From Treponema sp. (lineage in GTDB: Bacteria > Spirochaetota > Spirochaetia > Treponematales > Breznakiellaceae): 64,000 bases of DNA. Below, in pieces: positions 1 through 64,000 of this stretch (its first letter is position 1; every line of letters starts with the position of its first letter). The position numbers were made by a program, and so were the translations under genes. The notes under the pieces are model-generated. The model made no database searches and was not told the DNA's origin. It saw nothing but the letters and a program-made list of their open reading frames with translations. The stretch covers positions 1 through 64,000 of the forward strand of contig JAIRRJ010000107.1 in assembly GCA_031256035.1 (NCBI GenBank), written 5' to 3'.

Positions 1-270
1 ATCATGTTTGAAATCCTGCCCGCTTGAACGCCGCTTTTCCCGCACCGCTTTTTCCAGTACCCTAAGAGATTCGTCAAACCCTTTCAGGAATTCCTGCAAG
101 TCATCGGCAAACAGCACCACCGACTGGCGGTCAAACCCGCCCGTTTCCTTATTTTTGCTTTCTACAATGTTAAGGTATAAATCACCCATGCGGTTTTCTT
201 TTACATTGAAAAAATAAGTCCTGTTCGGCAGCAATACCCTGTTTGAATAAAGTTCTCCTCTTACTCCCAT
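1..270 (-). CDS. PUR-alpha-like nucleic acid-binding protein (DUF3276), C-terminus beyond window
   Basis: The minus-strand reading frame from the ATG at 270 is open for 90 codons to the window edge. It begins MGVRGELYSNRVLLPN and continues with YFFNVKENRMGDLYLNIVES, the signature of the PUR-domain/DUF3276 family; as I recall it, the Borrelia member BpuR starts almost identically and binds RNA and DNA. A charged stretch (EKAVREKRRSS) follows near residue 80. The start codon overlaps the phosphomutase stop (TAATG) and is preceded by GGAG, so the two genes are translationally coupled. The family assignment is firm; the regulatory targets cannot be told from this sequence. Confidence 0.88.
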   Translation of the reverse strand, partial: MGVRGELYSNRVLLPNRTYFFNVKENRMGDLYLNIVESKNKETGGFDRQSVVLFADDLQEFLKGFDESLRVLEKAVREKRRSSGQDFKHD

Positions 271-2102
271 TACTCACTCCTTTTGTCGGCTTCCTGCACC
301 ATGCGGCGCTGCCATTCGATTAAATCTCGCTCAAATTCTTTGTCAGAACCTTCAACATCCGCCATTATACGGAAAACAGGCTCAGTGGCGGAACCGCGCA
401 TCCAAATAGCGGCAATTGCCCTGCCTTTATCGTTATGAAAAATGATTTTAAGCCCTCCATTCCCGGCGTCTCCAAAACGGCTCAAGTCCCGCTTTTCTTC
501 CATGCCATTATACGCAATTGCTTCCCAACTGTATATGCCGTATTGCGCTTTTAGCGTATCTTTGCGTCCCTCCCATTCCCGCAGAAAAACCTCCTGATAG
601 CGGTTTTTCAACTGGCTGTGCTCCTTTGTACTAATACGCAAAACAGCATCTTCGGAATAGGCTGGAGTAGTTACAAAAGGCGGAAGGCTGGCGATTATGT
701 CCGCAAGGCCAAAATTATCGCGGTACATTTCCAATTGACCGGAAAGCCTGCACCAAATCTCGAAAAGGCCGGGTTGCGCCGCGCTTGAACGTACCGTGAG
801 CATTTTTACCAATGCCAGAACAGTGTGAATCGGATCCCTTACTGCCGAAGGGTGGGTAATGTTTCCTCCTGCCGATCCTTCGCCAAGGATTCGCACAATA
901 AAGCCTTTTTCCCGCAGTTTGCGGGCAAGCCCCACCACATTCGCCTCCCCAACTTCGGCGCGGAAAACTTCTATACCAAACGCTTCGGCAATCCGGTCTA
1001 TGCGCATGGAAGTAGGATCGTTTACAGCAACAGCGGTCTTGGAAAGGGATCTGCCTATATCATGGCAGCCTGTCCAGACCAGATGGGAAAATTCCGCGAC
1101 GCAGGCAAGGGCAAAAACTTCCTGAGCCTCAAGGCTGCGCGCCTTTCCAAGAGTATCATCCCAAATGACCAGATTCCCCCGGTCGCCGTCACAATCCGGG
1201 GTATAGCCCAGTACAAAAGACGCATCTCGCTCATGGGCTTTTTCCAGCAGCAGCCGGCATGGCTCAAGAGATTCTCCTTCCGGCACAATGCGGTGGGCAA
1301 TTTCACCTGGTTTACCGTTTATACTGTCAAAGCGCAGTCCAAGAGAAGTAAAAAAAATTCTGTCAATTGACACAGTTCTTGCGCTGCCGTTAAAATCACA
1401 AACCACACCCAATTTGCATTTTTCAAGGCCTTGTTTTACTGTGGCGGCAATGTCTGCGCTGCTTGTGCTTGCGCCTGCGTTACTGTTCCACGCGACTTCG
1501 CCGCAAAAATCATAATAGGCTTTATAGCTTTCAGCCTTTGCCGCTTCCATGCCTGCGTATACCTTTTCAAGAGAAACAGGATCGGCGGATTGAATGAAAA
1601 ATTCAATTTCTTCTGCACAATCATCTTTATCAAGAAATGAACGTAAATCAGCGGTAAGTTTTGCCGTTTCTCCGGGCGACAAAACTCCTCCATCGGACAT
1701 GCCGAATTTAAGTCCGTTATGCCCAATGGGGTTGTGGCTTGCGGAAATATAAATAAAACTGTCTGCTGTAGAATTACGCGCCCATGCCATAATCTCAGGC
1801 GCGGCGGTAACTCCGGCATATCGTACACAACAACCCGAAGCCAGCAGAACGGGAATGATTACATTCGCAATGGCAGGCCCTGTGGGACGCGTATCGCTGC
1901 CAAGAAGAACTAACGGTTCCTTCCGAAAATTCCGGGTGTATTTTGCGATAACAAAAGCCGCTGCGCCGACAATTACGCGATATGCTTCATGGATTTCCTT
2001 CGCCGCACTCTCTTCGCCGCATATAGAAAAAATGCCACGCCAGCCAGAAGCAGAAAGAATCATATTATCAAGAACAGAATGTGTATTATCTTTACAAATC
2101 AT
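270..2102 (-). CDS. phosphoglucomutase/phosphomannomutase family protein
   Basis: This 610-residue enzyme of the alpha-D-phosphohexomutase superfamily interconverts hexose 1- and 6-phosphates. The four family motifs are present in order: the phosphoserine loop SASHNP with the serine near residue 122, the metal-binding loop DCDGDR near 303-308, the sugar-specificity loop GEGSAGG near 407-413, and the phosphate-binding RGSATEP near the C-terminus. It is somewhat longer than the usual 450-580 residues. Which hexose it prefers is not clear. The start at 2102 has no Shine-Dalgarno but has TATACT seven bases upstream, fitting a leaderless mRNA. It is followed in the same operon by the PUR-alpha gene. 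Confidence 0.9.
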   Translation of the reverse strand: MICKDNTHSVLDNMILSASGWRGIFSICGEESAAKEIHEAYRVIVGAAAFVIAKYTRNFRKEPLVLLGSDTRPTGPAIANVIIPVLLASGCCVRYAGVTAAPEIMAWARNSTADSFIYISASHNPIGHNGLKFGMSDGGVLSPGETAKLTADLRSFLDKDDCAEEIEFFIQSADPVSLEKVYAGMEAAKAESYKAYYDFCGEVAWNSNAGASTSSADIAATVKQGLEKCKLGVVCDFNGSARTVSIDRIFFTSLGLRFDSINGKPGEIAHRIVPEGESLEPCRLLLEKAHERDASFVLGYTPDCDGDRGNLVIWDDTLGKARSLEAQEVFALACVAEFSHLVWTGCHDIGRSLSKTAVAVNDPTSMRIDRIAEAFGIEVFRAEVGEANVVGLARKLREKGFIVRILGEGSAGGNITHPSAVRDPIHTVLALVKMLTVRSSAAQPGLFEIWCRLSGQLEMYRDNFGLADIIASLPPFVTTPAYSEDAVLRISTKEHSQLKNRYQEVFLREWEGRKDTLKAQYGIYSWEAIAYNGMEEKRDLSRFGDAGNGGLKIIFHNDKGRAIAAIWMRGSATEPVFRIMADVEGSDKEFERDLIEWQRRMVQEADKRSE

Positions 2103-2109
2103 TTGTCTA

Positions 2110-2138
2110 AGTATAAGCTTTTACATTTTTTTATTCCA
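2110..2138 (-). promoter_or_regulatory. promoter of the phosphomutase gene, leaderless type
   Basis: On the minus strand the -10 hexamer TATACT (2115-2110) lies seven bases before the ATG. The -35 (TGGAAT at 17-bp spacing) is weak. There is no purine-rich ribosome site between -10 and ATG. Confidence 0.5.
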
Positions 2139-2202
2139 TATCGCAAAATACATATGTTTTTGTAGAATGTAAGAAAAAAAACAAAAAAATGTCAAATATC
2201 TG

Positions 2203-2231
2203 TTGACATTTTCTAAAATACGAACGATAAT
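2203..2231 (+). promoter_or_regulatory. promoter of the AraC-type regulator, leaderless type
   Basis: A consensus TTGACA (2203-2208), a 17-bp spacer and GATAAT (2226-2231) end exactly six bases before the ATG at 2238. A transcript from this promoter should start at or next to the A of the start codon. Confidence 0.75.
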
Positions 2232-2237
2232 TTTGTT

Positions 2238-3137
2238 ATGTGCAATAATAAAAATTTGCAGGGAAAATTAAACGAGCGCCAAACTTCAGTTTCCGCGGTA
2301 GACAGGGAAAAACTGCAATCCCTGGCGGAAACGCTTTACGCAGAAACTCCTGCGGAAGGCGAGGATCACAACGAGATACTAAGGCGCAGAGCGGAGCGGC
2401 AGGAAGCCATTGCCAGAATAATCGGAGAGCTAAAACACAAATACCCCGAGAGCGGTAAAAAACCTGATTATCCGCTGGACAAGGAGAGGATGTTAATTGC
2501 CGCTCTGCGCAGGGGCAATTCTATTGAGGCAAAACAATTATTAAACGAACTTTTGGCAATGATCATTTTTTCCGGTCAGGGGCAATTCAAACATGTGCAA
2601 CTGCGAGCTGTTGAAATTGTCGTGCTTGTTTCCAGGGTCGAAATCAATCATGGAACTGACGGAAATGTCGTCATGGAGATCAATTGCAGCAGCCTTAAAC
2701 AGGTGCAGGATTCCAAGACTATTGAGGAATTGACTGATATTTTACATACAATTACGGACAAGGTGTCAAACGTCATCTCCTCTTTCCAGAGAATTCCCCA
2801 TGCCGCCGCCCTGCGGAAAGCGGAAATCTTTATACGGGACAATTTCACCAGGAAGCTAAGCCTGAAAGAAATATCCAGCGTGGCAGGCCTTTCAGCCCCG
2901 TATTTCAGCACCATCTTCAAGGAAGAGATGGGAGAAAATCTGTCAAAATACCTAAACCGTTTAAGGGTGGAAAAGGCAAGCCGTCTTCTTTTGGAAACGG
3001 ATATGTCTCTTGCCGAAATCGCCGGCAACTGCTGTTTTGAAGATCAGAGCTGGTTTTCCAAAATTTTCAAAATCTATGCAGGCATTAGCCCGGGAAAATA
3101 TCGTAATCAGGGAGGCGGCAGCCTTTCAGGAGGCTGA
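2238..3137 (+). CDS. AraC-family transcriptional regulator
   Basis: A 299-residue protein. The C-terminal 100 residues (about 196-295) hold the two helix-turn-helix motifs of AraC/XylS regulators: LSLKEISSVAGLSAPYFSTIFKEEMGE-like first helix pair, then SLAEIAGNCCFEDQSWFSKIFK and the terminal GISPGKYR. The N-terminal half is mostly helical and matches no sensor domain I recognise; it resembles the linker that follows PocR-type sensors, so the ligand domain may be missing. The gene diverges from the phosphomutase with 135 bp between the two starts and ends at a bidirectional terminator. No Shine-Dalgarno is present. Target genes are unknown, though the divergent neighbour is an obvious candidate. 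Confidence 0.85.
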   Translation: MCNNKNLQGKLNERQTSVSAVDREKLQSLAETLYAETPAEGEDHNEILRRRAERQEAIARIIGELKHKYPESGKKPDYPLDKERMLIAALRRGNSIEAKQLLNELLAMIIFSGQGQFKHVQLRAVEIVVLVSRVEINHGTDGNVVMEINCSSLKQVQDSKTIEELTDILHTITDKVSNVISSFQRIPHAAALRKAEIFIRDNFTRKLSLKEISSVAGLSAPYFSTIFKEEMGENLSKYLNRLRVEKASRLLLETDMSLAEIAGNCCFEDQSWFSKIFKIYAGISPGKYRNQGGGSLSGG

Positions 3138-3143
3138 GCCAAA

Positions 3144-3177
3144 AAAAGCCCCTAAAACCGTAGTTTCAGGGGCTTTT
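3144..3177. terminator. bidirectional intrinsic terminator
   Basis: An inverted repeat of AAAAGCCCCT and AGGGGCTTTT, extended inward with one mismatch to a four-base loop, has an A-run on one side and a T-run on the other. It sits between two convergent genes and can stop transcription from either. Confidence 0.85.
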
Positions 3178-3192
3178 CCTTGAAGAGCAATT

Positions 3193-4299
3193 CTATGCGT
3201 CAGGAGACGGAACAATCGCGAGTTCGGTTTCCTTGTCGAAATAGCGGGCTTTCTCCATCCGGGGAATAAACACAGCGGTATCGCCTACCTTAAACTCATG
3301 GTGAGGTTCGGTACGGGCTACCATGGGCTGTGTTGCGGTTGTCAGCCACAGGTGAATATCGGCGCCCAACGGCTCAACAACGGTTACCTTCACGGTAAGG
3401 CTGTTATTGCCGCCGGATTTGGAATAAGTCATATCTTCCGGCCTTATACCGAAAAATACTTCCTTACCCACGTATTTTTTAAGGTACTCATTATGAGACG
3501 AATCCGCCTTTATTTTGAAAGAACCTTCATCCAGCATGATGGAACTGCCGTCTTCAAGCACCCTGACGGTGAGGAAGTTCATCGGCGGAGAACCGATAAA
3601 ACCGGCAACAAACTTATTAATCGGATGGTTGTACAGGAAGAGAGGGGAGCCAATCTGCTGTACTTTCCCGTCCTTCATAACAACGATTTTGTTTGCCATG
3701 GTCATAGCTTCCACCTGGTCGTGGGTAACGTAGATCATGGTCGCGTTCAGGCGCAGGTGCAGGTCGGAAAGTTCCGCCCTCATCTGTACGCGGAGCTTTG
3801 CGTCCAGGTTGGAAAGAGGTTCGTCAAAAAGGAAGACCTTGGGGTTGCGGACAATTGCCCGCCCGACGGCAACACGCTGCCTTTGACCGCCCGAAAGAGC
3901 CTTGGGCTTGCGATCAAGGAACTTTTCGATGTCAAGGATACGGGCTGCTTCGTGCACACGCTTGTCAATTTCCGCCTTGGGGACTTTTTTGATACGCAGG
4001 CCAAACGCCATGTTTTCATAGACCGACATGTGGGGATACAGGGCGTAATTTTGAAATACCATGGCGATATTTCTGTCTTTTGGGGGTACATCGTTCATCT
4101 TTTCCCCGTCAATCAACAGTTCGCCCTCGGTAATGTCTTCAAGACCGGCAACCATCCTGAGGGTGGTGGACTTTCCACAGCCCGATGGTCCTACAAGAAC
4201 GACAAATTCCTTGTCCTCGACCGTGATGTTGGCGTTGTCCACCGCGCGGACATTGCCGTCATACACCTTGGAAATGCTTTTCATCTCTACTTTTGCCAT
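3193..4299 (-). CDS. ugpC: ABC transporter ATP-binding protein, UgpC/MsmK/MalK type
   Basis: A 368-residue ATPase of carbohydrate-uptake (CUT1) importers. Walker A GPSGCGKST (37-45), Q-loop region VFQNYALYPHM, signature LSGGQRQR (135-142), Walker B VFLFDEP (155-161) and the H-loop THDQVEAM are intact. The last 120 residues form the OB-fold (TOBE) regulatory domain with the FGIRPEDM motif. No permease or binding-protein gene is near. A lone ATPase of this type commonly serves several sugar transporters, as MsmK does in streptococci; that sharing is inference here. The start is preceded by GGGAGG. The ATPase itself is secure, its exact substrates are not. Confidence 0.93.
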   Translation of the reverse strand: MAKVEMKSISKVYDGNVRAVDNANITVEDKEFVVLVGPSGCGKSTTLRMVAGLEDITEGELLIDGEKMNDVPPKDRNIAMVFQNYALYPHMSVYENMAFGLRIKKVPKAEIDKRVHEAARILDIEKFLDRKPKALSGGQRQRVAVGRAIVRNPKVFLFDEPLSNLDAKLRVQMRAELSDLHLRLNATMIYVTHDQVEAMTMANKIVVMKDGKVQQIGSPLFLYNHPINKFVAGFIGSPPMNFLTVRVLEDGSSIMLDEGSFKIKADSSHNEYLKKYVGKEVFFGIRPEDMTYSKSGGNNSLTVKVTVVEPLGADIHLWLTTATQPMVARTEPHHEFKVGDTAVFIPRMEKARYFDKETELAIVPSPDA

Positions 4300-4361
4300 A
4301 CGCTGGCCTCCCTTTTGGGTTATTTTATACGGAATTCTCTAATTTTGGGAATTCCAAAGAC

Positions 4362-4390
4362 AGTATACCCCTGAAACCGGTTTCTGACAA
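4362..4390 (-). promoter_or_regulatory. ugpC promoter
   Basis: Minus-strand TTGTCA (4390-4385), a 17-bp spacer and TATACT (4367-4362). The leader to the ATG is about 55 bases and holds an inverted repeat of GGAATTC/GAATTCC (4331-4355). Confidence 0.75.
4373..4384. promoter_or_regulatory. palindromic operator inside the ugpC promoter
   Basis: The perfect palindrome GAAACCGGTTTC with a central CG step fills the spacer directly next to the -35 box. LacI/GalR-family repressors typically bind such CG-centred palindromes, so sugar-responsive repression of ugpC is likely. The repressor gene is not in this window. Confidence 0.65.
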
Positions 4391-4544
4391 GTAAATTTTT
4401 ACGCATGTCCTTTTATCCTCTAAAGTCCCGTCCCGTCAGAGCCGATACTATTTATACCGGGAGGGACTACCTCTCATAATCAGACGGTGCGCGAATGGGT
4501 TAAAACCCGTGACGTCCAGGCGCATCGTCTTTTTTTGTCGACAG

Positions 4545-4589
4545 AAACTTACATTTTCCCGGTTGAAAAACTTACATTTTCCCGGTTGA
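4545..4589. repeat. two tandem 22-bp repeats with 23-bp period upstream of the DUF4143 gene
   Basis: The 22-bp unit beginning AAACTTACATTTTCCC occurs at 4545-4566 and again, identically, at 4568-4589. The second copy ends 17 bases before the start codon at 4607, so the repeats overlap the expected promoter and may bind a regulator. Confidence 0.85.
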
Positions 4590-4606
4590 TGTATTATGCT
4601 TTTTAT

Positions 4607-5860
4607 ATGGGTAACTACCTTAAACGTTTTGCTGATACTGCCCTGCAAGACCGACTGAAAGAATCCGGGGCTGTTCTAATACAGGGACCTAAAAGCTGCG
4701 GCAAAACGGAAACTGCTGTTCAAACAGCGAAAAGTCTTATACGTCTCGACACCGATGTAGAAATGCGCGATCTCATGGAATTTAATCCAAATGCGGTGCT
4801 GGCAGGCCCTGCCCCCCGCCTGATAGATGAATGGCAGGAGTATCCCCAGATATGGAATTTCGTAAGGCGCGAGGTGGATGACCGGAAAAAAAAAGGACAG
4901 TTTATCCTTACCGGCTCCGCAAACCCCGAAGAACGGGCAAAACTCCATTCAGGCGCCGGACGTTTTTCAATTATAAAAATGCGGCCAATGTCGCTGTTTG
5001 AAAAAGGCTGGTCAAGCGGCGAAGTGAGTCTGGCTAAACTTATGAAGGGCGGCGTACCCGGATCGGGGCAGGCGGATTTCAGCCTGGAAAGTCTCGCGGA
5101 AAAAATAATCATTGGCGGGTGGCCAGGACTTATCGGTGCGGGAGGCAAGGCAGCATCGCGCTTTATGCAGGATTACATCGCTCTTATCGCCGAGGTGGAC
5201 ATCAGCAGGTTTGGCGGTAAAAAAAGAGACCCGCAAAAACTTTTGCGCCTTATGCAATCACTTGCCAGAAATATATCTACCGAAGCATCGCTTTCGTCTC
5301 TGGCAAAGGATACCGGCGGCCACCAGGCGCAAATCACCGATGATACCGTAGCTGAATACCTTGAAGCGCTTGAACGGCTCATGGTAGTTGAACATCTTCC
5401 CGCATGGAATACGCACATTCGTTCAGCCGATACCCTGCGCAAAGCGCCAAAGCGGCATTTTACAGACCCATCCCTCGCTGCCGGCTCTCTTGGCCTGAAT
5501 GTAGGTAAATTAATAAAAGATATAAATTATCTTGGTTACCTTTTTGAATCCCTAGTCATCCGCGATTTAAGAATTTACGCCGAGGCGCACGACGGAAAAG
5601 TCTACCATTACCGCGATTCACGGGATATGGAAGTAGACGCAATAATCGAATATCCCGACGGAACATGGGCGGCGTTTGAGGTAAAAATGGGTTTTAGCGC
5701 GCAGAACGAGGCCGCGGAGAATCTGCTTGCCTTTGCGAGAAAAGTAAATCAGGAGAAAATGGGACCGCCTGCGGCGTTGACTGTAATTACAGGCAACGGC
5801 TTTGCCTGCCGCCGCAAAGACAGAATAAATGTTGTGCCTTTACTGGTTTTAACCGCTTAA
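4607..5860 (+). CDS. DUF4143-type AAA ATPase
   Basis: A 417-residue P-loop ATPase of the ATP-binding protein/DUF4143 family. Walker A GPKSCGKT is at residues 27-34, the Walker B region reads APRLIDEWQ, the sensor segment is FILTGSAN, and the C-terminal DUF4143 domain ends with the nuclease-like pattern DAIIEYPDGTWAAFEVKM. The family is common in bacteria with many paralogues and no settled function; toxin-antitoxin-like roles have been suggested. I chose ATG 4607 because the conserved N-terminus MGNYLKRFADT begins there; the frame upstream runs through the tandem repeats. There is no Shine-Dalgarno, and TATTAT lies nine bases before the ATG. It converges with the aminotransferase, overlapping by four bases. 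Confidence 0.85.
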   Translation: MGNYLKRFADTALQDRLKESGAVLIQGPKSCGKTETAVQTAKSLIRLDTDVEMRDLMEFNPNAVLAGPAPRLIDEWQEYPQIWNFVRREVDDRKKKGQFILTGSANPEERAKLHSGAGRFSIIKMRPMSLFEKGWSSGEVSLAKLMKGGVPGSGQADFSLESLAEKIIIGGWPGLIGAGGKAASRFMQDYIALIAEVDISRFGGKKRDPQKLLRLMQSLARNISTEASLSSLAKDTGGHQAQITDDTVAEYLEALERLMVVEHLPAWNTHIRSADTLRKAPKRHFTDPSLAAGSLGLNVGKLIKDINYLGYLFESLVIRDLRIYAEAHDGKVYHYRDSRDMEVDAIIEYPDGTWAAFEVKMGFSAQNEAAENLLAFARKVNQEKMGPPAALTVITGNGFACRRKDRINVVPLLVLTA

Positions 5861-7074
5861 TTCTGCCTGTAACCACTCAAAAACACCGCGAGGCGGCGCA
5901 TTGCGTCTGTTAGAGTGTCCTTGTCCGGCAGAAAAACAACACGGAAATGATCTGGCTCTTTCCAGTTAAAGCCCGTTCCGTGAACCAAAAGCAGGTGCTG
6001 ATCGCGTAACAGATCGAGCATGAACTTTTCATCATTGGTGATATTAAAGCGTTTAATGTCTATTTTGGGGAAACAGTACAGGGCGCCTTTTGGCATGACT
6101 ACCGAAAGTCCGGGAATTTCGTTGACCAGATTGACTGCAATATCTCTCTGTTCCCGCAAACGCCCGCCGGGGAGGAGCAGCTCCTTAACGCTCTGGTAGC
6201 CGCCAAGAGCAGTCTGAATGCCGAATTGGGAGGGCATGCTGGGGCAAAGGCGCATATTGGCGAGCAGCTCAAGCCCTTCGATATAGTCTTTGGCGCATTT
6301 TTTGTTACCAGAAAGAACCATCCATGCCGAGCGGAAACCGGCGGCGCGCCATGCTTTGCTGAGGCCGTCAAAACTGACGGTAAGAACATCGGGCGCGATT
6401 GTGGACATGGGGATATGTACTGCGCCGTCATAAGTGATCCTGCTGTAGACCTCATCGGCATATATGATAAGGTTGTTTTCCCTCGCCATCTGCGCTATTG
6501 CTTCCAGTACCGGACGATCATAAACCGCGCCGGTCGGGTTGTTTGGATTGATGACCACAATGGCTTTTGTTTTGGCAGTGATCTTTGAGCGTATGTCGTC
6601 CAAGTCCGGATTCCAGCCGGAAGACTCATCACAGCGATAGTGAACCGCCCTGCCGCCCGAAAGGGAAACCGCGGCTGTCCACAGTGGATAGTCCGGCATG
6701 GGGATAAGAATTTCATCGCCGGAATCCAAAAGCCCCTGCATGGAAATCATGATGAGTTCGCTCACGCCGTTGCCGATGAATATATCGTCGATTCCCACAT
6801 CCATTACTCCCTTGGACTGGAAATCCTGCATGACTGCCTTTCGGGCGGCAAAAAGCCCGCGGGAATCGCCGTAGCCTTGAGCGTTATGCAAATTGACGAT
6901 CATATCGTGAAGTATTTCATCCGGCGCGTTAAAACCGAATGCACCCGGATTGCCGATGTTAAGCTTGATTACGCGAAAGCCTTCTTCTTCAATCCTTTTT
7001 GCCTCTTTGAGTACCGGGCCGCGTATGTCATAACATACATTTTCAAGTTTTGCTGATTTTGCAATCGTCTTCAT
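5857..7074 (-). CDS. alaA: pyridoxal-phosphate aminotransferase, alanine transaminase (AlaA) type
   Basis: A 405-residue class I/II aminotransferase. The conserved NPNNPTG motif is at 176-182, the substrate-side YADEVYSRITYDG near 205, and the PLP-binding lysine is K240 in SFDGLSKAWRAAGFR. The sequence around the lysine and the sentence NPNNPTGAVYD resemble AlaA of E. coli, which makes alanine from pyruvate and glutamate. Broad specificity is possible. It is the second gene after a membrane protein gene, 10 bp apart, with a good GAGGAG ribosome site. Confidence 0.87.
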   Translation of the reverse strand: MKTIAKSAKLENVCYDIRGPVLKEAKRIEEEGFRVIKLNIGNPGAFGFNAPDEILHDMIVNLHNAQGYGDSRGLFAARKAVMQDFQSKGVMDVGIDDIFIGNGVSELIMISMQGLLDSGDEILIPMPDYPLWTAAVSLSGGRAVHYRCDESSGWNPDLDDIRSKITAKTKAIVVINPNNPTGAVYDRPVLEAIAQMARENNLIIYADEVYSRITYDGAVHIPMSTIAPDVLTVSFDGLSKAWRAAGFRSAWMVLSGNKKCAKDYIEGLELLANMRLCPSMPSQFGIQTALGGYQSVKELLLPGGRLREQRDIAVNLVNEIPGLSVVMPKGALYCFPKIDIKRFNITNDEKFMLDLLRDQHLLLVHGTGFNWKEPDHFRVVFLPDKDTLTDAMRRLAVFLSGYRQN

Positions 7075-7084
7075 TTACACTCCT

Positions 7085-7903
7085 CTATGCCCACAAAAAT
7101 GCGCCGGCTTCGTCAATATACTTTTTGATTATCGTTATATGAACATCAGTTTCTGTTTTTGCCGCAGCCTTCTTCCAGCCTGCCACATTTATCAAAGTAT
7201 TAACAACACGATCCCTGCCCTTTTCGGCTGCGGCGCGGCAATCGGCGGGTTTCAGGGAATATTTGGCAACGTTATTATGAAGAAAATAGGCTGAAAGGCC
7301 GGTTACTATGGCATCCTGTGAAGATGTTGCCAGGGATGTAAATTCCTGTTCCGCCGCTTCATAAACACCGGCGAGCATTTGTGAAAAACCGTAAAACCAG
7401 ATGACCCACTGTTCATTCTTCAATTTTTTACGCTGATCAAGCCGCGTCCTGAAAAAAGCCGCCGCCGCCTTATAGTTGCCGCTTAGAACCCTTGCTGCGC
7501 CAAAAATAAGGGCATTTTTCTCTATTAGGGCGGGTTTGGCGAGCAAAGTTTTGCCTTCCAGCGCTATTACCGAAGAATAATCGGAAATAACCAGATAACA
7601 GCTTGCCAAAAGTTTGACTTTCCGGCTGCTGTATCCGCCTTTAACGTAAATTTTCTGCTCCAGATAATAGACCAGCGCAGGCCAATCCTCCCGGTCAAGC
7701 AGTGAAAAAAGCCTGTAATTTGAGAGAGAAAACACGTTCAGTCCGGCGAGGAGTAAAATCAGCAAAACAGATAGAGGCAGGGTAAAATACCGCATATTGG
7801 CCGCAGCTTCATATCCTGTAAGTATTGACGGTAAAATGATAATAATAAATAAAAAAAAGACGATAATTATATTAAAAGCGATTATCAGGAATTTGAATTT
7901 CAA
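7085..7903 (-). CDS. membrane protein with TPR-like cytoplasmic domain
   Basis: A 272-residue protein starting at a TTG codon with AGGAG eight bases upstream. Two strongly hydrophobic segments (about 5-28 and 38-60) form a hairpin in the inner membrane. The rest is helical with repeated pairs of amphipathic helices (for example the stretch around GNYKAAAAFFRTRLDQ), resembling tetratricopeptide repeats. I recognise no named family. It precedes the aminotransferase in an operon and diverges from the HD-GYP gene. A scaffolding role would be guesswork. Confidence 0.7.
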   Translation of the reverse strand: MKFKFLIIAFNIIIVFFLFIIIILPSILTGYEAAANMRYFTLPLSVLLILLLAGLNVFSLSNYRLFSLLDREDWPALVYYLEQKIYVKGGYSSRKVKLLASCYLVISDYSSVIALEGKTLLAKPALIEKNALIFGAARVLSGNYKAAAAFFRTRLDQRKKLKNEQWVIWFYGFSQMLAGVYEAAEQEFTSLATSSQDAIVTGLSAYFLHNNVAKYSLKPADCRAAAEKGRDRVVNTLINVAGWKKAAAKTETDVHITIIKKYIDEAGAFLWA

Positions 7904-8011
7904 ATGAAACGCTCCTATAATGGACTAATTAAGGAATAGAGTTGTTCCTAACAATTCTAATCATAAATGAAAGGCGGGACTGCGTCAACGATAGTTGTTT
8001 CTGGAGTAGGA

Positions 8012-9154
8012 ATGAAGGATTTTTTGGTTAAGGAAATAATACCTGACAGTTTTTTCACAAAACCGGTCTATCTTGATCAGGCGTTTGTCATTGCCGCTCC
8101 CGAAATGCCGTTTTCAAGGGATCTCGCCAAGCTGCTGGAAAAATGGAGTTTTGAAACGGTATGCAGCTCAGGCGATCCTCGCAAAGATTACACTCGTGAC
8201 ACTCCGAAAGAAGCCTCTGCCGGGGCAGGCTTGATCGGGCTTTCCGCACAATCGGATGCGGACAAGATTAAACATGCCGAGGATTTTTATTCCGCTTTTC
8301 AGCAGTTTGTAGAAAAGCTATTTCTCAAACTGACAATATCGGATGAACTTGATTTCAAGGTTGTTAACGAACAGGTAAGGGTCATGGTTGAATTCATACG
8401 CGAAGACCGCCGTTTTCTGATGAGGGTTCTCAAAAACATGGAAGCTGCACCGGATAAAAATTATGTGGCTTCCCATTCAGTGCGTTCCACCATACTTGCC
8501 GTAATTATCGGGACATACCTGAAACTTCCCAATCACCGTATGATTGAGCTTGGAGTAGCCGCCCTGCTGCATGAAGTGGGAATGTTAAAACTTCCTTCTC
8601 AAATTTACCTGAGTATGCGCCCGCTTAACGCTCAGGAGCAGAAAGCGATAGTGAGCCATCCGGTGCTTGGTTACAGTATTCTCAAATCTTTTGACCTTCC
8701 TCTCGCAATTTGCCTTGCGGCACTGGAACACCATGAACGCGAGAACGGTACCGGTTACCCGCGGCATCTTAGCAGTGACAAGATCAGCCTGTATTCAAAA
8801 ATAATCGCCGTAGCCTGTTCTTACGAAGCCCTCAGTTCAAAGAGGCCGCACAAGGAAGCAAAGGACGGCTATACGGGAATGCTGGAATTATTAAAGAACG
8901 AAGGAAAACGTTATGACGACACTGTTGTGCGCGCGCTTGTTCTTTCACTTTCAATTTACCCGATTGGACTGTATGTGCTTTTGTCGAACGGGAAAAAGGG
9001 ACAGGTGGTGGATGTAAATCCTGAAAATCCCAGATACCCGATTGTGCAGATTTTCGGCGAGTTTACCCCGGACGGAAAAACCAAAACCGCCCAAACAGCG
9101 CCCAATGACATCAATATTGTAAGGCCGCTCAACCATTCGGAAATTGAAAGTTAG
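8012..9154 (+). CDS. HD-GYP domain protein with HE in place of HD
   Basis: A 380-residue protein. I start at ATG 8012 (MKDFLVKEI) because GGAGTAGG lies directly upstream; an in-frame ATG at 7967 has no ribosome site. The first 100 residues are a variable domain also seen before spirochaetal HD-GYP modules. The C-terminal half has the HD-GYP layout: a metal-ligand histidine in YVASHSVRS, LLHEVGML at about 186-193 where the family normally has HD-IGK, SHPVLGYSIL, and HHERENGTGYP near 240-250. The last motif is that of cyclic-di-GMP phosphodiesterases. The D-to-E change at the metal-binding dyad and K-to-M nearby may reduce or alter activity. Its stop codon overlaps the next gene's GTG. Confidence 0.85.
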   Translation: MKDFLVKEIIPDSFFTKPVYLDQAFVIAAPEMPFSRDLAKLLEKWSFETVCSSGDPRKDYTRDTPKEASAGAGLIGLSAQSDADKIKHAEDFYSAFQQFVEKLFLKLTISDELDFKVVNEQVRVMVEFIREDRRFLMRVLKNMEAAPDKNYVASHSVRSTILAVIIGTYLKLPNHRMIELGVAALLHEVGMLKLPSQIYLSMRPLNAQEQKAIVSHPVLGYSILKSFDLPLAICLAALEHHERENGTGYPRHLSSDKISLYSKIIAVACSYEALSSKRPHKEAKDGYTGMLELLKNEGKRYDDTVVRALVLSLSIYPIGLYVLLSNGKKGQVVDVNPENPRYPIVQIFGEFTPDGKTKTAQTAPNDINIVRPLNHSEIES

Positions 9155-10404
9155 TGTTTTTTATTGTTTTTGCCCTTATAACATTCAGCGGGTTTTTTAC
9201 CCTGTTTGATTCCGCCCTAAGTTCCTGCCGCAAGCCGCGTCTGCAAAAAGAGACCGGACACATTTACCGGTCGCTCCTCAAAACACTGGAAAACCCCCGC
9301 GAATTGACGCTTACCTGCCGGTTCTGGATCAGCCTGCTCAGGATTCTTTCAGGAATTCTCGCCGGCATCAACGTTATGCGCTTTTTTGAATTAGCACATG
9401 GCAGCATTTTTCTCACGGCGTTGATCATTACGTTATCTGCATTAGCGCTGGTATTGACCGCTGTTTTGCTGGGAGATGTTCTGCCGAAATTAATCTCACA
9501 GACAGCGCCGGAAAAAATCGCCGCATTCCTGCTGCTGCCCATGAAAGTCTTTTCCTTTCCGTTAAAGCCTTTTAATTTTATTGCCGTCAGGTTTACCGCG
9601 TTTCTCCGGTCTGTTTTCCGTCTGGAAGCAGCAGACAACAGTATGACTGAGGATGAACTGCGCGAAGCTCTTATGGAAGGGGAAAAATCAGGCATTGTCG
9701 AAAGCAAAGAGCGCATAATGGTAGAAGGCGTGCTGTATTTGGGGGATCGTCCAGTCGGCGCATTTATGACGCACCGCTCCGAAATAGAGTGGTTGGACTG
9801 CAATGCCGCATACGAGGAAATCCGGGCAAAGGCACTCGAAAACCGTTCCCAGAGATGTTTTCCTGTCGTAGACGGAAACCCGGACGAAATCATTGGAGCG
9901 GTGTATCTGGAAGACATAATCCTTGATATGGCGCAGCCTGCCCCTCTCGGGTTACGCGCAATAATGCAGAAACCACAGTTTATCCCCGAAACAATGTCCG
10001 CCCTTGATGCCTTTGAATCCTTCAGACAGGGGCAAGCCAACTTTCTCTTTGTCATGGATGAATACGGAGGGCTGGCGGGGACAATATCCGTCAGGGCGTT
10101 AGTCGAAGAAATAGTGGGCGAACTGTCGGCTCCCGCGCAAAAAGAAGAACCCCTGCTCCGGCAGAAAGACGGGAGCTGGCTCGCGGACGGCACATTAAAT
10201 ATTGATGATGTAGCGGAAACGCTTTCCCTGGCCGGAATTCCCGAAGACCGCGATTTTCACACGCTTGCCGGTTTTGTCCTTTCACTTGCGGGAGAACTGC
10301 CCCGTGCAGGAGACAGCGTAGAGTATCAGGGGTATAAATTCAAAGTAAAGGAAATGGACGGCAACCGCATAGACAAGCTGGTTATAAGTCAGCAGATGAA
10401 ATAA
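9154..10404 (+). CDS. CNNM/CorC-family membrane protein with CBS pair
   Basis: A 416-residue protein starting at GTG 9154, which overlaps the HD-GYP stop TAG by one base. The N-terminal DUF21 membrane domain (about residues 1-150, with helices near 1-20, 60-80, 85-110 and 130-150) is followed by the motif EDELREALMEGEKSGIV, two CBS domains (about 195-320, including VMDEYGGLAGTIS) and the C-terminal CorC/HlyC transporter-associated domain with HTLAGFVLSLAGELP. This is the complete architecture of the family linked to Mg2+/Co2+ efflux or tolerance; it is often misnamed haemolysin. Confidence 0.9.
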   Translation: MFFIVFALITFSGFFTLFDSALSSCRKPRLQKETGHIYRSLLKTLENPRELTLTCRFWISLLRILSGILAGINVMRFFELAHGSIFLTALIITLSALALVLTAVLLGDVLPKLISQTAPEKIAAFLLLPMKVFSFPLKPFNFIAVRFTAFLRSVFRLEAADNSMTEDELREALMEGEKSGIVESKERIMVEGVLYLGDRPVGAFMTHRSEIEWLDCNAAYEEIRAKALENRSQRCFPVVDGNPDEIIGAVYLEDIILDMAQPAPLGLRAIMQKPQFIPETMSALDAFESFRQGQANFLFVMDEYGGLAGTISVRALVEEIVGELSAPAQKEEPLLRQKDGSWLADGTLNIDDVAETLSLAGIPEDRDFHTLAGFVLSLAGELPRAGDSVEYQGYKFKVKEMDGNRIDKLVISQQMK

Positions 10405-10432
10405 AGTTGCAGATCACTTTGGTGTTCAACGC

Positions 10433-10461
10433 TTGCAAAAGCGCCGGTAACAGAATATAAT
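10433..10461 (+). promoter_or_regulatory. promoter of the HicB/HicA-type operon
   Basis: TTGCAA (10433-10438), a 17-bp spacer and a perfect TATAAT (10456-10461) nine bases before the ATG. There is no Shine-Dalgarno, so the leader would be two or three bases at most. Confidence 0.75.
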
Positions 10462-10470
10462 TGCAATTCT

Positions 10471-10686
10471 ATGGATGAATACACGGTAACTATAGCGTTT
10501 GATGATGAGGCGCAGAAATGGTACGCCCAAAACGATGATATTCCCATTATTCTTGAGGACTATTCTCTTGACACGTTGATCAACCGCATAAAATTGGCCG
10601 CACCGGAAATGCTGGAAGTTAACAACATGCCCCATGCCGGGATTAACCTGACATTCAGAATGGAAGCTCAGGCGGTCATGGCGTAA
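10471..10686 (+). CDS. DUF1902/HicB-like antitoxin
   Basis: A 71-residue acidic protein beginning MDEYTVTIAFDDEAQKWYAQNDDIP, which is the partial RNase H-like fold of HicB antitoxins and DUF1902 proteins. No C-terminal DNA-binding domain is present, unlike full-length HicB. Its stop overlaps the ATG of the downstream HicA-like toxin gene, as expected for a co-translated toxin-antitoxin pair. The antitoxin-first order is the less common one for hicAB. Confidence 0.8.
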   Translation: MDEYTVTIAFDDEAQKWYAQNDDIPIILEDYSLDTLINRIKLAAPEMLEVNNMPHAGINLTFRMEAQAVMA

Positions 10687-10880
10687 TGGCGGAATATGAA
10701 AAAAAAGTCCGCCAGATTCTGAAAGAATACGGCTGCTATTTCGTACGACACGGCAAAGGCGACCATGACATTTGGCACAGTCCGATAACCAACAGGAATA
10801 TTACCGTGGACGGAGAAATCCGCATTCGTCATGTTGCAAACGGGATTATGAAACAAGCCGGCATTGAGTACCATTTCTGA
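10686..10880 (+). CDS. hicA: HicA-like mRNA interferase toxin
   Basis: A 64-residue protein with the HicA pattern: an N-terminal helix (VRQILKEYGCYFVR), then HGKGDHDIWHSP with the catalytic histidine region, a beta strand (RNITVDGE) and the closing helix (ANGIMKQAGI). HicA folds as a double-stranded RNA-binding domain and cleaves mRNA. It overlaps the antitoxin gene by one base and looks intact. Confidence 0.85.
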   Translation: MAEYEKKVRQILKEYGCYFVRHGKGDHDIWHSPITNRNITVDGEIRIRHVANGIMKQAGIEYHF

Positions 10881-11107
10881 ATACACAAGTAAAAAGACGC
10901 AGCCAGCCCAATAGGCATATAAGACGCGCTTGCGTATACTGCCGCTATTTCCAAAACTTTAGTTTGCCAAGTCGTTCGGTTTATTCAGCAGGCATTGAGA
11001 TACAGAAAAAGTTCACATAAAGGCGCATCGAACTTCCGGTTCGCAGACACAAAGAGAAAAAGTTTTTACTCTGTATCATTTTCAAACTTGTCTTCTCCGC
11101 CTTTGGT

Positions 11108-12460
11108 TCAGTAAACCTCAATATCAAATATCTTTATTGTTGAAGCACCATATCCTTGAAAATTTGTCCTTTCAAGTTTTATCCCTGTTACTTCATTTTT
11201 ATTAAATATTTTCCTTTTACCCCAATTGGGCTGCTTCAACTGCGAAAACGGAATATCAAACACAAGAACTCTTCCGGTCTGGGTTTTCAATGTTAAAAAA
11301 TGATAAGAACCATCAGCTTCTGTTTCTCTCATTAACAGTCCAAATTTCCAGCTTTTTCCATCCCCCACTGCTTTCAACCGTATTCCTGATCCTTCCTTCA
11401 GTGTCTGATTGATGGCTAAATTATCTAAAAAGACTCCTGCATACTTTTGTTCTCCTTTAGCAAGATTCGTTTCTACGGTCAATACATCCCTTAATCGCCC
11501 ATTAAAAATCTCCATGCCTGTATTAATCTTTGCAGTTGATGCAGAGTCATTCATGGATTGCCATCCGGTTGGCATGACGATGCCTGTATCTGCAAAGCGA
11601 ACAGGCAATGTAGAGGATGCAGAGCTTGCGGCCGGATCGGTGTGGCGTGGCATTTCCTTTTGAGAAGCAGTATTGGAACTCTTTAAGTTGTTAAAGATAT
11701 ACCCGGTTGCTACATCCGGCTTGTAGAAAAACCCAACAGGCAAATGTGTCGATAATTCCACGCCCACAGAACCGCCTGTGCGGAAATAGATCCCGGATTT
11801 TGTTACAAATTTATATCCGGCATTCAAAGCTAAAATAAAATTGTTAGCATAGGTTATAACAGTTTGACCTGTATAAGAATCAGTTGCAGGATCATAAGAA
11901 TAATAAGGATGATAATAAATAGAATATGTGTACATGTTCCACTCAAACAATCCGCCCAGATACAAACCTCCCATCCGGCTGTTCCAAAAATAATTGGCGC
12001 CTATTCCCAACCCCATCCCAAAACCCTCTGAAATATTACTCAGCGCCAACGTAGGAAAACTGATGTGTAACAAAGGGTTAAATCCGCCTTTTACGAATTC
12101 TCCGGTTACAGAAGGGCCGCCTGCCAAAAAGCCGGACGGTTCAAGAGAGAGGCTGAAATACAGCTTGTCAGGGTCCAATGCCGGCCCTGTTGATTTTGGG
12201 ACTTGCTGTACAGGCGCGGGAGGCGGGTTAATGACTTCCGTTGTGCCGTTTTCGTACTTTATTGAAAACACATCGCTTTTATTAATGATGATCAGAGGCC
12301 CTTCCAAATTATCAAAACGCCTGTATTTGATTTCCGTGGGAGAGATTTCTTCAATCTTTGCCTCGATCATATTGCCATTGGTTAAAACGAGCACATCCTG
12401 TGCACTGACAAAAACCTTAAACGTGAAAAATAATGCCGCCAGAATGTAGAATTTATTCAT
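11108..12460 (-). CDS. exported protein with beta-rich N-terminus and CIA30/CBM-like C-terminal domain
   Basis: About 450 residues from the ATG at 12460, which has GGAG six bases upstream; the in-frame ATG at 12463 is the alternative. A signal peptide (ILAALFFTFKVFVSAQD) comes first, then a short domain (VLVLTNGNMIEAKIEEISP) seen in many exported bacterial proteins, a proline-rich linker, about 180 residues of alternating aromatic beta strands like an outer-membrane barrel, and from about residue 310 a galactose-binding-like domain ending LERTNFQGYGASTIKIFDIEVY that resembles CIA30/CBM11 modules. It overlaps the upstream lipoprotein gene. A surface or periplasmic carbohydrate-binding role is inference. 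Confidence 0.7.
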   Translation of the reverse strand: MNKFYILAALFFTFKVFVSAQDVLVLTNGNMIEAKIEEISPTEIKYRRFDNLEGPLIIINKSDVFSIKYENGTTEVINPPPAPVQQVPKSTGPALDPDKLYFSLSLEPSGFLAGGPSVTGEFVKGGFNPLLHISFPTLALSNISEGFGMGLGIGANYFWNSRMGGLYLGGLFEWNMYTYSIYYHPYYSYDPATDSYTGQTVITYANNFILALNAGYKFVTKSGIYFRTGGSVGVELSTHLPVGFFYKPDVATGYIFNNLKSSNTASQKEMPRHTDPAASSASSTLPVRFADTGIVMPTGWQSMNDSASTAKINTGMEIFNGRLRDVLTVETNLAKGEQKYAGVFLDNLAINQTLKEGSGIRLKAVGDGKSWKFGLLMRETEADGSYHFLTLKTQTGRVLVFDIPFSQLKQPNWGKRKIFNKNEVTGIKLERTNFQGYGASTIKIFDIEVY

Positions 12461-12977
12461 CATCGTCTCCATTGTTATTGAACCAATCGTAATCCGGATC
12501 AGACGAAATTTTTGAATATGTACCGTTTGAAATAAACACCTCATCAAGAGAGTAAGACTCCCCTTCATAAATATATTCAGCTTCTGATTTTGAAATGGTT
12601 AGCCTTTCGCCATTACCGGATACAGAAACATCAAAGAAAATTTTAAAAGAAATGCCTGCTGCCATCATTTCAAAATTATATTCACATGAAATTTGTTTTC
12701 CGGTTTTATCAATTTCAAAAGAATCTTGTATGAAAAATAGCGATTCTTCACCAAAATAAAGATAGGGACATTGAACATAAAAAGCACCATGGGGACCTTT
12801 TTTTGCCCCATAAAAACCAATTGAAGGCTTTGTATCGCCGTCCTTTGTCCATGCGGTATTACGTATTTGCTCCCATAAATCTGTAACCACTCCCGCTTCA
12901 ATTTCCGCTTCACAAGAAGTAAGCCCTAAGCAAATCAGATAAACCAACAACAATGAAAGAAAACGCCTCTTATTCAT
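12453..12977 (-). CDS. lipoprotein of unknown function
   Basis: A 174-residue lipoprotein. ATG 12977 is chosen because AAGGGGTGGG lies just upstream and the signal peptide MNKRRFLSLLLVYLICLG runs straight into the lipobox LTSC. The mature part contains a lipocalin-like succession of short beta strands (NTAWTKDGDTKP ... FIQDSFEI ... KIFFDVSVSG ... LTISKSEAEYIYEG) like the small folds found in many spirochaete and Bacteroidetes lipoproteins. The end is acidic. It is co-transcribed with the exported barrel/CIA30 protein, whose start codon lies inside this gene. Confidence 0.75.
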   Translation of the reverse strand: MNKRRFLSLLLVYLICLGLTSCEAEIEAGVVTDLWEQIRNTAWTKDGDTKPSIGFYGAKKGPHGAFYVQCPYLYFGEESLFFIQDSFEIDKTGKQISCEYNFEMMAAGISFKIFFDVSVSGNGERLTISKSEAEYIYEGESYSLDEVFISNGTYSKISSDPDYDWFNNNGDDDE

Positions 12978-13099
12978 AACCCACCCCTTATCTTTCATTA
13001 CCTTTTATTAACCTTGTTAATAATGTCTACTTAAAGAATAGCCCCTATTCTGTAAGATATTAGAATATTTGTCAAGTCAGTCAAATAATATTTACAGCT

Positions 13100-13474
13100 A
13101 TGAAACCTAGGAAACGGTGTGGAAATGCCATAAAATACCTGTTGGGGCAGAATATAAGGCTTTACAGGGAAACGATTTGTATTTCACAGGAAGAATTGGC
13201 TGAAAAAGCCGGCATATCACCGCCCTTTTTGGGTTCCATTGAGAGGGGCGAAAAATGGCCAAGCCCTGAAACCCTGACCGGAATAGCCATAGGATTAAAG
13301 GTAGAACCATACGATTTATTCAAACCTGAACATATTATTTCCAGTGACGTAAATAGATTAACTAAAAAATTAGTAAGAGATATACAAACATCGGTAAACC
13401 AGACTGTAAGAGCGATTAACCTGTCAATACAAGTGAACAATAAACAAGAAAAACAGCAAAATATAGATAAGTAA
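13100..13474 (+). CDS. XRE-family DNA-binding protein
   Basis: A 124-residue protein with a helix-turn-helix domain at about residues 13-72 (LGQNIRLYRETICISQEELAEKAG, then SPPFLGSIERGEKWPSPETL). The 50-residue C-terminal tail is helical and probably dimerises. It diverges from the lipoprotein gene 12453-12977, so it may control that operon. There is no Shine-Dalgarno; AT-rich TAATAT lies eight bases before the ATG but I see no clear -35. Confidence 0.8.
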   Translation: MKPRKRCGNAIKYLLGQNIRLYRETICISQEELAEKAGISPPFLGSIERGEKWPSPETLTGIAIGLKVEPYDLFKPEHIISSDVNRLTKKLVRDIQTSVNQTVRAINLSIQVNNKQEKQQNIDK

Positions 13475-13586
13475 GTATCTCTTGGGCAGTAAGGTTGAAG
13501 TCATAATCATTCAGAAATGTATGCCTAGTAAATTCCTAAAAATACTGAATTCTGCCGCCTGAGAATATTTTACAGTGTTTTGCAGG

Positions 13587-14792
13587 TCAAGTTTCAGCCG
13601 GATCGCAAATCCGCCCATAAGCCAATTCCTTTGGCTTTATCATTATCCGCAGTTTTTTTTCCAATGACGCAAGAAGGCGGAGCTGCGTTTCATCGCCGAT
13701 GGTGATCATGATGCCGCGCTTGCCCGCCCGCCCTGTGCGGCCGCAGCGGTGAATGTAGACTTCTTTGTCTTCGGGAACATCAAGGGTGATAATGTGGGTG
13801 AGGCCGGGAATATCAAGGCCGCGGGCGGCTAGGTCGGTGGATACCAGCACGTCAATTTTTCCCTGGCGGAATGAATCAAGCGCTTCCTTGCGTTCCTCGG
13901 TATTAACAGGTTTTTTGTTGATTTTTCCGAAAAGACCGGCGGCGGCTATGTGGTGGTATTGAAGTTTTGAAAGTATCTTTCCCGCTTCATCGCTGCGGCT
14001 GGTAAATACAAGCGCCTTAAAATGCGGCTTTTTGGTTTTGATTGCCGCAAGCAGGGAACGCAGGGTTTGAATCTGCCGCCGCTTTTCGCTGAACAGCGCC
14101 CAGTGTTCAATCCGCTCCCGCAGAATCTCATGGTCATCGCTTTCGATAATTTCGGCGTTTTCAAACAACGGTCCCAATAGCGCGCGGGTTTTTGCGCTGA
14201 CCGTGGCTGAACAGGCGGCAATGCACAGGTTTTTATCAGAGCGTCTTTTATCACGTTCAATTAAAGCCAGCAGTTCTTTGGTTTCTTCAAGGCACTCATT
14301 AGCAGTAAGTCTGTCAGCTTCATCCAGAATGAGGAATCGCAAGCCCCCGAATTTGAGCTTTCCCATTTTTGCCAGAGCCAAAAGCCTTGCGGGATTCCCC
14401 ACCGCCAGAACAGGCTTTTTTTTCAGGTCTTCCGCCTGCCTGTCGGGTTTACCTGAACCGATAAGAAGTGCTGCCGGCTCGGCGCTTGCGGCCGCGGACG
14501 ACAGAAAATCAGCCTCCGCCTTAATCTGCGAACAAAGTTCAAATGTGGGAGCGCATATCAGCGCGGCAGGCGACTGTTGGCGCAGACCGCCTTCATCACA
14601 AAGCCGCTGCAATACCGGCAGCAAGTACGCAAATGTTTTGCCGGTTCCGGTTGCCGAACGAAAGATGATATTTTTATCCGCCAAAAGTTGAGGAATCACA
14701 AGGTTTTGAATAGCGGTGGGTTTTGTAATGGAACGGGGTTTAAGTTTTTCGATGAACGAAGGGTTTACGCCCAGAGTGTCAAAAACATCCAT
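13587..14792 (-). CDS. DEAD-box RNA helicase
   Basis: A 401-residue RNA helicase. The motifs are Q motif (KPTAIQNLVIP), motif I SATGTGKT, motif II DEAD (in LILDEADRL), motif III SAT, and motif VI HRCGRTGRAG. Only the two RecA-like domains are present with a very short tail, so it lacks the RNA-binding extensions of DeaD/CsdA and is closer to a minimal RhlE-type enzyme. It follows the amino acid transporter genes on the same strand across a small repeat region. Confidence 0.92.
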   Translation of the reverse strand: MDVFDTLGVNPSFIEKLKPRSITKPTAIQNLVIPQLLADKNIIFRSATGTGKTFAYLLPVLQRLCDEGGLRQQSPAALICAPTFELCSQIKAEADFLSSAAASAEPAALLIGSGKPDRQAEDLKKKPVLAVGNPARLLALAKMGKLKFGGLRFLILDEADRLTANECLEETKELLALIERDKRRSDKNLCIAACSATVSAKTRALLGPLFENAEIIESDDHEILRERIEHWALFSEKRRQIQTLRSLLAAIKTKKPHFKALVFTSRSDEAGKILSKLQYHHIAAAGLFGKINKKPVNTEERKEALDSFRQGKIDVLVSTDLAARGLDIPGLTHIITLDVPEDKEVYIHRCGRTGRAGKRGIMITIGDETQLRLLASLEKKLRIMIKPKELAYGRICDPAET

Positions 14793-14806
14793 GACAGGCT
14801 ACTTAC

Positions 14807-14832
14807 AGCACACTAGTGTGCTAAAGCACACT
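14807..14832. repeat. overlapping hairpins after the amino acid transporter operon
   Basis: Three alternating copies of a seven- to eight-base arm form either the perfect palindrome AGCACACTAGTGTGCT (14807-14822) or a hairpin of AGTGTGC-TTTA-GCACACT. The two pairings exclude each other. No T-run follows, so a simple intrinsic terminator is not evident. Confidence 0.6.
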
Positions 14833-15594
14833 TTGCAAAAATTGCCTTGTGCGTTCGTTTGAAGGATTGCTGAATATCTGTTCCGGCGAGCCGGTTTCCA
14901 GAATAGAGCCTTCATACATGAACAGCACCCTGTTGGCGACTTCCCGCGCAAAGCCCATTTCGTGGGAGACAACCAGCATGGTCATACCGGCGGCGGCAAG
15001 CTGCTTCATAACAGCTAACACTTCGCCGACAAGCTCAGGGTCGAGTGAAGACGTCGGTTCATCAAAAAGCATGATCCTGGGTTCCATTGCAAGGGCGCGG
15101 GCAATAGCAACCCTCTGTTGCTGACCGCCGGAAAGCTGTGAAGGAAACGCGTCTATTTTATCGCTAAGTCCGACACGCTCCAGTATCTGCACAGACTTTT
15201 CCCGCGCTTCATCGTGCGGAAGTTTGCGGACATGCACCGGAGAAAGCATAACGTTCTCAAGGGCAGTTTTATGCGGGAAAAGATTAAAACGCTGGAACAC
15301 CATGCCCACTTCAAGCAGCGACTTATTGCGCTCATCGTGATGCATCTTCACCTTGTTCACCCTGTTGTGGCAGTCAAAGAGCAGTTTGTCTTCTATGTAA
15401 ATTTGCCCCTCATCAATTGGTTCAAGGTGGTTAAGGGTACGAAGGTATGTTGATTTACCTGAACCGGAGGGACCGATTATGCAGACCACTTCGCTCTGTT
15501 CCACGGAAAGGGACACATTTTTCAGCACTTCAAGCGGCTGGCGTCCCTGAGTGCGAAAGGTTTTATATACTCCGGCAGTTTTGATCATTGTCAT
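14821..15594 (-). CDS. polar amino acid ABC transporter ATP-binding protein
   Basis: A 257-residue ATPase of the GlnQ/HisP type. Walker [10 protein letters not shown], the Q-loop [18 protein letters not shown], signature LSGGQQQR, Walker [13 protein letters not shown] and the switch histidine in VVSHEMGFA are intact. ATG 15594 follows the permease stop by ten bases with AAGG upstream. It energises the importer formed with the permease and binding protein encoded next to it. The exact amino acid cannot be inferred from the ATPase. Confidence 0.92.
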
Positions 15595-15604
15595 TGTGCC
15601 GGCC

Positions 15605-16330
15605 TTACTCGTACACCGAGTATTTCTTTTCCAGTTTGTGAAAGACAAATGAAAAAACCCACGTGATAATTAGATAGAGAAACATTGCCGGAATATAGAC
15701 GAGGGCTGAACGGGTAGAACCTTCAATGCTTCTGGTTACTTTCGTGATGTCAATGAGGGCGATCATGGATACAAGTGAAGTATCTTTCAATATCAGAATG
15801 AACTCGTTGCCCACAGGCGGAATGAGCCGCCTTATGGACTGTGGAATGATCACGAGCCGCATGGTCTGCGCGTAAGACAGCCCAAGGGCGCGGGACGCCT
15901 CAAATTGCCCCTTGTCAATGCTTTGAATTGCCGCGCGGACAATCTCCGCCGAGTAAGCTGCAACATTGAGGCTATAGGCGATAAAGGCATAAACAAACCT
16001 GTTTAACTCCTGATTCCGTATCGGAATAAGAAAAACAGGCGAGATCATCGGCAAGGCATAATAGATGAAGAACAACTGCATAAGAAGGGGTGTTCCCCTG
16101 AAAAAGAAAATGTAGGCGCTGCAAATTTTATTAATTACAATGCGCCTGGACATTTTCCCAAGGGCAAGAAAAATACTTAAAAACACCCCGGCTGACACAG
16201 AGGTAATTGTCAGCCCTATTGTTATCCTGGCTCCTTTCAAGAGCGCGATAACCCAAATGCTTTCCAGGAACGAGTAAATCCAGGATAAAAACGAGTCAAT
16301 CCAGTAAAAAAAATTCTGAAAAATCTCCAT
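15605..16330 (-). CDS. polar amino acid ABC transporter permease
   Basis: A 241-residue inner-membrane protein of the HisM/GlnP family with five hydrophobic segments and the family signature around [19 protein letters not shown]. The EAA-type cytoplasmic loop ([29 protein letters not shown]) contacts the ATPase. Only one permease gene is present, so the membrane part is expected to be a homodimer. It lies three bases after the binding-protein gene. Confidence 0.92.
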
Positions 16331-16333
16331 GCT

Positions 16334-17128
16334 TTACCGGACACCGCTCACCATGTCAACATTCAGGTTGTTCATTGAAATCCTGCGCATTGTCCCCTCG
16401 GCAAAAAGCTCATCCAGAGCCTTGTTAATGGCATCGGTAAGCGCGTTGTTTCCCCTCTTTATGCAGATGCCGAAGAACTCATCGGGTTCTCCCAGCCATG
16501 TGATTTCAAAGGGGGCGTCATCGCCGGTAGTGTAATCCAAAGCCACTACGCTGTCGGTAACAATAACATCAACGCGGCCAAGCAAAAGTTCATCAAAGCA
16601 GTTCATCACCTTGTCGTATTCAAACGGAGTATACCTAAGCCCGTCTTCTACAAGTTTCGCCATAAAGAATTTGGCGGTTGTTTCAGCCTGATATGACACT
16701 CCAAGGCCTGCCAATTCCTGCGGCGACCTGGGTTTAACCGGCGAATTCTTGCGGACTACAATTGACATGGCATTGCCGATATAAGGCTTTGAAAAATTAT
16801 GGACTGTCAGGCGTTCATCCGTAATAGTAACCGAAGACATTATGCAGTCATACCTGCGTGTTTCCACTCCGGCAAAAATCCCGTCCCAGGCAGTATCAAC
16901 AAATTCCACCTGAAGCCCCATTTTTTCCGCAATTGCTTTCCCCATGTCCACGTCTAAACCCATGGGCGTCTTGCCATCGGGTCCGTAATACTCCATCGGC
17001 GGATAGCCTAATTCCATGCCAACCATTAAAACACCTTTTTTAATGGTAAGCCCGCCTGATTCTTTTTTTGTGCAGCCGGTAATCATCACGGCGGCAAGAA
17101 TTGCCAAAATCACTACTGTCTTTTTCAT
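16334..17128 (-). CDS. amino acid ABC transporter substrate-binding lipoprotein
   Basis: A 264-residue type 3 periplasmic binding protein. The start at 17128 has a strong GGAGG. The signal peptide ends in the lipobox ITGC, so it is membrane-anchored in spirochaete fashion. Family features include GYPPMEYYGPDGKTPMG, GLDVDMGKAIAEKMGL, WDGIFAGVETRRYDCIMSSV (residues contacting the amino acid) and GICIKRGNNAL. It is first in the operon with the permease and ATPase. Glutamine, cystine or polar amino acids are all possible. Confidence 0.9.
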   Translation of the reverse strand: MKKTVVILAILAAVMITGCTKKESGGLTIKKGVLMVGMELGYPPMEYYGPDGKTPMGLDVDMGKAIAEKMGLQVEFVDTAWDGIFAGVETRRYDCIMSSVTITDERLTVHNFSKPYIGNAMSIVVRKNSPVKPRSPQELAGLGVSYQAETTAKFFMAKLVEDGLRYTPFEYDKVMNCFDELLLGRVDVIVTDSVVALDYTTGDDAPFEITWLGEPDEFFGICIKRGNNALTDAINKALDELFAEGTMRRISMNNLNVDMVSGVR

Positions 17129-17154
17129 TTGTTCCTCCAAAAATATAAATTAGT

Positions 17155-18600
17155 TTACATGCCGTAAACCGCGATCATAACGCCCGCGGCAATGGCAGTA
17201 CCGATAACGCCCGCCACATTGGGGCCCATTGCGTGCATCAACAGGAAGTTCCCGGGATCGGACTCAAGCCCCACTTTGTTGGAAACACGGGCAGCCATCG
17301 GCACGGCGGAAACTCCGGCGGAGCCGATGAGGGGATTGATCTTCTCTTTCAGGAAAAGGTTCATAAACTTGGCGACCATAACGCCAGTCGCGGTAGCAAT
17401 GCAGAACGCTACCAGTCCCATCACAACAATGATGAGAGACGAAGAGCTCAGGAATTTTTCAGGCGTCATCTGGCTGCCCACTCCCAAAGAAAGGAACATG
17501 GACACAATGTTCATAAGCTCGTTCTGGGCGGTTTTGGAAAGCCTGTCCACCACGCCGATTTCACGCAGGAAGTTTCCGAACATGAGGCAGCCGATAAGGG
17601 GCGCCGCCGCCGGAATAAGCAGAATCGCGAGCGCAAACACAACCAGCGGAAACGCGATTTTCTCGGTTTTGGAAACCGAGCGGAGCTGCCTCATTCTGAT
17701 AAGCCGCTCTTTCTGACTGGTCAATGCTCTCATGATGGGCGGCTGGATCACAGGCACCAGCGCCATGTAGGAATAAGCCGCAACCGCCACGGTCGCCATC
17801 AGGTGAGGGGCGAGTTTCGCCGCAATGTAAATAGTTGTGGGACCGTCCGCACCGCCGATAATCGACACCGCGCAGGCTTCTTTCAGGTTAAAGGCAACGC
17901 CGGGCAGGAAGTTGGCGAGACTGACAAAGAACAAAGTTGCAAAAACGCCGAACTGCGCGGCAGCGCCCAGAATGGCGGTCTTGGGGTTGGCGATGAGAGG
18001 GCCGAAATCAGTCATTGCTCCGATGCCGACAAATATCAGGAGCGGGAAAAATTCATTTCCAACCCCGGCATTGTAAATAATGTTGAGAAAGCCCTGATGT
18101 TCCCATATTTTCAGCGTATCATTCCAAACTCCCTGCTCCCCCATACCGGCAAACGGAATATTTGCAAACACTACGCCGAACCCGATAGGAATCAACAGCA
18201 GCGGTTCAAAGCCTTTTGCCGCTCCAAGGTAAATCACCAAAAAGCCAATCAGCACCATAAGGAGTTCTTTCCAGCCCGTAATCCAGGTGGTCTTGTATCT
18301 GCCGGTTGCCTCGTCAATGATGGTCGTTTCCTTTTCCCAGTAGTTGTTTATAAACGCATAGATGCCTGTAGACTTGGCGATGTTTTTGAAGAAGCTGCCA
18401 AGTGAAACATGCGGCAGATCCTTGCTGTTCGGGATAATACCGGTCAAATTCCTTATTGACGGCAATTCTTCACTTGAAGGCGAGCTTTGAGCCTGTGCAG
18501 GGGGACTGAAAGCGGCATTGAAAAATGAAAATACAAACGCGCCGATCAGTATGAGAAGGCATATCTTGGTAATAAATACCGGGTCTTTTTTATTCAGCAT
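17155..18600 (-). CDS. oadB: oxaloacetate decarboxylase, Na+-pumping, beta subunit
   Basis: A 481-residue integral membrane subunit that couples biotin decarboxylation to Na+ export. ATG 18600 has GGAGGAG upstream. It carries the OadB hallmarks: many hydrophobic helices, the Na+-site segment [13 protein letters not shown], and the C-terminal [18 protein letters not shown]. Compared with the classical beta subunit of about 430 residues it has an N-terminal extension with its own hydrophobic segment and a soluble stretch (about 30-100), which spirochaete members often show. It is the last gene of oadGAB. Confidence 0.93.
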
Positions 18601-18610
18601 CTTCTCCTCC

Positions 18611-20668
18611 TTAACCAATTTCCGCTATGGGCTGTTGTGAAGCGACCTGCGTTCCGGTGGGAACAAGGAAGCGAATCTTCCCTGATGCAGTCGCTTTTAT
18701 TTCCAGTTCCATCTTCATGGACTCGATGATAAGCACCGTGTCGCCTGTTTTAACAGCCGCGCCTTCGCCTACGGAGTAACGCAGGACAGTTCCTGCCACC
18801 GGCGCGGGGACAACTGTGCCCCCACTCGCTGCCGGCGCGGCAACAGGCGCTGCCTGTGCAGGGGCAGGTGCTGGCGCCGCTACAGGAGTGCCGCCGCCGA
18901 TTTCAGCGACAGGCTGCTGTGCCGCAACCTGCGTTCCTGCCGGCACAAGGAAGCGAATCTTCCCTGATGCAGTCGCCTTGATTTCAAGTTCCATCTTCAT
19001 GGACTCGATGATAAGCACCGTGTCGCCGGATTTTACATTTGCGCCTTCCGCCGCTACATAGCGGAGAATGGTGCCGGCTACAGGAGCGGGTATTGTCGCG
19101 CCCCCGGAAGCCGCAGGGGCGGCTGCCGGAGCAGAGGCAGACGGGGCAACAGCCACAGTTCCTGCCAGGGCGACTACTACATCGTAGTTTGAGCCGTTTA
19201 CGTTCACTGAATAACGAGCAGCCTGCCCTGCTGCCGCAGGTGTGGCTGCGCCAGCGCCTGCGGCCACGAGTCCGCTGGCGGGCTTGGGAGCCTCGGTTTC
19301 GGGCTTGAAGACCACAGGGCCTTCGCCGCGCTTTTTGAAGAAGTCAGGCGCGACTTTGGGGAACATGGCGTATGTGAGAACATCTTCCGGCGTAACAGTG
19401 CTTGTTCCGAGGAGTTTCTTTGTCTCATCTTCCAGTTTGGAATATTCGGAAGGAATATCGTCCGCCGGACGGTGGGTGATTTCCTTTTCCATCTTGAGGG
19501 CTTCAAGCGCCTTTTTGACTACATCGGGATTCTTCGGGGCGGGACACTTGCCGTACTTGCCCGCCATAACATCCTGGAATTCGCCGGAAAGTTTGTTGTA
19601 GCGTCCGAACAGTACGTTGAACACCGCCTGTGTTCCCACGATTTGGCTTGTGGGTGTTACCAGCGGCGGATAGCCTGCGTCTTTCTGAACTACGGCGATT
19701 TCTTTCAATACATCGTCCATCTTGTCGGATGCGCCCTGCTCCTTGAGCTGGCTCTCCAGATTGGACAACATTCCGCCGGGAACCTGACTTTGCAGGATGC
19801 GGGTATCCGCGCCGAGGAAGCTCGACTCAAACTTTTTGTAGTTGTTTCTTACTTTGCGGAAATAGGCGGCAATTTCGAGTAACAGATTGTTGTCAAGCCC
19901 GGTGTCGTACTCGGTGCCTTTGAAAATTTCGACCATTGTTTCGGTGGGGCTGTGGCTCGTACCCATCGACATTGAAGAAATTGTGGTGTCAAGGATTTCC
20001 GCTCCCGCTTCGGCGCATTTTACGAGGGTCGCAACCGACATACCGGTTGTGGCGTGGGTGTGAACTTCGACAGGAATGCTCGTTACTTTTTTGATCGCTT
20101 TAACAAGATCATAGCCTTCGTAGGGTTTCAAGAGTCCTGCCATATCCTTGATACAGATTGAATCCGCGCCGATGTCAACGAGCTGTTTGGCAAACTCGGC
20201 GTATTTTTCGATTGTATGGAAAGGAGTTACCGCGTATGAAATAGTCGCTTGAATGTGCTTGCCCGTTTTCTTGGCAGCGGCAGTGGCGGCGGCGAATTTG
20301 CGCGGATCGTTTACCGCATCGAAAATACGGAAAATATCAACGCCGTCTTTTGCCGCGTATTCCACGAATTTGGCGACAACGTCATCGGCATAGTGCCGGT
20401 AACCGAGCAGGTTCTGCCCGCGCAGCAACATCATAATCGGAGTTTTCGGAAGAGCTTTCTTCAGTTTTTTAAGCCGCTCCCAGGGGTCTTCGTTGAGGAA
20501 GCGGATGCAGGAGTCAAAAGTGGCTCCACCCCAGGCTTCCAGCGCATAATAGCCGACTTTGTCGAGCTTATCGCAGATAGGCAGCATATCCGCAGTTACC
20601 ATGCGGGTAGCAAATAGGGACTGGTGAGCGTCCCGAAGAACCAAGTCTGTAAGTTTTACTTTAGGCAT
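18611..20668 (-). CDS. oadA: oxaloacetate decarboxylase alpha subunit with two biotinyl domains
   Basis: A 685-residue subunit. ATG 20668 begins the conserved [18 protein letters not shown] and follows GGGGGAG. The N-terminal TIM-barrel carboxyltransferase domain (to about 300) contains RDAHQSL and the metal/lysine region [10 protein letters not shown]; the PYC-OADA domain follows to about 450. After an Ala/Pro linker there are two consecutive biotinyl domains, each with ESMKMELE; the biotin-accepting lysines are K558 and K652, exactly 94 residues apart. One domain is normal for this family. Decarboxylation yields pyruvate and CO2. Confidence 0.95.
18663..19027. repeat. duplicated biotinyl-domain coding sequence, 282-bp period
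   Basis: The stretch 18663-18745 recurs almost base for base at 18945-19027, an offset of 282 bp or 94 codons. The near-identity at the DNA level, including silent positions, points to a recent tandem duplication or ongoing gene conversion inside oadA. Confidence 0.9.
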
Positions 20669-20678
20669 TTTCTCCCCC

Positions 20679-20930
20679 TTAATTGTTTTTTCGGTATTCA
20701 TTAACGGCAGCCGAAATGGCGGCAGTTACTTCTCCGTTTCCGGACTTTGCAGCCGCAGGAACGGCTTTTGCCGCCGCCGAAGACGCCGTGTCTTTATCCA
20801 GCCCTAACCCATGAATCACCTTCCCGACCAGAGTAATGGCGACAATCATGACTACCAGGAAACTGAACACAACCCCCATGCCGAACAGGGTAAGCACCCC
20901 GCTCTGTTCCAACATATCAAATATGGTCAT
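20679..20930 (-). CDS. oadG: oxaloacetate decarboxylase gamma subunit
   Basis: An 83-residue protein with one membrane helix (about 12-36, LFGMGVVFSFLVVMIVAITLVG) and a short hydrophilic tail, which is the OadG layout. In the complex it anchors the alpha subunit to the membrane beta subunit. Its position first in the operon, 10 bp before oadA, with GGAGG before the ATG, supports the call. Confidence 0.9.
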   Translation of the reverse strand: MTIFDMLEQSGVLTLFGMGVVFSFLVVMIVAITLVGKVIHGLGLDKDTASSAAAKAVPAAAKSGNGEVTAAISAAVNEYRKNN

Positions 20931-20957
20931 ATAACCTCCGTATATATTATTGTTTCT

Positions 20958-20987
20958 ATAGTACAGATAAAAGCGGTTTATTTACAA
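20958..20987 (-). promoter_or_regulatory. oadGAB promoter
   Basis: Minus-strand TTGTAA (20987-20982), an 18-bp spacer and TACTAT (20963-20958). The leader to the oadG ATG is about 22 bases and contains a GGAGG ribosome site. Confidence 0.6.
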
Positions 20988-21020
20988 GTACTATTCAGGT
21001 GTAAAGGAAACCGGTAGCTG

Positions 21021-22061
21021 CTACCTCAGCTTCTTCCTTAACTTGCGTTGTCTTTTCCGCTCCGCTTCAGCCTCTTCCCTGTTGCTTTGCTTCTGCTGCT
21101 CGGTATTTTCATCGTACACGCGGATTACTTCCCTGCCGGGCAGCCGTGACGCGATTAAGAGCCAGACAACGCCGAAGAGGATCATGAGGAAGCAGAGAAT
21201 TTGACCGGTGGAAAAGCTGAAAGGCGGGTGGCTGTACGCCGGTGAAAGAGCGCTTTTGACAAACTCAATGCGGTAGCCAAGGTCTTCGTCCGGTTCGCGG
21301 AAATACTCGATAAAAAAGCGGAATAAACCGTAACCCATGAAATACAGTCCAACAAGAAAACCCTTGAAGGGTTTGCGGTTACGGAAGAACCAGATAATAG
21401 CCCAGAGTACAATTCCTTCTAAAATCATTTCGTACAATTGGGAAGGATGGCGGGGCAAATTTACAAATGCGCCTGTTATTGCAGTGCCTGTTTTTTCGGC
21501 AATTTCCCGCACCCAGCTTTCCGCTGCGGGAAGCCTCGTAGCTCTGGGAAAAATCATTCCGATGGGGCTTGTTGTTACCCTGCCGTAAAGTTCAGCATTG
21601 AGAAAGTTCCCCAGCCGCCCGAATGTGTAGCCAAGCGGGATGGCGGCGGCATACATATCGCCTATTTCGCGGAAACTGAACCGCTTGATCTTCGCATAGG
21701 CAACGACTGCGAGAAGGCCGCCAAATGCGCCGCCGTGGTAGCTCATTCCCTGCAAGCCGGTAAACCTTCCGTTGCGGAACGGCCAGAAGATCAGCCATGG
21801 TTGCAGGATGTAGGTATTGTCCGGATGATAAACAATCGTGGAAAAAAGACGCGCGCCTACTAACAGCGCAAGAATCCCCCAGAAAAACAACCCGGAAAGC
21901 TGGTCGTCTGTCATGGGAAAGTTACGCTCTTTGACCTGCCTGCGGTACATAAAGTATGCGGTGCCGAAAGCGAAAATATACATCAGTCCGTACCAGCGCA
22001 CCGGCAAACCGGGGATAATTTCAGGTTTTAGCCATGAAGGAAAAGGAATTGATAGCAGCAT
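21021..22061 (-). CDS. lgt: prolipoprotein diacylglyceryl transferase
   Basis: A 346-residue inner-membrane enzyme that adds diacylglycerol to the lipobox cysteine of prolipoproteins. The Lgt signature GRLGNFLNAELYGR is present, as are the catalytic-region motifs YHGGAFGGLLAV and PRHPSQLYEMILEG. The C-terminus is a highly basic tail of about 30 residues not usual in Lgt. It matches the many lipoprotein genes in this window. Its ribosome binding region is provided by the repeat element at 22073-22124. Confidence 0.95.
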   Translation of the reverse strand: MLLSIPFPSWLKPEIIPGLPVRWYGLMYIFAFGTAYFMYRRQVKERNFPMTDDQLSGLFFWGILALLVGARLFSTIVYHPDNTYILQPWLIFWPFRNGRFTGLQGMSYHGGAFGGLLAVVAYAKIKRFSFREIGDMYAAAIPLGYTFGRLGNFLNAELYGRVTTSPIGMIFPRATRLPAAESWVREIAEKTGTAITGAFVNLPRHPSQLYEMILEGIVLWAIIWFFRNRKPFKGFLVGLYFMGYGLFRFFIEYFREPDEDLGYRIEFVKSALSPAYSHPPFSFSTGQILCFLMILFGVVWLLIASRLPGREVIRVYDENTEQQKQSNREEAEAERKRQRKLRKKLR

Positions 22062-22072
22062 TCTATACCTTT

Positions 22073-22124
22073 ACTCCTTAGAATTTTAATCGGAATTCCC
22101 TGACAACCGAAGGGTGTCAGGGAA
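22073..22124 (-). repeat. hairpin repeat element, copy A
   Basis: The element comprises the inverted repeat TTCCCTGACA/TGTCAGGGAA (22096-22105 and 22115-22124) followed, in minus-strand order, by a conserved tail ending in TAAGGAGT. The same order and nearly the same bases occur at 35991-36042. The stop codon of the MinD-like gene lies inside the hairpin and the AAGGAG lies before lgt. Confidence 0.85.
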
Positions 22125-23262
22125 CAAAGCCCTGCTGAATGGCGCTGGTCAGCTTCATTTTGATAAAGACGTTTTCTTTTTTCAGCTTGGCAATTTCAAA
22201 CTGCTGAGATTTGACCGTCTCGATTAAGTCGCCCTGATTCATTGCGCCCGAATGGAGCAGGTCTTCAACATATTCCATCTTGCTGTCGAAATCAGCTTCC
22301 GCTTCCATTTCCGCTTCCTGAAAACTGTCCTCAATCTGCTTGTCATCGGGGGAATATGTATCTTCCGGACTTTCCAGTATCTTGTCGGCGATGCGGTAGA
22401 TCGCCTGAGAAAGCACCGACTGCGGTTTGTAAAGGGTGATGGGCAGCCGTGATGAAAGGGCAGTGTCCTGTACCACATCGCGGTAGATGATTCCCAAATG
22501 TTCAATTTTAAGGTCGAGGTATTCTTCGCAGGAGCGGCGTATTTTCATGGCTACATCAGCGCTCTTGGGTTCGTCAACCATATTCATAATGAGCCGGGGA
22601 TGCAGCATTTCAAGGCGGCTTATAAACTTTTCGTAGGAGGTTGAATCGATTTTTTTTATGTGCGGCAGTATTTTTGGGATGTAGAGCTTATGATGCCCCG
22701 CGTGTTCCTTGCGGAGTTTTTCAAGATAAACGCTGGCACGGGACCCCTTGGTGAAGGAAGTGAACATCAGGCGGAACACTGCGTTTTTCAGGAACACATA
22801 CGCGTTAAGCACAGCAGTTACCGCGGGAGAGGAAACAATAATGCCCTGCCCCGAAAGCAGGAAAAAGTCCAGAATGGACTGATGCGTCCCCGCGCCCAAA
22901 TCCAGTATCAGAATATCGGCGTCATCTTTAAGGGAGAGAAGCTGCTTAACAAGAGCCTTGCGCTGGGCTGCGCTTAGATTGGCAGTACCGGGTATCTCAT
23001 TATCGCCGGGGATAAAACGCAGCCCCCGCACATCGGTATCGACAATAACATCCGTAAAATTCGACTTGGTATTGTTGAGGAATGTCCCGATACCCATCTT
23101 GGGCGCATGGTGTCCCAAAACCAGATGGAGGTTTGAAGCTCCCAGGTCAAGATCAGCCAATACCACACTTCGACCTGCCTGAGCAAAAGCCACGCCTAAA
23201 TTTGCCGAAACGAGTGATTTTCCCACACCGCCTTTTCCGCTTGCTATTGGAATAATCCGCAT
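22117..23262 (-). CDS. MinD/ParA-family P-loop ATPase
   Basis: A 381-residue ATPase with the deviant Walker A GKGGVGKS at residues 9-16, the Walker A' DLDLGASNLHLVLG and the Walker B-like ILILDLGAGT. The spirochaete-type extension (about residues 160-250 with HIKKIDSTSYEKF) and the C-terminal acidic/coiled-coil tail of about 90 residues set it apart from MinD and FlhG proper. The family includes regulators of division, flagellar number and septation; which one applies here is unknown. GGAGG precedes the ATG. The stop codon is provided by repeat copy A. Confidence 0.85.
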   Translation of the reverse strand: MRIIPIASGKGGVGKSLVSANLGVAFAQAGRSVVLADLDLGASNLHLVLGHHAPKMGIGTFLNNTKSNFTDVIVDTDVRGLRFIPGDNEIPGTANLSAAQRKALVKQLLSLKDDADILILDLGAGTHQSILDFFLLSGQGIIVSSPAVTAVLNAYVFLKNAVFRLMFTSFTKGSRASVYLEKLRKEHAGHHKLYIPKILPHIKKIDSTSYEKFISRLEMLHPRLIMNMVDEPKSADVAMKIRRSCEEYLDLKIEHLGIIYRDVVQDTALSSRLPITLYKPQSVLSQAIYRIADKILESPEDTYSPDDKQIEDSFQEAEMEAEADFDSKMEYVEDLLHSGAMNQGDLIETVKSQQFEIAKLKKENVFIKMKLTSAIQQGFVP

Positions 23263-23395
23263 TGCTTATCCTCCGTGATCCTGACCCTATAAATAAGGTA
23301 AAGAGAGATGGAATATTGATCAATAGGCTGAACCTTCATCCGGCAATGTGGAAAATAGCTACAGGTTATATTAGACTTATAAAAGGAGTAATACT

Positions 23396-23959
23396 ATGAA
23401 ATATTTAGCCATTATCTGCGTTCTTTTGGCGTTTTCAGGCTGCGCCAAGCCCCCTATCGCCGAGATGGACAGCGCCAAAGAGGCTGTTTTGAGGGCGGAA
23501 AATGATGACGATGCGGTAAAATACGCCGGTAGTTTCCTGACGCGGGCGCGCGATGCCCTGAAACAGATGGAAAGTGCGGCTGAATCCAAGCGATATGACG
23601 CTGCCAGAACCCATGCGGCGGAAGCGGTAACTTTGGCGGAAAAGGCAGTCTTGGAAGGTAAGGCAGGAGGTATCAGAGCAAGGGAAGCGGCGGCTGCCAT
23701 GCTTTCGGGACTGCGGCCGGCAATTGATGAAGCCGATAAGAACATAAAAGCAGCCCAATCCGCGAACCTTGCTCTTGATTATCCGCAGTTGAACCGGGAG
23801 TTGGATGGCGCCCGCCGCGATACGGAGGGGGGAGAAAACGATCAGGCGATGGGCAGGCATCAGGAAGCTCTGGAAAAAGGCAGAAACGCGAGAGCATCTC
23901 TTGGCAGTATAAATCAGGCGCTTTCAAATGCGGTAACCGCTGTTTCCCGTAAAAAATAG
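23396..23959 (+). CDS. DUF4398-like lipoprotein
   Basis: A 187-residue lipoprotein: signal peptide MKYLAIICVLLAF, lipobox FSGC, then an almost wholly helical body with heptad-like alanine spacing (SAKEAVLRAENDD, YAGSFLTRARDALKQMESA, YDAARTHAAEAVTLAEKA). That spacing is typical of DUF4398 proteins, periplasmic helical lipoproteins of unknown role. AAAGGAG precedes the ATG. It lies four bases before ilvH. Confidence 0.75.
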   Translation: MKYLAIICVLLAFSGCAKPPIAEMDSAKEAVLRAENDDDAVKYAGSFLTRARDALKQMESAAESKRYDAARTHAAEAVTLAEKAVLEGKAGGIRAREAAAAMLSGLRPAIDEADKNIKAAQSANLALDYPQLNRELDGARRDTEGGENDQAMGRHQEALEKGRNARASLGSINQALSNAVTAVSRKK

Positions 23960-23962
23960 AGA

Positions 23963-24487
23963 ATGAAACAACACATTGTATCGGCATTGGTTGAAAACAG
24001 GGCAGGTACTCTCAGCAGGGTGTCCGGGCTTTTCAGCCGCCGGGGATTCAACATCGACAGCCTGACAGTAGGTGAAACCGAAGACCCTTCCGTCTCACGC
24101 ATGACGATTGCTGTAACCGGCAATGACCGGAAACTGGAACAGATCGTCAAACAGCTTGGCAAGCTGGTCGATGTAATCGCCGTGCGGGAACTGGAGCCGT
24201 CATCGTGCCTGCGCCGTGAAATCATGCTTGTAAAAACCAGCGCAGATGAAAAAACCCGCCCCGCCGTTCTGGAGATAGCCGGTATCTTCCGCGCGCGCGT
24301 AGTCGATGTTTCCCAAACAACAATCACGATCGAAGCCACTGGCAACACAGACAAACTGAACGGCCTTTTGCTGCTGCTTCGCCCCTACGGCATCCTTGAG
24401 CTTGCCCGCACCGGCCTTGTGTCGCTGGAACGCGGCAGCAATGTGCTTTCGGCACAAGCTTCAGCACAAGCTTTCTGCACAACTTGA
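23963..24487 (+). CDS. ilvH: acetolactate synthase small (regulatory) subunit
   Basis: A 174-residue protein with the N-terminal ACT domain (HIVSALVENRAGTLSRVSGLFSRRGFNIDSL, about 4-75) and the C-terminal IlvH domain (REIMLVKTSADEK ... IEATGNTDKLNGLLLLLRPYGILELARTG). It binds valine and activates the catalytic subunit IlvB, whose gene is 5 kb downstream on the same strand. The final 15 residues contain a small AQAS/AQAF duplication. The ribosome site is poor. Confidence 0.93.
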   Translation: MKQHIVSALVENRAGTLSRVSGLFSRRGFNIDSLTVGETEDPSVSRMTIAVTGNDRKLEQIVKQLGKLVDVIAVRELEPSSCLRREIMLVKTSADEKTRPAVLEIAGIFRARVVDVSQTTITIEATGNTDKLNGLLLLLRPYGILELARTGLVSLERGSNVLSAQASAQAFCTT

Positions 24488-24544
24488 GGCGCCAACGCAA
24501 CATTTATCCTGACACTGTGCTGCTATCAAAGAGGAGAGGAAATC

Positions 24545-25132
24545 ATGGCAGACGCAAAGACATTGTTTGAAAAGGGTGAAGCTGCAAAAGACAACAAAAA
24601 ATTTGAGGAAGCCATAGAATATTACCGGAAATCGGCGGATTTGGGGTATGCCGAAGCCCAGTTGGCATTGGGGATTTGCTATAATTATGGTTTACCTGTT
24701 TCTGAAGATTTGAAAAAAGCATTTGATTTGTTTCAAAAAGCGGCTGTTCAGGGAAATTCCGGGGCACAGACCCAATTAGGGTTATGTTATGCGTGTGGCA
24801 GCGGCGTTTCAAAAGACGACAAAAAAGCTGCGGAGTGGTGGCATAAGGCGGCAAAACAAGGTAATGCTGAGGCTCAAAGGAATTTAGGATTATGTTTTCA
24901 GGAAGGTCTGGGTGTAACACAGGATTTTGAAAAAGCATTTAACTGTTTCTCCAAATCCGCTCAACAGGGATTTGCGGAGGCGCAACTAAACATCGGATTG
25001 TGTTATGAAGACGGAAAAGGCGTATCACAGGATTATGCAAAAGCGGCAGAATGGTACAAAAAAGCAGCAACGCAGGGGAATGAGGACGCCGCAAATAATC
25101 TTGATCGTCTCAAAAAATTAAGACTCGTTTAG
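24545..25132 (+). CDS. Sel1-repeat protein
   Basis: A 195-residue protein made of about five Sel1-like repeats of 36 residues, each with the A-x-LG-x-CY-x-G-x-GV pattern (LALGICYNYGLPVSEDLKKA, LGLCYACGSGVSKDDKKA and so on). There is no signal peptide, so it is probably cytosolic and mediates protein contacts. A strong AGAGGAG lies before the ATG. It sits between ilvH and the methyltransferase with no evident functional link. Confidence 0.88.
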   Translation: MADAKTLFEKGEAAKDNKKFEEAIEYYRKSADLGYAEAQLALGICYNYGLPVSEDLKKAFDLFQKAAVQGNSGAQTQLGLCYACGSGVSKDDKKAAEWWHKAAKQGNAEAQRNLGLCFQEGLGVTQDFEKAFNCFSKSAQQGFAEAQLNIGLCYEDGKGVSQDYAKAAEWYKKAATQGNEDAANNLDRLKKLRLV

Positions 25133-25216
25133 CCGCCTGCTCGGGTATCATGCACCGGAAATGCGGTTGATTGATTAATTCACGGTGAAAGTGTAGTCTT
25201 AAAAAACAACCCCTAA

Positions 25217-26020
25217 ATGCGAATGAATGTAATTGATAACGCGCTCAAACCTTATTATTCTTCCGAAAGCGCGATAATTTATAACGAAGACTGTCTGGAA
25301 CTTCTGTCACACATCAAAGAAAATTCAATAGATATGATCTTCGCCGATCCGCCGTATATGTTGTCGAATAACGGGCTTACCTGCCAAAACGGAAGGATGG
25401 TCAATGTCAACAAGGGCAAGTGGGACGCAAGCAAAGGTTTTGAAGAAGACGCAAAGTTTCACGATACATGGATAACAGCCTGCCGCAGGGCGCTGAAACC
25501 GGAAGGCACGATCTGGATTTCAGGCACATACCACAGCATCTACCATTGCGGATATTTGCTTCAGAAAAATGACTTTCACATACTCAACGATATCGCGTGG
25601 TTCAAGCCAAACGCCTCTCCCAATCTTAGCTGCCGCTTCTTCACCGCCTCGCATGAAACACTCCTGTGGGCACGAAAAGACAAAAAAGCGCGGCACACCT
25701 TCAATTATGATGAAATGAAAAACGGCTTGTTTCCTGAAGATAAAATGAAAAAAGAAAACACGCAGATGAGATCGGTGTGGTCTATCCCGCCGCCTAAAAA
25801 CACAGAAAAGCAATTCGGCAAACATCCCACGCAAAAGCCTGTTGATTTGCTGCTGCGAATAATTAATGCCTCGACAAACAGCGGCGCTGTAATTTTTGAC
25901 CCTTTCAACGGCAGCGGGACAACAGGCGTTGCGGCGGCGCTGGCGGGCGGCAGATATTACATCGGCGCGGAAACAGACGCCGCTTTTTGCGAATTGACGG
26001 TGAAGAGGCTGCAACCATGA
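25217..26020 (+). CDS. DpnA-like N6-adenine DNA methyltransferase
   Basis: A 267-residue methyltransferase with beta-class motif order. The catalytic motif ADPPYMLSNNG is near residues 44-54, the family-specific NVNKGKWD follows, and the AdoMet-binding motif DPFNGSGTTGVAA is near 235. The layout and wording closely resemble DpnA (M2.DpnII), which methylates GATC also in single-stranded DNA; GATC specificity is therefore likely but inferred. No restriction endonuclease or second methyltransferase gene is near, so it is an orphan in this window. The start at 25217 lacks a Shine-Dalgarno; ATG 25223 is an alternative. Its stop overlaps the next gene (ATGA). Confidence 0.9.
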   Translation: MRMNVIDNALKPYYSSESAIIYNEDCLELLSHIKENSIDMIFADPPYMLSNNGLTCQNGRMVNVNKGKWDASKGFEEDAKFHDTWITACRRALKPEGTIWISGTYHSIYHCGYLLQKNDFHILNDIAWFKPNASPNLSCRFFTASHETLLWARKDKKARHTFNYDEMKNGLFPEDKMKKENTQMRSVWSIPPPKNTEKQFGKHPTQKPVDLLLRIINASTNSGAVIFDPFNGSGTTGVAAALAGGRYYIGAETDAAFCELTVKRLQP

Positions 26021-26316
26021 CCGATGCCACCCGCCGGATTATCGAACAGATTCTCGCAGTACCCAAAGGCAAAGTTTCCTGCTACCGGGACATTGCCCTG
26101 AAAGCGGGGCTTCCCAACGGCGCGCGCCAGACCGTGAGGGTACTCCACTCCATGTCGGAAAAACACAATCTGCCATGGCACCGGATAATCCGTTCAGACG
26201 GCAGCATCGCCCTTGAAGAAGGCGCGGGAAAGGAATTGCAGATAACACTCCTGCGCGCCGAAGGGGTGGTAGTTTCTCCTAAAGGAAAGGTGGATATGGC
26301 GCGGTATGGGGTATAG
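26017..26316 (+). CDS. alkyltransferase-like protein (MGMT homologue without the cysteine)
   Basis: A 99-residue protein with the DNA-binding domain of O6-methylguanine-DNA methyltransferase (IIEQILAVPKGKVSCYRDIA, NGARQTVRVLHSM). At the active site it reads PWHRII where the repair enzyme has PCHR, as in Atl1/eAtl proteins. Such proteins bind O6-alkylguanine, flip it and recruit nucleotide excision repair but do not repair it themselves. The ATG overlaps the methyltransferase stop (ATGA), so the two are co-translated. ATG 26017 was preferred to an upstream in-frame start at 25987 inside the methyltransferase gene. Confidence 0.88.
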   Translation: MTDATRRIIEQILAVPKGKVSCYRDIALKAGLPNGARQTVRVLHSMSEKHNLPWHRIIRSDGSIALEEGAGKELQITLLRAEGVVVSPKGKVDMARYGV

Positions 26317-26337
26317 GCTATTCACAGGCTTTTAATG

Positions 26338-26343
26338 TAAAAT
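26338..26343 (+). promoter_or_regulatory. possible -10 element of a leaderless leuA transcript
   Basis: TAAAAT lies exactly six bases before the leuA ATG and there is no Shine-Dalgarno between. I see no good -35 at the right distance, so this is weaker than the other promoters; the gene may also be read from upstream. Confidence 0.35.
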
Positions 26344-26349
26344 ATTATA

Positions 26350-27885
26350 ATGATCGGCGATACACGCACAATTAAAATCCTCGATACCACCCTGAGGGAC
26401 GGAGAACAGGCGCCCGGATGCAGTATGAATCTGCCTGAAAAAATTGAAGTGGCAAGGCGGCTGGAAAGGCTTGGCGTTGATATTATCGAAGCGGGTTTCC
26501 CGGCTTCAAGTCCCGGAGACCTTGACGCTGTAAAAGCCATCGCAGGTGTCATAAAGAACAGCGCCGTTGCGTGCCTGTGCCGCTGTCTTGAAAAGGACAT
26601 TGACGCCGGACGGGAGGCGCTGGCGAAGGCGGCAAGCCCGCGCATTCATGTGTTTCTCGCGACTTCTCCCGTTCACATGGAATATAAACTTAAAATGACT
26701 GAAGCGCAGGTACTGGAACAGGCAACAGCCGCTGTAAGATACGCGAAAAAATTCTGCAATGATATTGAGTTTTCCGCAGAGGACGCTTTCCGCAGCGATC
26801 CTGATTTTGTCTGCAAAGTGTTCGCCGCCGCCATCGATGCGGGCGCACTGACGGTGAATTTCCCCGATACCGTAGGATACGCAATGCCTGCTGAATTCGG
26901 CGAGCGCATCCATTATGTGAAAGACCACACTCACGGCATGGAGAAGGCGTGCCTTTCAGTGCATTGCCACAACGATCTTGGGCTTGCGGTGGCGAATAGC
27001 CTCGCCGCGGTGAGCGCCGGAGCGGCGCAGGTTGAGTGTACGATCAACGGCATCGGAGAACGGGCGGGCAATGCGTCCCTTGAAGAATTTGTCATGGGCC
27101 TGCGCCTTCGCCGCGAGCTTTATTCCGCCGATACTCACATTGACAGCACGCAGATTTATTCTGTAAGCCGCCTCGTCTCTCAGGTTACGGGAATTAAACT
27201 CCCGCCGAACAAGGCTATTGTCGGCGATAACGCGTTCGCCCATGAAGCGGGAATTCACCAGCACGGAGTTTTGGCAAATCGGGAAACCTACGAAATCATG
27301 ACACCCGAATCTATCGGCATTCCCAAAAACACCATTGTCCTCGGCAAACATTCAGGCCGCCATGCCTTTGAAGAACGCCTGAAAGAATTGGGACTCCCCG
27401 TTGACGCTGAAACCTTTGAAAAAATATTCGCCGGTTTCAAGGAACTTGCCGATAAAAAGAAAGCTGTTAGCGACCGCGATATTGAAGCTCTGGTGAGGGA
27501 CATCGTTGTCTCAATACCAGAAACATGGAAGCTGGATCATTGGGCAGTGAACACGGGTTCTGCGCTTGGAGCGTCCGGCGTTATCCGCCTGCAGCACAAG
27601 GACGGCAAGTATGAAAAAATTGTTTCAATGGGAGACGGCCCTGTTGATTCGATATTCAAAGCGATTAACCAAATTATCGGCAAAGAGCCTGAGCTTGAGT
27701 TATACGAAATTGGCGCTATCACGGGCGGTTCGTCATCGCAGGGTGAAACAATGGTTAAAATCGCGATGAACGGGCAGAGGTGGAACGGGCACGGAGTGAG
27801 TACAGATATAATTGAATCATCAATAAAGGCGTATCTTTCGGCGATCAACGCAATGGAATATTATCTTTCGGAGAACGGAAAATGA
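26350..27885 (+). CDS. leuA: 2-isopropylmalate synthase
   Basis: A 511-residue enzyme that condenses acetyl-CoA with 2-oxoisovalerate in the first step of leucine synthesis. The N-terminal HMGL-like TIM barrel has [13 protein letters not shown], the metal-ligand motif [13 protein letters not shown] and [13 protein letters not shown]. The C-terminal third (from about 380) is the leucine-sensing LeuA dimer domain ([20 protein letters not shown], then GISTD-like [12 protein letters not shown]). Full length. It overlaps cimA by four bases. Confidence 0.93.
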
Positions 27886-29474
27886 GAAACGAAAAATTTG
27901 ACATAGAGATACTTGATACCACTTTGCGCGATGGGGCGCAGGGCGAAGGAATTGTTTTTTCCGTGCGGGACAAACTCGCCATAACGGAAACACTGGATGA
28001 ACTCGGCGTTATGTGGATAGAAGCGGGCAATCCGGGAAGCAATCCCAAGGATTTGGAATTCTTCCGTTTGGCATCATCCCTCAAACTGAAAAACGCTAAA
28101 CTCTGCGCCTTTGGCTCAACTCGCAAAAAGGGAACAAAGGCGGTGTACGACAGCCAGCTCATCTCGCTGCTTAACGCAAAGACTGAAAATGTAGTGATCT
28201 TCGGCAAAAGCTGGGACATGCATGTGAACGAAGTGCTGCAGGCAGATTTGGAAGAAAATATCGCCATGATTACCGAGACCATAGCTTTTCTGAAAGCCGA
28301 AGGCCGCAGCGTGATTTACGATGCCGAACATTTTTTTGACGGCTGGGTGTCAAACCCCGCTTACGCCCTCTCCACGGTAAAGGCGGCGCTTGATGCAGGA
28401 GCAGACCGCATTGTGTTATGCGACACTAACGGCGGGAATTTCCCAGATGTAATTTCTGCCGCTGCGCTCGCCGTTGTGAACACAATGCCGAATAAGGTCA
28501 TCGGCATACATGCGCATAACGATTCCGGTCTTGCGCTTGCGAATACAATCGCCGCTGTGCAGGCAGGCTGCGCCCATGTGCAGGGGACGCTTGTCGGCTT
28601 CGGGGAACGCTGCGGCAACACCGCGCTTGCGGCTCTCATTCCTTCGCTGGAACTCAAGCTGGGACGGCGCTGCCTGCCGGAAGGAAGCTTAGTCCGCATC
28701 GGGGAACTGACTCGCAGAGCGGCTGAAATAGCCAATGTAATAATCAGCGATGATATGCCGTACATCGGGGCGCACGCGTTCTCGCACAAGGCGGGAATGC
28801 ACGCGGACGGTATTTTGAAAACACAGCGTTCTTTTGAACACATAAACCCCGCCGCTGTCGGCAACGAGCGCCATTTTCTCATCAGCGAAATCGGCGGCCG
28901 CTCCGCCCTTGTCGAGCGTGTAAAGAAAATCGATCCTTCAGTAGACAAGGATCATCCTGTCATTGTTTCGTTAGCTGAAAAACTGAAAACCCTTGAAGCC
29001 GAAGGCTGGGCATTTGAAGGGGCGGACGCCAGTTTTGAAATTCTTGTCAGGCGGGAACTTGGCAGCTACAGGCCGCTTTTCAGCATTGCCGCCTACCGCG
29101 TAATGAGCGAACATCCTACAGGCGGGACAATTGCCTGTTCACACGCCTGGGTAAAAGTTCTGGTAGGGGATCAGTATGAAATCGCCGCCTCCGAAGGAGT
29201 GGGGCCGGTGAGCGCGCTTGACGGTGCTCTACGCCGTGCGCTTACCCACTTTTTTCCAAACCTTGCGAAGGTAAGGCTGGAAGATTACAAGGTAAGGGTG
29301 ATCGACGGCAAAGACGCGACCGCCGCGCAGGTGCGTGTATTGATTGAATCCACGGACGGTCAGCATAACTGGAGCACTGTCGGAGTTTCAGCCGACATTA
29401 TAGACGCAAGCCGCGCCGCTCTTGTAGACTCGATAGAGTATAAACTTATAGCTGGCGCAGAAAAGAAGAATTAA
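27882..29474 (+). CDS. cimA: (R)-citramalate synthase
   Basis: A 530-residue paralogue of LeuA that condenses acetyl-CoA and pyruvate to citramalate, opening the threonine-independent route to isoleucine. The CimA marks are [14 protein letters not shown], the phrase WIEAGNPGSNPKDLEFF, HAHNDSGLALANT and GFGERCGN. A C-terminal LeuA-type dimer domain (TVGVSADIIDAS near the end) suggests isoleucine feedback control. Its start ATG overlaps the leuA stop. Having leuA and cimA side by side and translationally coupled ties leucine and isoleucine output together. Confidence 0.92.
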   Translation: MRNEKFDIEILDTTLRDGAQGEGIVFSVRDKLAITETLDELGVMWIEAGNPGSNPKDLEFFRLASSLKLKNAKLCAFGSTRKKGTKAVYDSQLISLLNAKTENVVIFGKSWDMHVNEVLQADLEENIAMITETIAFLKAEGRSVIYDAEHFFDGWVSNPAYALSTVKAALDAGADRIVLCDTNGGNFPDVISAAALAVVNTMPNKVIGIHAHNDSGLALANTIAAVQAGCAHVQGTLVGFGERCGNTALAALIPSLELKLGRRCLPEGSLVRIGELTRRAAEIANVIISDDMPYIGAHAFSHKAGMHADGILKTQRSFEHINPAAVGNERHFLISEIGGRSALVERVKKIDPSVDKDHPVIVSLAEKLKTLEAEGWAFEGADASFEILVRRELGSYRPLFSIAAYRVMSEHPTGGTIACSHAWVKVLVGDQYEIAASEGVGPVSALDGALRRALTHFFPNLAKVRLEDYKVRVIDGKDATAAQVRVLIESTDGQHNWSTVGVSADIIDASRAALVDSIEYKLIAGAEKKN

Positions 29475-29477
29475 ACG

Positions 29478-31205
29478 ATGAAATACTCCGGCGCGCGCAT
29501 CCTCATTGAGTCTCTGATTGAGCAGAAAGTTGATACAATTTTTGGCTACCCCGGCGGCGCGGTTCTTCACATATACGATGAACTCTACAAACAAAAAGAC
29601 CGCATCCGCCACATCCTCGTAAGCCATGAACAGCATGCCGCGCACGCCGCAGACGGATACGCCCGTTCAAGCGGCAGGGTCGGAGTCTGCCTTGCAACTT
29701 CCGGCCCGGGAGCCACCAATCTTGTAACAGGAATCGCTACTGCTTATGTCGATTCTGTTCCCATTGTAGCGATCACAGGAAACGTCAGCGTCCCGCTTCT
29801 GGGCAAGGACAGTTTTCAGGAAGTGGACATCACCGGCGTTACCATGCCCATTGTTAAACACAACTGGATTGTTGAAGATGTACGCGATCTGGCGGAAATT
29901 ATCCGTGAAGCGTTTATTGTCGCAAAATCAGGAAGGCCGGGACCTGTTCTCATTGACATTCCGAAGGATATAAGTTCTTCGTTATGTGAATACGTAAGTA
30001 TTGCTGGTAACGCTGATGGTAGCGCCGCAAACGGCAGCGCCAAGCGGCTCCTTGAAAGAAACAAACGCGAAACATTCACCGAAGCTGACATTGAAAGAGC
30101 CGCCGCTCTCATAAAAAACTCAAAACGCCCGATGCTCTTTGCCGGTGGCGGCGTAATCCTTTCCGGCGCAAGTGCGGAGGTAAAAAAAATCGCGGAGCAA
30201 CTCAACGCGCCTGTCGCCCTGTCGCTGATGGGGATGGGCGCATTTCCGCATGATCACCCGCTGTGTACCGGTCTTATCGGAATGCACGGCACTACAGCTT
30301 CAAACAAAGCGGTGCAAAAATCAGACCTTTTGATCGCCATCGGCGCTCGTTTTTCAGATCGCGTAACAAGCAGCGTTGAACGTTTTGCCCGTAACGCGAA
30401 AATTATACATATAGACATCGATCCCGCGGAGATTAACAAAAATATTTTCGCCGATGCCTTCATCGTGGGCGATATAAAAATCGTGTTAAACAGGCTCATA
30501 AAAAAAATACCGGCAAAAATGCCAACCGAATGGAACGGCGAAATAAGCAAGTGGAAGGCTGAGATTCCGAAGGATCATCACCGAAAGGCATCTGGGCTGC
30601 ATGCGGCTTTACAGCCGCGCTTTATCATTCAGGAAACGGCAAAAGCTCTTAGAAACGATGCGATTGTTGTAACCGATGTGGGGCAGCATCAGATATGGAC
30701 TGCCCAGTTCTACCCTTTCAATGCTCCGCGCAGTTTCTTAACTTCGGGAGGCATGGGGACAATGGGCTATGGCATGGGCGCGGCTCTGGGAGCGAAAATC
30801 GCGAACCCCGCAAAACCGGTTGTCCTGTTTTCGGGAGACGGCTGTTTCAGAATGAACTGCGCCGAAATGGCGACCTTGGTAAAGGAAACGCTTCCCGTGT
30901 TGATCGTCATTTTCAACAACAGCGCACTTGGGATGCTGCGCCAATGGCAGAAGTTTTTTTATGATGCTCATTATTCAGAATCTGACCTTGATAACCGCAG
31001 CCCTGATTTTGTAAAACTTGCCGATGCCTACGGCATTTCAGGCTTTCGCGTAACAAATGAAAAAGAGTTTCTTGACGCGCTTGCAAAAGCCATAAAAATC
31101 ACCGCCCTTGGCAAACCTGCTCTGATAGAAATGGTTATAAACAAGGATGAAAGAGTTGTTCCCATGGTTCCGGGTGGCAAGCCCGTTGATGAACAAATAA
31201 TGTAA
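29478..31205 (+). CDS. ilvB: acetolactate synthase large (catalytic) subunit
   Basis: A 575-residue thiamine diphosphate enzyme that forms acetolactate or acetohydroxybutyrate. The catalytic glutamate is E51 in SHEQHAAHAADGYAR, the central FAD-type domain contains IGARFSDRVT, and the ThDP-binding motif GDGCFRMNCAEMATL...NN is near residue 455. It is three bases after cimA. The regulatory subunit IlvH is encoded 5 kb upstream. ilvC, ilvD and leuBCD are not in the window. Confidence 0.94.
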   Translation: MKYSGARILIESLIEQKVDTIFGYPGGAVLHIYDELYKQKDRIRHILVSHEQHAAHAADGYARSSGRVGVCLATSGPGATNLVTGIATAYVDSVPIVAITGNVSVPLLGKDSFQEVDITGVTMPIVKHNWIVEDVRDLAEIIREAFIVAKSGRPGPVLIDIPKDISSSLCEYVSIAGNADGSAANGSAKRLLERNKRETFTEADIERAAALIKNSKRPMLFAGGGVILSGASAEVKKIAEQLNAPVALSLMGMGAFPHDHPLCTGLIGMHGTTASNKAVQKSDLLIAIGARFSDRVTSSVERFARNAKIIHIDIDPAEINKNIFADAFIVGDIKIVLNRLIKKIPAKMPTEWNGEISKWKAEIPKDHHRKASGLHAALQPRFIIQETAKALRNDAIVVTDVGQHQIWTAQFYPFNAPRSFLTSGGMGTMGYGMGAALGAKIANPAKPVVLFSGDGCFRMNCAEMATLVKETLPVLIVIFNNSALGMLRQWQKFFYDAHYSESDLDNRSPDFVKLADAYGISGFRVTNEKEFLDALAKAIKITALGKPALIEMVINKDERVVPMVPGGKPVDEQIM

Positions 31206-31216
31206 GGAGGGATGAA

Positions 31217-32236
31217 ATGAAAGTATTTTTAATCGGAGGAACAGGGCTTTTAGGCAGCGCGGCTGCCGAAGAATTGATTAAACGCGGGCATGAAGTACGC
31301 GCCATTGCCCTGCCGCCAGTTCCCGAAGGGGCGCAACTGCCGCCGCAAATGGCGTTGGAATTCAAAAACTACCTTACGCTTTCGGATGACGAAATTCGCA
31401 GATGTTTTGACGGCTGCGATGGTTTTGTTTTTGCAGCAGGTATCGATGAGCGGATAACAGGACCATCTCCGATATACGAGTATTTTAACAAATATAACGT
31501 GACTCCTCTTGAAAAACTTTTGCGCATTGCCAAAGAATGCGGCGTTAAACGTTCGGTTATTTGCGGTTCGTATTTTTCCTATTTTGACAAAATATGGCCG
31601 CACCTTGAACTTGGCAGGTGGCATCCTTATATCCGCAGCCGCATAGAACAGGAAAAGATGGCGATGACGTTAGCTGATAAAAATTTCAATGTAGCGGTAA
31701 TGGAGCTTCCGTATATATTCGGCGTGCAGCAGGGACGCGAACCGGTGTGGACAATCATCGTAAAAGCGGTGCGCGGTATGAAGACTGCCACAATGTATCC
31801 CAAAGGCGGAACCACAATGGTAACAAGAAGACAGGTAGCACAGGCAATGGCAGGCGCGCTGGAAAAAACAAATGGCGGACAATGCTGGCCCATCGGCTGC
31901 TACAATATGACATGGAAACAATTTCTCGCCATTGTACACAAGAACATGGGAATGCCCAAGAGAAAAGTTATTACCATTCCTAACTGGCTGCTGAACCTTG
32001 GAATCAAATCAATTGAGAAAAAGCTAAGGGAAGGCAGCGAAGGCGAGGGCGGCATATACCTTCCGAAGTTTTCCGACATTCAAAGTGCGGAAACTTTTAT
32101 TGATAAATCCATCGGATGCGATCTCCTCGGGGTGGAAGATGACGATATTGAAGAAGCAATCGGCGAATCAATCCGTTTGTCCGTTGACGTTTTGGATGGT
32201 AAAGTGAAAAATGTTATAGGCATGAGGGGTGAATGA
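31217..32236 (+). CDS. NAD-dependent epimerase/dehydratase family protein
   Basis: A 339-residue extended short-chain dehydrogenase. The Rossmann motif GGTGLLGS is at residues 8-15. The catalytic tyrosine region is YIRSRIEQEKMA, with Y and the +4 R/K pattern altered from the usual YxxxK, so catalysis by the standard mechanism is uncertain. The C-terminal part (MTWKQFLAIVHKNMGMP) resembles sugar-nucleotide or terpenoid-type reductase relatives. A very strong TAAGGAGGG lies before the ATG. It is followed after three bases by the flavodoxin-ferredoxin gene. Confidence 0.82.
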   Translation: MKVFLIGGTGLLGSAAAEELIKRGHEVRAIALPPVPEGAQLPPQMALEFKNYLTLSDDEIRRCFDGCDGFVFAAGIDERITGPSPIYEYFNKYNVTPLEKLLRIAKECGVKRSVICGSYFSYFDKIWPHLELGRWHPYIRSRIEQEKMAMTLADKNFNVAVMELPYIFGVQQGREPVWTIIVKAVRGMKTATMYPKGGTTMVTRRQVAQAMAGALEKTNGGQCWPIGCYNMTWKQFLAIVHKNMGMPKRKVITIPNWLLNLGIKSIEKKLREGSEGEGGIYLPKFSDIQSAETFIDKSIGCDLLGVEDDDIEEAIGESIRLSVDVLDGKVKNVIGMRGE

Positions 32237-32239
32237 CAA

Positions 32240-33010
32240 TTGACAAAAATCTACTATTTTAGCGGAACCGGCAACAGCCTTTGGTCGGCAAAAAAAATCG
32301 CACAAACAATCGGCGAATGTGAACTTTTTAATATCGGAAACGAGGTGCAAAACAGCGAAATATCCATCGAAGCGGATACTGTTGTGTTTGTTTTTCCGTC
32401 TTATGCTTATGGCCTGCCGCTGGCAGTCAGCCGCTTTGTAAAGAACGTTATTTTCAAAACTCCGTATTTGGCAGCTTTCGTTACTTACGGTTCAAGTCCC
32501 GGCGGATCATTGGCGGCATTGAGCCGCATCCTTAAAAAGAAAAATATTAATTCACTTTTCTTTGGACGTATTCCAGCGGTGGAGAATTATTTGGCTATGT
32601 TCGGTCCTCCGAAGGCAAAAACACTTGAACGCCGCCTGTCCTTGCAGAAAAAAGCGACCGAAGAAGCTGCCCGCTGTATCTTAGAACGCCGTGTAAACCG
32701 CGTAAACACCGTTCGTCCCTTTTCCGCGCTGGTTTCACTGCTTTTTTTGCTTGGAATAAAAATCTTTTACAAACATTACCGCCTAAGCAGCGAATGTAAC
32801 GGCTGTGGTATTTGCGAAAAATTGTGTCCCGTTTCCGCCATTGTCATGCAGAGCGGGCGTCCGGTCTTTACAAAAAAATGCGAACACTGCCAGGGATGCG
32901 TCAACATTTGCCCGTTACGTGCCATTCAGTTTGGGCGGGTAAAGCATGGTACGCCCGGCTATCGTCACCCTGAAATCAGCATTGACGAACTGGCGCGGTA
33001 TGAATACTGA
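32240..33010 (+). CDS. EFR1-type flavodoxin-ferredoxin protein
   Basis: A 256-residue two-part electron-transfer protein. It starts at TTG 32240 because the flavodoxin motif FSGTGNSLWSAKKIA follows at once. The flavodoxin-like FMN domain covers about residues 1-150, then a hydrophobic stretch (ALVSLLFLLGIKIFYKHY), and two 4Fe-4S motifs CNGCGICEKLCP and CEHCQGCVNICP near 190-235. The EFR1 family is common in anaerobes and its redox partners are unknown. Its position between an epimerase-like and an SDR-type reductase suggests it feeds electrons to one of them, which is inference. Confidence 0.87.
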   Translation: MTKIYYFSGTGNSLWSAKKIAQTIGECELFNIGNEVQNSEISIEADTVVFVFPSYAYGLPLAVSRFVKNVIFKTPYLAAFVTYGSSPGGSLAALSRILKKKNINSLFFGRIPAVENYLAMFGPPKAKTLERRLSLQKKATEEAARCILERRVNRVNTVRPFSALVSLLFLLGIKIFYKHYRLSSECNGCGICEKLCPVSAIVMQSGRPVFTKKCEHCQGCVNICPLRAIQFGRVKHGTPGYRHPEISIDELARYEY

Positions 33011-33797
33011 AGAAAATTTCGCCCTGATTACCGGCGCAAATTCCGGTATCGGTCTTGCGCTCAGCACGGAACTGGCACAGCGCGGATACCCGCTTCTACT
33101 GGTCAGCAATGAAGAGGCAAAACTCATCGAAACAGCCCGTGATTTGGAAGCAAGGTATGCGGTAAAGGCAATGCCCCTCTGCATGGATTTGGCTCAAAGT
33201 GATTCGGCGCAAAAACTTTTTAACTATTGTGAAACAAACAAAATAAAAGTAAAAATACTGATAAACAACGCCGGCATTTTCTTTTTCAAGGATGTTACTG
33301 GTACGCCGCCTGAACTTGCGCAAACCATGCTCAATTTGCACATTCTTACCCCGGTTGCGCTTTCCCGGCTGTTCGCGCAGCAAATAATCAGTGAAAAAAG
33401 AAAAGGCTATATTCTGAACATGGCATCCGTCTCTTCACGAATGATGATGCCAGGAATCGCGCTGTACAGCGCCACCAAGAGTTTTTTGCGCTGTTTTTCC
33501 CGCGCTATGCGCCATGAAGTCTTTGACAAGGGCGTCAGCGTTACTACAATCTCTCCCGGCGCGGTTGCCACAAACTTATACAATTTGCCGACGCGTTATA
33601 TGAAACTTTGAGTCCGCCTTGGCGTAATTATGACCCCGGAACGCCTTGCAAAACTGGCTTTAAGAAAAATGTTTCAGAGGAAAGCGGAATTCATTCCCGG
33701 CGGTTTTATAAATAGGCTGTTCATTTTTCTTGTCATGACAATGCCGGAAGCATTGATCAGGCGGATAAAGAGAAAGATAGATGGGTTAATGGCGTAA
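33000..33797 (+). pseudogene. short-chain dehydrogenase interrupted by in-frame TGA
   Basis: The frame from ATG 33000 encodes MNTEENFALITGANSGIGLA, the NNAG motif, catalytic Ser in MASVSSR and YSATK, then reaches a TGA at 33609-33611. The same frame stays open afterwards for 61 sense codons to TAA 33795-33797 and reads VRLGVIMTPERLAKLALRKM...GFINRLFIF...EALIRRIKRK, which is the usual C-terminal part of this SDR subfamily (expected LGVRLG across the break). A single GGA-to-TGA change would explain it. The truncated 203-residue product keeps the catalytic residues, so residual activity is possible. It overlaps the EFR1 gene. Confidence 0.8.
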
Positions 33798-33811
33798 TAG
33801 GTGGAATTATT

Positions 33812-34033
33812 TTATCGTTTAACATTAAACAGTACTTGATTCTTGTTAGACTTTTCCGATTCAGTTCTTCGGCTGTCTATCGTTATTGTTATATCATCTT
33901 CACATTTTTTATACCCTTCTGAGAACCCAATTCTATGACCATCATTCCTGCCTGAATTATATCCATCATTTTTGCCTGCATTATAGCCCACAGTTCTGCC
34001 TTCTTTGTAACCTAAATAATGCCCGAAAATTAC
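33812..34033 (-). pseudogene. remnant of a gene with GYxxG repeats
   Basis: This minus-strand frame has 73 sense codons between stops and no ATG near its beginning. It reads GHYLGYKEGRTVGYNAGKNDGYNS, then GRNDGHRIGFSEGYKKCEDD, with glycine every four residues, and ends in a charged tail (TIDSRRTESEKSNK). Such Gly-repeat tails occur at the C-termini of Rpn/PD-(D/E)XK-type nucleases and in Yae1-like helices. The missing 5' end suggests the distal part of a deleted gene. The rest of the 33798-34187 gap holds only short repeats. Confidence 0.5.
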
Positions 34034-34035
34034 TT

Positions 34036-34187
34036 AAGGTTTTATGAGAAATTTCTGAATTTCTCATTCCCCTTTGCGCTCTTTGCGTCTTTGCGAGAGT
34101 TCTTTTTCGAGTAAATTCTTTTCGATACGATATTATCTCTAATTCCCGTTATTCGTGCGGAAAACGTGAAATTTTTACACATTTTCG
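34036..34187. other. intergenic stretch with a hairpin and TTTGCG repeats
   Basis: The hairpin TGAGAAATT-TCTG-AATTTCTCA (34045-34066) is perfect. It is followed by three TTTGCG units at 34073, 34082 and 34090. I find no reading frame here. The hairpin may end transcription of the interrupted SDR operon. Confidence 0.5.
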
Positions 34188-34216
34188 TTGCGTTTGTCGC
34201 TTTAATGTACTAAAAT
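34188..34216 (+). promoter_or_regulatory. promoter of the second DUF4143 ATPase, leaderless type
   Basis: TTGCGT (34188-34193), a 17-bp spacer and TAAAAT (34211-34216) end six bases before the ATG. No Shine-Dalgarno is present. Confidence 0.65.
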
Positions 34217-34222
34217 CAACTT

Positions 34223-35518
34223 ATGAAAAGATTGATCGACCAAAAGTTGACCTGCTGGAAAAACAAGAAGGACAGAAAGCCCCTGCTTTTGGTAGGAGCA
34301 AGGCAAAACGGAAAAAGCCATTCAGTTTTAATTTTTGGCAAAGCGAATTATGCAAATGTAGTTTTACTTAATTTTGAAACAAGTGATGAACTTAAAAAGA
34401 TTTTTGATAGAGACCTTGAGCCAGCAAGAATTGTAAGAGATTTGGAAGGTTTTTCTCGTCAAACGATAAATCCTGGCAGCACCTTGATATTCTTTGACGA
34501 AATACAAGCCTGCGGCAGAGCGATTACGGCGCTGAAATACTTTTACGAGCAAGCGCCAGATTATCATATCATTGCTGCGGGCAGCTTACTTGGATCTTTT
34601 TTGGTAAGAGACTTTGTCTCGTTCCCTGTAGGAAAAGTTGACAGGCTTGTAATGTATCCCATGACCTTTCAGGAATTTTTGACGGAAATGAATCCGCAAG
34701 TTTTACCGCTCATTGAAGAATCATTTTATGCCAATACTCCGTTGACTTTGCATGAAAAAGCGCTTGAATTGTTCAGAACCTATTTGTTTACCGGCGGAAT
34801 GCCGAAAGCAATTTTGGAATGGAAGGAAAGGCAGGAACCTGTTTTTGTCTCGGCTGTTCATCAGGAAATCTTAAGTGTTTACACCGGTGATATGGGGAAA
34901 TATTCTACTCCTACTGAACAGGTAAAAACGATGGCGGTGTATGACAGCTTGCCGGCACAGCTTGCAAAAGAGAATAAGAAATTTCAATACTCACTAATCG
35001 GAAGCAACGCAAGAGCGGCTCATTATGAAATAGGATTGGAGTGGCTTCGTTCTGCAGGTCTGGTTTTGAAATGCCAGAAAACAAAAAAAGGCGAGCTTCC
35101 CATAGCGAGTTATGCAGATTTGACTTCATATAAAATTTATATGAGCGATATTGGTTTGTTAAACGCAAAAAGCGGTATTCCGTCCATTGTATTGTTATCT
35201 GAAAAATTACAAATTGCAGCCGAAGCAAAAGGCGCGATGATAGAAAATTATGTAATGCAGGAACTGATTGCAAACGGTTTAACCCCTTACTATTGGGAAA
35301 GCGACAACAGAGCGGAAGTAGATTTTATTATTCAGTTGAATGAAAATGTTATTCCCATAGAAACGAAAGCAGCAGACAACGTAAAGTCAAAAAGTTTACA
35401 GGTTTATGTCGGCAAATATTCGCCTGCGTATTCAATTCGCGTTTCAACCAAAAACTTTGGTTTTGAAAACAATATAAAAAGTTTGCCGCTTTATGCAGTA
35501 TGGTGTATTAAAGAATAA
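34223..35518 (+). CDS. DUF4143-type AAA ATPase, second copy
   Basis: A 431-residue P-loop ATPase with Walker A GARQNGKSHS (an N where most have V), Walker B TLIFFDEIQAC, the segment HIIAAGSLLG and the C-terminal DUF4143 domain with the nuclease-like VDFIIQLNENVIPIETKA. It belongs to a different subgroup from the copy at 4607, which shares little sequence with it. The base composition is richer in A and T than the flanking genes, in keeping with an acquired gene. It converges with the xdh operon two bases away. Function is not established for the family. Confidence 0.85.
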   Translation: MKRLIDQKLTCWKNKKDRKPLLLVGARQNGKSHSVLIFGKANYANVVLLNFETSDELKKIFDRDLEPARIVRDLEGFSRQTINPGSTLIFFDEIQACGRAITALKYFYEQAPDYHIIAAGSLLGSFLVRDFVSFPVGKVDRLVMYPMTFQEFLTEMNPQVLPLIEESFYANTPLTLHEKALELFRTYLFTGGMPKAILEWKERQEPVFVSAVHQEILSVYTGDMGKYSTPTEQVKTMAVYDSLPAQLAKENKKFQYSLIGSNARAAHYEIGLEWLRSAGLVLKCQKTKKGELPIASYADLTSYKIYMSDIGLLNAKSGIPSIVLLSEKLQIAAEAKGAMIENYVMQELIANGLTPYYWESDNRAEVDFIIQLNENVIPIETKAADNVKSKSLQVYVGKYSPAYSIRVSTKNFGFENNIKSLPLYAVWCIKE

Positions 35519-35520
35519 TT

Positions 35521-35988
35521 TCAGCCTTTCGCAATCTTCCTCACTGCCCTGAAAATATTCTCATAACCCGTGCATCTGCACAAATGCCCCGAAAGCAGAA
35601 CGCGCAGTTCTTCATCAGTGTATTTTTTTCTTGAGCGCACAATTTCCGCGGCGCTCATTAAAAAACCGGGTGTGCAAAAGCCGCACTGAACAGCGCCTTC
35701 GTCAATAAACGCCTGTTGAATTGCCGATAATTCACCGTCCGCGCTTAACAGTCCTTCGGTAGTGGTGATTTCTTTTCCGTCTGCCCAAATCGCAAGATAA
35801 ATGCATGAGTTAAAACATTCGCCGTTAATTATCACATTACAGGCGCCGCACTCCCCCACTTCGCAGCCCTTTTTGACGCTGGTGAGACGGTACTCGTTAC
35901 GCAGCATGTCAGTAAGTGAAGCGCGGACATCTATTGTGGTTTCAGTATCTCTGCCGTTTATTTTACAGCGCACAGTTTGTTTTCTCAT
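35521..35988 (-). CDS. xdhC: molybdenum hydroxylase iron-sulfur subunit (XdhC/CoxS type)
   Basis: A 155-residue protein with both 2Fe-2S clusters of the family: the plant-type CEVGECGACNV...C near residues 40-60 and the C-terminal QCGFCTPGFLMS...LCRCTGYENI. It carries electrons from the molybdenum centre to FAD. ATG 35988 is right because TAAGGAG precedes it; the frame can be extended to 36030 but that runs through repeat copy B. It is the last gene of the hydroxylase operon. Confidence 0.92.
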   Translation of the reverse strand: MRKQTVRCKINGRDTETTIDVRASLTDMLRNEYRLTSVKKGCEVGECGACNVIINGECFNSCIYLAIWADGKEITTTEGLLSADGELSAIQQAFIDEGAVQCGFCTPGFLMSAAEIVRSRKKYTDEELRVLLSGHLCRCTGYENIFRAVRKIAKG

Positions 35989-35990
35989 AT

Positions 35991-36042
35991 ACTCCTTAGA
36001 ATTATAATCGGAATTCCCTGACAATTTCAAATTGTCAGGGAA
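35991..36042 (-). repeat. hairpin repeat element, copy B
   Basis: A 29-bp palindrome with 14-base arms (36014-36042) precedes, in minus-strand order, a tail that matches copy A at 22073 almost base for base, ending TAAGGAGT. The stop codon of the FAD subunit gene falls inside the palindrome and the AAGGAG serves xdhC. Confidence 0.88.
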
Positions 36043-36920
36043 AACACCGCTCCCGCACGCTTGAGGGACTCCGTGATTGTCCGTTTCGCAAGCTCCTGTG
36101 CCAAATGCAGACGGAATTCCTTGCTTGCCCGCCAGCTTGTCCTAGGATTTATGTCGTTCACTGTTGCTTGTGCAGCAGCAGCGGCAGTTTCAGCGTTAGC
36201 CGCTTTTCCCGCCGCCGTCTTTTCCGCGCCTGAAGCGCGCATGGGAACAGGTCCTGCCACACCGAACGCAAGGCGCAGGCGCTCAATGCTTCTTTTATCA
36301 GCAGAAAGCCTTACATTCGCAGAACAGCCAAGAGTCGCAATGTCCAGGGCATTGCGCATAGCGTACTTAAAATAATTGCCAAAACAATTTTCGTAACTTT
36401 CTTTGGGTATCAGAATTGCCTGTAAAATCTCATCATGCGCAAGAGAAGTTTTACCGGCGGTAACATAATGTTCGCCAATGGGAACAAGCCGTATCCCGTT
36501 GGTACCGAGATATTCCATAACAGCATCAAAGGCAAGCAGGGTTGAGGCGCTGTCCGCCGATGTTACCCCGTTACAGACATTACCGCCAATGGTGCCGATG
36601 TTGCGTAACTGAGGCCCGCCGATTGTTTGCACCGCTTCCGCCAGTACGGGAATATACTTCAGAATTACAGGATCAGAGGCGACATGGGAAAAACTTGTCA
36701 AAGCGCCGATGCGTATTGAGCCATTTGCGTCAATGCTCACTCCGCGCAGTTCGTCAATTTTTTGAATACTTACCAATGTGCAGCCGGCAAGTTTCCCATC
36801 GCGGATTTCGATTAAAACATCGCTGCCCCCGGCGATTATTTTCGCTTCGGGATGTTCCTGTAACAGTGTTACAGCGTGGGCGGGGTTTTCTGCTTCAAAG
36901 ATTTCTTTAATATCGTACAT
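36027..36920 (-). CDS. xdhB: molybdenum hydroxylase FAD-binding subunit (XdhB/CoxM type)
   Basis: A 297-residue FAD protein with the phosphate-binding AGGSDVLIEI near residue 32 and IGTIGGNVCNGVTSAD near 107. It links the iron-sulfur subunit to NAD+ or another acceptor. An Ala-rich insertion (around residues 237-258, EKTAAGKAANAETAAAAA) is unusual. The last residues VFSLTI are encoded by repeat copy B, so the natural C-terminus may have been rewritten by the element. Its ATG overlaps the xdhA stop by one base. Confidence 0.92.
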   Translation of the reverse strand: MYDIKEIFEAENPAHAVTLLQEHPEAKIIAGGSDVLIEIRDGKLAGCTLVSIQKIDELRGVSIDANGSIRIGALTSFSHVASDPVILKYIPVLAEAVQTIGGPQLRNIGTIGGNVCNGVTSADSASTLLAFDAVMEYLGTNGIRLVPIGEHYVTAGKTSLAHDEILQAILIPKESYENCFGNYFKYAMRNALDIATLGCSANVRLSADKRSIERLRLAFGVAGPVPMRASGAEKTAAGKAANAETAAAAAQATVNDINPRTSWRASKEFRLHLAQELAKRTITESLKRAGAVFSLTI

Positions 36921-39208
36921 CAGATCAACCCCGCTTTTTTGAACTCGGTAAAAAGCAAATGAGGGCTGAGCGGAATGGAATTTACCGCGACTCCTGTTGC
37001 GTGTAACACTGCGTTGCGGATCGCCGAGGCTCCCGGCACAGTAGGCGGCTCTCCAAGGGCTTTTGTCCCATAAGGGCTAGTAGGCTCATGGTTTTCGATA
37101 AAATGCGCCTGAAGCCGTGGATGATCCAGAATAGTCGGCAGTTTGTAATCAAGCAGATTGCCGTTAAGGAGTTTTCCCGTTTTTGGGACATAGAGCATCT
37201 GTTCAAACATCCCGAAACCAATCGCCATGCTCATGCCGCCATGTACCTGCCCTTCCGCCGTTTTAGGATTGATTAGAGTGCCGCAGTCATGGCAGTTAAC
37301 CATTTCCAGCAAGGTTACTTTCCCAAGCGGAATGTCCACCTCCACTTCGGCAAAGGCGCATCCAAGACTGAACGCGTTGCTTTTAACCTGCGCGGTAACT
37401 TCGGCAGTTAAATGCTCGGCATGTTCAATATGGTAGAGGGTGTCTATGGCAAGTTCTTCCAGACTGACAAGTTTCTCATTGTTATGCGAAATCTGCACAA
37501 TGTTACCGTCAACAACATCCAGATCGGAAACAGGTTTACGGACATATTCAGCCGCTAACGTCAGGATTTTCTCTTTTAACATTCCGGCTGCCTTGTGAAC
37601 AGCCGCGCCGCCGACATAAGTCTGCCGCGATCCGTAAGCGCCAAGCCCGAACGGAGTTATGTCGGTATCCTGCGTGCTGATAACATGAACCTTCTGCCAG
37701 GGAATTCCCAATGTATGCGCCGCCATTTGGGCAAAGACCGTGTCCGCACCCTGACCAATTTCGGTTTCTGCAAGCTGAATCTGTACGCTGCCGTCCTGGT
37801 TCAATAGTATGCGGCAGGATGAAATCTCTATCGAAATCGGCCAAACAGCGGTGTTGTACCAGAAAAGGGACATCCCCACACCGCGCCTTACATTCCCGCT
37901 CTGTTTCGCGTAACGTTTGCGTTTTTCATCCCACTTGATCTGCACCCTGCCCGCTTCCACGCACTGCCGAAGCGAATCAAAACGATTGACGTTTTTGGTA
38001 AACGGATCTACATAGCCGACAGGCATCATGTTGAGGAAGCGAAATTCAAGAGGGTCAATGTTCATGTTACGCGCAATATCTTCGATATGGGATTCAATTG
38101 CGAACACTGCCTGCGGAGTGCCGTAACCGCGCATTGCGCCCGCTGTTGCGGTGTTGGTATAGACCGTAAATATTTCGGTCTTGCGCGCTTTTTCATCGTT
38201 GTACAACTGGCGGAAAGCATTTGTCCCTTTGGCGGCAATTCCGTGACCGTGCGAACCGTAAGCACCCTGATTGGACAGGGCTTTGTAAGAGCGGGCAACA
38301 AGCCGCCCATCGTGCCGCACCCAGCTTTTCAAAAAAATCTTTTCGGCGTGGCGCACCCTTGTGGCGCAGAAAACTTCCTCCCTAGAAAGTTCCAGCTTTA
38401 CAAGCCGCCCTCCGATTTTCGTACACAAAAAAGCATTCAGCGGCTCGTAGAGGCTGTCCTGTTTGTTGCCAAAACCGCCGCCGATATATGGTTTTATTAT
38501 GCGCACATTGCCCCAGGGCAGCCCAAGCGCCTGCGCCACAATGCGCCGTAAAATGTGCGGAATCTGGGTGGAAGAGTAAATCACAATGCGGTCGTTTTCC
38601 ATGTACGCCCAAGATGTTACAGTTTCAATATGGCAATGCTGCACGATGGGAGTTTCATACACTCCCTCAAAACAGAGAAGCCCCTCTTCTTTTATCGCGG
38701 CTTCAAAATCGCCGTCCTCTACGGAAGTGTGTTTCAGAATATTTCCCGGACATTCTTCATGAAGGATGGATGCGCCGTCCTTCATCGCGTCTTCCGGCGA
38801 TAAAATTACAGAATACTCCTCATACTCAACCTTTATTGCTCTGAGCGCCCGTGATGCGCTAATTTCGTCTTCGGCAATTACTGCCGCAATGTCATCACCG
38901 TAAAATCTCACTCTTTTGTTGAGCAGCCGCCTGTCCATAGGATCGCGGTGAGAAGGATCCGTTGACCAGGGATGGCCGGCGGTAGGATAGGGAAAATCCG
39001 GCACATCAAAACAAGTAATGATTTTTACAACGCCGGGAATTTTCTCAGCTTCGCCTGTATCGATTTTTTTCACGAGGCCGTTGGCAATCGTAGAGTGAAG
39101 AACTTTGGCTGTCAGGGCGTTGCGATCAACAAGGTCGTCGGTGTACTTTGCCCGACCTGAAACTTTTTCCCATGCATCAACTCTGGGAATGCTTTGCCCA
39201 ATGCTCAT
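36920..39208 (-). CDS. xdhA: molybdenum hydroxylase catalytic subunit (XdhA/CoxL type)
   Basis: A 762-residue subunit that holds molybdopterin cytosine dinucleotide. The features are the N-terminal RVDAWEKVSGRAKYTDD, GGGFGNKQD (cofactor loop), MRGYGTPQAVFAIE, the EIGQGADTVFAQMAA stretch, and EPPTVPGASAIRNAV where the catalytic glutamate lies one position from GEPP in KALGEPP. Gene order catalytic-FAD-FeS equals xdhABC of E. coli, so purine hydroxylation is the first guess, but other N-heterocycles or aldehydes are possible. There is no Shine-Dalgarno; a -10 lies six bases before the ATG. Confidence 0.9.
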   Translation of the reverse strand: MSIGQSIPRVDAWEKVSGRAKYTDDLVDRNALTAKVLHSTIANGLVKKIDTGEAEKIPGVVKIITCFDVPDFPYPTAGHPWSTDPSHRDPMDRRLLNKRVRFYGDDIAAVIAEDEISASRALRAIKVEYEEYSVILSPEDAMKDGASILHEECPGNILKHTSVEDGDFEAAIKEEGLLCFEGVYETPIVQHCHIETVTSWAYMENDRIVIYSSTQIPHILRRIVAQALGLPWGNVRIIKPYIGGGFGNKQDSLYEPLNAFLCTKIGGRLVKLELSREEVFCATRVRHAEKIFLKSWVRHDGRLVARSYKALSNQGAYGSHGHGIAAKGTNAFRQLYNDEKARKTEIFTVYTNTATAGAMRGYGTPQAVFAIESHIEDIARNMNIDPLEFRFLNMMPVGYVDPFTKNVNRFDSLRQCVEAGRVQIKWDEKRKRYAKQSGNVRRGVGMSLFWYNTAVWPISIEISSCRILLNQDGSVQIQLAETEIGQGADTVFAQMAAHTLGIPWQKVHVISTQDTDITPFGLGAYGSRQTYVGGAAVHKAAGMLKEKILTLAAEYVRKPVSDLDVVDGNIVQISHNNEKLVSLEELAIDTLYHIEHAEHLTAEVTAQVKSNAFSLGCAFAEVEVDIPLGKVTLLEMVNCHDCGTLINPKTAEGQVHGGMSMAIGFGMFEQMLYVPKTGKLLNGNLLDYKLPTILDHPRLQAHFIENHEPTSPYGTKALGEPPTVPGASAIRNAVLHATGVAVNSIPLSPHLLFTEFKKAGLI

Positions 39209-39214
39209 AATGAT

Positions 39215-39243
39215 ATTGTGCTACGGTCTTTCAGGAAAAGCAA
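39215..39243 (-). promoter_or_regulatory. xdhABC promoter, leaderless type
   Basis: Minus-strand TTGCTT (39243-39238), a 17-bp spacer and CACAAT (39220-39215), ending six bases before the xdhA ATG. Confidence 0.55.
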
Positions 39244-39260
39244 GGAAAAAATTGGTGCGA

Positions 39261-39290
39261 TTGACTAATTATAGATTGTTACATTATACT
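39261..39290 (+). promoter_or_regulatory. antitoxin promoter, leaderless type
   Basis: TTGACT (39261-39266), an 18-bp spacer and TATACT (39285-39290), ending six bases before the ATG at 39297. It lies back to back with the xdhA promoter, so one bound protein could affect both. Confidence 0.7.
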
Positions 39291-39296
39291 GAAAAT

Positions 39297-39545
39297 ATGG
39301 AAACAGCAATATCACTTTCAGATACATTATTTGAAAAAGCCGAGCAAACAGCACATTATATGGGTATTCATCGCAGCCAATTATTTGTAATGGCCTTGGA
39401 GGATTATATCAGTAGATATAATGGAGAAATGATAACAAAAAAAATAAATGAAGTTTATGAAAAAGTTAATCAGGATGAATTTGCCAAGGATATGAATGTT
39501 GGACTTGAATCATTAAGGAATTTTACAAAAAATGACACGTGGTGA
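39297..39545 (+). CDS. MazE/ChpI-like antitoxin without its toxin
   Basis: An 82-residue protein starting METAISLSDTLFEKAEQTAHYMGIHRSQLF. This is a ribbon-helix-helix DNA-binding head like that of MazE/ChpI antitoxins, followed by an acidic helical tail that would wrap a toxin (VNQDEFAKDMNVGLESLRN). The frame extends upstream to 39105 but only through xdhA antisense, and the ATG at 39297 fits the promoter. The expected MazF-type toxin gene is reduced to a 9-codon remnant. Confidence 0.8.
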   Translation: METAISLSDTLFEKAEQTAHYMGIHRSQLFVMALEDYISRYNGEMITKKINEVYEKVNQDEFAKDMNVGLESLRNFTKNDTW

Positions 39546-39561
39546 ATTGTTGAAAGAATAA
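39532..39561 (+). pseudogene. remnant of a MazF/PemK-type toxin start
   Basis: An ATG overlapping the end of the antitoxin gene begins MTRGEL, the usual opening of MazF/PemK toxins (M-x-RGE/D), but a TAA follows after nine codons. Nothing resembling the rest of a toxin follows. Confidence 0.45.
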
Positions 39562-39646
39562 CAAAAATTGACAGGACAATAATTGAAAAATAGAAAATAA
39601 TATTATGTTTGTTCCGGGAATTTACAGAATATAAAAGCTCAATGGC

Positions 39647-39740
39647 ACATAACGATAGGTTGGTAACTCTAGCCGCCTTTGAACCATAGGTTCGTGGGCG
39701 GCGTCAGACCTTCGGTCTGCCAGTTACCGTCCTGTTAAGC
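39647..39740 (-). repeat. attC-like three-way folded element downstream of a lipoprotein gene
   Basis: Read on the minus strand the 94-bp element starts GCTTAAC (fits RYYYAAC), ends GTTATGT (one mismatch to GTTRRRY), and inside these boxes has a second complementary pair GGTAACT/AGTTACC separated from the outer boxes by unpaired bases. That is the R''-L''-L'-R' plan of integron attC sites. The middle folds into two arms: GCCGCC/GGCGGC with inner GAACC/GGTTC, and CAGACC/GGTCTG. It lies 15 bases after the stop of the gene at 39755-40741. No integrase is in the window, so a different structured repeat is possible. Confidence 0.4.
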
Positions 39741-39754
39741 GATGTGGTGGCTAC

Positions 39755-40741
39755 TTAACGTTCCATTACACAACGAACGGCTCGAACAGCAAGTGGCTGA
39801 TCCTTGCCGTAGACCCCCAGAAACAAGGGACTTGTTACATTATTAAAATCTTTAGCCCATGCATTAGAAGCTCCATTCAGCATCATATTCCCTTCAGACG
39901 AAGACCAGTACAGAGTATCTTTAAACCCACCAAGCCCTGTCTTTTTAAGATTATCATACATATAAAGCAGTTCTTCATAGCTTGGTAAAAACCAGTCATT
40001 AAAACCGTTTAGTGCATAATTTCCGCATAATTGCGCCGCAGTTCCGCTTATACCCTTTTCGCTATATTTCGCCATAAGGAGCTCTGTATTACGTTTTCCG
40101 TTACCCTTTATGTTGCCGCCGCCGTTAGTAACGCCTACCCCGAATTGGATAGGCCCCCATATAGCGTTTGGCAAATCTGCCGGCGCAGCTTCCATATATC
40201 GAAAGCCATAGAAATAATTTTTTTTATCGTGATAAATAATACCACCAGCAGGACCGCGATCACCTATATTGTAGGTTTTACCTGAAAGACTGCCAGCTTC
40301 ACAGATAAACTTCATTATGATTACAGATGAAGTATCATCCGAGTTGAATAACCTTCCTGAAATAGTATTTTTTTCTGGATCGTAAATTCCTTCAATTTGA
40401 TTGCGACCGTTTTCCAATACAATCCTGACATTCATACCATCTCGTTCCCAACTTGTTTTTGAATTACTGGATGGAATTGGCACCAATCCTTTTAACATAT
40501 TTGGAATTCCCCAATCATCAGATGCAATCAATTTGCCATTGGATTGGAATTCAACTTCAATAAATGTGCGACCTGATTCATAACTCCATATGTTTCCCTC
40601 CAGTATTTTAGTATCCTCTCCGAAGTAAACAACATCTTTCCATTTCGGAGGAGTCGAACTGCAACCCAATAATCCTGACGCAATAAAAACCACAAGTGCC
40701 ACAGCTATAAAAATATATAGCAACTTTTTTTTGTTCATCAT
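39755..40741 (-). CDS. lipoprotein with Lcl/DUF1566-like C-terminal domain
   Basis: A 328-residue lipoprotein: signal peptide YIFIAVALVVFIASG, lipobox LLGC, then about 130 residues of beta strands (YFGEDTKILEGNIWSYESG, RTFIEVEFQSNGK), and from about 155 the domain GDRGPAGGIIYHDKKNY...GFRYMEAAPADLP...WFLPSYEELLYMYDNL...YWSSSE...AVRAVRCV. This lectin-like domain is abundant in Treponema surface proteins. TAGGAGG precedes the start (ATGATG). The attC-like element lies right after the gene, the arrangement of an integron cassette. Confidence 0.8.
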   Translation of the reverse strand: MMNKKKLLYIFIAVALVVFIASGLLGCSSTPPKWKDVVYFGEDTKILEGNIWSYESGRTFIEVEFQSNGKLIASDDWGIPNMLKGLVPIPSSNSKTSWERDGMNVRIVLENGRNQIEGIYDPEKNTISGRLFNSDDTSSVIIMKFICEAGSLSGKTYNIGDRGPAGGIIYHDKKNYFYGFRYMEAAPADLPNAIWGPIQFGVGVTNGGGNIKGNGKRNTELLMAKYSEKGISGTAAQLCGNYALNGFNDWFLPSYEELLYMYDNLKKTGLGGFKDTLYWSSSEGNMMLNGASNAWAKDFNNVTSPLFLGVYGKDQPLAVRAVRCVMER

Positions 40742-40750
40742 AAATACCTC

Positions 40751-40990
40751 CTAGCAATCACATTTTACTGTTCCCCCGGTGGTACCGGTGGTACTGTTTT
40801 CATCAACTCCCTCCTCCGCAAGTTTTTTTTCAACCGCACATTTAGATTCAAAACATCTAATAAAACCTGCAGAATTAGTAATACATCCCTTCTTTTCTGG
40901 ACAATTGAAGATGTCACAACTTGCCAGCACCAGTCCGCCGGCCAACATCAAGGCAATTATGCCCAAAACCAATAATTTGCTTTCTTTCAT
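40751..40990 (-). CDS. small cysteine-rich lipoprotein
   Basis: A 79-residue lipoprotein with signal peptide LGIIALMLAGGLVL and lipobox LASC. The mature part has seven cysteines besides the lipobox one (CPEKKGC, CFESKC, KCDC), so disulfides or metal binding are likely. A Thr/Gly-rich linker precedes the last pair. AAGGAG lies upstream. It is nine bases before the larger lipoprotein gene and likely co-transcribed. I know no family for it. Confidence 0.65.
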   Translation of the reverse strand: MKESKLLVLGIIALMLAGGLVLASCDIFNCPEKKGCITNSAGFIRCFESKCAVEKKLAEEGVDENSTTGTTGGTVKCDC

Positions 40991-41049
40991 ATGAAAGTCT
41001 CCTTATTTGTTACCCATTTTTATTGGGCAACTACAAAATTATGCCACAT

Positions 41050-41250
41050 TCAACGAATGTGTATACAAAAACTATGATCTAGTCCTGTATCCGTATTATT
41101 CCTTTTGTACTGTCCAACAAGCGGAGGCATTGCTCCTTGAGAAACGGAGTGTGCCAAGCCTTGGGAAACTCCCAATATGTAGTCTTTTTCGGCCTCTTCT
41201 AATTCCGCAAATTCTTCGCACAGGATTTCCAGCCGTTCATCTATTTCCAC
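41050..41250 (-). CDS. small acidic protein next to an XRE regulator
   Basis: About 66 residues from GTG 41250, which has AGAGGA six bases upstream. The sequence is acidic and helical (EIDERLEILCEEFAELEEAEKDYILGVSQGLAHSV) and resembles small proteins encoded beside XRE regulators in other treponemes; I cannot name a family. The frame extends to ATG 41301 without a ribosome site. It diverges from the XRE gene at 41379. Confidence 0.5.
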   Translation of the reverse strand: MEIDERLEILCEEFAELEEAEKDYILGVSQGLAHSVSQGAMPPLVGQYKRNNTDTGLDHSFCIHIR

Positions 41251-41288
41251 AAAATTCCTCTTTTTTGCTGAATTCCATAATAAAGTAC

Positions 41289-41317
41289 ATATTACTTCCA
41301 AAATAAAGTATTGTCAA
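41289..41317 (-). promoter_or_regulatory. promoter of the small acidic protein gene
   Basis: Minus-strand TTGACA (41317-41312), a 17-bp spacer and TAATAT (41294-41289). Two copies of TACTTTATT followed by TGGAA, 23 bp apart, overlap the promoter and could be operator sites for the divergent XRE protein. Confidence 0.65.
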
Positions 41318-41342
41318 GTATCTTTTTGGAAGATTCTTTCGC

Positions 41343-41371
41343 TTGTTTTAGAAGGTCAATCGGGCTAAACT
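41343..41371 (+). promoter_or_regulatory. promoter of the XRE regulator, leaderless type
   Basis: TTGTTT (41343-41348), a 17-bp spacer and TAAACT (41366-41371), seven bases before the ATG at 41379. There is no Shine-Dalgarno. Confidence 0.6.
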
Positions 41372-41378
41372 TTGAAAA

Positions 41379-41738
41379 ATGACGGAAACAATCAATGACC
41401 GAATAAAAAAAATCAGGCTGGAACTTGGACTTTCGCAGGTAAAATTCTGCAAAGAGATTTTTTTATCGCCGGGGCATTATGCGGGAATTGAGCTATATAA
41501 CCGCGAAGTAAATAAACGGATCATCAAGCTGGTATCGGTAATTTACAATGTAAGGGAAGAGTACCTGAAAACCGGCAAAGAGCCTATTTTTTCAAAGGTT
41601 CCCGATTTGAAACTACAAAAAATGATTGGCATTTTCCAGGAACTGCCGGATGATTACAAAGACTATGTTTTACAACAGATAGATCAGTTAAAAAAATTGC
41701 GCTCAAAAACAGAGAGAAAACAAAAAATTGACAGATGA
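41379..41738 (+). CDS. XRE-family regulator
   Basis: A 119-residue protein with a helix-turn-helix at about 6-62 (INDRIKKIRLELGLSQVKFCKEIFLSPGHYAGIE) and the connector VYNVREEYLKTGKEPIF typical of the Treponema/Clostridium XRE proteins. The C-terminal helix (ELPDDYKDYVLQQIDQLKKL) probably mediates dimerisation. It diverges from the small acidic protein gene and overlaps the start of the mocA-like gene by 11 bases. Confidence 0.83.
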   Translation: MTETINDRIKKIRLELGLSQVKFCKEIFLSPGHYAGIELYNREVNKRIIKLVSVIYNVREEYLKTGKEPIFSKVPDLKLQKMIGIFQELPDDYKDYVLQQIDQLKKLRSKTERKQKIDR

Positions 41739-42333
41739 AATTGCCGCAATTCTCATCGCCTCAGGTTTTTCGCGGCGTTTCGGCAGTGAAAACAAGCTGT
41801 TGTTTCCTTTTCGCGGCAAACCCCTTGCGGCACATACCCTTGACCTTGTTTGTAGATTTGACAAAAGCGGGGCGGAAGGTTCTTTGTTCAGCGGTATTTA
41901 TTTTGTCGCCTCGGATGAACGGGTTGCCGCTCTTGCCGCCGGGCTTCCGGTTACGGTAATTCACAACAACGCGCCGGAAAAAGGCAGGCGGGAAAGCGTC
42001 CGCCTTGGAGTGGAAGCGGCGGGAATGCCGGATTATTATTTCTTTTTTCCCTGCGATCAGCCGATGCTTGACGCGGAAACACTGTGGCTGATAATGGCGG
42101 CGCGGCAGCCGGGAAAAATAGTGGAACCTTTTTTTGAAGGCAGCCTGGTCTGCCAAGGCAGCCCTAGCCTTTTTTCAGCCGCTTTTAGGGATGAACTTTT
42201 AACTTTGGGTGAAGGTGAAAAGCCGGGAGTGATAAAAGTGCGCCACCCGGATGCAGTAATCAAAAAAGAAATTAAAAATTCCCTCGCGCTTGTTGATATT
42301 GATATGCCGGAAGATATTGAGAAGTATTCTTAA
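41728..42333 (+). CDS. mocA: MocA-like molybdenum cofactor cytidylyltransferase
   Basis: A 201-residue nucleotidyltransferase. It has the family's N-terminal loop, here LIASGFSRRFGSENKLLFPFRGKPL, and the FPCDQPMLD motif where the MocA/MobA group reads (C/G)DxP. MocA attaches CMP to molybdopterin, the cofactor form used by xanthine dehydrogenase-type hydroxylases. The xdhABC genes are 2.5 kb away, which supports the role. Translation seems to start at TTG 41728 within the XRE gene; the ribosome site is weak. Confidence 0.8.
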   Translation: MTDEIAAILIASGFSRRFGSENKLLFPFRGKPLAAHTLDLVCRFDKSGAEGSLFSGIYFVASDERVAALAAGLPVTVIHNNAPEKGRRESVRLGVEAAGMPDYYFFFPCDQPMLDAETLWLIMAARQPGKIVEPFFEGSLVCQGSPSLFSAAFRDELLTLGEGEKPGVIKVRHPDAVIKKEIKNSLALVDIDMPEDIEKYS

Positions 42334-42335
42334 CT

Positions 42336-43841
42336 TTATTTCTTCCCTGAGTACAAGGTAAACTCCATCTGCTCTTTTTTTTGCGCAATCAAACTGAGCC
42401 ACACATTTTTCTTTTTTGAAATGTCGCGGCTTTTACGACCGATTGCACGGAGCTTTTCATAGACCTGGTATCCGTTTTTGGCGGCAAGCCAGGTTTTATA
42501 ATGGTTACCATGAAATATCTGCGCGGCTTTTTCATCAATCTCTTTATCAAGGTGGACGGTAAATAAATTCAGGAGCAGCGTATATTTATCGCTGACCCCT
42601 TTCAGATAGTCAAGAATCAACCTGTCAAATAACGGTATCTGTTCGCTTATTTCAATTAGATGATGCAAATGCTCCACCGCAAGATAATAATCTTCGTCCA
42701 TGCCGTAGGCTTTCATCGAAAAACGGCAGAGCTGCGCATAGGATTCATTTGTTATTGTCTGCATATTCCGGATCGGTTCTGAAGGAATTATGGAAAATTT
42801 CGGCATTGACTGAGAGACTTTGATAAGCAGCTCCATCAAATCCTGGAATATCCTCTGCTCCCAGTGATTATCCCGGATTGAAGCAAAAAGTTTTGTCATG
42901 TCTTCGCTGAACGCTTCCTTGTAGCGTTCTTTTTTTTCAAAGACCACTTCGCAGGTGGGTATCATCACGCCCTTAAATTCAATATGACCGGTATCAAAGA
43001 AATATATTGAATCATTTTTTATTAGAGTGCATTTGTTAATTGCATTTTCTTTCTGGAAATTCAACATGACCTGTTTGGCGATCATGATTCTGGATTCTTT
43101 GGGAGAAAGTTCATTTGCCCGCGTTTGCAGCCTCGCGCCGGAATTAAGCAGAAACCCTGCAAGATTCCCGCGCTCGGTGATAATCAGGGGGCTTTGGGTA
43201 TTACCGCCCGTAATCCCGGCGGTGATTTTAAAGATTGGCAGAGCTTCGGCGCTTCCTGTTCGTTTTGTGGGAATTTCAGGATCGCTAACCACATCAGTTT
43301 TACCGAAATAATCAATTATGCAAAGCGTAACCATCAGCGCATCGGTAGCGCTTGCTGCGACTACAACCATTTCATCGCCGCGTTCCCTCTGGCTTATTGC
43401 GCCGCATTGTGTAGAAATCCGGCGTATCTCATTCTCAATGGCCCAATCAAGAGTATGCATCATGGACAGATTTTTTCTGGATTCCATACAGAATTGCGTA
43501 TAACCGTGAATATCAACCATCGCAACATACAGATCGGAGATTTGCAGAGTTTTTTTTATGTCCCCCGCTTCGGGAAAATCCTTGTCGGGAATAACCAGTT
43601 CCCGCCAAAGTTTTATATGGGTGCGGGGACCGATGGCGGAAAAAAAACCCCAGTTCAGGCGCTTTACCAGTTCAAATATCCTCATTATCACCGGATGCGT
43701 CCACTTATCCCGCAGCCCGGGCGTCATCAACTCCTTGAGTTTTGAAAATGTATTAACTTCCTTTGTTATTACTTTATCAAAGAGGAAGGAAAACAATTCA
43801 TTTTCGGTCATTCCGCTGTTATATTCACTGATATCTTTCAT
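42336..43841 (-). CDS. class III nucleotide cyclase-like protein
   Basis: A 501-residue protein from ATG 43841 (GGAAG upstream). Residues about 105-290 resemble a class III adenylate/guanylate cyclase catalytic domain: DLYVAMVDIHGYTQFC matches the metal-binding aspartate segment, and ISQRERGDEMVVV matches the following GDE/GDG segment. The second metal aspartate and transition-state residues are not clear, so it may bind nucleotide without making cAMP. The N- and C-terminal helical regions match nothing I know. Similar proteins occur in other treponemes. It is convergent with mocA. Confidence 0.6.
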   Translation of the reverse strand: MKDISEYNSGMTENELFSFLFDKVITKEVNTFSKLKELMTPGLRDKWTHPVIMRIFELVKRLNWGFFSAIGPRTHIKLWRELVIPDKDFPEAGDIKKTLQISDLYVAMVDIHGYTQFCMESRKNLSMMHTLDWAIENEIRRISTQCGAISQRERGDEMVVVAASATDALMVTLCIIDYFGKTDVVSDPEIPTKRTGSAEALPIFKITAGITGGNTQSPLIITERGNLAGFLLNSGARLQTRANELSPKESRIMIAKQVMLNFQKENAINKCTLIKNDSIYFFDTGHIEFKGVMIPTCEVVFEKKERYKEAFSEDMTKLFASIRDNHWEQRIFQDLMELLIKVSQSMPKFSIIPSEPIRNMQTITNESYAQLCRFSMKAYGMDEDYYLAVEHLHHLIEISEQIPLFDRLILDYLKGVSDKYTLLLNLFTVHLDKEIDEKAAQIFHGNHYKTWLAAKNGYQVYEKLRAIGRKSRDISKKKNVWLSLIAQKKEQMEFTLYSGKK

Positions 43842-43970
43842 TGATTTTCTTCCGCTTAAAAAATTCTGAATAGAGTATATCACAGATGTTTTTTAAATAA
43901 AAGTGGAAATAAAGCGAAATACCATTGTTTGGGACGGTTTTTTGAGCTATATTATATCAAGGAGGGGCCT

Positions 43971-44549
43971 ATGGAAACAGCGGCTTTTTTAAATGATTCC
44001 GGCATAGCTTTGACAGAAGCAAACAGGCCTTTTGAGGCAATTCCCCTTTTCCGCAAGGCGCTGGACATTGAGCCGGAAAACCCGCTGCTTTGGCTCAATC
44101 TGGGCCTTGCCCAGCAGAGAACCGGCGATTATAACGAAGCGATTGAGAGTTTTCAGCGCGCTGTTTTTATTAATGACGATCTTGCCGAGGCCTGGTTGAG
44201 TATGGGTCTCATCCACTATGAAAGAATGGAATTTGAGCTGGCCGAGGAATGTTACCTGTCCGCCCTTTCACGCAATGAAGATGATCCCAAAACATGGAAC
44301 AATCTTGGAGTGCTGTATTTCAATGAAGGAAATTTTCAACAGGCACGCCGTTGCTTTGAAGAATCGGTAAGCCTCTGCCCCCATTTCTATGATGCTCTTT
44401 TTAATCTGCGGGACACATGCAGGGAACTCGGTGATTACCGCGCCGCCGCCGAATTTGAACGAGTCCTTTCCGGCATGGATGCCGTTAAGGGTCAGACCTC
44501 GCATCCGGGAACACCTGACCATTTGAAGTGGTCGGACTCTCATGTATAA
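43971..44549 (+). CDS. TPR protein
   Basis: A 192-residue protein with at least four tetratricopeptide repeats (LFRKALDIEPENPLLWLNLGLA, SFQRAVFINDDLAEAWLSMGLI, YLSALSRNEDDPKTWNNLGVL, CFEESVSLCPHFYDALFNL). There is no signal peptide. ATG 43971 follows a very strong AAGGAGG. Its stop TAA overlaps the ATG of the YmdB-like gene, so they are co-translated and may form a complex. Confidence 0.88.
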   Translation: METAAFLNDSGIALTEANRPFEAIPLFRKALDIEPENPLLWLNLGLAQQRTGDYNEAIESFQRAVFINDDLAEAWLSMGLIHYERMEFELAEECYLSALSRNEDDPKTWNNLGVLYFNEGNFQQARRCFEESVSLCPHFYDALFNLRDTCRELGDYRAAAEFERVLSGMDAVKGQTSHPGTPDHLKWSDSHV

Positions 44550-45346
44550 TGAAAATACTCTATGTAGCCGAGCTGGTCGGTAAGGCCGGAGTTTATTCTT
44601 TCAAAAAAGCCCTGAGCAGATTGAAAAACCGCTACCATTGGGATTTTCTTATTGTTTGCGCAGACGGCGCCACAGGCGGGAACGGTCTTGGCCGTACTCA
44701 TGCCGCCTATATTCACAAACTTGGAGCCAATGTCATCACTCTGGGCGAATGTTGTTTCTACAAAAAAGACTTAACCGAAAATCTGGAAAAAACGCCCTAT
44801 GTATTGCGCCCGGAAAATCTAAATCCCGATGCTCCCGGCATCGGCGCAAAAATATTCAGGGCAGGCAGTGAAAAAATTGGCGTAACAGTGTTGCTTGGGC
44901 AGAACGGTTTCACAAGACTCCATGCCAACAGCCCCTTCATGGTTTTTCCGTCTTTGCTTGAACGGCTCAGGCAGGAAACTCCCTATGTTATCGTTGATTT
45001 TCACGCGCAGGCAAGCGGTGAAAAAAAGACACTTTTTCATGCGGCGGACGGACGCTGTTCGGCAGTGATCGGTTCTCACACAAGAGTCCAGACTGCCGAT
45101 GAAACCATACTCCCGGGCGGAACAGCGGTCATCAGCGATGCCGGACGCACAGGCTCAAGCGAATCAGTCGGCGGCTGCGATATAAATTCCCGTGTTCAGG
45201 AATACCTTACCGGCATCCCCGACTGGACAAAAGAAGCGTGGGAAGCGCCGCAGTTGCAGGGCGTTTATTTGGAACTCGACAAAAACGGCAAGGCGCTTTC
45301 CATTGAGCGGGTTCGCATAACTGTCGAAGCTGCCGTGAATGTTTAA
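44549..45346 (+). CDS. degenerate YmdB-family metallophosphoesterase
   Basis: A 265-residue member of the YmdB/DR1281 family (2',3'-cyclic nucleotide phosphodiesterases). Overall similarity is clear (VDFHAQASGEKKTL, HTRVQTADETILPGGTAVISDAGRTG), but the metal site is largely replaced. Where the family has GDIVGKPG there is AELVGKAG, for GEN there is ADG, for the catalytic GNH there is GEC, and for HTH there is HTR. Only the histidines in DFH and SHT remain. It therefore probably lacks phosphodiesterase activity and may act as a binding protein. It is coupled to the upstream TPR gene. Confidence 0.8.
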   Translation: MKILYVAELVGKAGVYSFKKALSRLKNRYHWDFLIVCADGATGGNGLGRTHAAYIHKLGANVITLGECCFYKKDLTENLEKTPYVLRPENLNPDAPGIGAKIFRAGSEKIGVTVLLGQNGFTRLHANSPFMVFPSLLERLRQETPYVIVDFHAQASGEKKTLFHAADGRCSAVIGSHTRVQTADETILPGGTAVISDAGRTGSSESVGGCDINSRVQEYLTGIPDWTKEAWEAPQLQGVYLELDKNGKALSIERVRITVEAAVNV

Positions 45347-45349
45347 AAC

Positions 45350-45378
45350 TTGACATTTTGAGAAAATCACAGTAAATT
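45350..45378 (+). promoter_or_regulatory. hsp20 promoter with long leader
   Basis: TTGACA (45350-45355), a 17-bp spacer and TAAATT (45373-45378). Unlike most promoters here it gives a leader of about 140 bases. I see no CIRCE element. Confidence 0.65.
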
Positions 45379-45403
45379 ATATTGTAGATGTATTTTATAC
45401 ATG

Positions 45404-45423
45404 GGTGTTCTTAACAGAACACC
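45404..45423 (+). promoter_or_regulatory. hairpin in the hsp20 leader
   Basis: GGTGTTCT-TAAC-AGAACACC forms a perfect eight-base-pair stem about 20 bases after the expected start site. Together with the rest of the 140-base leader it may control translation, for example with temperature, which is inference. Confidence 0.5.
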
Positions 45424-45523
45424 GGAAATCGCCCGTATGGGGGTTTCTTATTCTAACAAGCCAAGGAACGGCAGTAATTGAGTTCCGTGGCTGTACACGC
45501 CGCTGTGCGTGAAAGGAGCTTTT

Positions 45524-46096
45524 ATGAAAGGCACAAGAAATTACATGGATCTGGGCAGCATTTTTGACGACATCTTTGAAGCAGCCCAGAGTTTTAAGGA
45601 CGAGTTTCACCGTAACTTCAACCAATGCAATCAGGAAGGCAGGGGCTTTGCAGGCGGCCCTTTCGCCTTCGGAAAACACCACTTCGACGAGAACACTGAT
45701 TTTTATCCCAACTATTCATACCCGCCGATGAATGTCCTTATGACCAAAGACAGGACTTTGGTTTTTGAATTTGCGATTGCGGGTTTTGACGAAAAAGACA
45801 TCAGCCTTTCCTTCCAGGGCGATTATATGGTCTTCTCGGCAAGGATGGGCGCGGCGGAACAATACGCAGACAGCCCGGTTACAACGCCGGGGGAAGAAAA
45901 TGTCCGCTACTTTAAACGCCGGCTTAAGATGAAGGACATCGAAAAGCAAAAATATTTTGTGCCGCTGGATAAATACGCTCAGGAAAAAGTTAAAGCGGTT
46001 TACAAGAACGGCATACTCCGGGTTTCAATTCCGCCAAAAGAAGAACCGGATCAAAGCGACGGGATAAAGATTGAGATTGTAAAAGACGGTAACTAA
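45524..46096 (+). CDS. Hsp20/alpha-crystallin family small heat-shock protein
   Basis: A 190-residue chaperone. The alpha-crystallin domain is at about 70-180 (MTKDRTLVFEFAIAGFDEKDISLSFQGDYMVFSA, ... YFKRRLKMKDIEKQKYFVPLD, KAVYKNGILRVSIPPK), with the family's final G-x-L motif GIL. The N-terminal arm of 70 residues is Phe/Gly-rich and would bind unfolded clients. There is an insertion (AAEQYADSPVTTPGEE) between strands. AAAGGAG lies before ATG 45524. A convergent hairpin follows the stop. Confidence 0.9.
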   Translation: MKGTRNYMDLGSIFDDIFEAAQSFKDEFHRNFNQCNQEGRGFAGGPFAFGKHHFDENTDFYPNYSYPPMNVLMTKDRTLVFEFAIAGFDEKDISLSFQGDYMVFSARMGAAEQYADSPVTTPGEENVRYFKRRLKMKDIEKQKYFVPLDKYAQEKVKAVYKNGILRVSIPPKEEPDQSDGIKIEIVKDGN

Positions 46097-46104
46097 AAGT
46101 CTTA

Positions 46105-46131
46105 AGTCCGTCCATAAACCGTGGACGGACT
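46105..46131. terminator. hairpin between hsp20 and addA
   Basis: AGTCCGTCCA/TGGACGGACT form a perfect ten-base-pair stem with a seven-base loop between convergent genes. The T-run is weak on the plus side and modest (CTTTT) on the minus side. Confidence 0.6.
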
Positions 46132-46144
46132 CTATGCCGGCGCT

Positions 46145-49100
46145 TTACGAAACTGTTACGATGTTTTCCAAATTAAGCTGTTTCACTTTTTGTGTTATGT
46201 CTATAGCGTGGCCGGTTCTGAGGTAATACAGCCACGCACGGCATTCTTTCTTTGCAGGTATCGCAAAAACAGAAGAAACTGCCCGGTAATAACATGTCAT
46301 TTGTGTAAAATGTTCACTGGGGATTTCCCTGATGTCTGTTTTAAAATCTACAATGTGTATTGACTCATCATCTTCAAAAAAAAGGTCGATTGTCCCGTTT
46401 ATAAAAACTTTTTCTCCTGTTTTTTTTCTTACGAGGCTCCTGAACGGAAATTCACTTTCACGCATCCCGGCGCTTTCGGCAATTTTTCCCAATGGAGAAC
46501 GCGCAAAACGAACCGCCAGTTCCCTGCCTGCTGCAAGAAAAGTATCCGCTTCGGCAGGAGCGAGAAAACCGGAAAGGTTGGGCGGAATTACCGGCTCTTT
46601 GCCGTTAAAATGCGCTTCTGCACAAATATGCGCAATTGTTCCAAAGCTGCCGGTGTTGAACCGTTCCCCGTAATCATCTCCGTTTTCAGAGAAACGCGCC
46701 AAAGCGGCATCCACCCTGTTGAAAATATCATCTGATTTTTCGCCGGAAAATTCTTTGTTGACGGGGGAACTCCTTCCCGTATCTTCACCGTCATTCATGT
46801 TTCGCAGTGATACCGGCGTTATGTGATTATTGCGTATCACAGGGGTTTTTATTACAGCCGCTTTTTGATATATTTTCTCAACTTGTTTGAAAAAGATATT
46901 CAAACCTTTTTGATCGTTCGACAGTCCCGGACTTTTTGCTTCCCATTCATTAATATAATTTTCCGTATAAACGGGAATAGGTTCCAAAGTAAAAAAATCC
47001 GAACCTTGTGAACATCCGTCAACAGGTATGTGAGATGCAATAGCCGGCAACAAAAGACCGAAAAATGTATCATTGTCCAGAATCATATCGCCGTGGATTG
47101 AGTTGGTTTTATCCTTGCATTTGTTTTCAATATAATTTTTTATTTTAAGTGAAAAATCGCCGGTTGCCTCATCGTTTCTTATGTCAATGTTTCCGGTTAC
47201 ATACAGTTCTTTTTCAGCTCTGGTCATCGCTACATAGAGAAGCCGCCTGAGTTCGGCGGTTCTTTTCCGCTTCATTTCAACAATTGATTTCTCCCAGAAA
47301 AAGTTTTTTCTCATGTCGGGAATTGAACTGCATGAATACGGCAAAGGAGGACTGAAAACAATTCCGGCTTCATCCGACAAATACACTTCGCTTCTTCTGT
47401 CCGAATGAGTGTCTTTTCCGCAGCAGCATAAAAAGACTACGGGAAATTCCAGCCCCTTGCTTTTGTGTATGGTCAACAGATGGACTGCGCTTGGACGTTC
47501 CAGCGGAATATCGGCATCTTTCAAACCTTTACCCGATTCCCTGTCGCGCATCTCATCCGTAAAAGCTGCAAGTCCTTGATTTGCCGCATCGGCTTTCACG
47601 GCAAGGTAAAAAAGATAATCGAATAATTCGCGGTACACACTGGTGCGGGAATTCCACTCACACTCATAACGGTATCCTTCTTTGTACCACAATTCACTCA
47701 CAAGGGAACTGATGCTTCCGCCTGCCGCTTTCTCGCTGATAGAAGAAAATATTTTTTGCCCGTTCCGGTATTTATGCTGATCCGCTTCGGGAAGACGCGC
47801 AAACGGCTCATCGCTAAATGGCTCGGGGGTTTTCGCTGCTTTAAAAGCCGCAAGGCAAACAGCTGTCCCCGGCAGGGAAAGACCGGCGAAAGGAGAGCGA
47901 AGCATTTGCGCGTACGCAGCGCTGTCCAAAGGACGAGCCGCAAGGCGCAGAACTGACATAATGTCATTTACAAGCCCGCCGTAAAAAAAGTCGTTTATAT
48001 CTTCGCAAGTGTAGGGGATATCGAGCAGCCTTAACTGTTTTTCAAAAAGATGCTGTGCGTTGCGGGTACGGAACAGCAGGGCGATGTCTTTGGGCTGATA
48101 TTTCTGCCCGCCTGTTTCATTTTTTTCATTTAGCAAACCTTTTATCTTTTCGGCTGTAAAACGCGCTTCGTTTTCATCGCCAGACAACTTGTTATCTGAA
48201 GACAGCTTGCTGTCTGAAGACAACAAGTCTTCCCCGCCTGCCGGTTCCTTTACAAGTATGCAGAGCGATAATTTACCTTCTCCTTCAATACCAGCTTTAA
48301 GCGGAGTATATGCCGCTTCAAAAAGCGGCAGAGCCGGAGAATTTTCAAACACAGGCGCAAAGACTGATTGTCTTTGGGCAGGAGGCGCAATTCCTGCGGG
48401 ATCAAAATCACTGCCTCCGAAAATTGCATTAAAAGCGCCTATCAGCTGTGGAGACGAACGGTAGTTCAGTTTTAGGGGAAGATCGGCGCTTTTTAATTCA
48501 TCTTTCAATCTGCGAAAAACAGAAACATCGGCGCCCCTGAAAAAATAAATTGATTGTTTTTCATCACCTACAAAAAAAAGTTTCCCGGGAGAAAGATTGT
48601 CAGCGGACGGTACTCCGCCGGATTTGACATCAGGCTTTTCGGCAAGCAGAAAAAGCAAATCCTTCTGCAATTCATTGTTATCCTGAAATTCGTCAATCAT
48701 TATCGCCTTAAATGATTCTTTTTCACTCTGTCTTATATCTTCCTGTTCAAGAAGAATTGTTTTGGCAAGATTGGCGACATCACTGAATGTCAGAATCCCT
48801 TCCGTGCGCTTTCTTGTCAGATAACGCTGTTGTAATTCCGTAAACAAAGGCGTTATGGAAAGAATGAAACCTGCCTGCATACAAAATACAGCGAGCGATG
48901 AAAACCTGCCAAAAAATTCGCGTAACTGATGTACACTTGCCTTTACCGGATTATCGGTTTTCTTGCCTTTTCTTAAATTAAGATCGCATATCTCTTTCAG
49001 ATAATAAAGGATTATAACAATTGATTTTTGCAGAGGGTGAGCTTCTGAGCTTTCTATGCAGGTTTCCTGCGGCAGGGACAGCAGAAGATCAAAGTAAGCA

Positions 49101-49855
49101 CGTATACTTTCAAATCCCGGAATTTCAATTTTGCCGCCTTTATATTTTTCTATCAGCGGGTTAATGTCCGGGAGCAGATCAGGATTATCTGAAACAGCGT
49201 CATCGATTTCCTTTAATATTTTTACCAGCTCATCACAATGATTTTTCCATTCAACGCAGATAATATCAAACTGCTTTTTTACATCCACCAAAAAATCACG
49301 CGCCTTGCCGATTTGACAGTATCTGGTCAATACATCGGCAAATATGGCGCCGGCAATATCTTTCGGGCGGTTATCTGAATACAGCCTTTCAATCGCCGGA
49401 TGACGGCGGTGGGTAATTAAAAACGGAAGGGATTCCTCACAGGCAATTTCATTGCTCCGATCCTGATCAATTCTGAAATCTGGGCTTATACCGTAGCGCG
49501 GTGCGCACTGTTTTACAATGGAAGTACTGTAGGAATCAAGGGTTTGAATTCTTGCGTGAATAAAATCATCCAGAGCCTGCCTCGCCCTTTGCGCTTTAAT
49601 TCCTGGTTCGTCTTCGGCAATCATCGTTAATTGCGAATGTATCCGCCGGTACATCTGGGCAGCGGCTTTTTTTGTAAACGTCAAAGTGAGGATTTCATCG
49701 ACTTTGTAACCTTTCTCTGTGAGTAACCAGGCAAATCGATTGGCGAGAACCAGAGTTTTCCCCGAGCCAGCGCCTGCGGCGACAACCGCATTATCAGTAC
49801 AGAATGCGGCCGCTTGCTGTTCTTCATTAAGCTGCTGATATGTTTTATCCATCAA
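46145..49855 (-). CDS. addA: AddA-type helicase/nuclease subunit
   Basis: A 1236-residue UvrD/Rep-type helicase with a C-terminal nuclease. Walker A GAGSGKT is at 28-34, then LTLTFTKKAAAQM (motif Ia), DEFQDNNELQ (motif II), VGDEKQSIYFFRGADVS (motif III), LNYRSSPQLI (IV), VHLLTIHKSKGLEFPVVFL (V) and VAMTRAEKELYVTG (VI). The nuclease domain has GTIDLFFEDD...IHIVDFKTD. With AddB it processes double-strand breaks for RecA loading. A short tandem repeat near residue 550 (DSKLSSDNKLSGDE) is unusual. Its start overlaps the addB stop by four bases. Confidence 0.92.
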   Translation of the reverse strand: MMDKTYQQLNEEQQAAAFCTDNAVVAAGAGSGKTLVLANRFAWLLTEKGYKVDEILTLTFTKKAAAQMYRRIHSQLTMIAEDEPGIKAQRARQALDDFIHARIQTLDSYSTSIVKQCAPRYGISPDFRIDQDRSNEIACEESLPFLITHRRHPAIERLYSDNRPKDIAGAIFADVLTRYCQIGKARDFLVDVKKQFDIICVEWKNHCDELVKILKEIDDAVSDNPDLLPDINPLIEKYKGGKIEIPGFESIRAYFDLLLSLPQETCIESSEAHPLQKSIVIILYYLKEICDLNLRKGKKTDNPVKASVHQLREFFGRFSSLAVFCMQAGFILSITPLFTELQQRYLTRKRTEGILTFSDVANLAKTILLEQEDIRQSEKESFKAIMIDEFQDNNELQKDLLFLLAEKPDVKSGGVPSADNLSPGKLFFVGDEKQSIYFFRGADVSVFRRLKDELKSADLPLKLNYRSSPQLIGAFNAIFGGSDFDPAGIAPPAQRQSVFAPVFENSPALPLFEAAYTPLKAGIEGEGKLSLCILVKEPAGGEDLLSSDSKLSSDNKLSGDENEARFTAEKIKGLLNEKNETGGQKYQPKDIALLFRTRNAQHLFEKQLRLLDIPYTCEDINDFFYGGLVNDIMSVLRLAARPLDSAAYAQMLRSPFAGLSLPGTAVCLAAFKAAKTPEPFSDEPFARLPEADQHKYRNGQKIFSSISEKAAGGSISSLVSELWYKEGYRYECEWNSRTSVYRELFDYLFYLAVKADAANQGLAAFTDEMRDRESGKGLKDADIPLERPSAVHLLTIHKSKGLEFPVVFLCCCGKDTHSDRRSEVYLSDEAGIVFSPPLPYSCSSIPDMRKNFFWEKSIVEMKRKRTAELRRLLYVAMTRAEKELYVTGNIDIRNDEATGDFSLKIKNYIENKCKDKTNSIHGDMILDNDTFFGLLLPAIASHIPVDGCSQGSDFFTLEPIPVYTENYINEWEAKSPGLSNDQKGLNIFFKQVEKIYQKAAVIKTPVIRNNHITPVSLRNMNDGEDTGRSSPVNKEFSGEKSDDIFNRVDAALARFSENGDDYGERFNTGSFGTIAHICAEAHFNGKEPVIPPNLSGFLAPAEADTFLAAGRELAVRFARSPLGKIAESAGMRESEFPFRSLVRKKTGEKVFINGTIDLFFEDDESIHIVDFKTDIREIPSEHFTQMTCYYRAVSSVFAIPAKKECRAWLYYLRTGHAIDITQKVKQLNLENIVTVS

Positions 49856-52758
49856 TGTTTCTCCGGAGTAATATTTTTTTCACTGTCGATTTTATACACG
49901 GTCCTGCATATTTTGTTATAGTTACAATCGTAACATTCGCTGTATTCCGATTCAAAAACAGAAAATTTGCCGATTTCAATTTCATTTGCAAATTGTTTTG
50001 TTTTTTGCCTGAATTCATACATTATTTGCTTATATTTATCACTTTCGCGCAGAATTCGTTTTTCTTCCTTTTTTGGGATTATCTCATTTGTATTTACATT
50101 TTTAATTGAGCCAAAGATCACTTCCGGCTCAGTATTCAGAATGCTGAAAAAAAGAGCGGCTGACACTTCGACTTTTTCATTTTCTTCCGTCAAAGAGACG
50201 TACATCGGAAGCTGAAAATTGGAAAGCCCGTTTTTTCCGTCTCCGGTACAATCGCCTCGTTCAGGCATTCCCTTTAACTTAAAATCAACAATAACATATT
50301 TACCTTTTGTTTCCGAACCTTCACGCGCGTCTTCCAGTATGCAGTCAATTACTCCGTTAAGGTAAAACGAATCCTGTTCCGCCTGATACGGAATTTCAGT
50401 CCCTGTTACGCGATAACCAGAAAAATATGAGAGAAAAACAGCCAGAAAATTTTCCAGCTTATTGTGAAAATGTTTTTTTTCGGCACGTAACAGCCGCACA
50501 GTGAGGCTGCTCATCTCTGATTTTTCACCGGATATAAGTTTTGGAAAATTCACAAAAACAGCGTCTAAGCTGCTGTCCAGAAACTCCCCGTAGGCTGCCG
50601 GAAGAACAGGATTTTGATTCAGGTAATCAGGTGAGGAAAGCGTATTATTGCCCTTTTTTATTTCGAAAAAAAATGAATTCAGCACCGCATGGTAAACAAG
50701 ACCCACCGTATCTTCCGCCATAAGGCTTGCTTCTATTTGTATATTCTCAATATTTAAGACACGCTTAAAAAGCCATTTGAGAGAACAACTAAAATACGGC
50801 TCCAAGGAAGAAGCGGAGACGCTGTATTTACCGGGATAGCTCTGATTTTTGGCGAGCCCAGTGCGTATCAATTCCATGAGGGTTTCATCAGTATTCCATT
50901 TTCCTTTTGAAGCAGGGGATTGTTCCCGGCGGGACTTCCATTCATCAAATCCCTGTTTTTGAATCTCATGTAGTGTTGCTTGTTTTGCATCATCCGTAAA
51001 GTTTTCCGCACGGAAATAATCATCGGAAAATTTATCGCAAAATTCCTGTATTGGCGCATAACGTTCTGCCGGTTTGGACGGAGTGCTGAGCCTTGAGTGT
51101 GCTATCGCATAACCGGAAAACGTCTGTTCGGAACAAAAGAAAGCCGCATGTTTGAAAGAATTAATTTTATGCAGATCAATAAAAGCCGCTGATGCATCCT
51201 CGTCAGTAATGCCCAATTTTTCCCGTTTCAGGCGGGGTAAAAAATCCAGCCTTGAAAAAACTTCGGAGAGGCTGTCCTGATTTGCGCCGAAAACAATGTG
51301 GCAGTCAAACGGCGCGCAAGCCGCAGTTCTGTAGGGAAGAATCGTTACCCCGGACGCCTGCTGCTGCGCAAGGTAATTTACATCGCCGAGGTATTCCGCA
51401 AAAAACATAAACGGATCAGCGGCTTGTGCATTGGGGAAATCTTTTTCAATCTCGCACAGGTACATCAATTCTGAAATACAGCGTGAAAGAACAAGATTGG
51501 TTTCAGCCGTGCATTTTTCCATGTCAAAAAAACGTTCGCGAAAAATAAAATACTGTCTGCGCGCTTCCGCGAAAGAAGAAGCCGCCCTGAAAGCGTGTAA
51601 ACGCCGTCTCAAATCGTTGAAAAACTGCCTTGCGACAGGATCAATTCGTCCGTACGGCTCGTTAAAAGCATCTTCCCAAACATTTATTTTTTTTTCTTTT
51701 CCGTCCTCTATCTCTGTCCATGAACTTATGCAATTATTTTTAATCCCGAATTCAACAAGGTTTTGAATCTGCGCGGTATCCTTCCAGGGAAAGTTCCAAT
51801 TTAGTATCAGATTAACAAGGGGGGAAAACGCCATCTCGCGCGATATACATTCGGCTATTGCGTGAAAAAGCTGCCCTGCGGGATAATCGGAAAGAGGTTT
51901 CCCACTGCGCTTAACAAATGGAATGTTCCTGTTTGTGAATTCCCGCAAAACATAGGGTTCGTAATTTTCTGAATCGGGAATACAGACGGCGATTGAATCC
52001 CAGTTGATACTTTTTTTTTCATGAAGCGCCCTGATATACAAAGCCGCCTCGGTTATTTCACTGCGGGAGTTTGTATAGAAAAAAACATCGCTCGCTATTT
52101 TTTCGGCATTTTCTGCACTGATTATTTTCACATGTTCGCTTGCCGCCAGTAATTCCCTGTACTCACCGTAATCAGAAAGCGACTCGGGGAAAAAGATAAA
52201 ATACTCCGTCCCCGTGTCATCAAAAGGCGGCGTCTCCCATGCTGGTTCAAAAAGCCCGTGAGCGTCAAGAAACTGCGCATAACGTCGCGCCAGAACATAC
52301 AAATCGCGGTCGTCTTCATCAAATCCCGGAATATGATTTTCACTCAGAATGGAATGAATTGACTGTCCTGAACTTTTTTTGAACCACGAACCAAGCTGCG
52401 GCAGGAGACTGGTAAGCCATGACACAAATTGTGAAGCCTGTCCCGCCCATTGGGTTTTTATCAGCGAAGAAAAAACAGGCATCTCGCCCTTTTCGCACAG
52501 TTCGGCGTTCTCTCTGACAAGACGGCCTGTGAATATTTTGCGTAATGCGGAAGGTATGCTCTTCTTATTTTGAACTTTGGATCTTACTGAATTTTTTTTA
52601 AAAACATCCCATGCAATAAATTTACGCATCATCACAGTTCCGCCCCGCAGACACAGCAGATGATCAGCCCAGCGGGAAGCTGCAACATCTGTCGGAAAAA
52701 CAAAACAGGAATTGGGGTTGTCAATATTTTCCAGTAAAACAGTCTCGACAGAATTCAT
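49852..52758 (-). CDS. addB: AddB-type nuclease subunit
   Basis: A 968-residue partner of AddA. The N-terminal part is a degenerate helicase-like fold without Walker A. The C-terminal nuclease has GVIDCILEDA...YVIVDFKLK. Four cysteines that would hold a 4Fe-4S cluster, as in AddB, are seen: one in FSCSLKWLFKRV near residue 650 and the others in CYDCNYNKIC near the end. Sequence identity to well-known AddB proteins is probably low, but position and motifs agree. It is first in the operon. Confidence 0.85.
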   Translation of the reverse strand: MNSVETVLLENIDNPNSCFVFPTDVAASRWADHLLCLRGGTVMMRKFIAWDVFKKNSVRSKVQNKKSIPSALRKIFTGRLVRENAELCEKGEMPVFSSLIKTQWAGQASQFVSWLTSLLPQLGSWFKKSSGQSIHSILSENHIPGFDEDDRDLYVLARRYAQFLDAHGLFEPAWETPPFDDTGTEYFIFFPESLSDYGEYRELLAASEHVKIISAENAEKIASDVFFYTNSRSEITEAALYIRALHEKKSINWDSIAVCIPDSENYEPYVLREFTNRNIPFVKRSGKPLSDYPAGQLFHAIAECISREMAFSPLVNLILNWNFPWKDTAQIQNLVEFGIKNNCISSWTEIEDGKEKKINVWEDAFNEPYGRIDPVARQFFNDLRRRLHAFRAASSFAEARRQYFIFRERFFDMEKCTAETNLVLSRCISELMYLCEIEKDFPNAQAADPFMFFAEYLGDVNYLAQQQASGVTILPYRTAACAPFDCHIVFGANQDSLSEVFSRLDFLPRLKREKLGITDEDASAAFIDLHKINSFKHAAFFCSEQTFSGYAIAHSRLSTPSKPAERYAPIQEFCDKFSDDYFRAENFTDDAKQATLHEIQKQGFDEWKSRREQSPASKGKWNTDETLMELIRTGLAKNQSYPGKYSVSASSLEPYFSCSLKWLFKRVLNIENIQIEASLMAEDTVGLVYHAVLNSFFFEIKKGNNTLSSPDYLNQNPVLPAAYGEFLDSSLDAVFVNFPKLISGEKSEMSSLTVRLLRAEKKHFHNKLENFLAVFLSYFSGYRVTGTEIPYQAEQDSFYLNGVIDCILEDAREGSETKGKYVIVDFKLKGMPERGDCTGDGKNGLSNFQLPMYVSLTEENEKVEVSAALFFSILNTEPEVIFGSIKNVNTNEIIPKKEEKRILRESDKYKQIMYEFRQKTKQFANEIEIGKFSVFESEYSECYDCNYNKICRTVYKIDSEKNITPEKH

Positions 52759-52806
52759 GTTAAATTCAGTTTATCCATGAATCCAACAACTGTCCAGTAC
52801 CAAACG

Positions 52807-53628
52807 CTATAGTCCCAGTATACGTTTCCTGTACGCATCGCCTATGCGCTTCAGGCTTTTGGCGGCAGTTTCACCGGGCAAAGCTTGTTTTTTTAAATCG
52901 ATAGTAAATTGGTTCATGGAGAAGTGACGGAAAATAAAAAGTTGTTTGCACATACTGCCTTTATTTGCATATAACTTCTTCAAGACTTCTGTATAAACCT
53001 CGAAAATTCCTGTTTTTTTCATTTCGGAATATCCGGTAATCCAGACCTGCGCGCCAAGAGCTTCATGAAATTCCAAAAGAAGAGCCGCCATTGTTCTTTG
53101 TGATTTTTCAATAGCCGCAGCAACAGTTCCGTCGGCCGAAAGGCGGCATATTTCACGTAATTCCGTGGTGCGGGGAGAATGGATTGGCGTTTTGTTCAGG
53201 ATTATTACATTCCTGCGGAAATCAATGCCGAGCGCCGGATTATCGCGAAAGAATTTTTCAGCAATTTTACCCGAAGGTCCCACAAGATACCTTTTGTTTT
53301 CCGCTGCCTGTTCACGCCGGCCTGGGTTATCCGCTACAAGAATCAGTTTTATTTCATCATCTATCGTTACATCGTCAAGGGCGCTGTTATACACAACGGG
53401 AGTTTCTACGGTATAAGCTTGATTTTTTCCGGCGCGGCTGTTGGCAAATTGCTGCTGGATGTTTTTCAAATCAGGCAGAGAGCGATCCAGTTCTTCCACT
53501 GTAGAGCGAAAGTGATTTCTAATCTTTACAAATTTTTTCCAAACATCGCTGTTCAAAAAGACGCCTTCCTTTGTATTTAGCATAAAGGAACATTTTACAT
53601 GCCGCAAGCCTTGCAAAATGTACAGCAT
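52807..53628 (-). CDS. uracil-DNA glycosylase superfamily-like protein
   Basis: Up to 273 residues. The segment LILVADNPGRREQAAENKRYLVGPSGKIAEKFF matches motif A of UDG families 4/5 (GEAPGxxE...GRPFVGxAGxLL) with changes, and VIILNKTPIHSPRTTEL sits where those enzymes have the N-x-(V/L)KCRPPxNR strand. No iron-sulfur cysteines are seen. It may be a distant family with altered specificity. The start is uncertain: ATG 53628 has TAAAAT six bases upstream (leaderless type), while internal TTG and ATG codons also exist. It diverges from rsmG. Confidence 0.6.
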   Translation of the reverse strand: MLYILQGLRHVKCSFMLNTKEGVFLNSDVWKKFVKIRNHFRSTVEELDRSLPDLKNIQQQFANSRAGKNQAYTVETPVVYNSALDDVTIDDEIKLILVADNPGRREQAAENKRYLVGPSGKIAEKFFRDNPALGIDFRRNVIILNKTPIHSPRTTELREICRLSADGTVAAAIEKSQRTMAALLLEFHEALGAQVWITGYSEMKKTGIFEVYTEVLKKLYANKGSMCKQLFIFRHFSMNQFTIDLKKQALPGETAAKSLKRIGDAYRKRILGL

Positions 53629-53639
53629 TTTGTTATTTT
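53611..53639 (+). promoter_or_regulatory. rsmG promoter
   Basis: TTGCAA (53611-53616), a 17-bp spacer ending in an extended -10 (TG then one base) and TATTTT (53634-53639), 12 bases before the ATG. It overlaps the start of the divergent UDG-like gene. No Shine-Dalgarno follows. Confidence 0.55.
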
Positions 53640-53651
53640 AGTTTTCACTGC

Positions 53652-54374
53652 ATGAAAACCGATGAAAATATTCTTACAGACGGCATTCAGGTCTTGAGGA
53701 AAAACGATGAGGACATCGAACGCCTCATTTCCTCTCATGGCGGCGATTTTTTTTCACTTCTTGACCGTTACATCTCGGAAATTGAACTTTTTAATTCAGC
53801 TTACGGTCTTGTTGGAACAAGCGACCGCCGTGAACTGATTGTCAAACACATTCTTGATTCGCTTGCTCCTGCAGGAATAATATCCCGCCTGCTGGCTGAA
53901 TTATGCGCAAATGACAGTGAAGTCAACCCGCCGCATATTGCCGATGCCGGTTCAGGTGCTGGATTGCCCGGCATTCCCCTGTCAATTATTATGCCGCGAT
54001 GTGATTTTACCCTCATTGAACGAATGAACCGCCGGACAGGTTTTCTGTGGAATGTAAAAGCATCTTTGAATCTTTCCAATGTCAGTGTGGAAGAAACGGA
54101 ACTGGAAAAAACTGCGCCTGGACGTTTCCGGCTTGTAACCTTCCGGGCTTTTAAGCCGTTGGAACCAAAATTGCTCAAAAGCATTTTCCGCATCTGTGCA
54201 GATGATGGAATCATCGCCGCCTATAAGGGACGGCTGGAAAAAATCAAAAAGGAAATGTTGTCTCTGGAAAAATTGTGCGGCAAATGGGAAGCGATCTCCT
54301 ATGCAGTGCCTTTTCTTGACGAAGAACGGCATCTACTGGTAATAAAGCCTCTTTCAGCTAATATCCGATTTTAA
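53652..54374 (+). CDS. rsmG: 16S rRNA (guanine-N7) methyltransferase
   Basis: A 240-residue AdoMet-dependent enzyme that methylates G527 of 16S rRNA. The AdoMet loop is ADAGSGAGLPGIPLSI, preceded by the conserved ELFNSAYGLVGTSDRRELIVKHILDSL, and followed by LIERMNRRTGFLWNV and TFRAFKPLEP. The end overlaps the convergent YihY-type gene by 21 bases. There is no Shine-Dalgarno. Confidence 0.93.
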   Translation: MKTDENILTDGIQVLRKNDEDIERLISSHGGDFFSLLDRYISEIELFNSAYGLVGTSDRRELIVKHILDSLAPAGIISRLLAELCANDSEVNPPHIADAGSGAGLPGIPLSIIMPRCDFTLIERMNRRTGFLWNVKASLNLSNVSVEETELEKTAPGRFRLVTFRAFKPLEPKLLKSIFRICADDGIIAAYKGRLEKIKKEMLSLEKLCGKWEAISYAVPFLDEERHLLVIKPLSANIRF

Positions 54375-55661
54375 GGCGGTAACCTGTTCATTGGTATTTT
54401 TAAGCTTGCGTGACATATATTCAATAATTGCCCTGTCAATGCCGGTATCGTTATTGAGAATTTCTTCGAATAATGATGGAGGCAGCGCCAATGCGGATAT
54501 ATCGGTTTTCGCGCTGACCGTTGCGCTTCGCTGTTCAGATAACAGGTATCCCATTTCGCCGAAAAAGGAACCCGGCGTCAGTGTGTCGATAAAACTGCCG
54601 CCCCGTGATGATAAAATATTCACCTCAACCTCGCCTTCAAGAAGATAATAAATATCGTCCCAGGTATCTCCCTGAGAAAAAATTATTTCTCCTTTTTTAT
54701 GAGTGCGGAAATATTTATTTAAATTGCCTTCCGTTGAAAAAAATAATTTCTCAAGCGCGTCTTCGTGCCGTGATTTTTTTTCTCCCGCCTTGCTTCTTGT
54801 GTGCCTTAGTTTTGAAAAAAGAAGCGCGTCAAATGAATCATCCACATACGCAACCTGTGCTCCCAAAAAGAAAAAAATGAAAAAGAAATACACATTGACC
54901 AGTAAAATAACAAGACTTCCCAATGTGCCATAGATAAAATTGTAATTGGACTGATCAATTAGAATTCCCAGCGCCAGAGTTGTACACCCGTAAGTAAGTG
55001 TCAGAAAAAGAGCGCCCCAAAAGGCGGATAATTTCTTCGGTGAATTCGCCGGCATAAACCGGTATATAAAGAACGCAACGATTCCCATCAGGACAATAAA
55101 GAAAAACCGTCCCCTGATTACGGAAATTATTAATTTTAAACTTGATGTATCAGTGAAAAAATTAAGCGTTCTATAAAAACGGAGCGCGGTCTGCGAGCCA
55201 AGAATGAGCAAAAGCACAAACAGAAGCATCCCTACTTCGGCAGCAAGGGTAACCAAAGTATCTATCAGAGGATTTCTGCTTTTAGTACCGGGAAAGATAA
55301 CCCTTAATCCCCTCTGCACGGAAAGTAACAATATCCTTCCCGCCCAGAAAACGCTCAGCGCTGAAATAATTCCGGGAATACCCGACTGGGAAATAGACAA
55401 AAAGTTAATACTCAACCAGTGTTCATCATAGATAATATCAGAAAATGGAATGTTTCCGACCAGCGCGGCAATTTCCTGCGGAGACGGCTTAAAGACAACA
55501 AGAAGGAAGGAAGTGATCAATAACAGCAGAGGCGCGAGAGAAAGAAAAAAACCATAAGCGCCGGCTGCGGCATGGTTTGCAAGGCCGTTTCTATCAAACA
55601 ACTCCAGGATAATAAACAGACGCTGCGCATGAGTTTTTACGGTTACTTTTATTTTTTCCAT
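54354..55661 (-). CDS. YihY-family membrane protein fused to a cyclic-nucleotide-binding domain
   Basis: A 435-residue protein from ATG 55661. Residues about 1-290 are the YihY/BrkB (formerly RNase BN) membrane domain with six hydrophobic helices, including AAGAYGFFLSLAPLLLLITSF and IYGTLGSLVILLVNVYFFFIFFFLGAQVAYV. After a basic linker, residues about 315-425 form a cNMP-binding domain: KKGEIIFSQGDTWDDIYYLLEGEVEV, then GSFFGEMGYLLSEQRSATVSA, where the phosphate-binding cassette is FGEMGYL...RSATV. This predicts a membrane protein gated by cAMP or cGMP. A -10 (TATGAT) lies seven bases before the ATG. Confidence 0.88.
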   Translation of the reverse strand: MEKIKVTVKTHAQRLFIILELFDRNGLANHAAAGAYGFFLSLAPLLLLITSFLLVVFKPSPQEIAALVGNIPFSDIIYDEHWLSINFLSISQSGIPGIISALSVFWAGRILLLSVQRGLRVIFPGTKSRNPLIDTLVTLAAEVGMLLFVLLLILGSQTALRFYRTLNFFTDTSSLKLIISVIRGRFFFIVLMGIVAFFIYRFMPANSPKKLSAFWGALFLTLTYGCTTLALGILIDQSNYNFIYGTLGSLVILLVNVYFFFIFFFLGAQVAYVDDSFDALLFSKLRHTRSKAGEKKSRHEDALEKLFFSTEGNLNKYFRTHKKGEIIFSQGDTWDDIYYLLEGEVEVNILSSRGGSFIDTLTPGSFFGEMGYLLSEQRSATVSAKTDISALALPPSLFEEILNNDTGIDRAIIEYMSRKLKNTNEQVTALKSDIS

Positions 55662-55725
55662 ATTATGTATCATATAACAGTAAAGAAAAAAAATCATTTG
55701 CCGACAATCAATAGAGGGGAATATT

Positions 55726-56169
55726 TTGGCATATAATAACGCGTCAACAAGCTACAAAGAAACCAAAATCAAAACAGCCAGTCAGGGGCAGCTTATCGTC
55801 ATGCTGTATGACGAGGCGGTAAAACAGCTTAACAATGCCCTGGAATTGGTGGAATTGAACAATTCAGGCAAAAAAGAACCCGGCAGGATCGAACTGATCA
55901 GCAAGGCGGTGATGAAAGCCGAAGAAATTATTACGGAATTGATGGTGTCCATTGACTTTGAACAGGGGGGCGAAATAGCCAAAAACCTGTTTGCCCTCTA
56001 TACATGGTTCAACAGGGAGCTTGTGGAAGCGAATATCACACATGACACGCAGCGGTTGACAACAGTCAGGGATATGATAACCGAAATGCGGAGCTCATGG
56101 AATGAAATTGTAAGCAAATCCGCCGCCGAAGCAAACCGCGAGATTGTCGGTCTGGATATTGCCGGTTAG
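55726..56169 (+). CDS. fliS: flagellar export chaperone FliS
   Basis: A 147-residue four-helix chaperone that keeps flagellin unfolded for export. It starts at TTG 55726 with GAGGGG upstream and has the FliS marks YKETKIKTASQGQLIVMLYDEAVKQL and the later helix LYTWFNRELVEANITHDTQRL (usual L-YDYMNRRLxEANxxxD). It is 19 bases before the FlgN-like gene. Spirochaete flagella are periplasmic, and no flagellin gene lies in the window. Confidence 0.93.
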   Translation: MAYNNASTSYKETKIKTASQGQLIVMLYDEAVKQLNNALELVELNNSGKKEPGRIELISKAVMKAEEIITELMVSIDFEQGGEIAKNLFALYTWFNRELVEANITHDTQRLTTVRDMITEMRSSWNEIVSKSAAEANREIVGLDIAG

Positions 56170-56188
56170 TCCGGATTTGGGAGGGAAT

Positions 56189-56731
56189 ATGGCAACCTTA
56201 ACAAAGGGAAAAAAAGCCGCAGCTGCCGCTGACATCGATTCAAACGAGCTTGCGCAAAGAGTCGCCATTTTACGGCGTTTCAAGACCCTGCTGACCCAGC
56301 AGAGGGATAGATTCAGGAATTATCTTGATGTTCTGGATAAACAGCAGCATGTAATTGAAAATGGCAGCGCGGAAGACCTTTTAACCTATGTAGAAATTGA
56401 AGAAAAAATTGTCGCCGATATTTTTTCGATTCAGAAGGTCATAGATCCTCTTGAAGAAATGTACTATCAGGTCGTTTCGGATTACAAGCCCGGAAAGAGC
56501 AAGCTCAAAGTCGAAAACGCCGATGAAGTGCCAACCCTGAAAGCCGCGCTTGACAATCTGAAAAGCGAAGCCGTAATGCGCTCCACCAAAAACAAGGAAT
56601 TGCTTTCCAAGCGCATGGTCGAACTCCGCACGGAAATCAAAACCCTGCGAAACAACCCCTACACCGCAAGCAGTCGCCGCTCAAATTTCAGCGATACAAA
56701 CACCGCTTCTTTGATAGACATCCGGGGCTAA
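56189..56731 (+). CDS. FlgN-like flagellar chaperone
   Basis: A 180-residue helical protein from ATG 56189 (GGGAGGG upstream). Its layout of a long coiled coil (LAQRVAILRRFKTLLTQQRDRFRNYLDVLDKQQHVI), a conserved EIEEKIVADIFSIQKVIDPL and a low-complexity tail (YTASSRRSNFSDTNTAS) is that of the FlgN family, which escorts hook-associated proteins. Its place next to fliS supports this, though similarity to FlgN is loose. Confidence 0.7.
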   Translation: MATLTKGKKAAAAADIDSNELAQRVAILRRFKTLLTQQRDRFRNYLDVLDKQQHVIENGSAEDLLTYVEIEEKIVADIFSIQKVIDPLEEMYYQVVSDYKPGKSKLKVENADEVPTLKAALDNLKSEAVMRSTKNKELLSKRMVELRTEIKTLRNNPYTASSRRSNFSDTNTASLIDIRG

Positions 56732-56763
56732 AGCCTCTAGGCAAAAATTTAGACAGCATAATT

Positions 56764-57195
56764 ATGACGCCATTCACCATGAACGCCTTTACAATCGTTT
56801 TAATTGTTGTTTTTGCGGGGCTATGCCTGATTTTTCTGCTGGTGGGTAGAAAAATAGGGCGCAGGCAGGAACGGCTCGAATGGGAAGGCCGCAAACTGGA
56901 AGAAATTGTAAAAAACCGGCTGAAACAGTCGCGGGCTGTGCTGGGCGGTCTTGTTTCAGAGCAAATGGCTCCTCTATTGCCTGATTTTCCCTATGATCCG
57001 GGGGATTGCCGTTTTGTGGGCAAGCCCGTGGATTTTATCGTTTTCCGGGGCATGAACGAAAAAAACATCAGCGAGGTAATTTTCCTGGAGGTAAAAAGCG
57101 GCGTTTCCCGCAGCCTGAACGAACAGGAACGGAAACTGCGGGATTCGGTGCAAGCCGGCAGGGTAAAATGGGCTGAATTTGACGTAAAAAAATGA
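56764..57195 (+). CDS. membrane-anchored Holliday-junction-resolvase-like nuclease (Endonuc_Holl)
   Basis: A 143-residue protein with one N-terminal membrane helix (FTIVLIVVFAGLCLIFLLVG), a charged helix, and a PD-(D/E)XK-like core: GKPVDFIVFRG and VIFLEVKSG, with D and E-x-K as the probable catalytic residues, then LNEQERKLRDSVQAGRVKWAEF. It matches the archaeal-type Endonuc_Holl family found in spirochaetes. Whether it resolves junctions is untested as far as I know. The start could also be ATG 56779. Confidence 0.75.
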   Translation: MTPFTMNAFTIVLIVVFAGLCLIFLLVGRKIGRRQERLEWEGRKLEEIVKNRLKQSRAVLGGLVSEQMAPLLPDFPYDPGDCRFVGKPVDFIVFRGMNEKNISEVIFLEVKSGVSRSLNEQERKLRDSVQAGRVKWAEFDVKK

Positions 57196-57261
57196 GAGTG
57201 TTTTTTGGGTCCCGTGGCATTACAATTCGCGTCTTTGACATTGTTCCGGTGAAATGTTAAA

Positions 57262-57290
57262 GTGGAAGTCACTGAATTTGCCAAAACTGT
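57262..57290 (+). other. degraded copy of the tRNA-Val 3' half
   Basis: GTGGAAGTCACTG (57262-57274) recurs exactly at 57334-57346 inside the tRNA gene, and the following AATTTGCCAAAA resembles the tRNA end with a deletion. It may be a remnant of a duplicated tRNA end or of an old integration site. Confidence 0.45.
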
Positions 57291-57295
57291 TTTTT

Positions 57296-57367
57296 GGGCA
57301 ATTAACTCAGCGGGAGAGTGCCACCTTCACCCGGTGGAAGTCACTGGTTCAAATCCAGTATTGCCCA
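57296..57367 (+). tRNA. tRNA-Val (anticodon CAC)
   Basis: The 72-base cloverleaf is complete: acceptor GGGCAAT/ATTGCCC, D stem ACTC/GAGT, anticodon stem CCACC/GGTGG with loop TTCACCC (anticodon CAC, reading GUG), T stem ACTGG/CCAGT with loop TTCAAAT, discriminator A. The 3' CCA is not encoded. Flanking CTGTTTTTT and AAAAAACAG extend the acceptor pairing by nine base pairs in the precursor. Confidence 0.95.
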
Positions 57368-57377
57368 AAAAACAGCG

Positions 57378-58370
57378 CTACTCACTTTTCAGCGCATCGT
57401 CAAAAGCCGTGGTAGACGGCGGATAATTAAAATCCTTGACATATTCGCAGGCTTCTTTCGCGCCGTATTCGCGGTCCATACCCGAATCTTCCCATTCAAC
57501 CGAAAGGGGGCCTTTGTAATTAATGGCGTTGAGTTCCCGGACTATACTTTCAAAATCAACCTCGCCGTGCCCCAGAGAACGGAAATTCCAGCCGCGTCTT
57601 ACATCGCCGAATTTCAGGAAGGAACCGAGTATTCCCGCCTTGCCGTCCAAGGTTACCGCCGCGTCCTTCATGTGGACATGGAAGATTTTGGAAGCGAAGT
57701 CGCGCAGGAAAATATGCGGGCTGATGCCCTGCCAGATCAGGTGTGAAGGATCAAAATTAAACCCAAGAGTTTTGCGGTTTTTGAATTCTTTAAGCAGCCG
57801 CTCGGCGGTGTAGTAGTCAAAAGCAATTTCCGTGGGGTGTACTTCCAGAGCGAATTTGACGCCGTTCTTGTCGAACTCGTCAAAGATGGGCGTCCAGTGT
57901 TTTATGATTTGTTTGTAGGCGTCCTCAATCATTTTATCGGTGGTCTGGGGGAAGGAGTACCAATACGCCCAAATGGGGCTGCCCATAAAACCGGTAACAA
58001 TTTTTACGCCCATGTTCTTGGCTGCCGCCGCGGCGTACTTCATCTCCTGAATCGCCCATTTGCGAATCTCTTCCGGCTTGCCCGCAAGATTGGACGGCGC
58101 AAAACCATCCAGCCGGGGATCCCAGTTGTCGCCCACGCACTGACCCATTAAATGAGCGCTGATTGCCCAGCATTTCAAACCGAAGTTTTTCAGGATATTT
58201 TTTCGCTCCTCGACATATTTGGAATCGGTTGCGGCTTTTTTCAGATCAAGGTGATCGCCCCAGGCAGCGATTTCAATCCCGTCATAGCCAAAGGATTTTA
58301 CCTTCTCGCAGAATTTCTCAAAGGGCAGATCCGCCCACTGTCCTGAAAATAACGTAATCGGTCTTACCAT
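57378..58370 (-). CDS. sugar phosphate isomerase/epimerase family TIM-barrel protein
   Basis: A 330-residue protein of the AP-endonuclease-2-like family (IolE/hydroxypyruvate isomerase relatives). ATG 58370 has GAGG upstream. The metal ligands of this fold can be seen in FALEVHPTEIAFD, FNFDPSHLIWQG, FHVHMKDA and LSVEWEDSG, and GYDGIEIAAWGDHLD opens the barrel. The sugar is unknown. A CCGCCAGGCGG palindrome (58428-58438) in its upstream region may be an operator. Its end lies 11 bases from the tRNA gene. Confidence 0.87.
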   Translation of the reverse strand: MVRPITLFSGQWADLPFEKFCEKVKSFGYDGIEIAAWGDHLDLKKAATDSKYVEERKNILKNFGLKCWAISAHLMGQCVGDNWDPRLDGFAPSNLAGKPEEIRKWAIQEMKYAAAAAKNMGVKIVTGFMGSPIWAYWYSFPQTTDKMIEDAYKQIIKHWTPIFDEFDKNGVKFALEVHPTEIAFDYYTAERLLKEFKNRKTLGFNFDPSHLIWQGISPHIFLRDFASKIFHVHMKDAAVTLDGKAGILGSFLKFGDVRRGWNFRSLGHGEVDFESIVRELNAINYKGPLSVEWEDSGMDREYGAKEACEYVKDFNYPPSTTAFDDALKSE

Positions 58371-58427
58371 AAATAACCTCAATTAGCCGCGCTGTCAGCA
58401 GCAAAACGGCAATATAATCGAATTTTA

Positions 58428-58438
58428 CCGCCAGGCGG
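58428..58438. promoter_or_regulatory. palindrome upstream of the sugar isomerase-like gene
   Basis: CCGCCAGGCGG is a perfect palindrome 58 bases before the start codon, next to a TATATT that could be the -10 on the minus strand. It may bind a regulator or simply form a hairpin. Confidence 0.35.
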
Positions 58439-58508
58439 CAATAATAATTCCCTAATATATATTAAGAAAAAAATAAAGAAAATACAAGGGCTGGGCTGGT
58501 TTTATACC

Positions 58509-58537
58509 TTCAATACAAACAAATTAAGGAATATAAT
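58509..58537 (+). promoter_or_regulatory. promoter of the zinc peptidase gene, leaderless type
   Basis: TTCAAT (58509-58514), a 17-bp spacer and a perfect TATAAT (58532-58537) seven bases before ATG 58545. Confidence 0.7.
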
Positions 58538-58544
58538 CGGCAAT

Positions 58545-59633
58545 ATGCTGAAAAATACCTTGTTACACTTTCAGCCTCTGCTCCCGTTTTCACCGGTAAT
58601 CGCCGCCGCGGCGCTGCTTTTGGCGGTGTGCATTTCCTGTTCTGGGTGCTACACCCTCAAGCAGGGTAGTACCATGCTCGGCTACCTGAACCGCGCAATC
58701 CCGCTGGGGCAGCTTTCCTCGGAAAATGAAGCTGATGCGGAATTTGTGCGGCTGGTTCAGGATATCCGCTATTTTGCCATGGAAGAGCTGGGGCTAAAGA
58801 TGAGCAAAAATTACACCAGCTATGTTCAGCTTGATCGCGGCTATCTTGCGGCGGTTGTCTCGGCATCGGCGCCGGATTCATTTACCCGCCATGATTGGCA
58901 TTTTCCCGTAGTGGGCGCAATGCCGTACAAGGGTTTTTTCAATGCTGAGGATGCGCGGAAGGAACGGACAAAACTTGAAAAAAAAGGGCTTGATGTCTGG
59001 GTGCGCGGAGTGGACGCGTTCAGCACACTGGGCTGGTTCAAAGACCCGCTTTATTCATACATGCGCGATTATTCTCCCAGCAGGCTTGCCGATCTTCTCA
59101 TCCACGAATTGTTACACGCAACGGTGTTTATCAAGGGGCAGGTCAAATTCAATGAGGAACTGGCTGAATTCATAGGCAGCGAAGGCGCACGGCTGTATGT
59201 GGAATCCCGCTTCGGCGCTGATTCAGAAGAATACAAAGGGATGTTTGCATCCGATACCGATGGGAAAAAATTTGTTGAATTTATCCGGGAGTTGATCGCA
59301 GAACTGGACGCGCTGTACAAAACCGCTCTTGACAGGGAAGAAAAGTTAAAGGAAAAGGAACGGATCATCACGGCGGCAAAAGAACGTTTTGACTCTGAAT
59401 ACGAAAGCCGCTTTTCAAATGATAATTACCGTGGTTTTTCCGATCTGCCCGTAAACAACGCCTACCTTGAACTTTACAGACTCTACCATGCGGAAGATAA
59501 TTTCTATGCAGAACTGTATGAACGTTCAGGGCGAAACCTTCCCGCCTTTGTCGCCGCCGCTAAAACTGTAACAAAGAAAAACGGCAATCCACGGCTGCAA
59601 CTGGAAAAAGCGCTTACTGCGGGATATAATTAG
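58545..59633 (+). CDS. predicted zinc aminopeptidase, lipoprotein
   Basis: A 362-residue protein of the Aminopep (PF10023) family. The signal peptide (VIAAAALLLAVCIS) ends near the lipobox region SCSGC. The zinc motif HELLH is in LADLLIHELLHATVF near residue 190, followed by FNEELAEFIGSEG carrying the third-ligand glutamate. The rest is helical with a charged coiled coil (REEKLKEKERIITAAKERF). It probably acts in the periplasm. Its substrate is not known. Confidence 0.85.
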   Translation: MLKNTLLHFQPLLPFSPVIAAAALLLAVCISCSGCYTLKQGSTMLGYLNRAIPLGQLSSENEADAEFVRLVQDIRYFAMEELGLKMSKNYTSYVQLDRGYLAAVVSASAPDSFTRHDWHFPVVGAMPYKGFFNAEDARKERTKLEKKGLDVWVRGVDAFSTLGWFKDPLYSYMRDYSPSRLADLLIHELLHATVFIKGQVKFNEELAEFIGSEGARLYVESRFGADSEEYKGMFASDTDGKKFVEFIRELIAELDALYKTALDREEKLKEKERIITAAKERFDSEYESRFSNDNYRGFSDLPVNNAYLELYRLYHAEDNFYAELYERSGRNLPAFVAAAKTVTKKNGNPRLQLEKALTAGYN

Positions 59634-59636
59634 TGC

Positions 59637-59816
59637 ATGGCATGGGTATTTGGCGGTAAGCGCTTTGGTCAGTATACTTATGAACACTGGTTCGATGATG
59701 AATATGATGAATCAAAATCCCAAATTGCAACGAAGTTTCCCGCACATGAGGCTTCAGGTGTATCTGAAACAGATACTAATAATACAAATACTGATAAACA
59801 GCCGCCGCCGCCGTAA
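59637..59816 (+). CDS. small acidic protein of 59 residues
   Basis: ATG 59637 lies three bases after the peptidase stop and opens a frame of 59 codons, MAWVFGGKRFGQYTYEHWFDDEYDES at first, then polar residues, ending in four prolines. The aromatic/acidic composition looks like a real protein. It overlaps the convergent lytic transglycosylase gene by 41 bases. I know no relatives, and there is no Shine-Dalgarno beyond coupling to the upstream gene. Confidence 0.4.
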   Translation: MAWVFGGKRFGQYTYEHWFDDEYDESKSQIATKFPAHEASGVSETDTNNTNTDKQPPPP

Positions 59817-61710
59817 CCTTCCTGCCGTATTCCCTGGTTTCATAAATTGAAACAGTTTCCAGAAAAAGATCGGGAGGCAGCGTGTTGGCGGCGTACCAGC
59901 GCCGGACCCGGTTCATGCCGCCGTTATACGCCATGAGTAAAAGCAGGGGATCATTGAAACGCCCCCTAAGGTAATTCAAATAATATGCGCCGATGTGGAT
60001 GTTCACAGCCGGATCGCTTAGGTCAAGGTTTGCGGTATAATCCGTGCCTTCCGCGCGCCGGATACGGCCTGCCATCTCTTCGGCAGTGGCGGGCATAAGC
60101 TGGGTTAACCCCACCGCTCCGGCGCGGGAAACAATGCCGCTCTGGAAAGCGCTCTCCGTGCGGATAAGACCGAAAAGGAGCGCCGGCGCGATGTTGTAAT
60201 TTTCAGCATATTTCTCTACCAATTCCCTGTATGCCAAAGGATACAATAGTTCCAAATCTTTTCTGCCGGGCGTGTAGCCGTCTTTATTAATATACAGGGA
60301 AACAAGACGCATTGACTGGGCGTACATTTCCGCCTTACCGAGGGCTTCCGCTACGGCGCGCAATTCATCAGGGATTAGTTCTTTTTCCAGCGGCGTAATG
60401 TATTGAGGAGCGAATTCGGCGGCTTCATTTTGAAAAAAGCCAAGAAGGAACTGTAGTGGCGACGAAGGTTTTCCGCTTGCCGCAGAAACCGCAGGTACAT
60501 CAAGAAAAGGCTCGTCCAATGCGGCTGCGCTCTGTAAACGGTAATAATGCGAAGTGTCCCCCGCATTGTATGCAATGCGCATAAAGGCGGAAGCATCCTC
60601 TGCTGACATTTGTTTTTCTTCGGAAGTTAAATAGCCTTCTTCAATAGCGCGGGCGATTATCCATGCATATCTGGCTGTTGAAACACCGCCGTGATCCCGG
60701 ATAACAGAAAAAACGCGGATCATGTTTTTCCATTCGCGCCTTGTTACAAGCTCCCTTGAAAGCCTTTCCAAAATATCGTTAAAGTAGGCGCCGTCATGCC
60801 AGAAGGGAACAAACTGTTCCAGCCGCTGGATGGCGGCATCATAATCCCGGCTAAGCGATGAATCCAGAATATACCAAATGCACGCGTCCGCCTGTTCGCC
60901 TTTGGGAGCAAGAGGCCGCGCCTTTTCAAAAAGGGAAATTCCCTGATCAACAAGACCCCTTCGCCGGGCAATACGCCCCGCATAAAACAGAAGCCTGTAT
61001 CGCAGATCATCAGTGTTGGCTGCTAACCCGCCTTCCGCCGGTTCGCCAAGGTTTTTTTCCCATTGCAGAAAAAGATCGATTCCTTCGCTGCCGGAAGAGG
61101 TGAATTGAAAAGCCCTTCCTAAATCATTAATTAAATCAGGGTACTGTAAAAAAACCTGAGGTATCCTTTGCGGCCATTTTTCTTCTTCATTCACAGTAAA
61201 AGCACGGAAGTGAAGAAGCGCCTCGTTGAAATGGGAACGGGAAACAGCATGATGCCCTTCAATTGCGGCAATCTCAAGATTACTGAAAAAATCTTCTCCG
61301 TCTTTTTCACATTCCCGCAGAAAAAAAAGCCTCGCTTCTTCAGGGATTGCGTATTCAGAATTTAACAGGAACGCAAGAACCTTGTCCTTGTCAGGATAAT
61401 CATTAAACAAAAGGTTTACGGCTGCAGCGCGGGGACCTCCCGCTTCAAGACAGAGCCGCTTCATGACCGCGGCGGACAATTCAACGCCCTGAAAAAACAG
61501 ATTGGCAAGCTCTTCCGCCGCAGCCTGCCTCACATGCACATTGGAACTAACAAGCGCTTTTTCAAAAAACCCGGCTGCATCGCTTTGCAGGTTGTCTTTA
61601 TTTTTCAAACCGAGGTAAAAGTCTTTTTGCGTTTGCGGCTGTGCGCAGGAACTAATGCACAAAAAGAACAATGAAAAGAGAAGCCTATTTATTTTTTTTT
61701 TAGCATACAA
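59776..61710 (-). CDS. soluble lytic transglycosylase, lipoprotein
   Basis: A 644-residue peptidoglycan-cleaving enzyme, starting at TTG right after the LysM gene's TAA. A signal peptide leads to the lipobox ISSC. Residues about 30-480 are helical superhelix repeats as in Slt70. The C-terminal SLT domain has NIAPALLFGLIRTESAFQSGIVSRAGAVGLTQLMP with the catalytic glutamate in RTES, then AYNGG and YETREYGRKV. With the LysM protein of the same operon it suggests cell-wall remodelling. Confidence 0.9.
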   Translation of the reverse strand: MYAKKKINRLLFSLFFLCISSCAQPQTQKDFYLGLKNKDNLQSDAAGFFEKALVSSNVHVRQAAAEELANLFFQGVELSAAVMKRLCLEAGGPRAAAVNLLFNDYPDKDKVLAFLLNSEYAIPEEARLFFLRECEKDGEDFFSNLEIAAIEGHHAVSRSHFNEALLHFRAFTVNEEEKWPQRIPQVFLQYPDLINDLGRAFQFTSSGSEGIDLFLQWEKNLGEPAEGGLAANTDDLRYRLLFYAGRIARRRGLVDQGISLFEKARPLAPKGEQADACIWYILDSSLSRDYDAAIQRLEQFVPFWHDGAYFNDILERLSRELVTRREWKNMIRVFSVIRDHGGVSTARYAWIIARAIEEGYLTSEEKQMSAEDASAFMRIAYNAGDTSHYYRLQSAAALDEPFLDVPAVSAASGKPSSPLQFLLGFFQNEAAEFAPQYITPLEKELIPDELRAVAEALGKAEMYAQSMRLVSLYINKDGYTPGRKDLELLYPLAYRELVEKYAENYNIAPALLFGLIRTESAFQSGIVSRAGAVGLTQLMPATAEEMAGRIRRAEGTDYTANLDLSDPAVNIHIGAYYLNYLRGRFNDPLLLLMAYNGGMNRVRRWYAANTLPPDLFLETVSIYETREYGRKVTAAAAVYQYLYY

Positions 61711-62703
61711 TTAATTCTTTGGCGGAATCCGAATTGTCCTGCCGGAGATAATCAGGTCTGGATTGCGGATATTGTTGTGCCGCGCAATCCTTGGATAGAG
61801 CCATGGATTCCGGTAGAATGCTTCGGCAATATCCCATAACGTATCGCCCCACCGGATTCTGTACGCTACGCCTTCCTTGGGAATGGTCGCCGGAACTTTA
61901 TAAGAAGCAACCGGCGGAGGCGGTCTTTTGCTGACCACAGGCTGCGGTTTTGGCGCAGGCGGCTCAACGGGCGCTACGATGACGGGCGGCGACTCAACCA
62001 CCGGTTCGGGTTTTACAGGCTCAGGTTCCGGCTTAACGGGTTCAGGAACCGGCTCCGGCTTAACTGGTTCGGGTTCCGGCTTTACAGGTTCAGGTTTAGG
62101 CGCCGACTCTTTTGCGGGCTGTACGGCCACCGTTTTAATGGAATCCAGATAGGAGAAAACTGTTTCCCTGCCGCCGAAAAAATAGAACCATACCGCGGCA
62201 AGGCCAAGGATAATAATAATGCCGACTATAACCAGAATACCTATCAGGGTGGAGCGTTTTTTTTCCTGACGTATTTTATTGGCATGCTGGTACAAACCGG
62301 TGGGCGGTTCTTCATTGGATTCAAGTTCAAAGTCTGGAAGCACAACATCACGCGATGTTTCATCCAGGGTTTTGAGCGAAACAGACAGCACATAATGTTC
62401 GCCGCCGGCACTGGTATCAAGATCGATAGCATCAGCAATAATGTCGCCGTTCTCATTTGAAGAGATAACCATTTCAATGGACGGTTCCCCTTTCGGCCTG
62501 AGTTTGACATTCTCAACCACTAACGAGCCTATATACTGGGAATCTGACATGGATTTTAGTACGCTTCTGTAAAGATCAATCTGCACACTGGGCTGATCGT
62601 CATGAACAGTAGTAAGTATCAATCTTTTCTTGACTGATGAATTTTCCTCCATGATGGAGTAAAATTCCCCATTAGCTATCTTAATACCGATATTTGACGC
62701 CAT
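61711..62703 (-). CDS. LysM-domain membrane protein
   Basis: A 330-residue protein. Residues 1-130 form a cytoplasmic domain of beta strands, then a single membrane helix (about 153-175, LIGILVIVGIIIILGLAAVWFYF), a Pro/Glu/Lys/Val repeat region (KPEPEPVKPEPVPEPVKPEP, about 200-260) that spans the periplasm, and a C-terminal LysM domain (YRIRWGDTLWDIAEAFYRNPWLYPRIARHN) that binds peptidoglycan. AAGGAG precedes the ATG. It is followed directly by the lytic transglycosylase gene. Confidence 0.9.
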   Translation of the reverse strand: MASNIGIKIANGEFYSIMEENSSVKKRLILTTVHDDQPSVQIDLYRSVLKSMSDSQYIGSLVVENVKLRPKGEPSIEMVISSNENGDIIADAIDLDTSAGGEHYVLSVSLKTLDETSRDVVLPDFELESNEEPPTGLYQHANKIRQEKKRSTLIGILVIVGIIIILGLAAVWFYFFGGRETVFSYLDSIKTVAVQPAKESAPKPEPVKPEPEPVKPEPVPEPVKPEPEPVKPEPVVESPPVIVAPVEPPAPKPQPVVSKRPPPPVASYKVPATIPKEGVAYRIRWGDTLWDIAEAFYRNPWLYPRIARHNNIRNPDLIISGRTIRIPPKN

Positions 62704-62744
62704 TAAAGCAGCTCCTTATTCCCGGTCTCTAAAAAACCTATTGA

Positions 62745-62772
62745 ATTCTAGCATGGAATTTGCCTTTGTCAA
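62745..62772 (-). promoter_or_regulatory. promoter of the LysM/transglycosylase operon
   Basis: Minus-strand TTGACA (62772-62767), a 16-bp spacer and TAGAAT (62750-62745). A plus-strand TTGACT (62774-62779) lies back to back with it, so two divergent promoters may share this site. Confidence 0.65.
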
Positions 62773-62799
62773 GTTGACTTAAAGGCAGTCTTGTAAATA

Positions 62800-62844
62800 A
62801 TTATCGGCAAAAACAGTGTAAAAAACGCAAAAATAACCGATAAT
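62800..62844. repeat. inverted repeat before the TPR gene
   Basis: ATTATCGG (62800-62807) and CCGATAAT (62837-62844) are exact complements 29 bases apart, just upstream of the ATG at 62852. It could be an operator or fold in the leader. Confidence 0.5.
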
Positions 62845-62851
62845 ATAGGAT

Positions 62852-64000
62852 ATGATTTCTATTTTACTTGGCGTAATTGGCATCGTTGCGGTGGTAGGCG
62901 TAGTTTTTTTTATAATGAATCGTTCCAAAGGCGGCTCACCCGCAGGAGGCATGAAGCACTCCAAGGATACAGACGCCGTTGTCAGGGAAGCCAACAAGAG
63001 GCTTGCCCAGAATCCGAATGATCTGGAAGCGCAGTACGCCCTCGCCGGAGCTTATTTCGATCAGGAAAACTGGGATAAAGCCATGAAAGCCTTTGAATTC
63101 GTGGCGGATCATATTGCAATGGGCCAGGTTGCCGGAATCGATAATTTTGAAGTGTATTTGCGATATGGTCTGTCGGCTCGCAAGCTTGGTATGCTCGAAC
63201 AGTCATATAAGGCTTTCTCGGCGGCAAGAGGCTACAGAAAAGATAATTTTGAAGTAAACTACGAGCTTGGCGCTCTTGAATTTGAAAGAAAAAATTATGA
63301 AAAAGCTGTTCAGCTTTTGCAGCAGGCTAAGACCCAGAATCCCGACGACCCGGCAGTTCTCCGCTATCTGGGGCATGCGCTTTTCAGGCTGAAAAAACCC
63401 AAAGAAGCGATGAGTTTTATCCGCAAAGCCATAGACCTTGCCCCGGATGACAAGGAATCACTTTACACTCTGGCAGAATGTTATCATGAGGCTAACCAGA
63501 TAGAGCAGGCGCTGCGTATCTTCAACCACCTTAGGGCTGATCCGGTAATGGGACCTGAATCCTGCCTGATAGCGGGGACCATCCATTTGGACACCAGGCA
63601 GAACCAGGCCGCTGTTCAGGATTTTGAAATAGGCCTGAAACATAAAAACATTAAAGCTGACATTCTTGCGGAACTGCGTTACAAGCTTGCCACTACCTAC
63701 TTAAAAGAAAATGAAATCGGCAAGGCGATACCTCTTCTTAAACAACTACAGTCAGAAAATCCTTCATACAAGGATGTTGGCGTTTTGTTAGGCAAATATG
63801 CAGAACTTCACGCCAACCGCAATTTACAGACATTTCTTATGTCCTCCTCGGCTGATTTTGTAGCCCTTTGCCGAAGAATTGTAATGACCTATTACCAAAG
63901 GGCAAAAGTGAAAGTTACCAACATTTCGGTAAATAAAAATGAATGGGCGGACATTCTGGCTGAAATAGACACTCCCAAGTGGTCTGATCTGATCATGTTC
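62852..64000 (+). CDS. membrane-anchored TPR protein, C-terminus beyond window
   Basis: The plus-strand frame from ATG 62852 is open for 383 codons to the window edge. It starts with a membrane helix (MISILLGVIGIVAVVGVVFF), then six or more TPR units (EVNYELGALEFERKNYEKAVQLLQ, AVLRYLGHALFRLKKPKEAMSF, SLYTLAECYHEANQIEQALRIF). The last visible part (FLMSSSADFVALCRRIVMTYYQRAKV, then NEWADILAE) looks like the start of another domain, possibly the Mrr-like nuclease fold that follows TPRs in some treponemal proteins. GATAAT lies seven bases before the ATG. Confidence 0.85.
   Translation, partial: MISILLGVIGIVAVVGVVFFIMNRSKGGSPAGGMKHSKDTDAVVREANKRLAQNPNDLEAQYALAGAYFDQENWDKAMKAFEFVADHIAMGQVAGIDNFEVYLRYGLSARKLGMLEQSYKAFSAARGYRKDNFEVNYELGALEFERKNYEKAVQLLQQAKTQNPDDPAVLRYLGHALFRLKKPKEAMSFIRKAIDLAPDDKESLYTLAECYHEANQIEQALRIFNHLRADPVMGPESCLIAGTIHLDTRQNQAAVQDFEIGLKHKNIKADILAELRYKLATTYLKENEIGKAIPLLKQLQSENPSYKDVGVLLGKYAELHANRNLQTFLMSSSADFVALCRRIVMTYYQRAKVKVTNISVNKNEWADILAEIDTPKWSDLIMF

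Follow-up and report, generated by a model that had tools for sequence, protein, structure and literature searches.

Ordinary sigma70 promoters in this genome of an uncultured termite-gut Treponema, and throughout its order, very probably yield leaderless mRNAs for part of the first genes. The geometry behind this reading is plain: the boxes are real promoters, with a matching -35 at 16 to 18 bp, and those at leaderless distance are confined to genes that have their own promoter and are not found at operon-internal genes. Sigma70 initiates about 7 nt after the -10, so the RNA would begin at the A of the ATG, or at most about 3 nt ahead of it. Such an mRNA would have neither a leader nor a Shine-Dalgarno (SD) sequence, and its translation would follow the leaderless route, in which the 5ʹ-terminal AUG is recognised by the 70S ribosome or the initiator tRNA. 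About 10–15% of first genes would use this mode, with the conventional SD route serving the remaining and operon-internal genes, and the arrangement would be common among autonomously transcribed HTH regulators.

The window, the whole stretch of DNA that was analysed, comprises 64,000 nt (bases 1–64000 of contig C3) from a MAG of 3.12 Mb in 120 contigs, which is without a 16S rRNA. Among named genomes, MAGs of termite-gut Treponema are its nearest relatives. The genome-level sample consisted of stretches totalling 1.5 Mb out of the 3.1 Mb of the same genome. A home-made caller based on a hexamer coding score, whose choice of starts is blind to promoters and SD sequences, called 1170 genes in it. 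First genes were those in divergent orientation or separated by 80 nt or more from a co-directional gene upstream, and 494 of them start with ATG. Sites were scored with a -35/-10 matrix from a training set outside the window and tested against upstream sequences rebuilt column by column, a null (column-permuted) that keeps position-specific composition.

The earlier note had predicted that -10 hexamers would be enriched 6–7 nt before starts relative to shuffled sequence, and such enrichment was found in the 1.5-Mb sample. With gaps of 5–9 nt, TATAAT (at most one mismatch) precedes 87 of the 494 first genes against 30.1 expected (z 11.9), whereas operon-internal genes show no excess at these gaps (11 vs 7.7 expected). 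Consensus -35/-10 pairs at the same gaps are found at 30/494 first genes, compared with 3.0 expected, and at none of the operon-internal genes (0.8 expected); every other 5-nt bin up to 50 nt holds 15 such pairs or fewer. Sigma70 promoters at leaderless distance are thus widespread, as that note had claimed, and belong to first genes only. A cross-validated PWM scores 62 of the 494 first genes higher than the 1% null level, compared with about 5 expected. A -35 accompanies part of these boxes: of 80 TATAAT candidates, 22 have a TTG at a spacing of exactly 17 bp, and spacings of 15, 16, 18 and 19 give 2–6. When the excess is summed over bins to 60 nt, approximately 30% of the promoters that can be recognised at first genes lie at leaderless distance. 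A separate short-leader class has its -10 ending 14–21 nt before the ATG. A sigma28 reading of CCGATAA boxes was rejected, as the 9 matches at gaps of 0–25 nt compare with 6.8 by uniform rate and show no enrichment before genes.

In the window, seven first genes had been singled out for -35/-10 pairs with 17- or 18-bp spacing and a -10 ending 6–9 nt before the ATG. All seven sites are present as described, each above the composition-matched null (p from <0.0001 to 0.0064). Upstream of the AraC gene (2203–2240, plus strand), TTGACA (2203–2208) and GATAAT (2226–2231) are 17 bp apart, and 6 nt separate the -10 from the ATG at 2238 (p 0.0002). The HicB-like gene at 10471 (10433–10473, plus strand) has TTGCAA, a 17-bp spacer, TATAAT (10456–10461) and a 9-nt gap to its ATG (p <0.0001). 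This 71-aa HicB-like ORF is followed by a 64-aa ORF that has the look of a putative HicA-type protein (window 10471–10880). Six-nucleotide gaps to the ATG are seen at an AAA_14/DUF4143 ATPase gene at 34223 (34188–34225, plus strand; TTGCGT, 17 bp, TAAAAT at 34211–34216; p 0.0010), at an xdhA-type gene at 39208 (39206–39243, minus strand; TTGCTT, 17 bp, CACAAT at 39215–39220; p 0.0054) and at an 82-aa ORF at 39297 (39261–39299, plus strand; TTGACT, 18 bp, TATACT at 39285–39290; p 0.0004), earlier labelled an antitoxin and without a Pfam match. The gap to the ATG is 7 nt at the XRE (HTH_3) gene at 41379 (41343–41381, plus strand; TTGTTT, 17 bp, TAAACT at 41366–41371; p 0.0064) and at a putative aminopeptidase gene at 58545 (58509–58547, plus strand; TTCAAT, 17 bp, TATAAT at 58532–58537; p 0.0006).

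Of six weaker examples listed alongside these, four are marginal, one is not significant and one fails. The PGM/PMM gene at 2102 (2100–2115, minus strand) has TATACT (2110–2115) 7 nt before its start and a weak -35, TGGAAT (p 0.009); a second DUF4143 ATPase gene at 4607 (4572–4609, plus strand) has TTACAT, 17 bp, TATGCT (4595–4600) and a 6-nt gap to the ATG (p 0.025). A good -35 is absent from the LeuA-like gene at 26350 (26338–26352, plus strand; TAAAAT, 6-nt gap, ATG; p 0.038), from the BrkB/cNMP-binding gene with start 55661 (55659–55674, minus strand; TATGAT, 7-nt gap, ATG; p 0.040) and from the ORF at 53628 (53626–53640, minus strand; TAAAAT, 6-nt gap), which is not significant (p 0.07). 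The site at 53652 was rejected (p 0.85 against the column-permuted null). Genes 53628 and 53652 are divergent, and with only 23 bp between their starts the promoter of each has to extend into the other gene; neither listed start has a convincing promoter. The weak single sites at 26350, 53628, 53652 and 55661 may be chance. An additional site, absent from the earlier list, lies at the TPR-protein gene at 62852 (62839–62854, plus strand), where GATAAT (62839–62844) ends 7 nt before the ATG (p 0.014).

Very little probability attaches to the reading that the promoters are real and the starts mis-called, the true start lying downstream behind an SD sequence so that the mRNAs have short ordinary leaders. 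The short-leader class does exist, and some relatives of the peptidase and xdhA genes have short leaders. However, an in-frame downstream start with an SD within 25 codons is rarer among leaderless candidates (7%) than among SD genes (11%) or among genes that show neither signal (17%). Against mis-calling also stand the XRE family, in which the -10 ends exactly 6 nt from the same ATG, and xdhA, in which N-termini are conserved from residue 1.

The XRE family of gene 41379 is the best single case of leaderless geometry. Among 19 homologs from the same genus (42–48% identity), 18 have TTG, a 17-bp spacer (18 bp in one), TATNAT, exactly 6 nt and ATG. These gaps comprise 13 different sequences, and in the -10 only one position of six varies. 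A transcription start tied to the ATG predicts just this, a gap constant in length and free to vary in sequence. The XRE promoters (L208–L226) also have TTGCATAGTGAGT in common; it extends from the -35 into the spacer and is a candidate operator, probably autoregulatory.

Retention of the arrangement is also seen across ortholog pairs with agreeing starts: 11 of 14 retain the leaderless state (6 of these 14 pairs being the single gene 62852), compared with 1 of 104 for other genes. At 62852 the arrangement is retained in five of six start-consistent relatives. An inverted repeat, ATTATCGGC ... CCGATAAT, spans this promoter (window 62800–62852), with the -10 region as its downstream half; at least one relative (L020) has both halves too, and the repeat may be an operator. 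At the peptidase gene 58545, a strict -10 at 5–9 nt is kept in 10 of 25 relatives, and the others have leaders. A recurring block, TAGAATAAT followed by ATAAAATGCAAG or similar, lies upstream of the peptidase gene in L017, L023, L026, L027 and L028, and in L017 it holds a possible mini-ORF, ATG CAA GCA TGA.

The leaderless state at xdhA is not conserved in its five relatives (82–87% identity over the first 200 residues), which have a longer leader, mostly with a purine-rich SD-like stretch; in the closest comparison, L124 has CACAATGATATTATAGAGGTTTTTATG and this genome CACAATATCATTATG. Because the relatives are leadered with an SD, loss of the leader would be recent and specific to this lineage, and xdhA is best read in this way. 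A leaderless state could thus arise from a leadered gene, as the comparison at xdhA suggests. The frame of the AraC gene 2238 has 306 codons (window 2102–3137), whereas most relatives have approximately 430–520; it is about 130–200 codons shorter than in same-genus relatives, and the relatives' match usually starts at residue 1 of its protein. AraC 2238 therefore appears truncated at the N-terminus, and its leaderless promoter would probably be specific to this lineage. Same-genus relatives often have two neighbouring AraC paralogs, and only one was found here. VirF21 of Shigella, likewise a short AraC-type protein, is made from a leaderless mRNA (PMC5101355), a likeness that is analogy only.

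Operon genes in this genome carry strong SD signals, as the earlier note had stated, so the cell retains both routes, and a full-length S1 protein is encoded. The accompanying claim was that leaderless sites are without an SD, and an SD is present in 4 of 80 leaderless candidates. This is not independent evidence: an SD is also rare when other AT-rich hexamers occupy the same place (0–14% for most permutations), so its absence is mechanical, and SD depletion was dropped as evidence for the leaderless state.

The genes served by these promoters were said to over-represent regulators, toxin-antitoxin and surface genes, which suggested that initiation could be switched as a class. For HTH-type regulators the bias is borne out. 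Outside the window, a -10 at 5–9 nt before the start (TATAAT with at most one mismatch, or TANNNT) precedes 11 of 20 AraC- and XRE-type regulators and 166 of 1040 other genes (p 9e-5). With operon-internal genes removed the counts are 10/18 and 146/724 (p 0.001), and among strict first genes the enrichment is significant only for the looser motif (7/14 vs 115/523, p 0.02). Response regulators outside the window are not enriched (7/34). In a small, hand-classified comparison by Pfam scan, about 7 regulators were counted among 40 leaderless first genes and 1 among 40 that are SD-led. Enrichment of surface genes was not supported, and surface proteins tend to be SD-led: the leaderless 40 held just a repeat protein and a PQQ-type protein, whereas the SD-led 40 held LRR surface proteins, FlaA and a solute-binding protein, in addition to DnaA, DnaN, GyrB and RpoB.

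A regulatory class co-switched at translation, say through ribosomes modified under stress or a shift in initiation factors, is a highly improbable reading of this bias. The HTH enrichment is in its favour, as are a PemK/MazF-family protein of this genome that scores above the family cut-off and a second, borderline one; for this toxin family a role in favouring leaderless mRNAs was proposed in E. coli (Vesper et al. 2011, as cited in PMC5397173). However, PemK/MazF-family proteins are common and prove nothing, response regulators do not take part in the enrichment, and the leaderless set includes such ordinary enzymes and transporters as a tRNA synthetase, MTHFR, UxuA, amidohydrolases and various transporters; nothing in these data shows a switch. 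Moreover, enrichment of transcription genes (COG K) among leaderless genes is already known across bacteria, without a switch (PMC3160421); for D. radiodurans no pathway bias was reported (PMC12340547). Only marginally less doubtful is the proposal that in Treponematales leaderless starts were selected for self-standing HTH regulators, with an operator, promoter and start sharing about 35 bp so as to combine autoregulation and initiation, and with the whole set co-responsive to the state of the ribosome or initiation factors.

Least probable of all is a composition effect, in which an AT-rich stretch before the start, unstructured for translation, yields TATAAT-like hexamers by chance: the region before starts is AT-rich, and first genes are richer in upstream TANNNT than operon genes at all distances, but column-permuted sequences of identical position-specific composition give 30 against the 87 observed, which refutes the idea at genome level, consensus pairs are tenfold above expectation, and TATAAT (80 occurrences at the leaderless position) is the commonest of all 20 permutations of its letters, the others giving 12–41 and being without TTG at 17 bp save for those that overlap TATAAT-like boxes.

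Ordinary sigma70 promoters at leaderless distance, the preferred reading, extend well beyond this genome. Run through the same pipeline on 250 kb each, E. coli K-12, the negative control, gave 7 sites against 6.3 expected, no excess, and plasmid 3 of Deinococcus deserti, a species known for leaderless mRNAs and used as positive control, gave a clear excess of 12 against 3.4. The gap-6 peak occurs in three other same-genus genomes and in named termite Treponema loci; the same-genus TANNNT signal by itself is modest (27 vs 17.6). The peak is likewise present in a genome of 68% GC from another family of the order, where the motif is otherwise rare and TANNNT gives 24 against 5.4. With a control of matched spacing, the hexamer test was positive for whole genomes of the order as well. 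The pattern TTG-N20-TANAAT followed by ATG occurs 840 times at 5–7 nt and 274 times at the control distance of 11–13 nt in 17 genomes, all 17 in the same direction; the requirements of SD genes may lower this control count a little, but a reversed-pattern control in the same genomes is lower still (4 vs 35 in the genome under study). By pattern counts only, family f10 and several neighbouring families are also positive, and family f7 (genomes of 1.0–1.8 Mb) and family f27 have none. The arrangement is thus a conserved property of the order, identified as Treponematales by named relatives.

Leaderless genes are a known bacterial style, and the order-wide Treponema case is new and well supported. 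The leaderless arrangement is also found in Actinobacteria, and leaderless genes of Deinococcus-Thermus were reportedly described by de Groot et al. in 2014. As in Deinococcus-Thermus, the Treponema -10 ends about 6–7 bp before the ORF and coexists with SD genes, and D. deserti gives the same computational signature in the same pipeline. However, the Treponema -10 is nearer to full TATAAT, often has a -35 at 17 bp and serves a smaller share of genes, and the Treponema case is known here from sequence. In Deinococcus, the same -10 motif 6–7 bp before ORFs drives leaderless transcription (PMC12340547). Within the phylum, dRNA-seq of Leptospira interrogans, a distant spirochaete, found about 440 genes with a 5ʹ UTR shorter than 10 nt, roughly half of them shorter than 2 nt, and identified no promoter motif except sigma54 (PMC5243855), whereas the Treponema sigma70 motif is clear and order-wide. 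Signals of the same type were computed in 6 of 18 Spirochaetes genomes, at 1.8–6.9% of genes (mean 3.9%), by Zheng et al. 2011 (PMC3160421), whose text names no Treponema and whose study does not extend to uncultured Treponema from termite guts, to conservation among orthologs or to the XRE family. A literature search of incomplete coverage found no paper on mapped leaderless starts in Treponema.

Judged from sequence alone, leaderless expression would be a lasting feature of the whole order, well beyond a few odd genes, and the annotation of starts, promoters and leaders in many uncultured genomes is affected. The leadered and leaderless sister copies of xdhA offer a natural before-and-after comparison of how a leaderless gene originates. 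Together with the XRE family and its exact 6 nt, they form a test set for the gain and loss of leaders.
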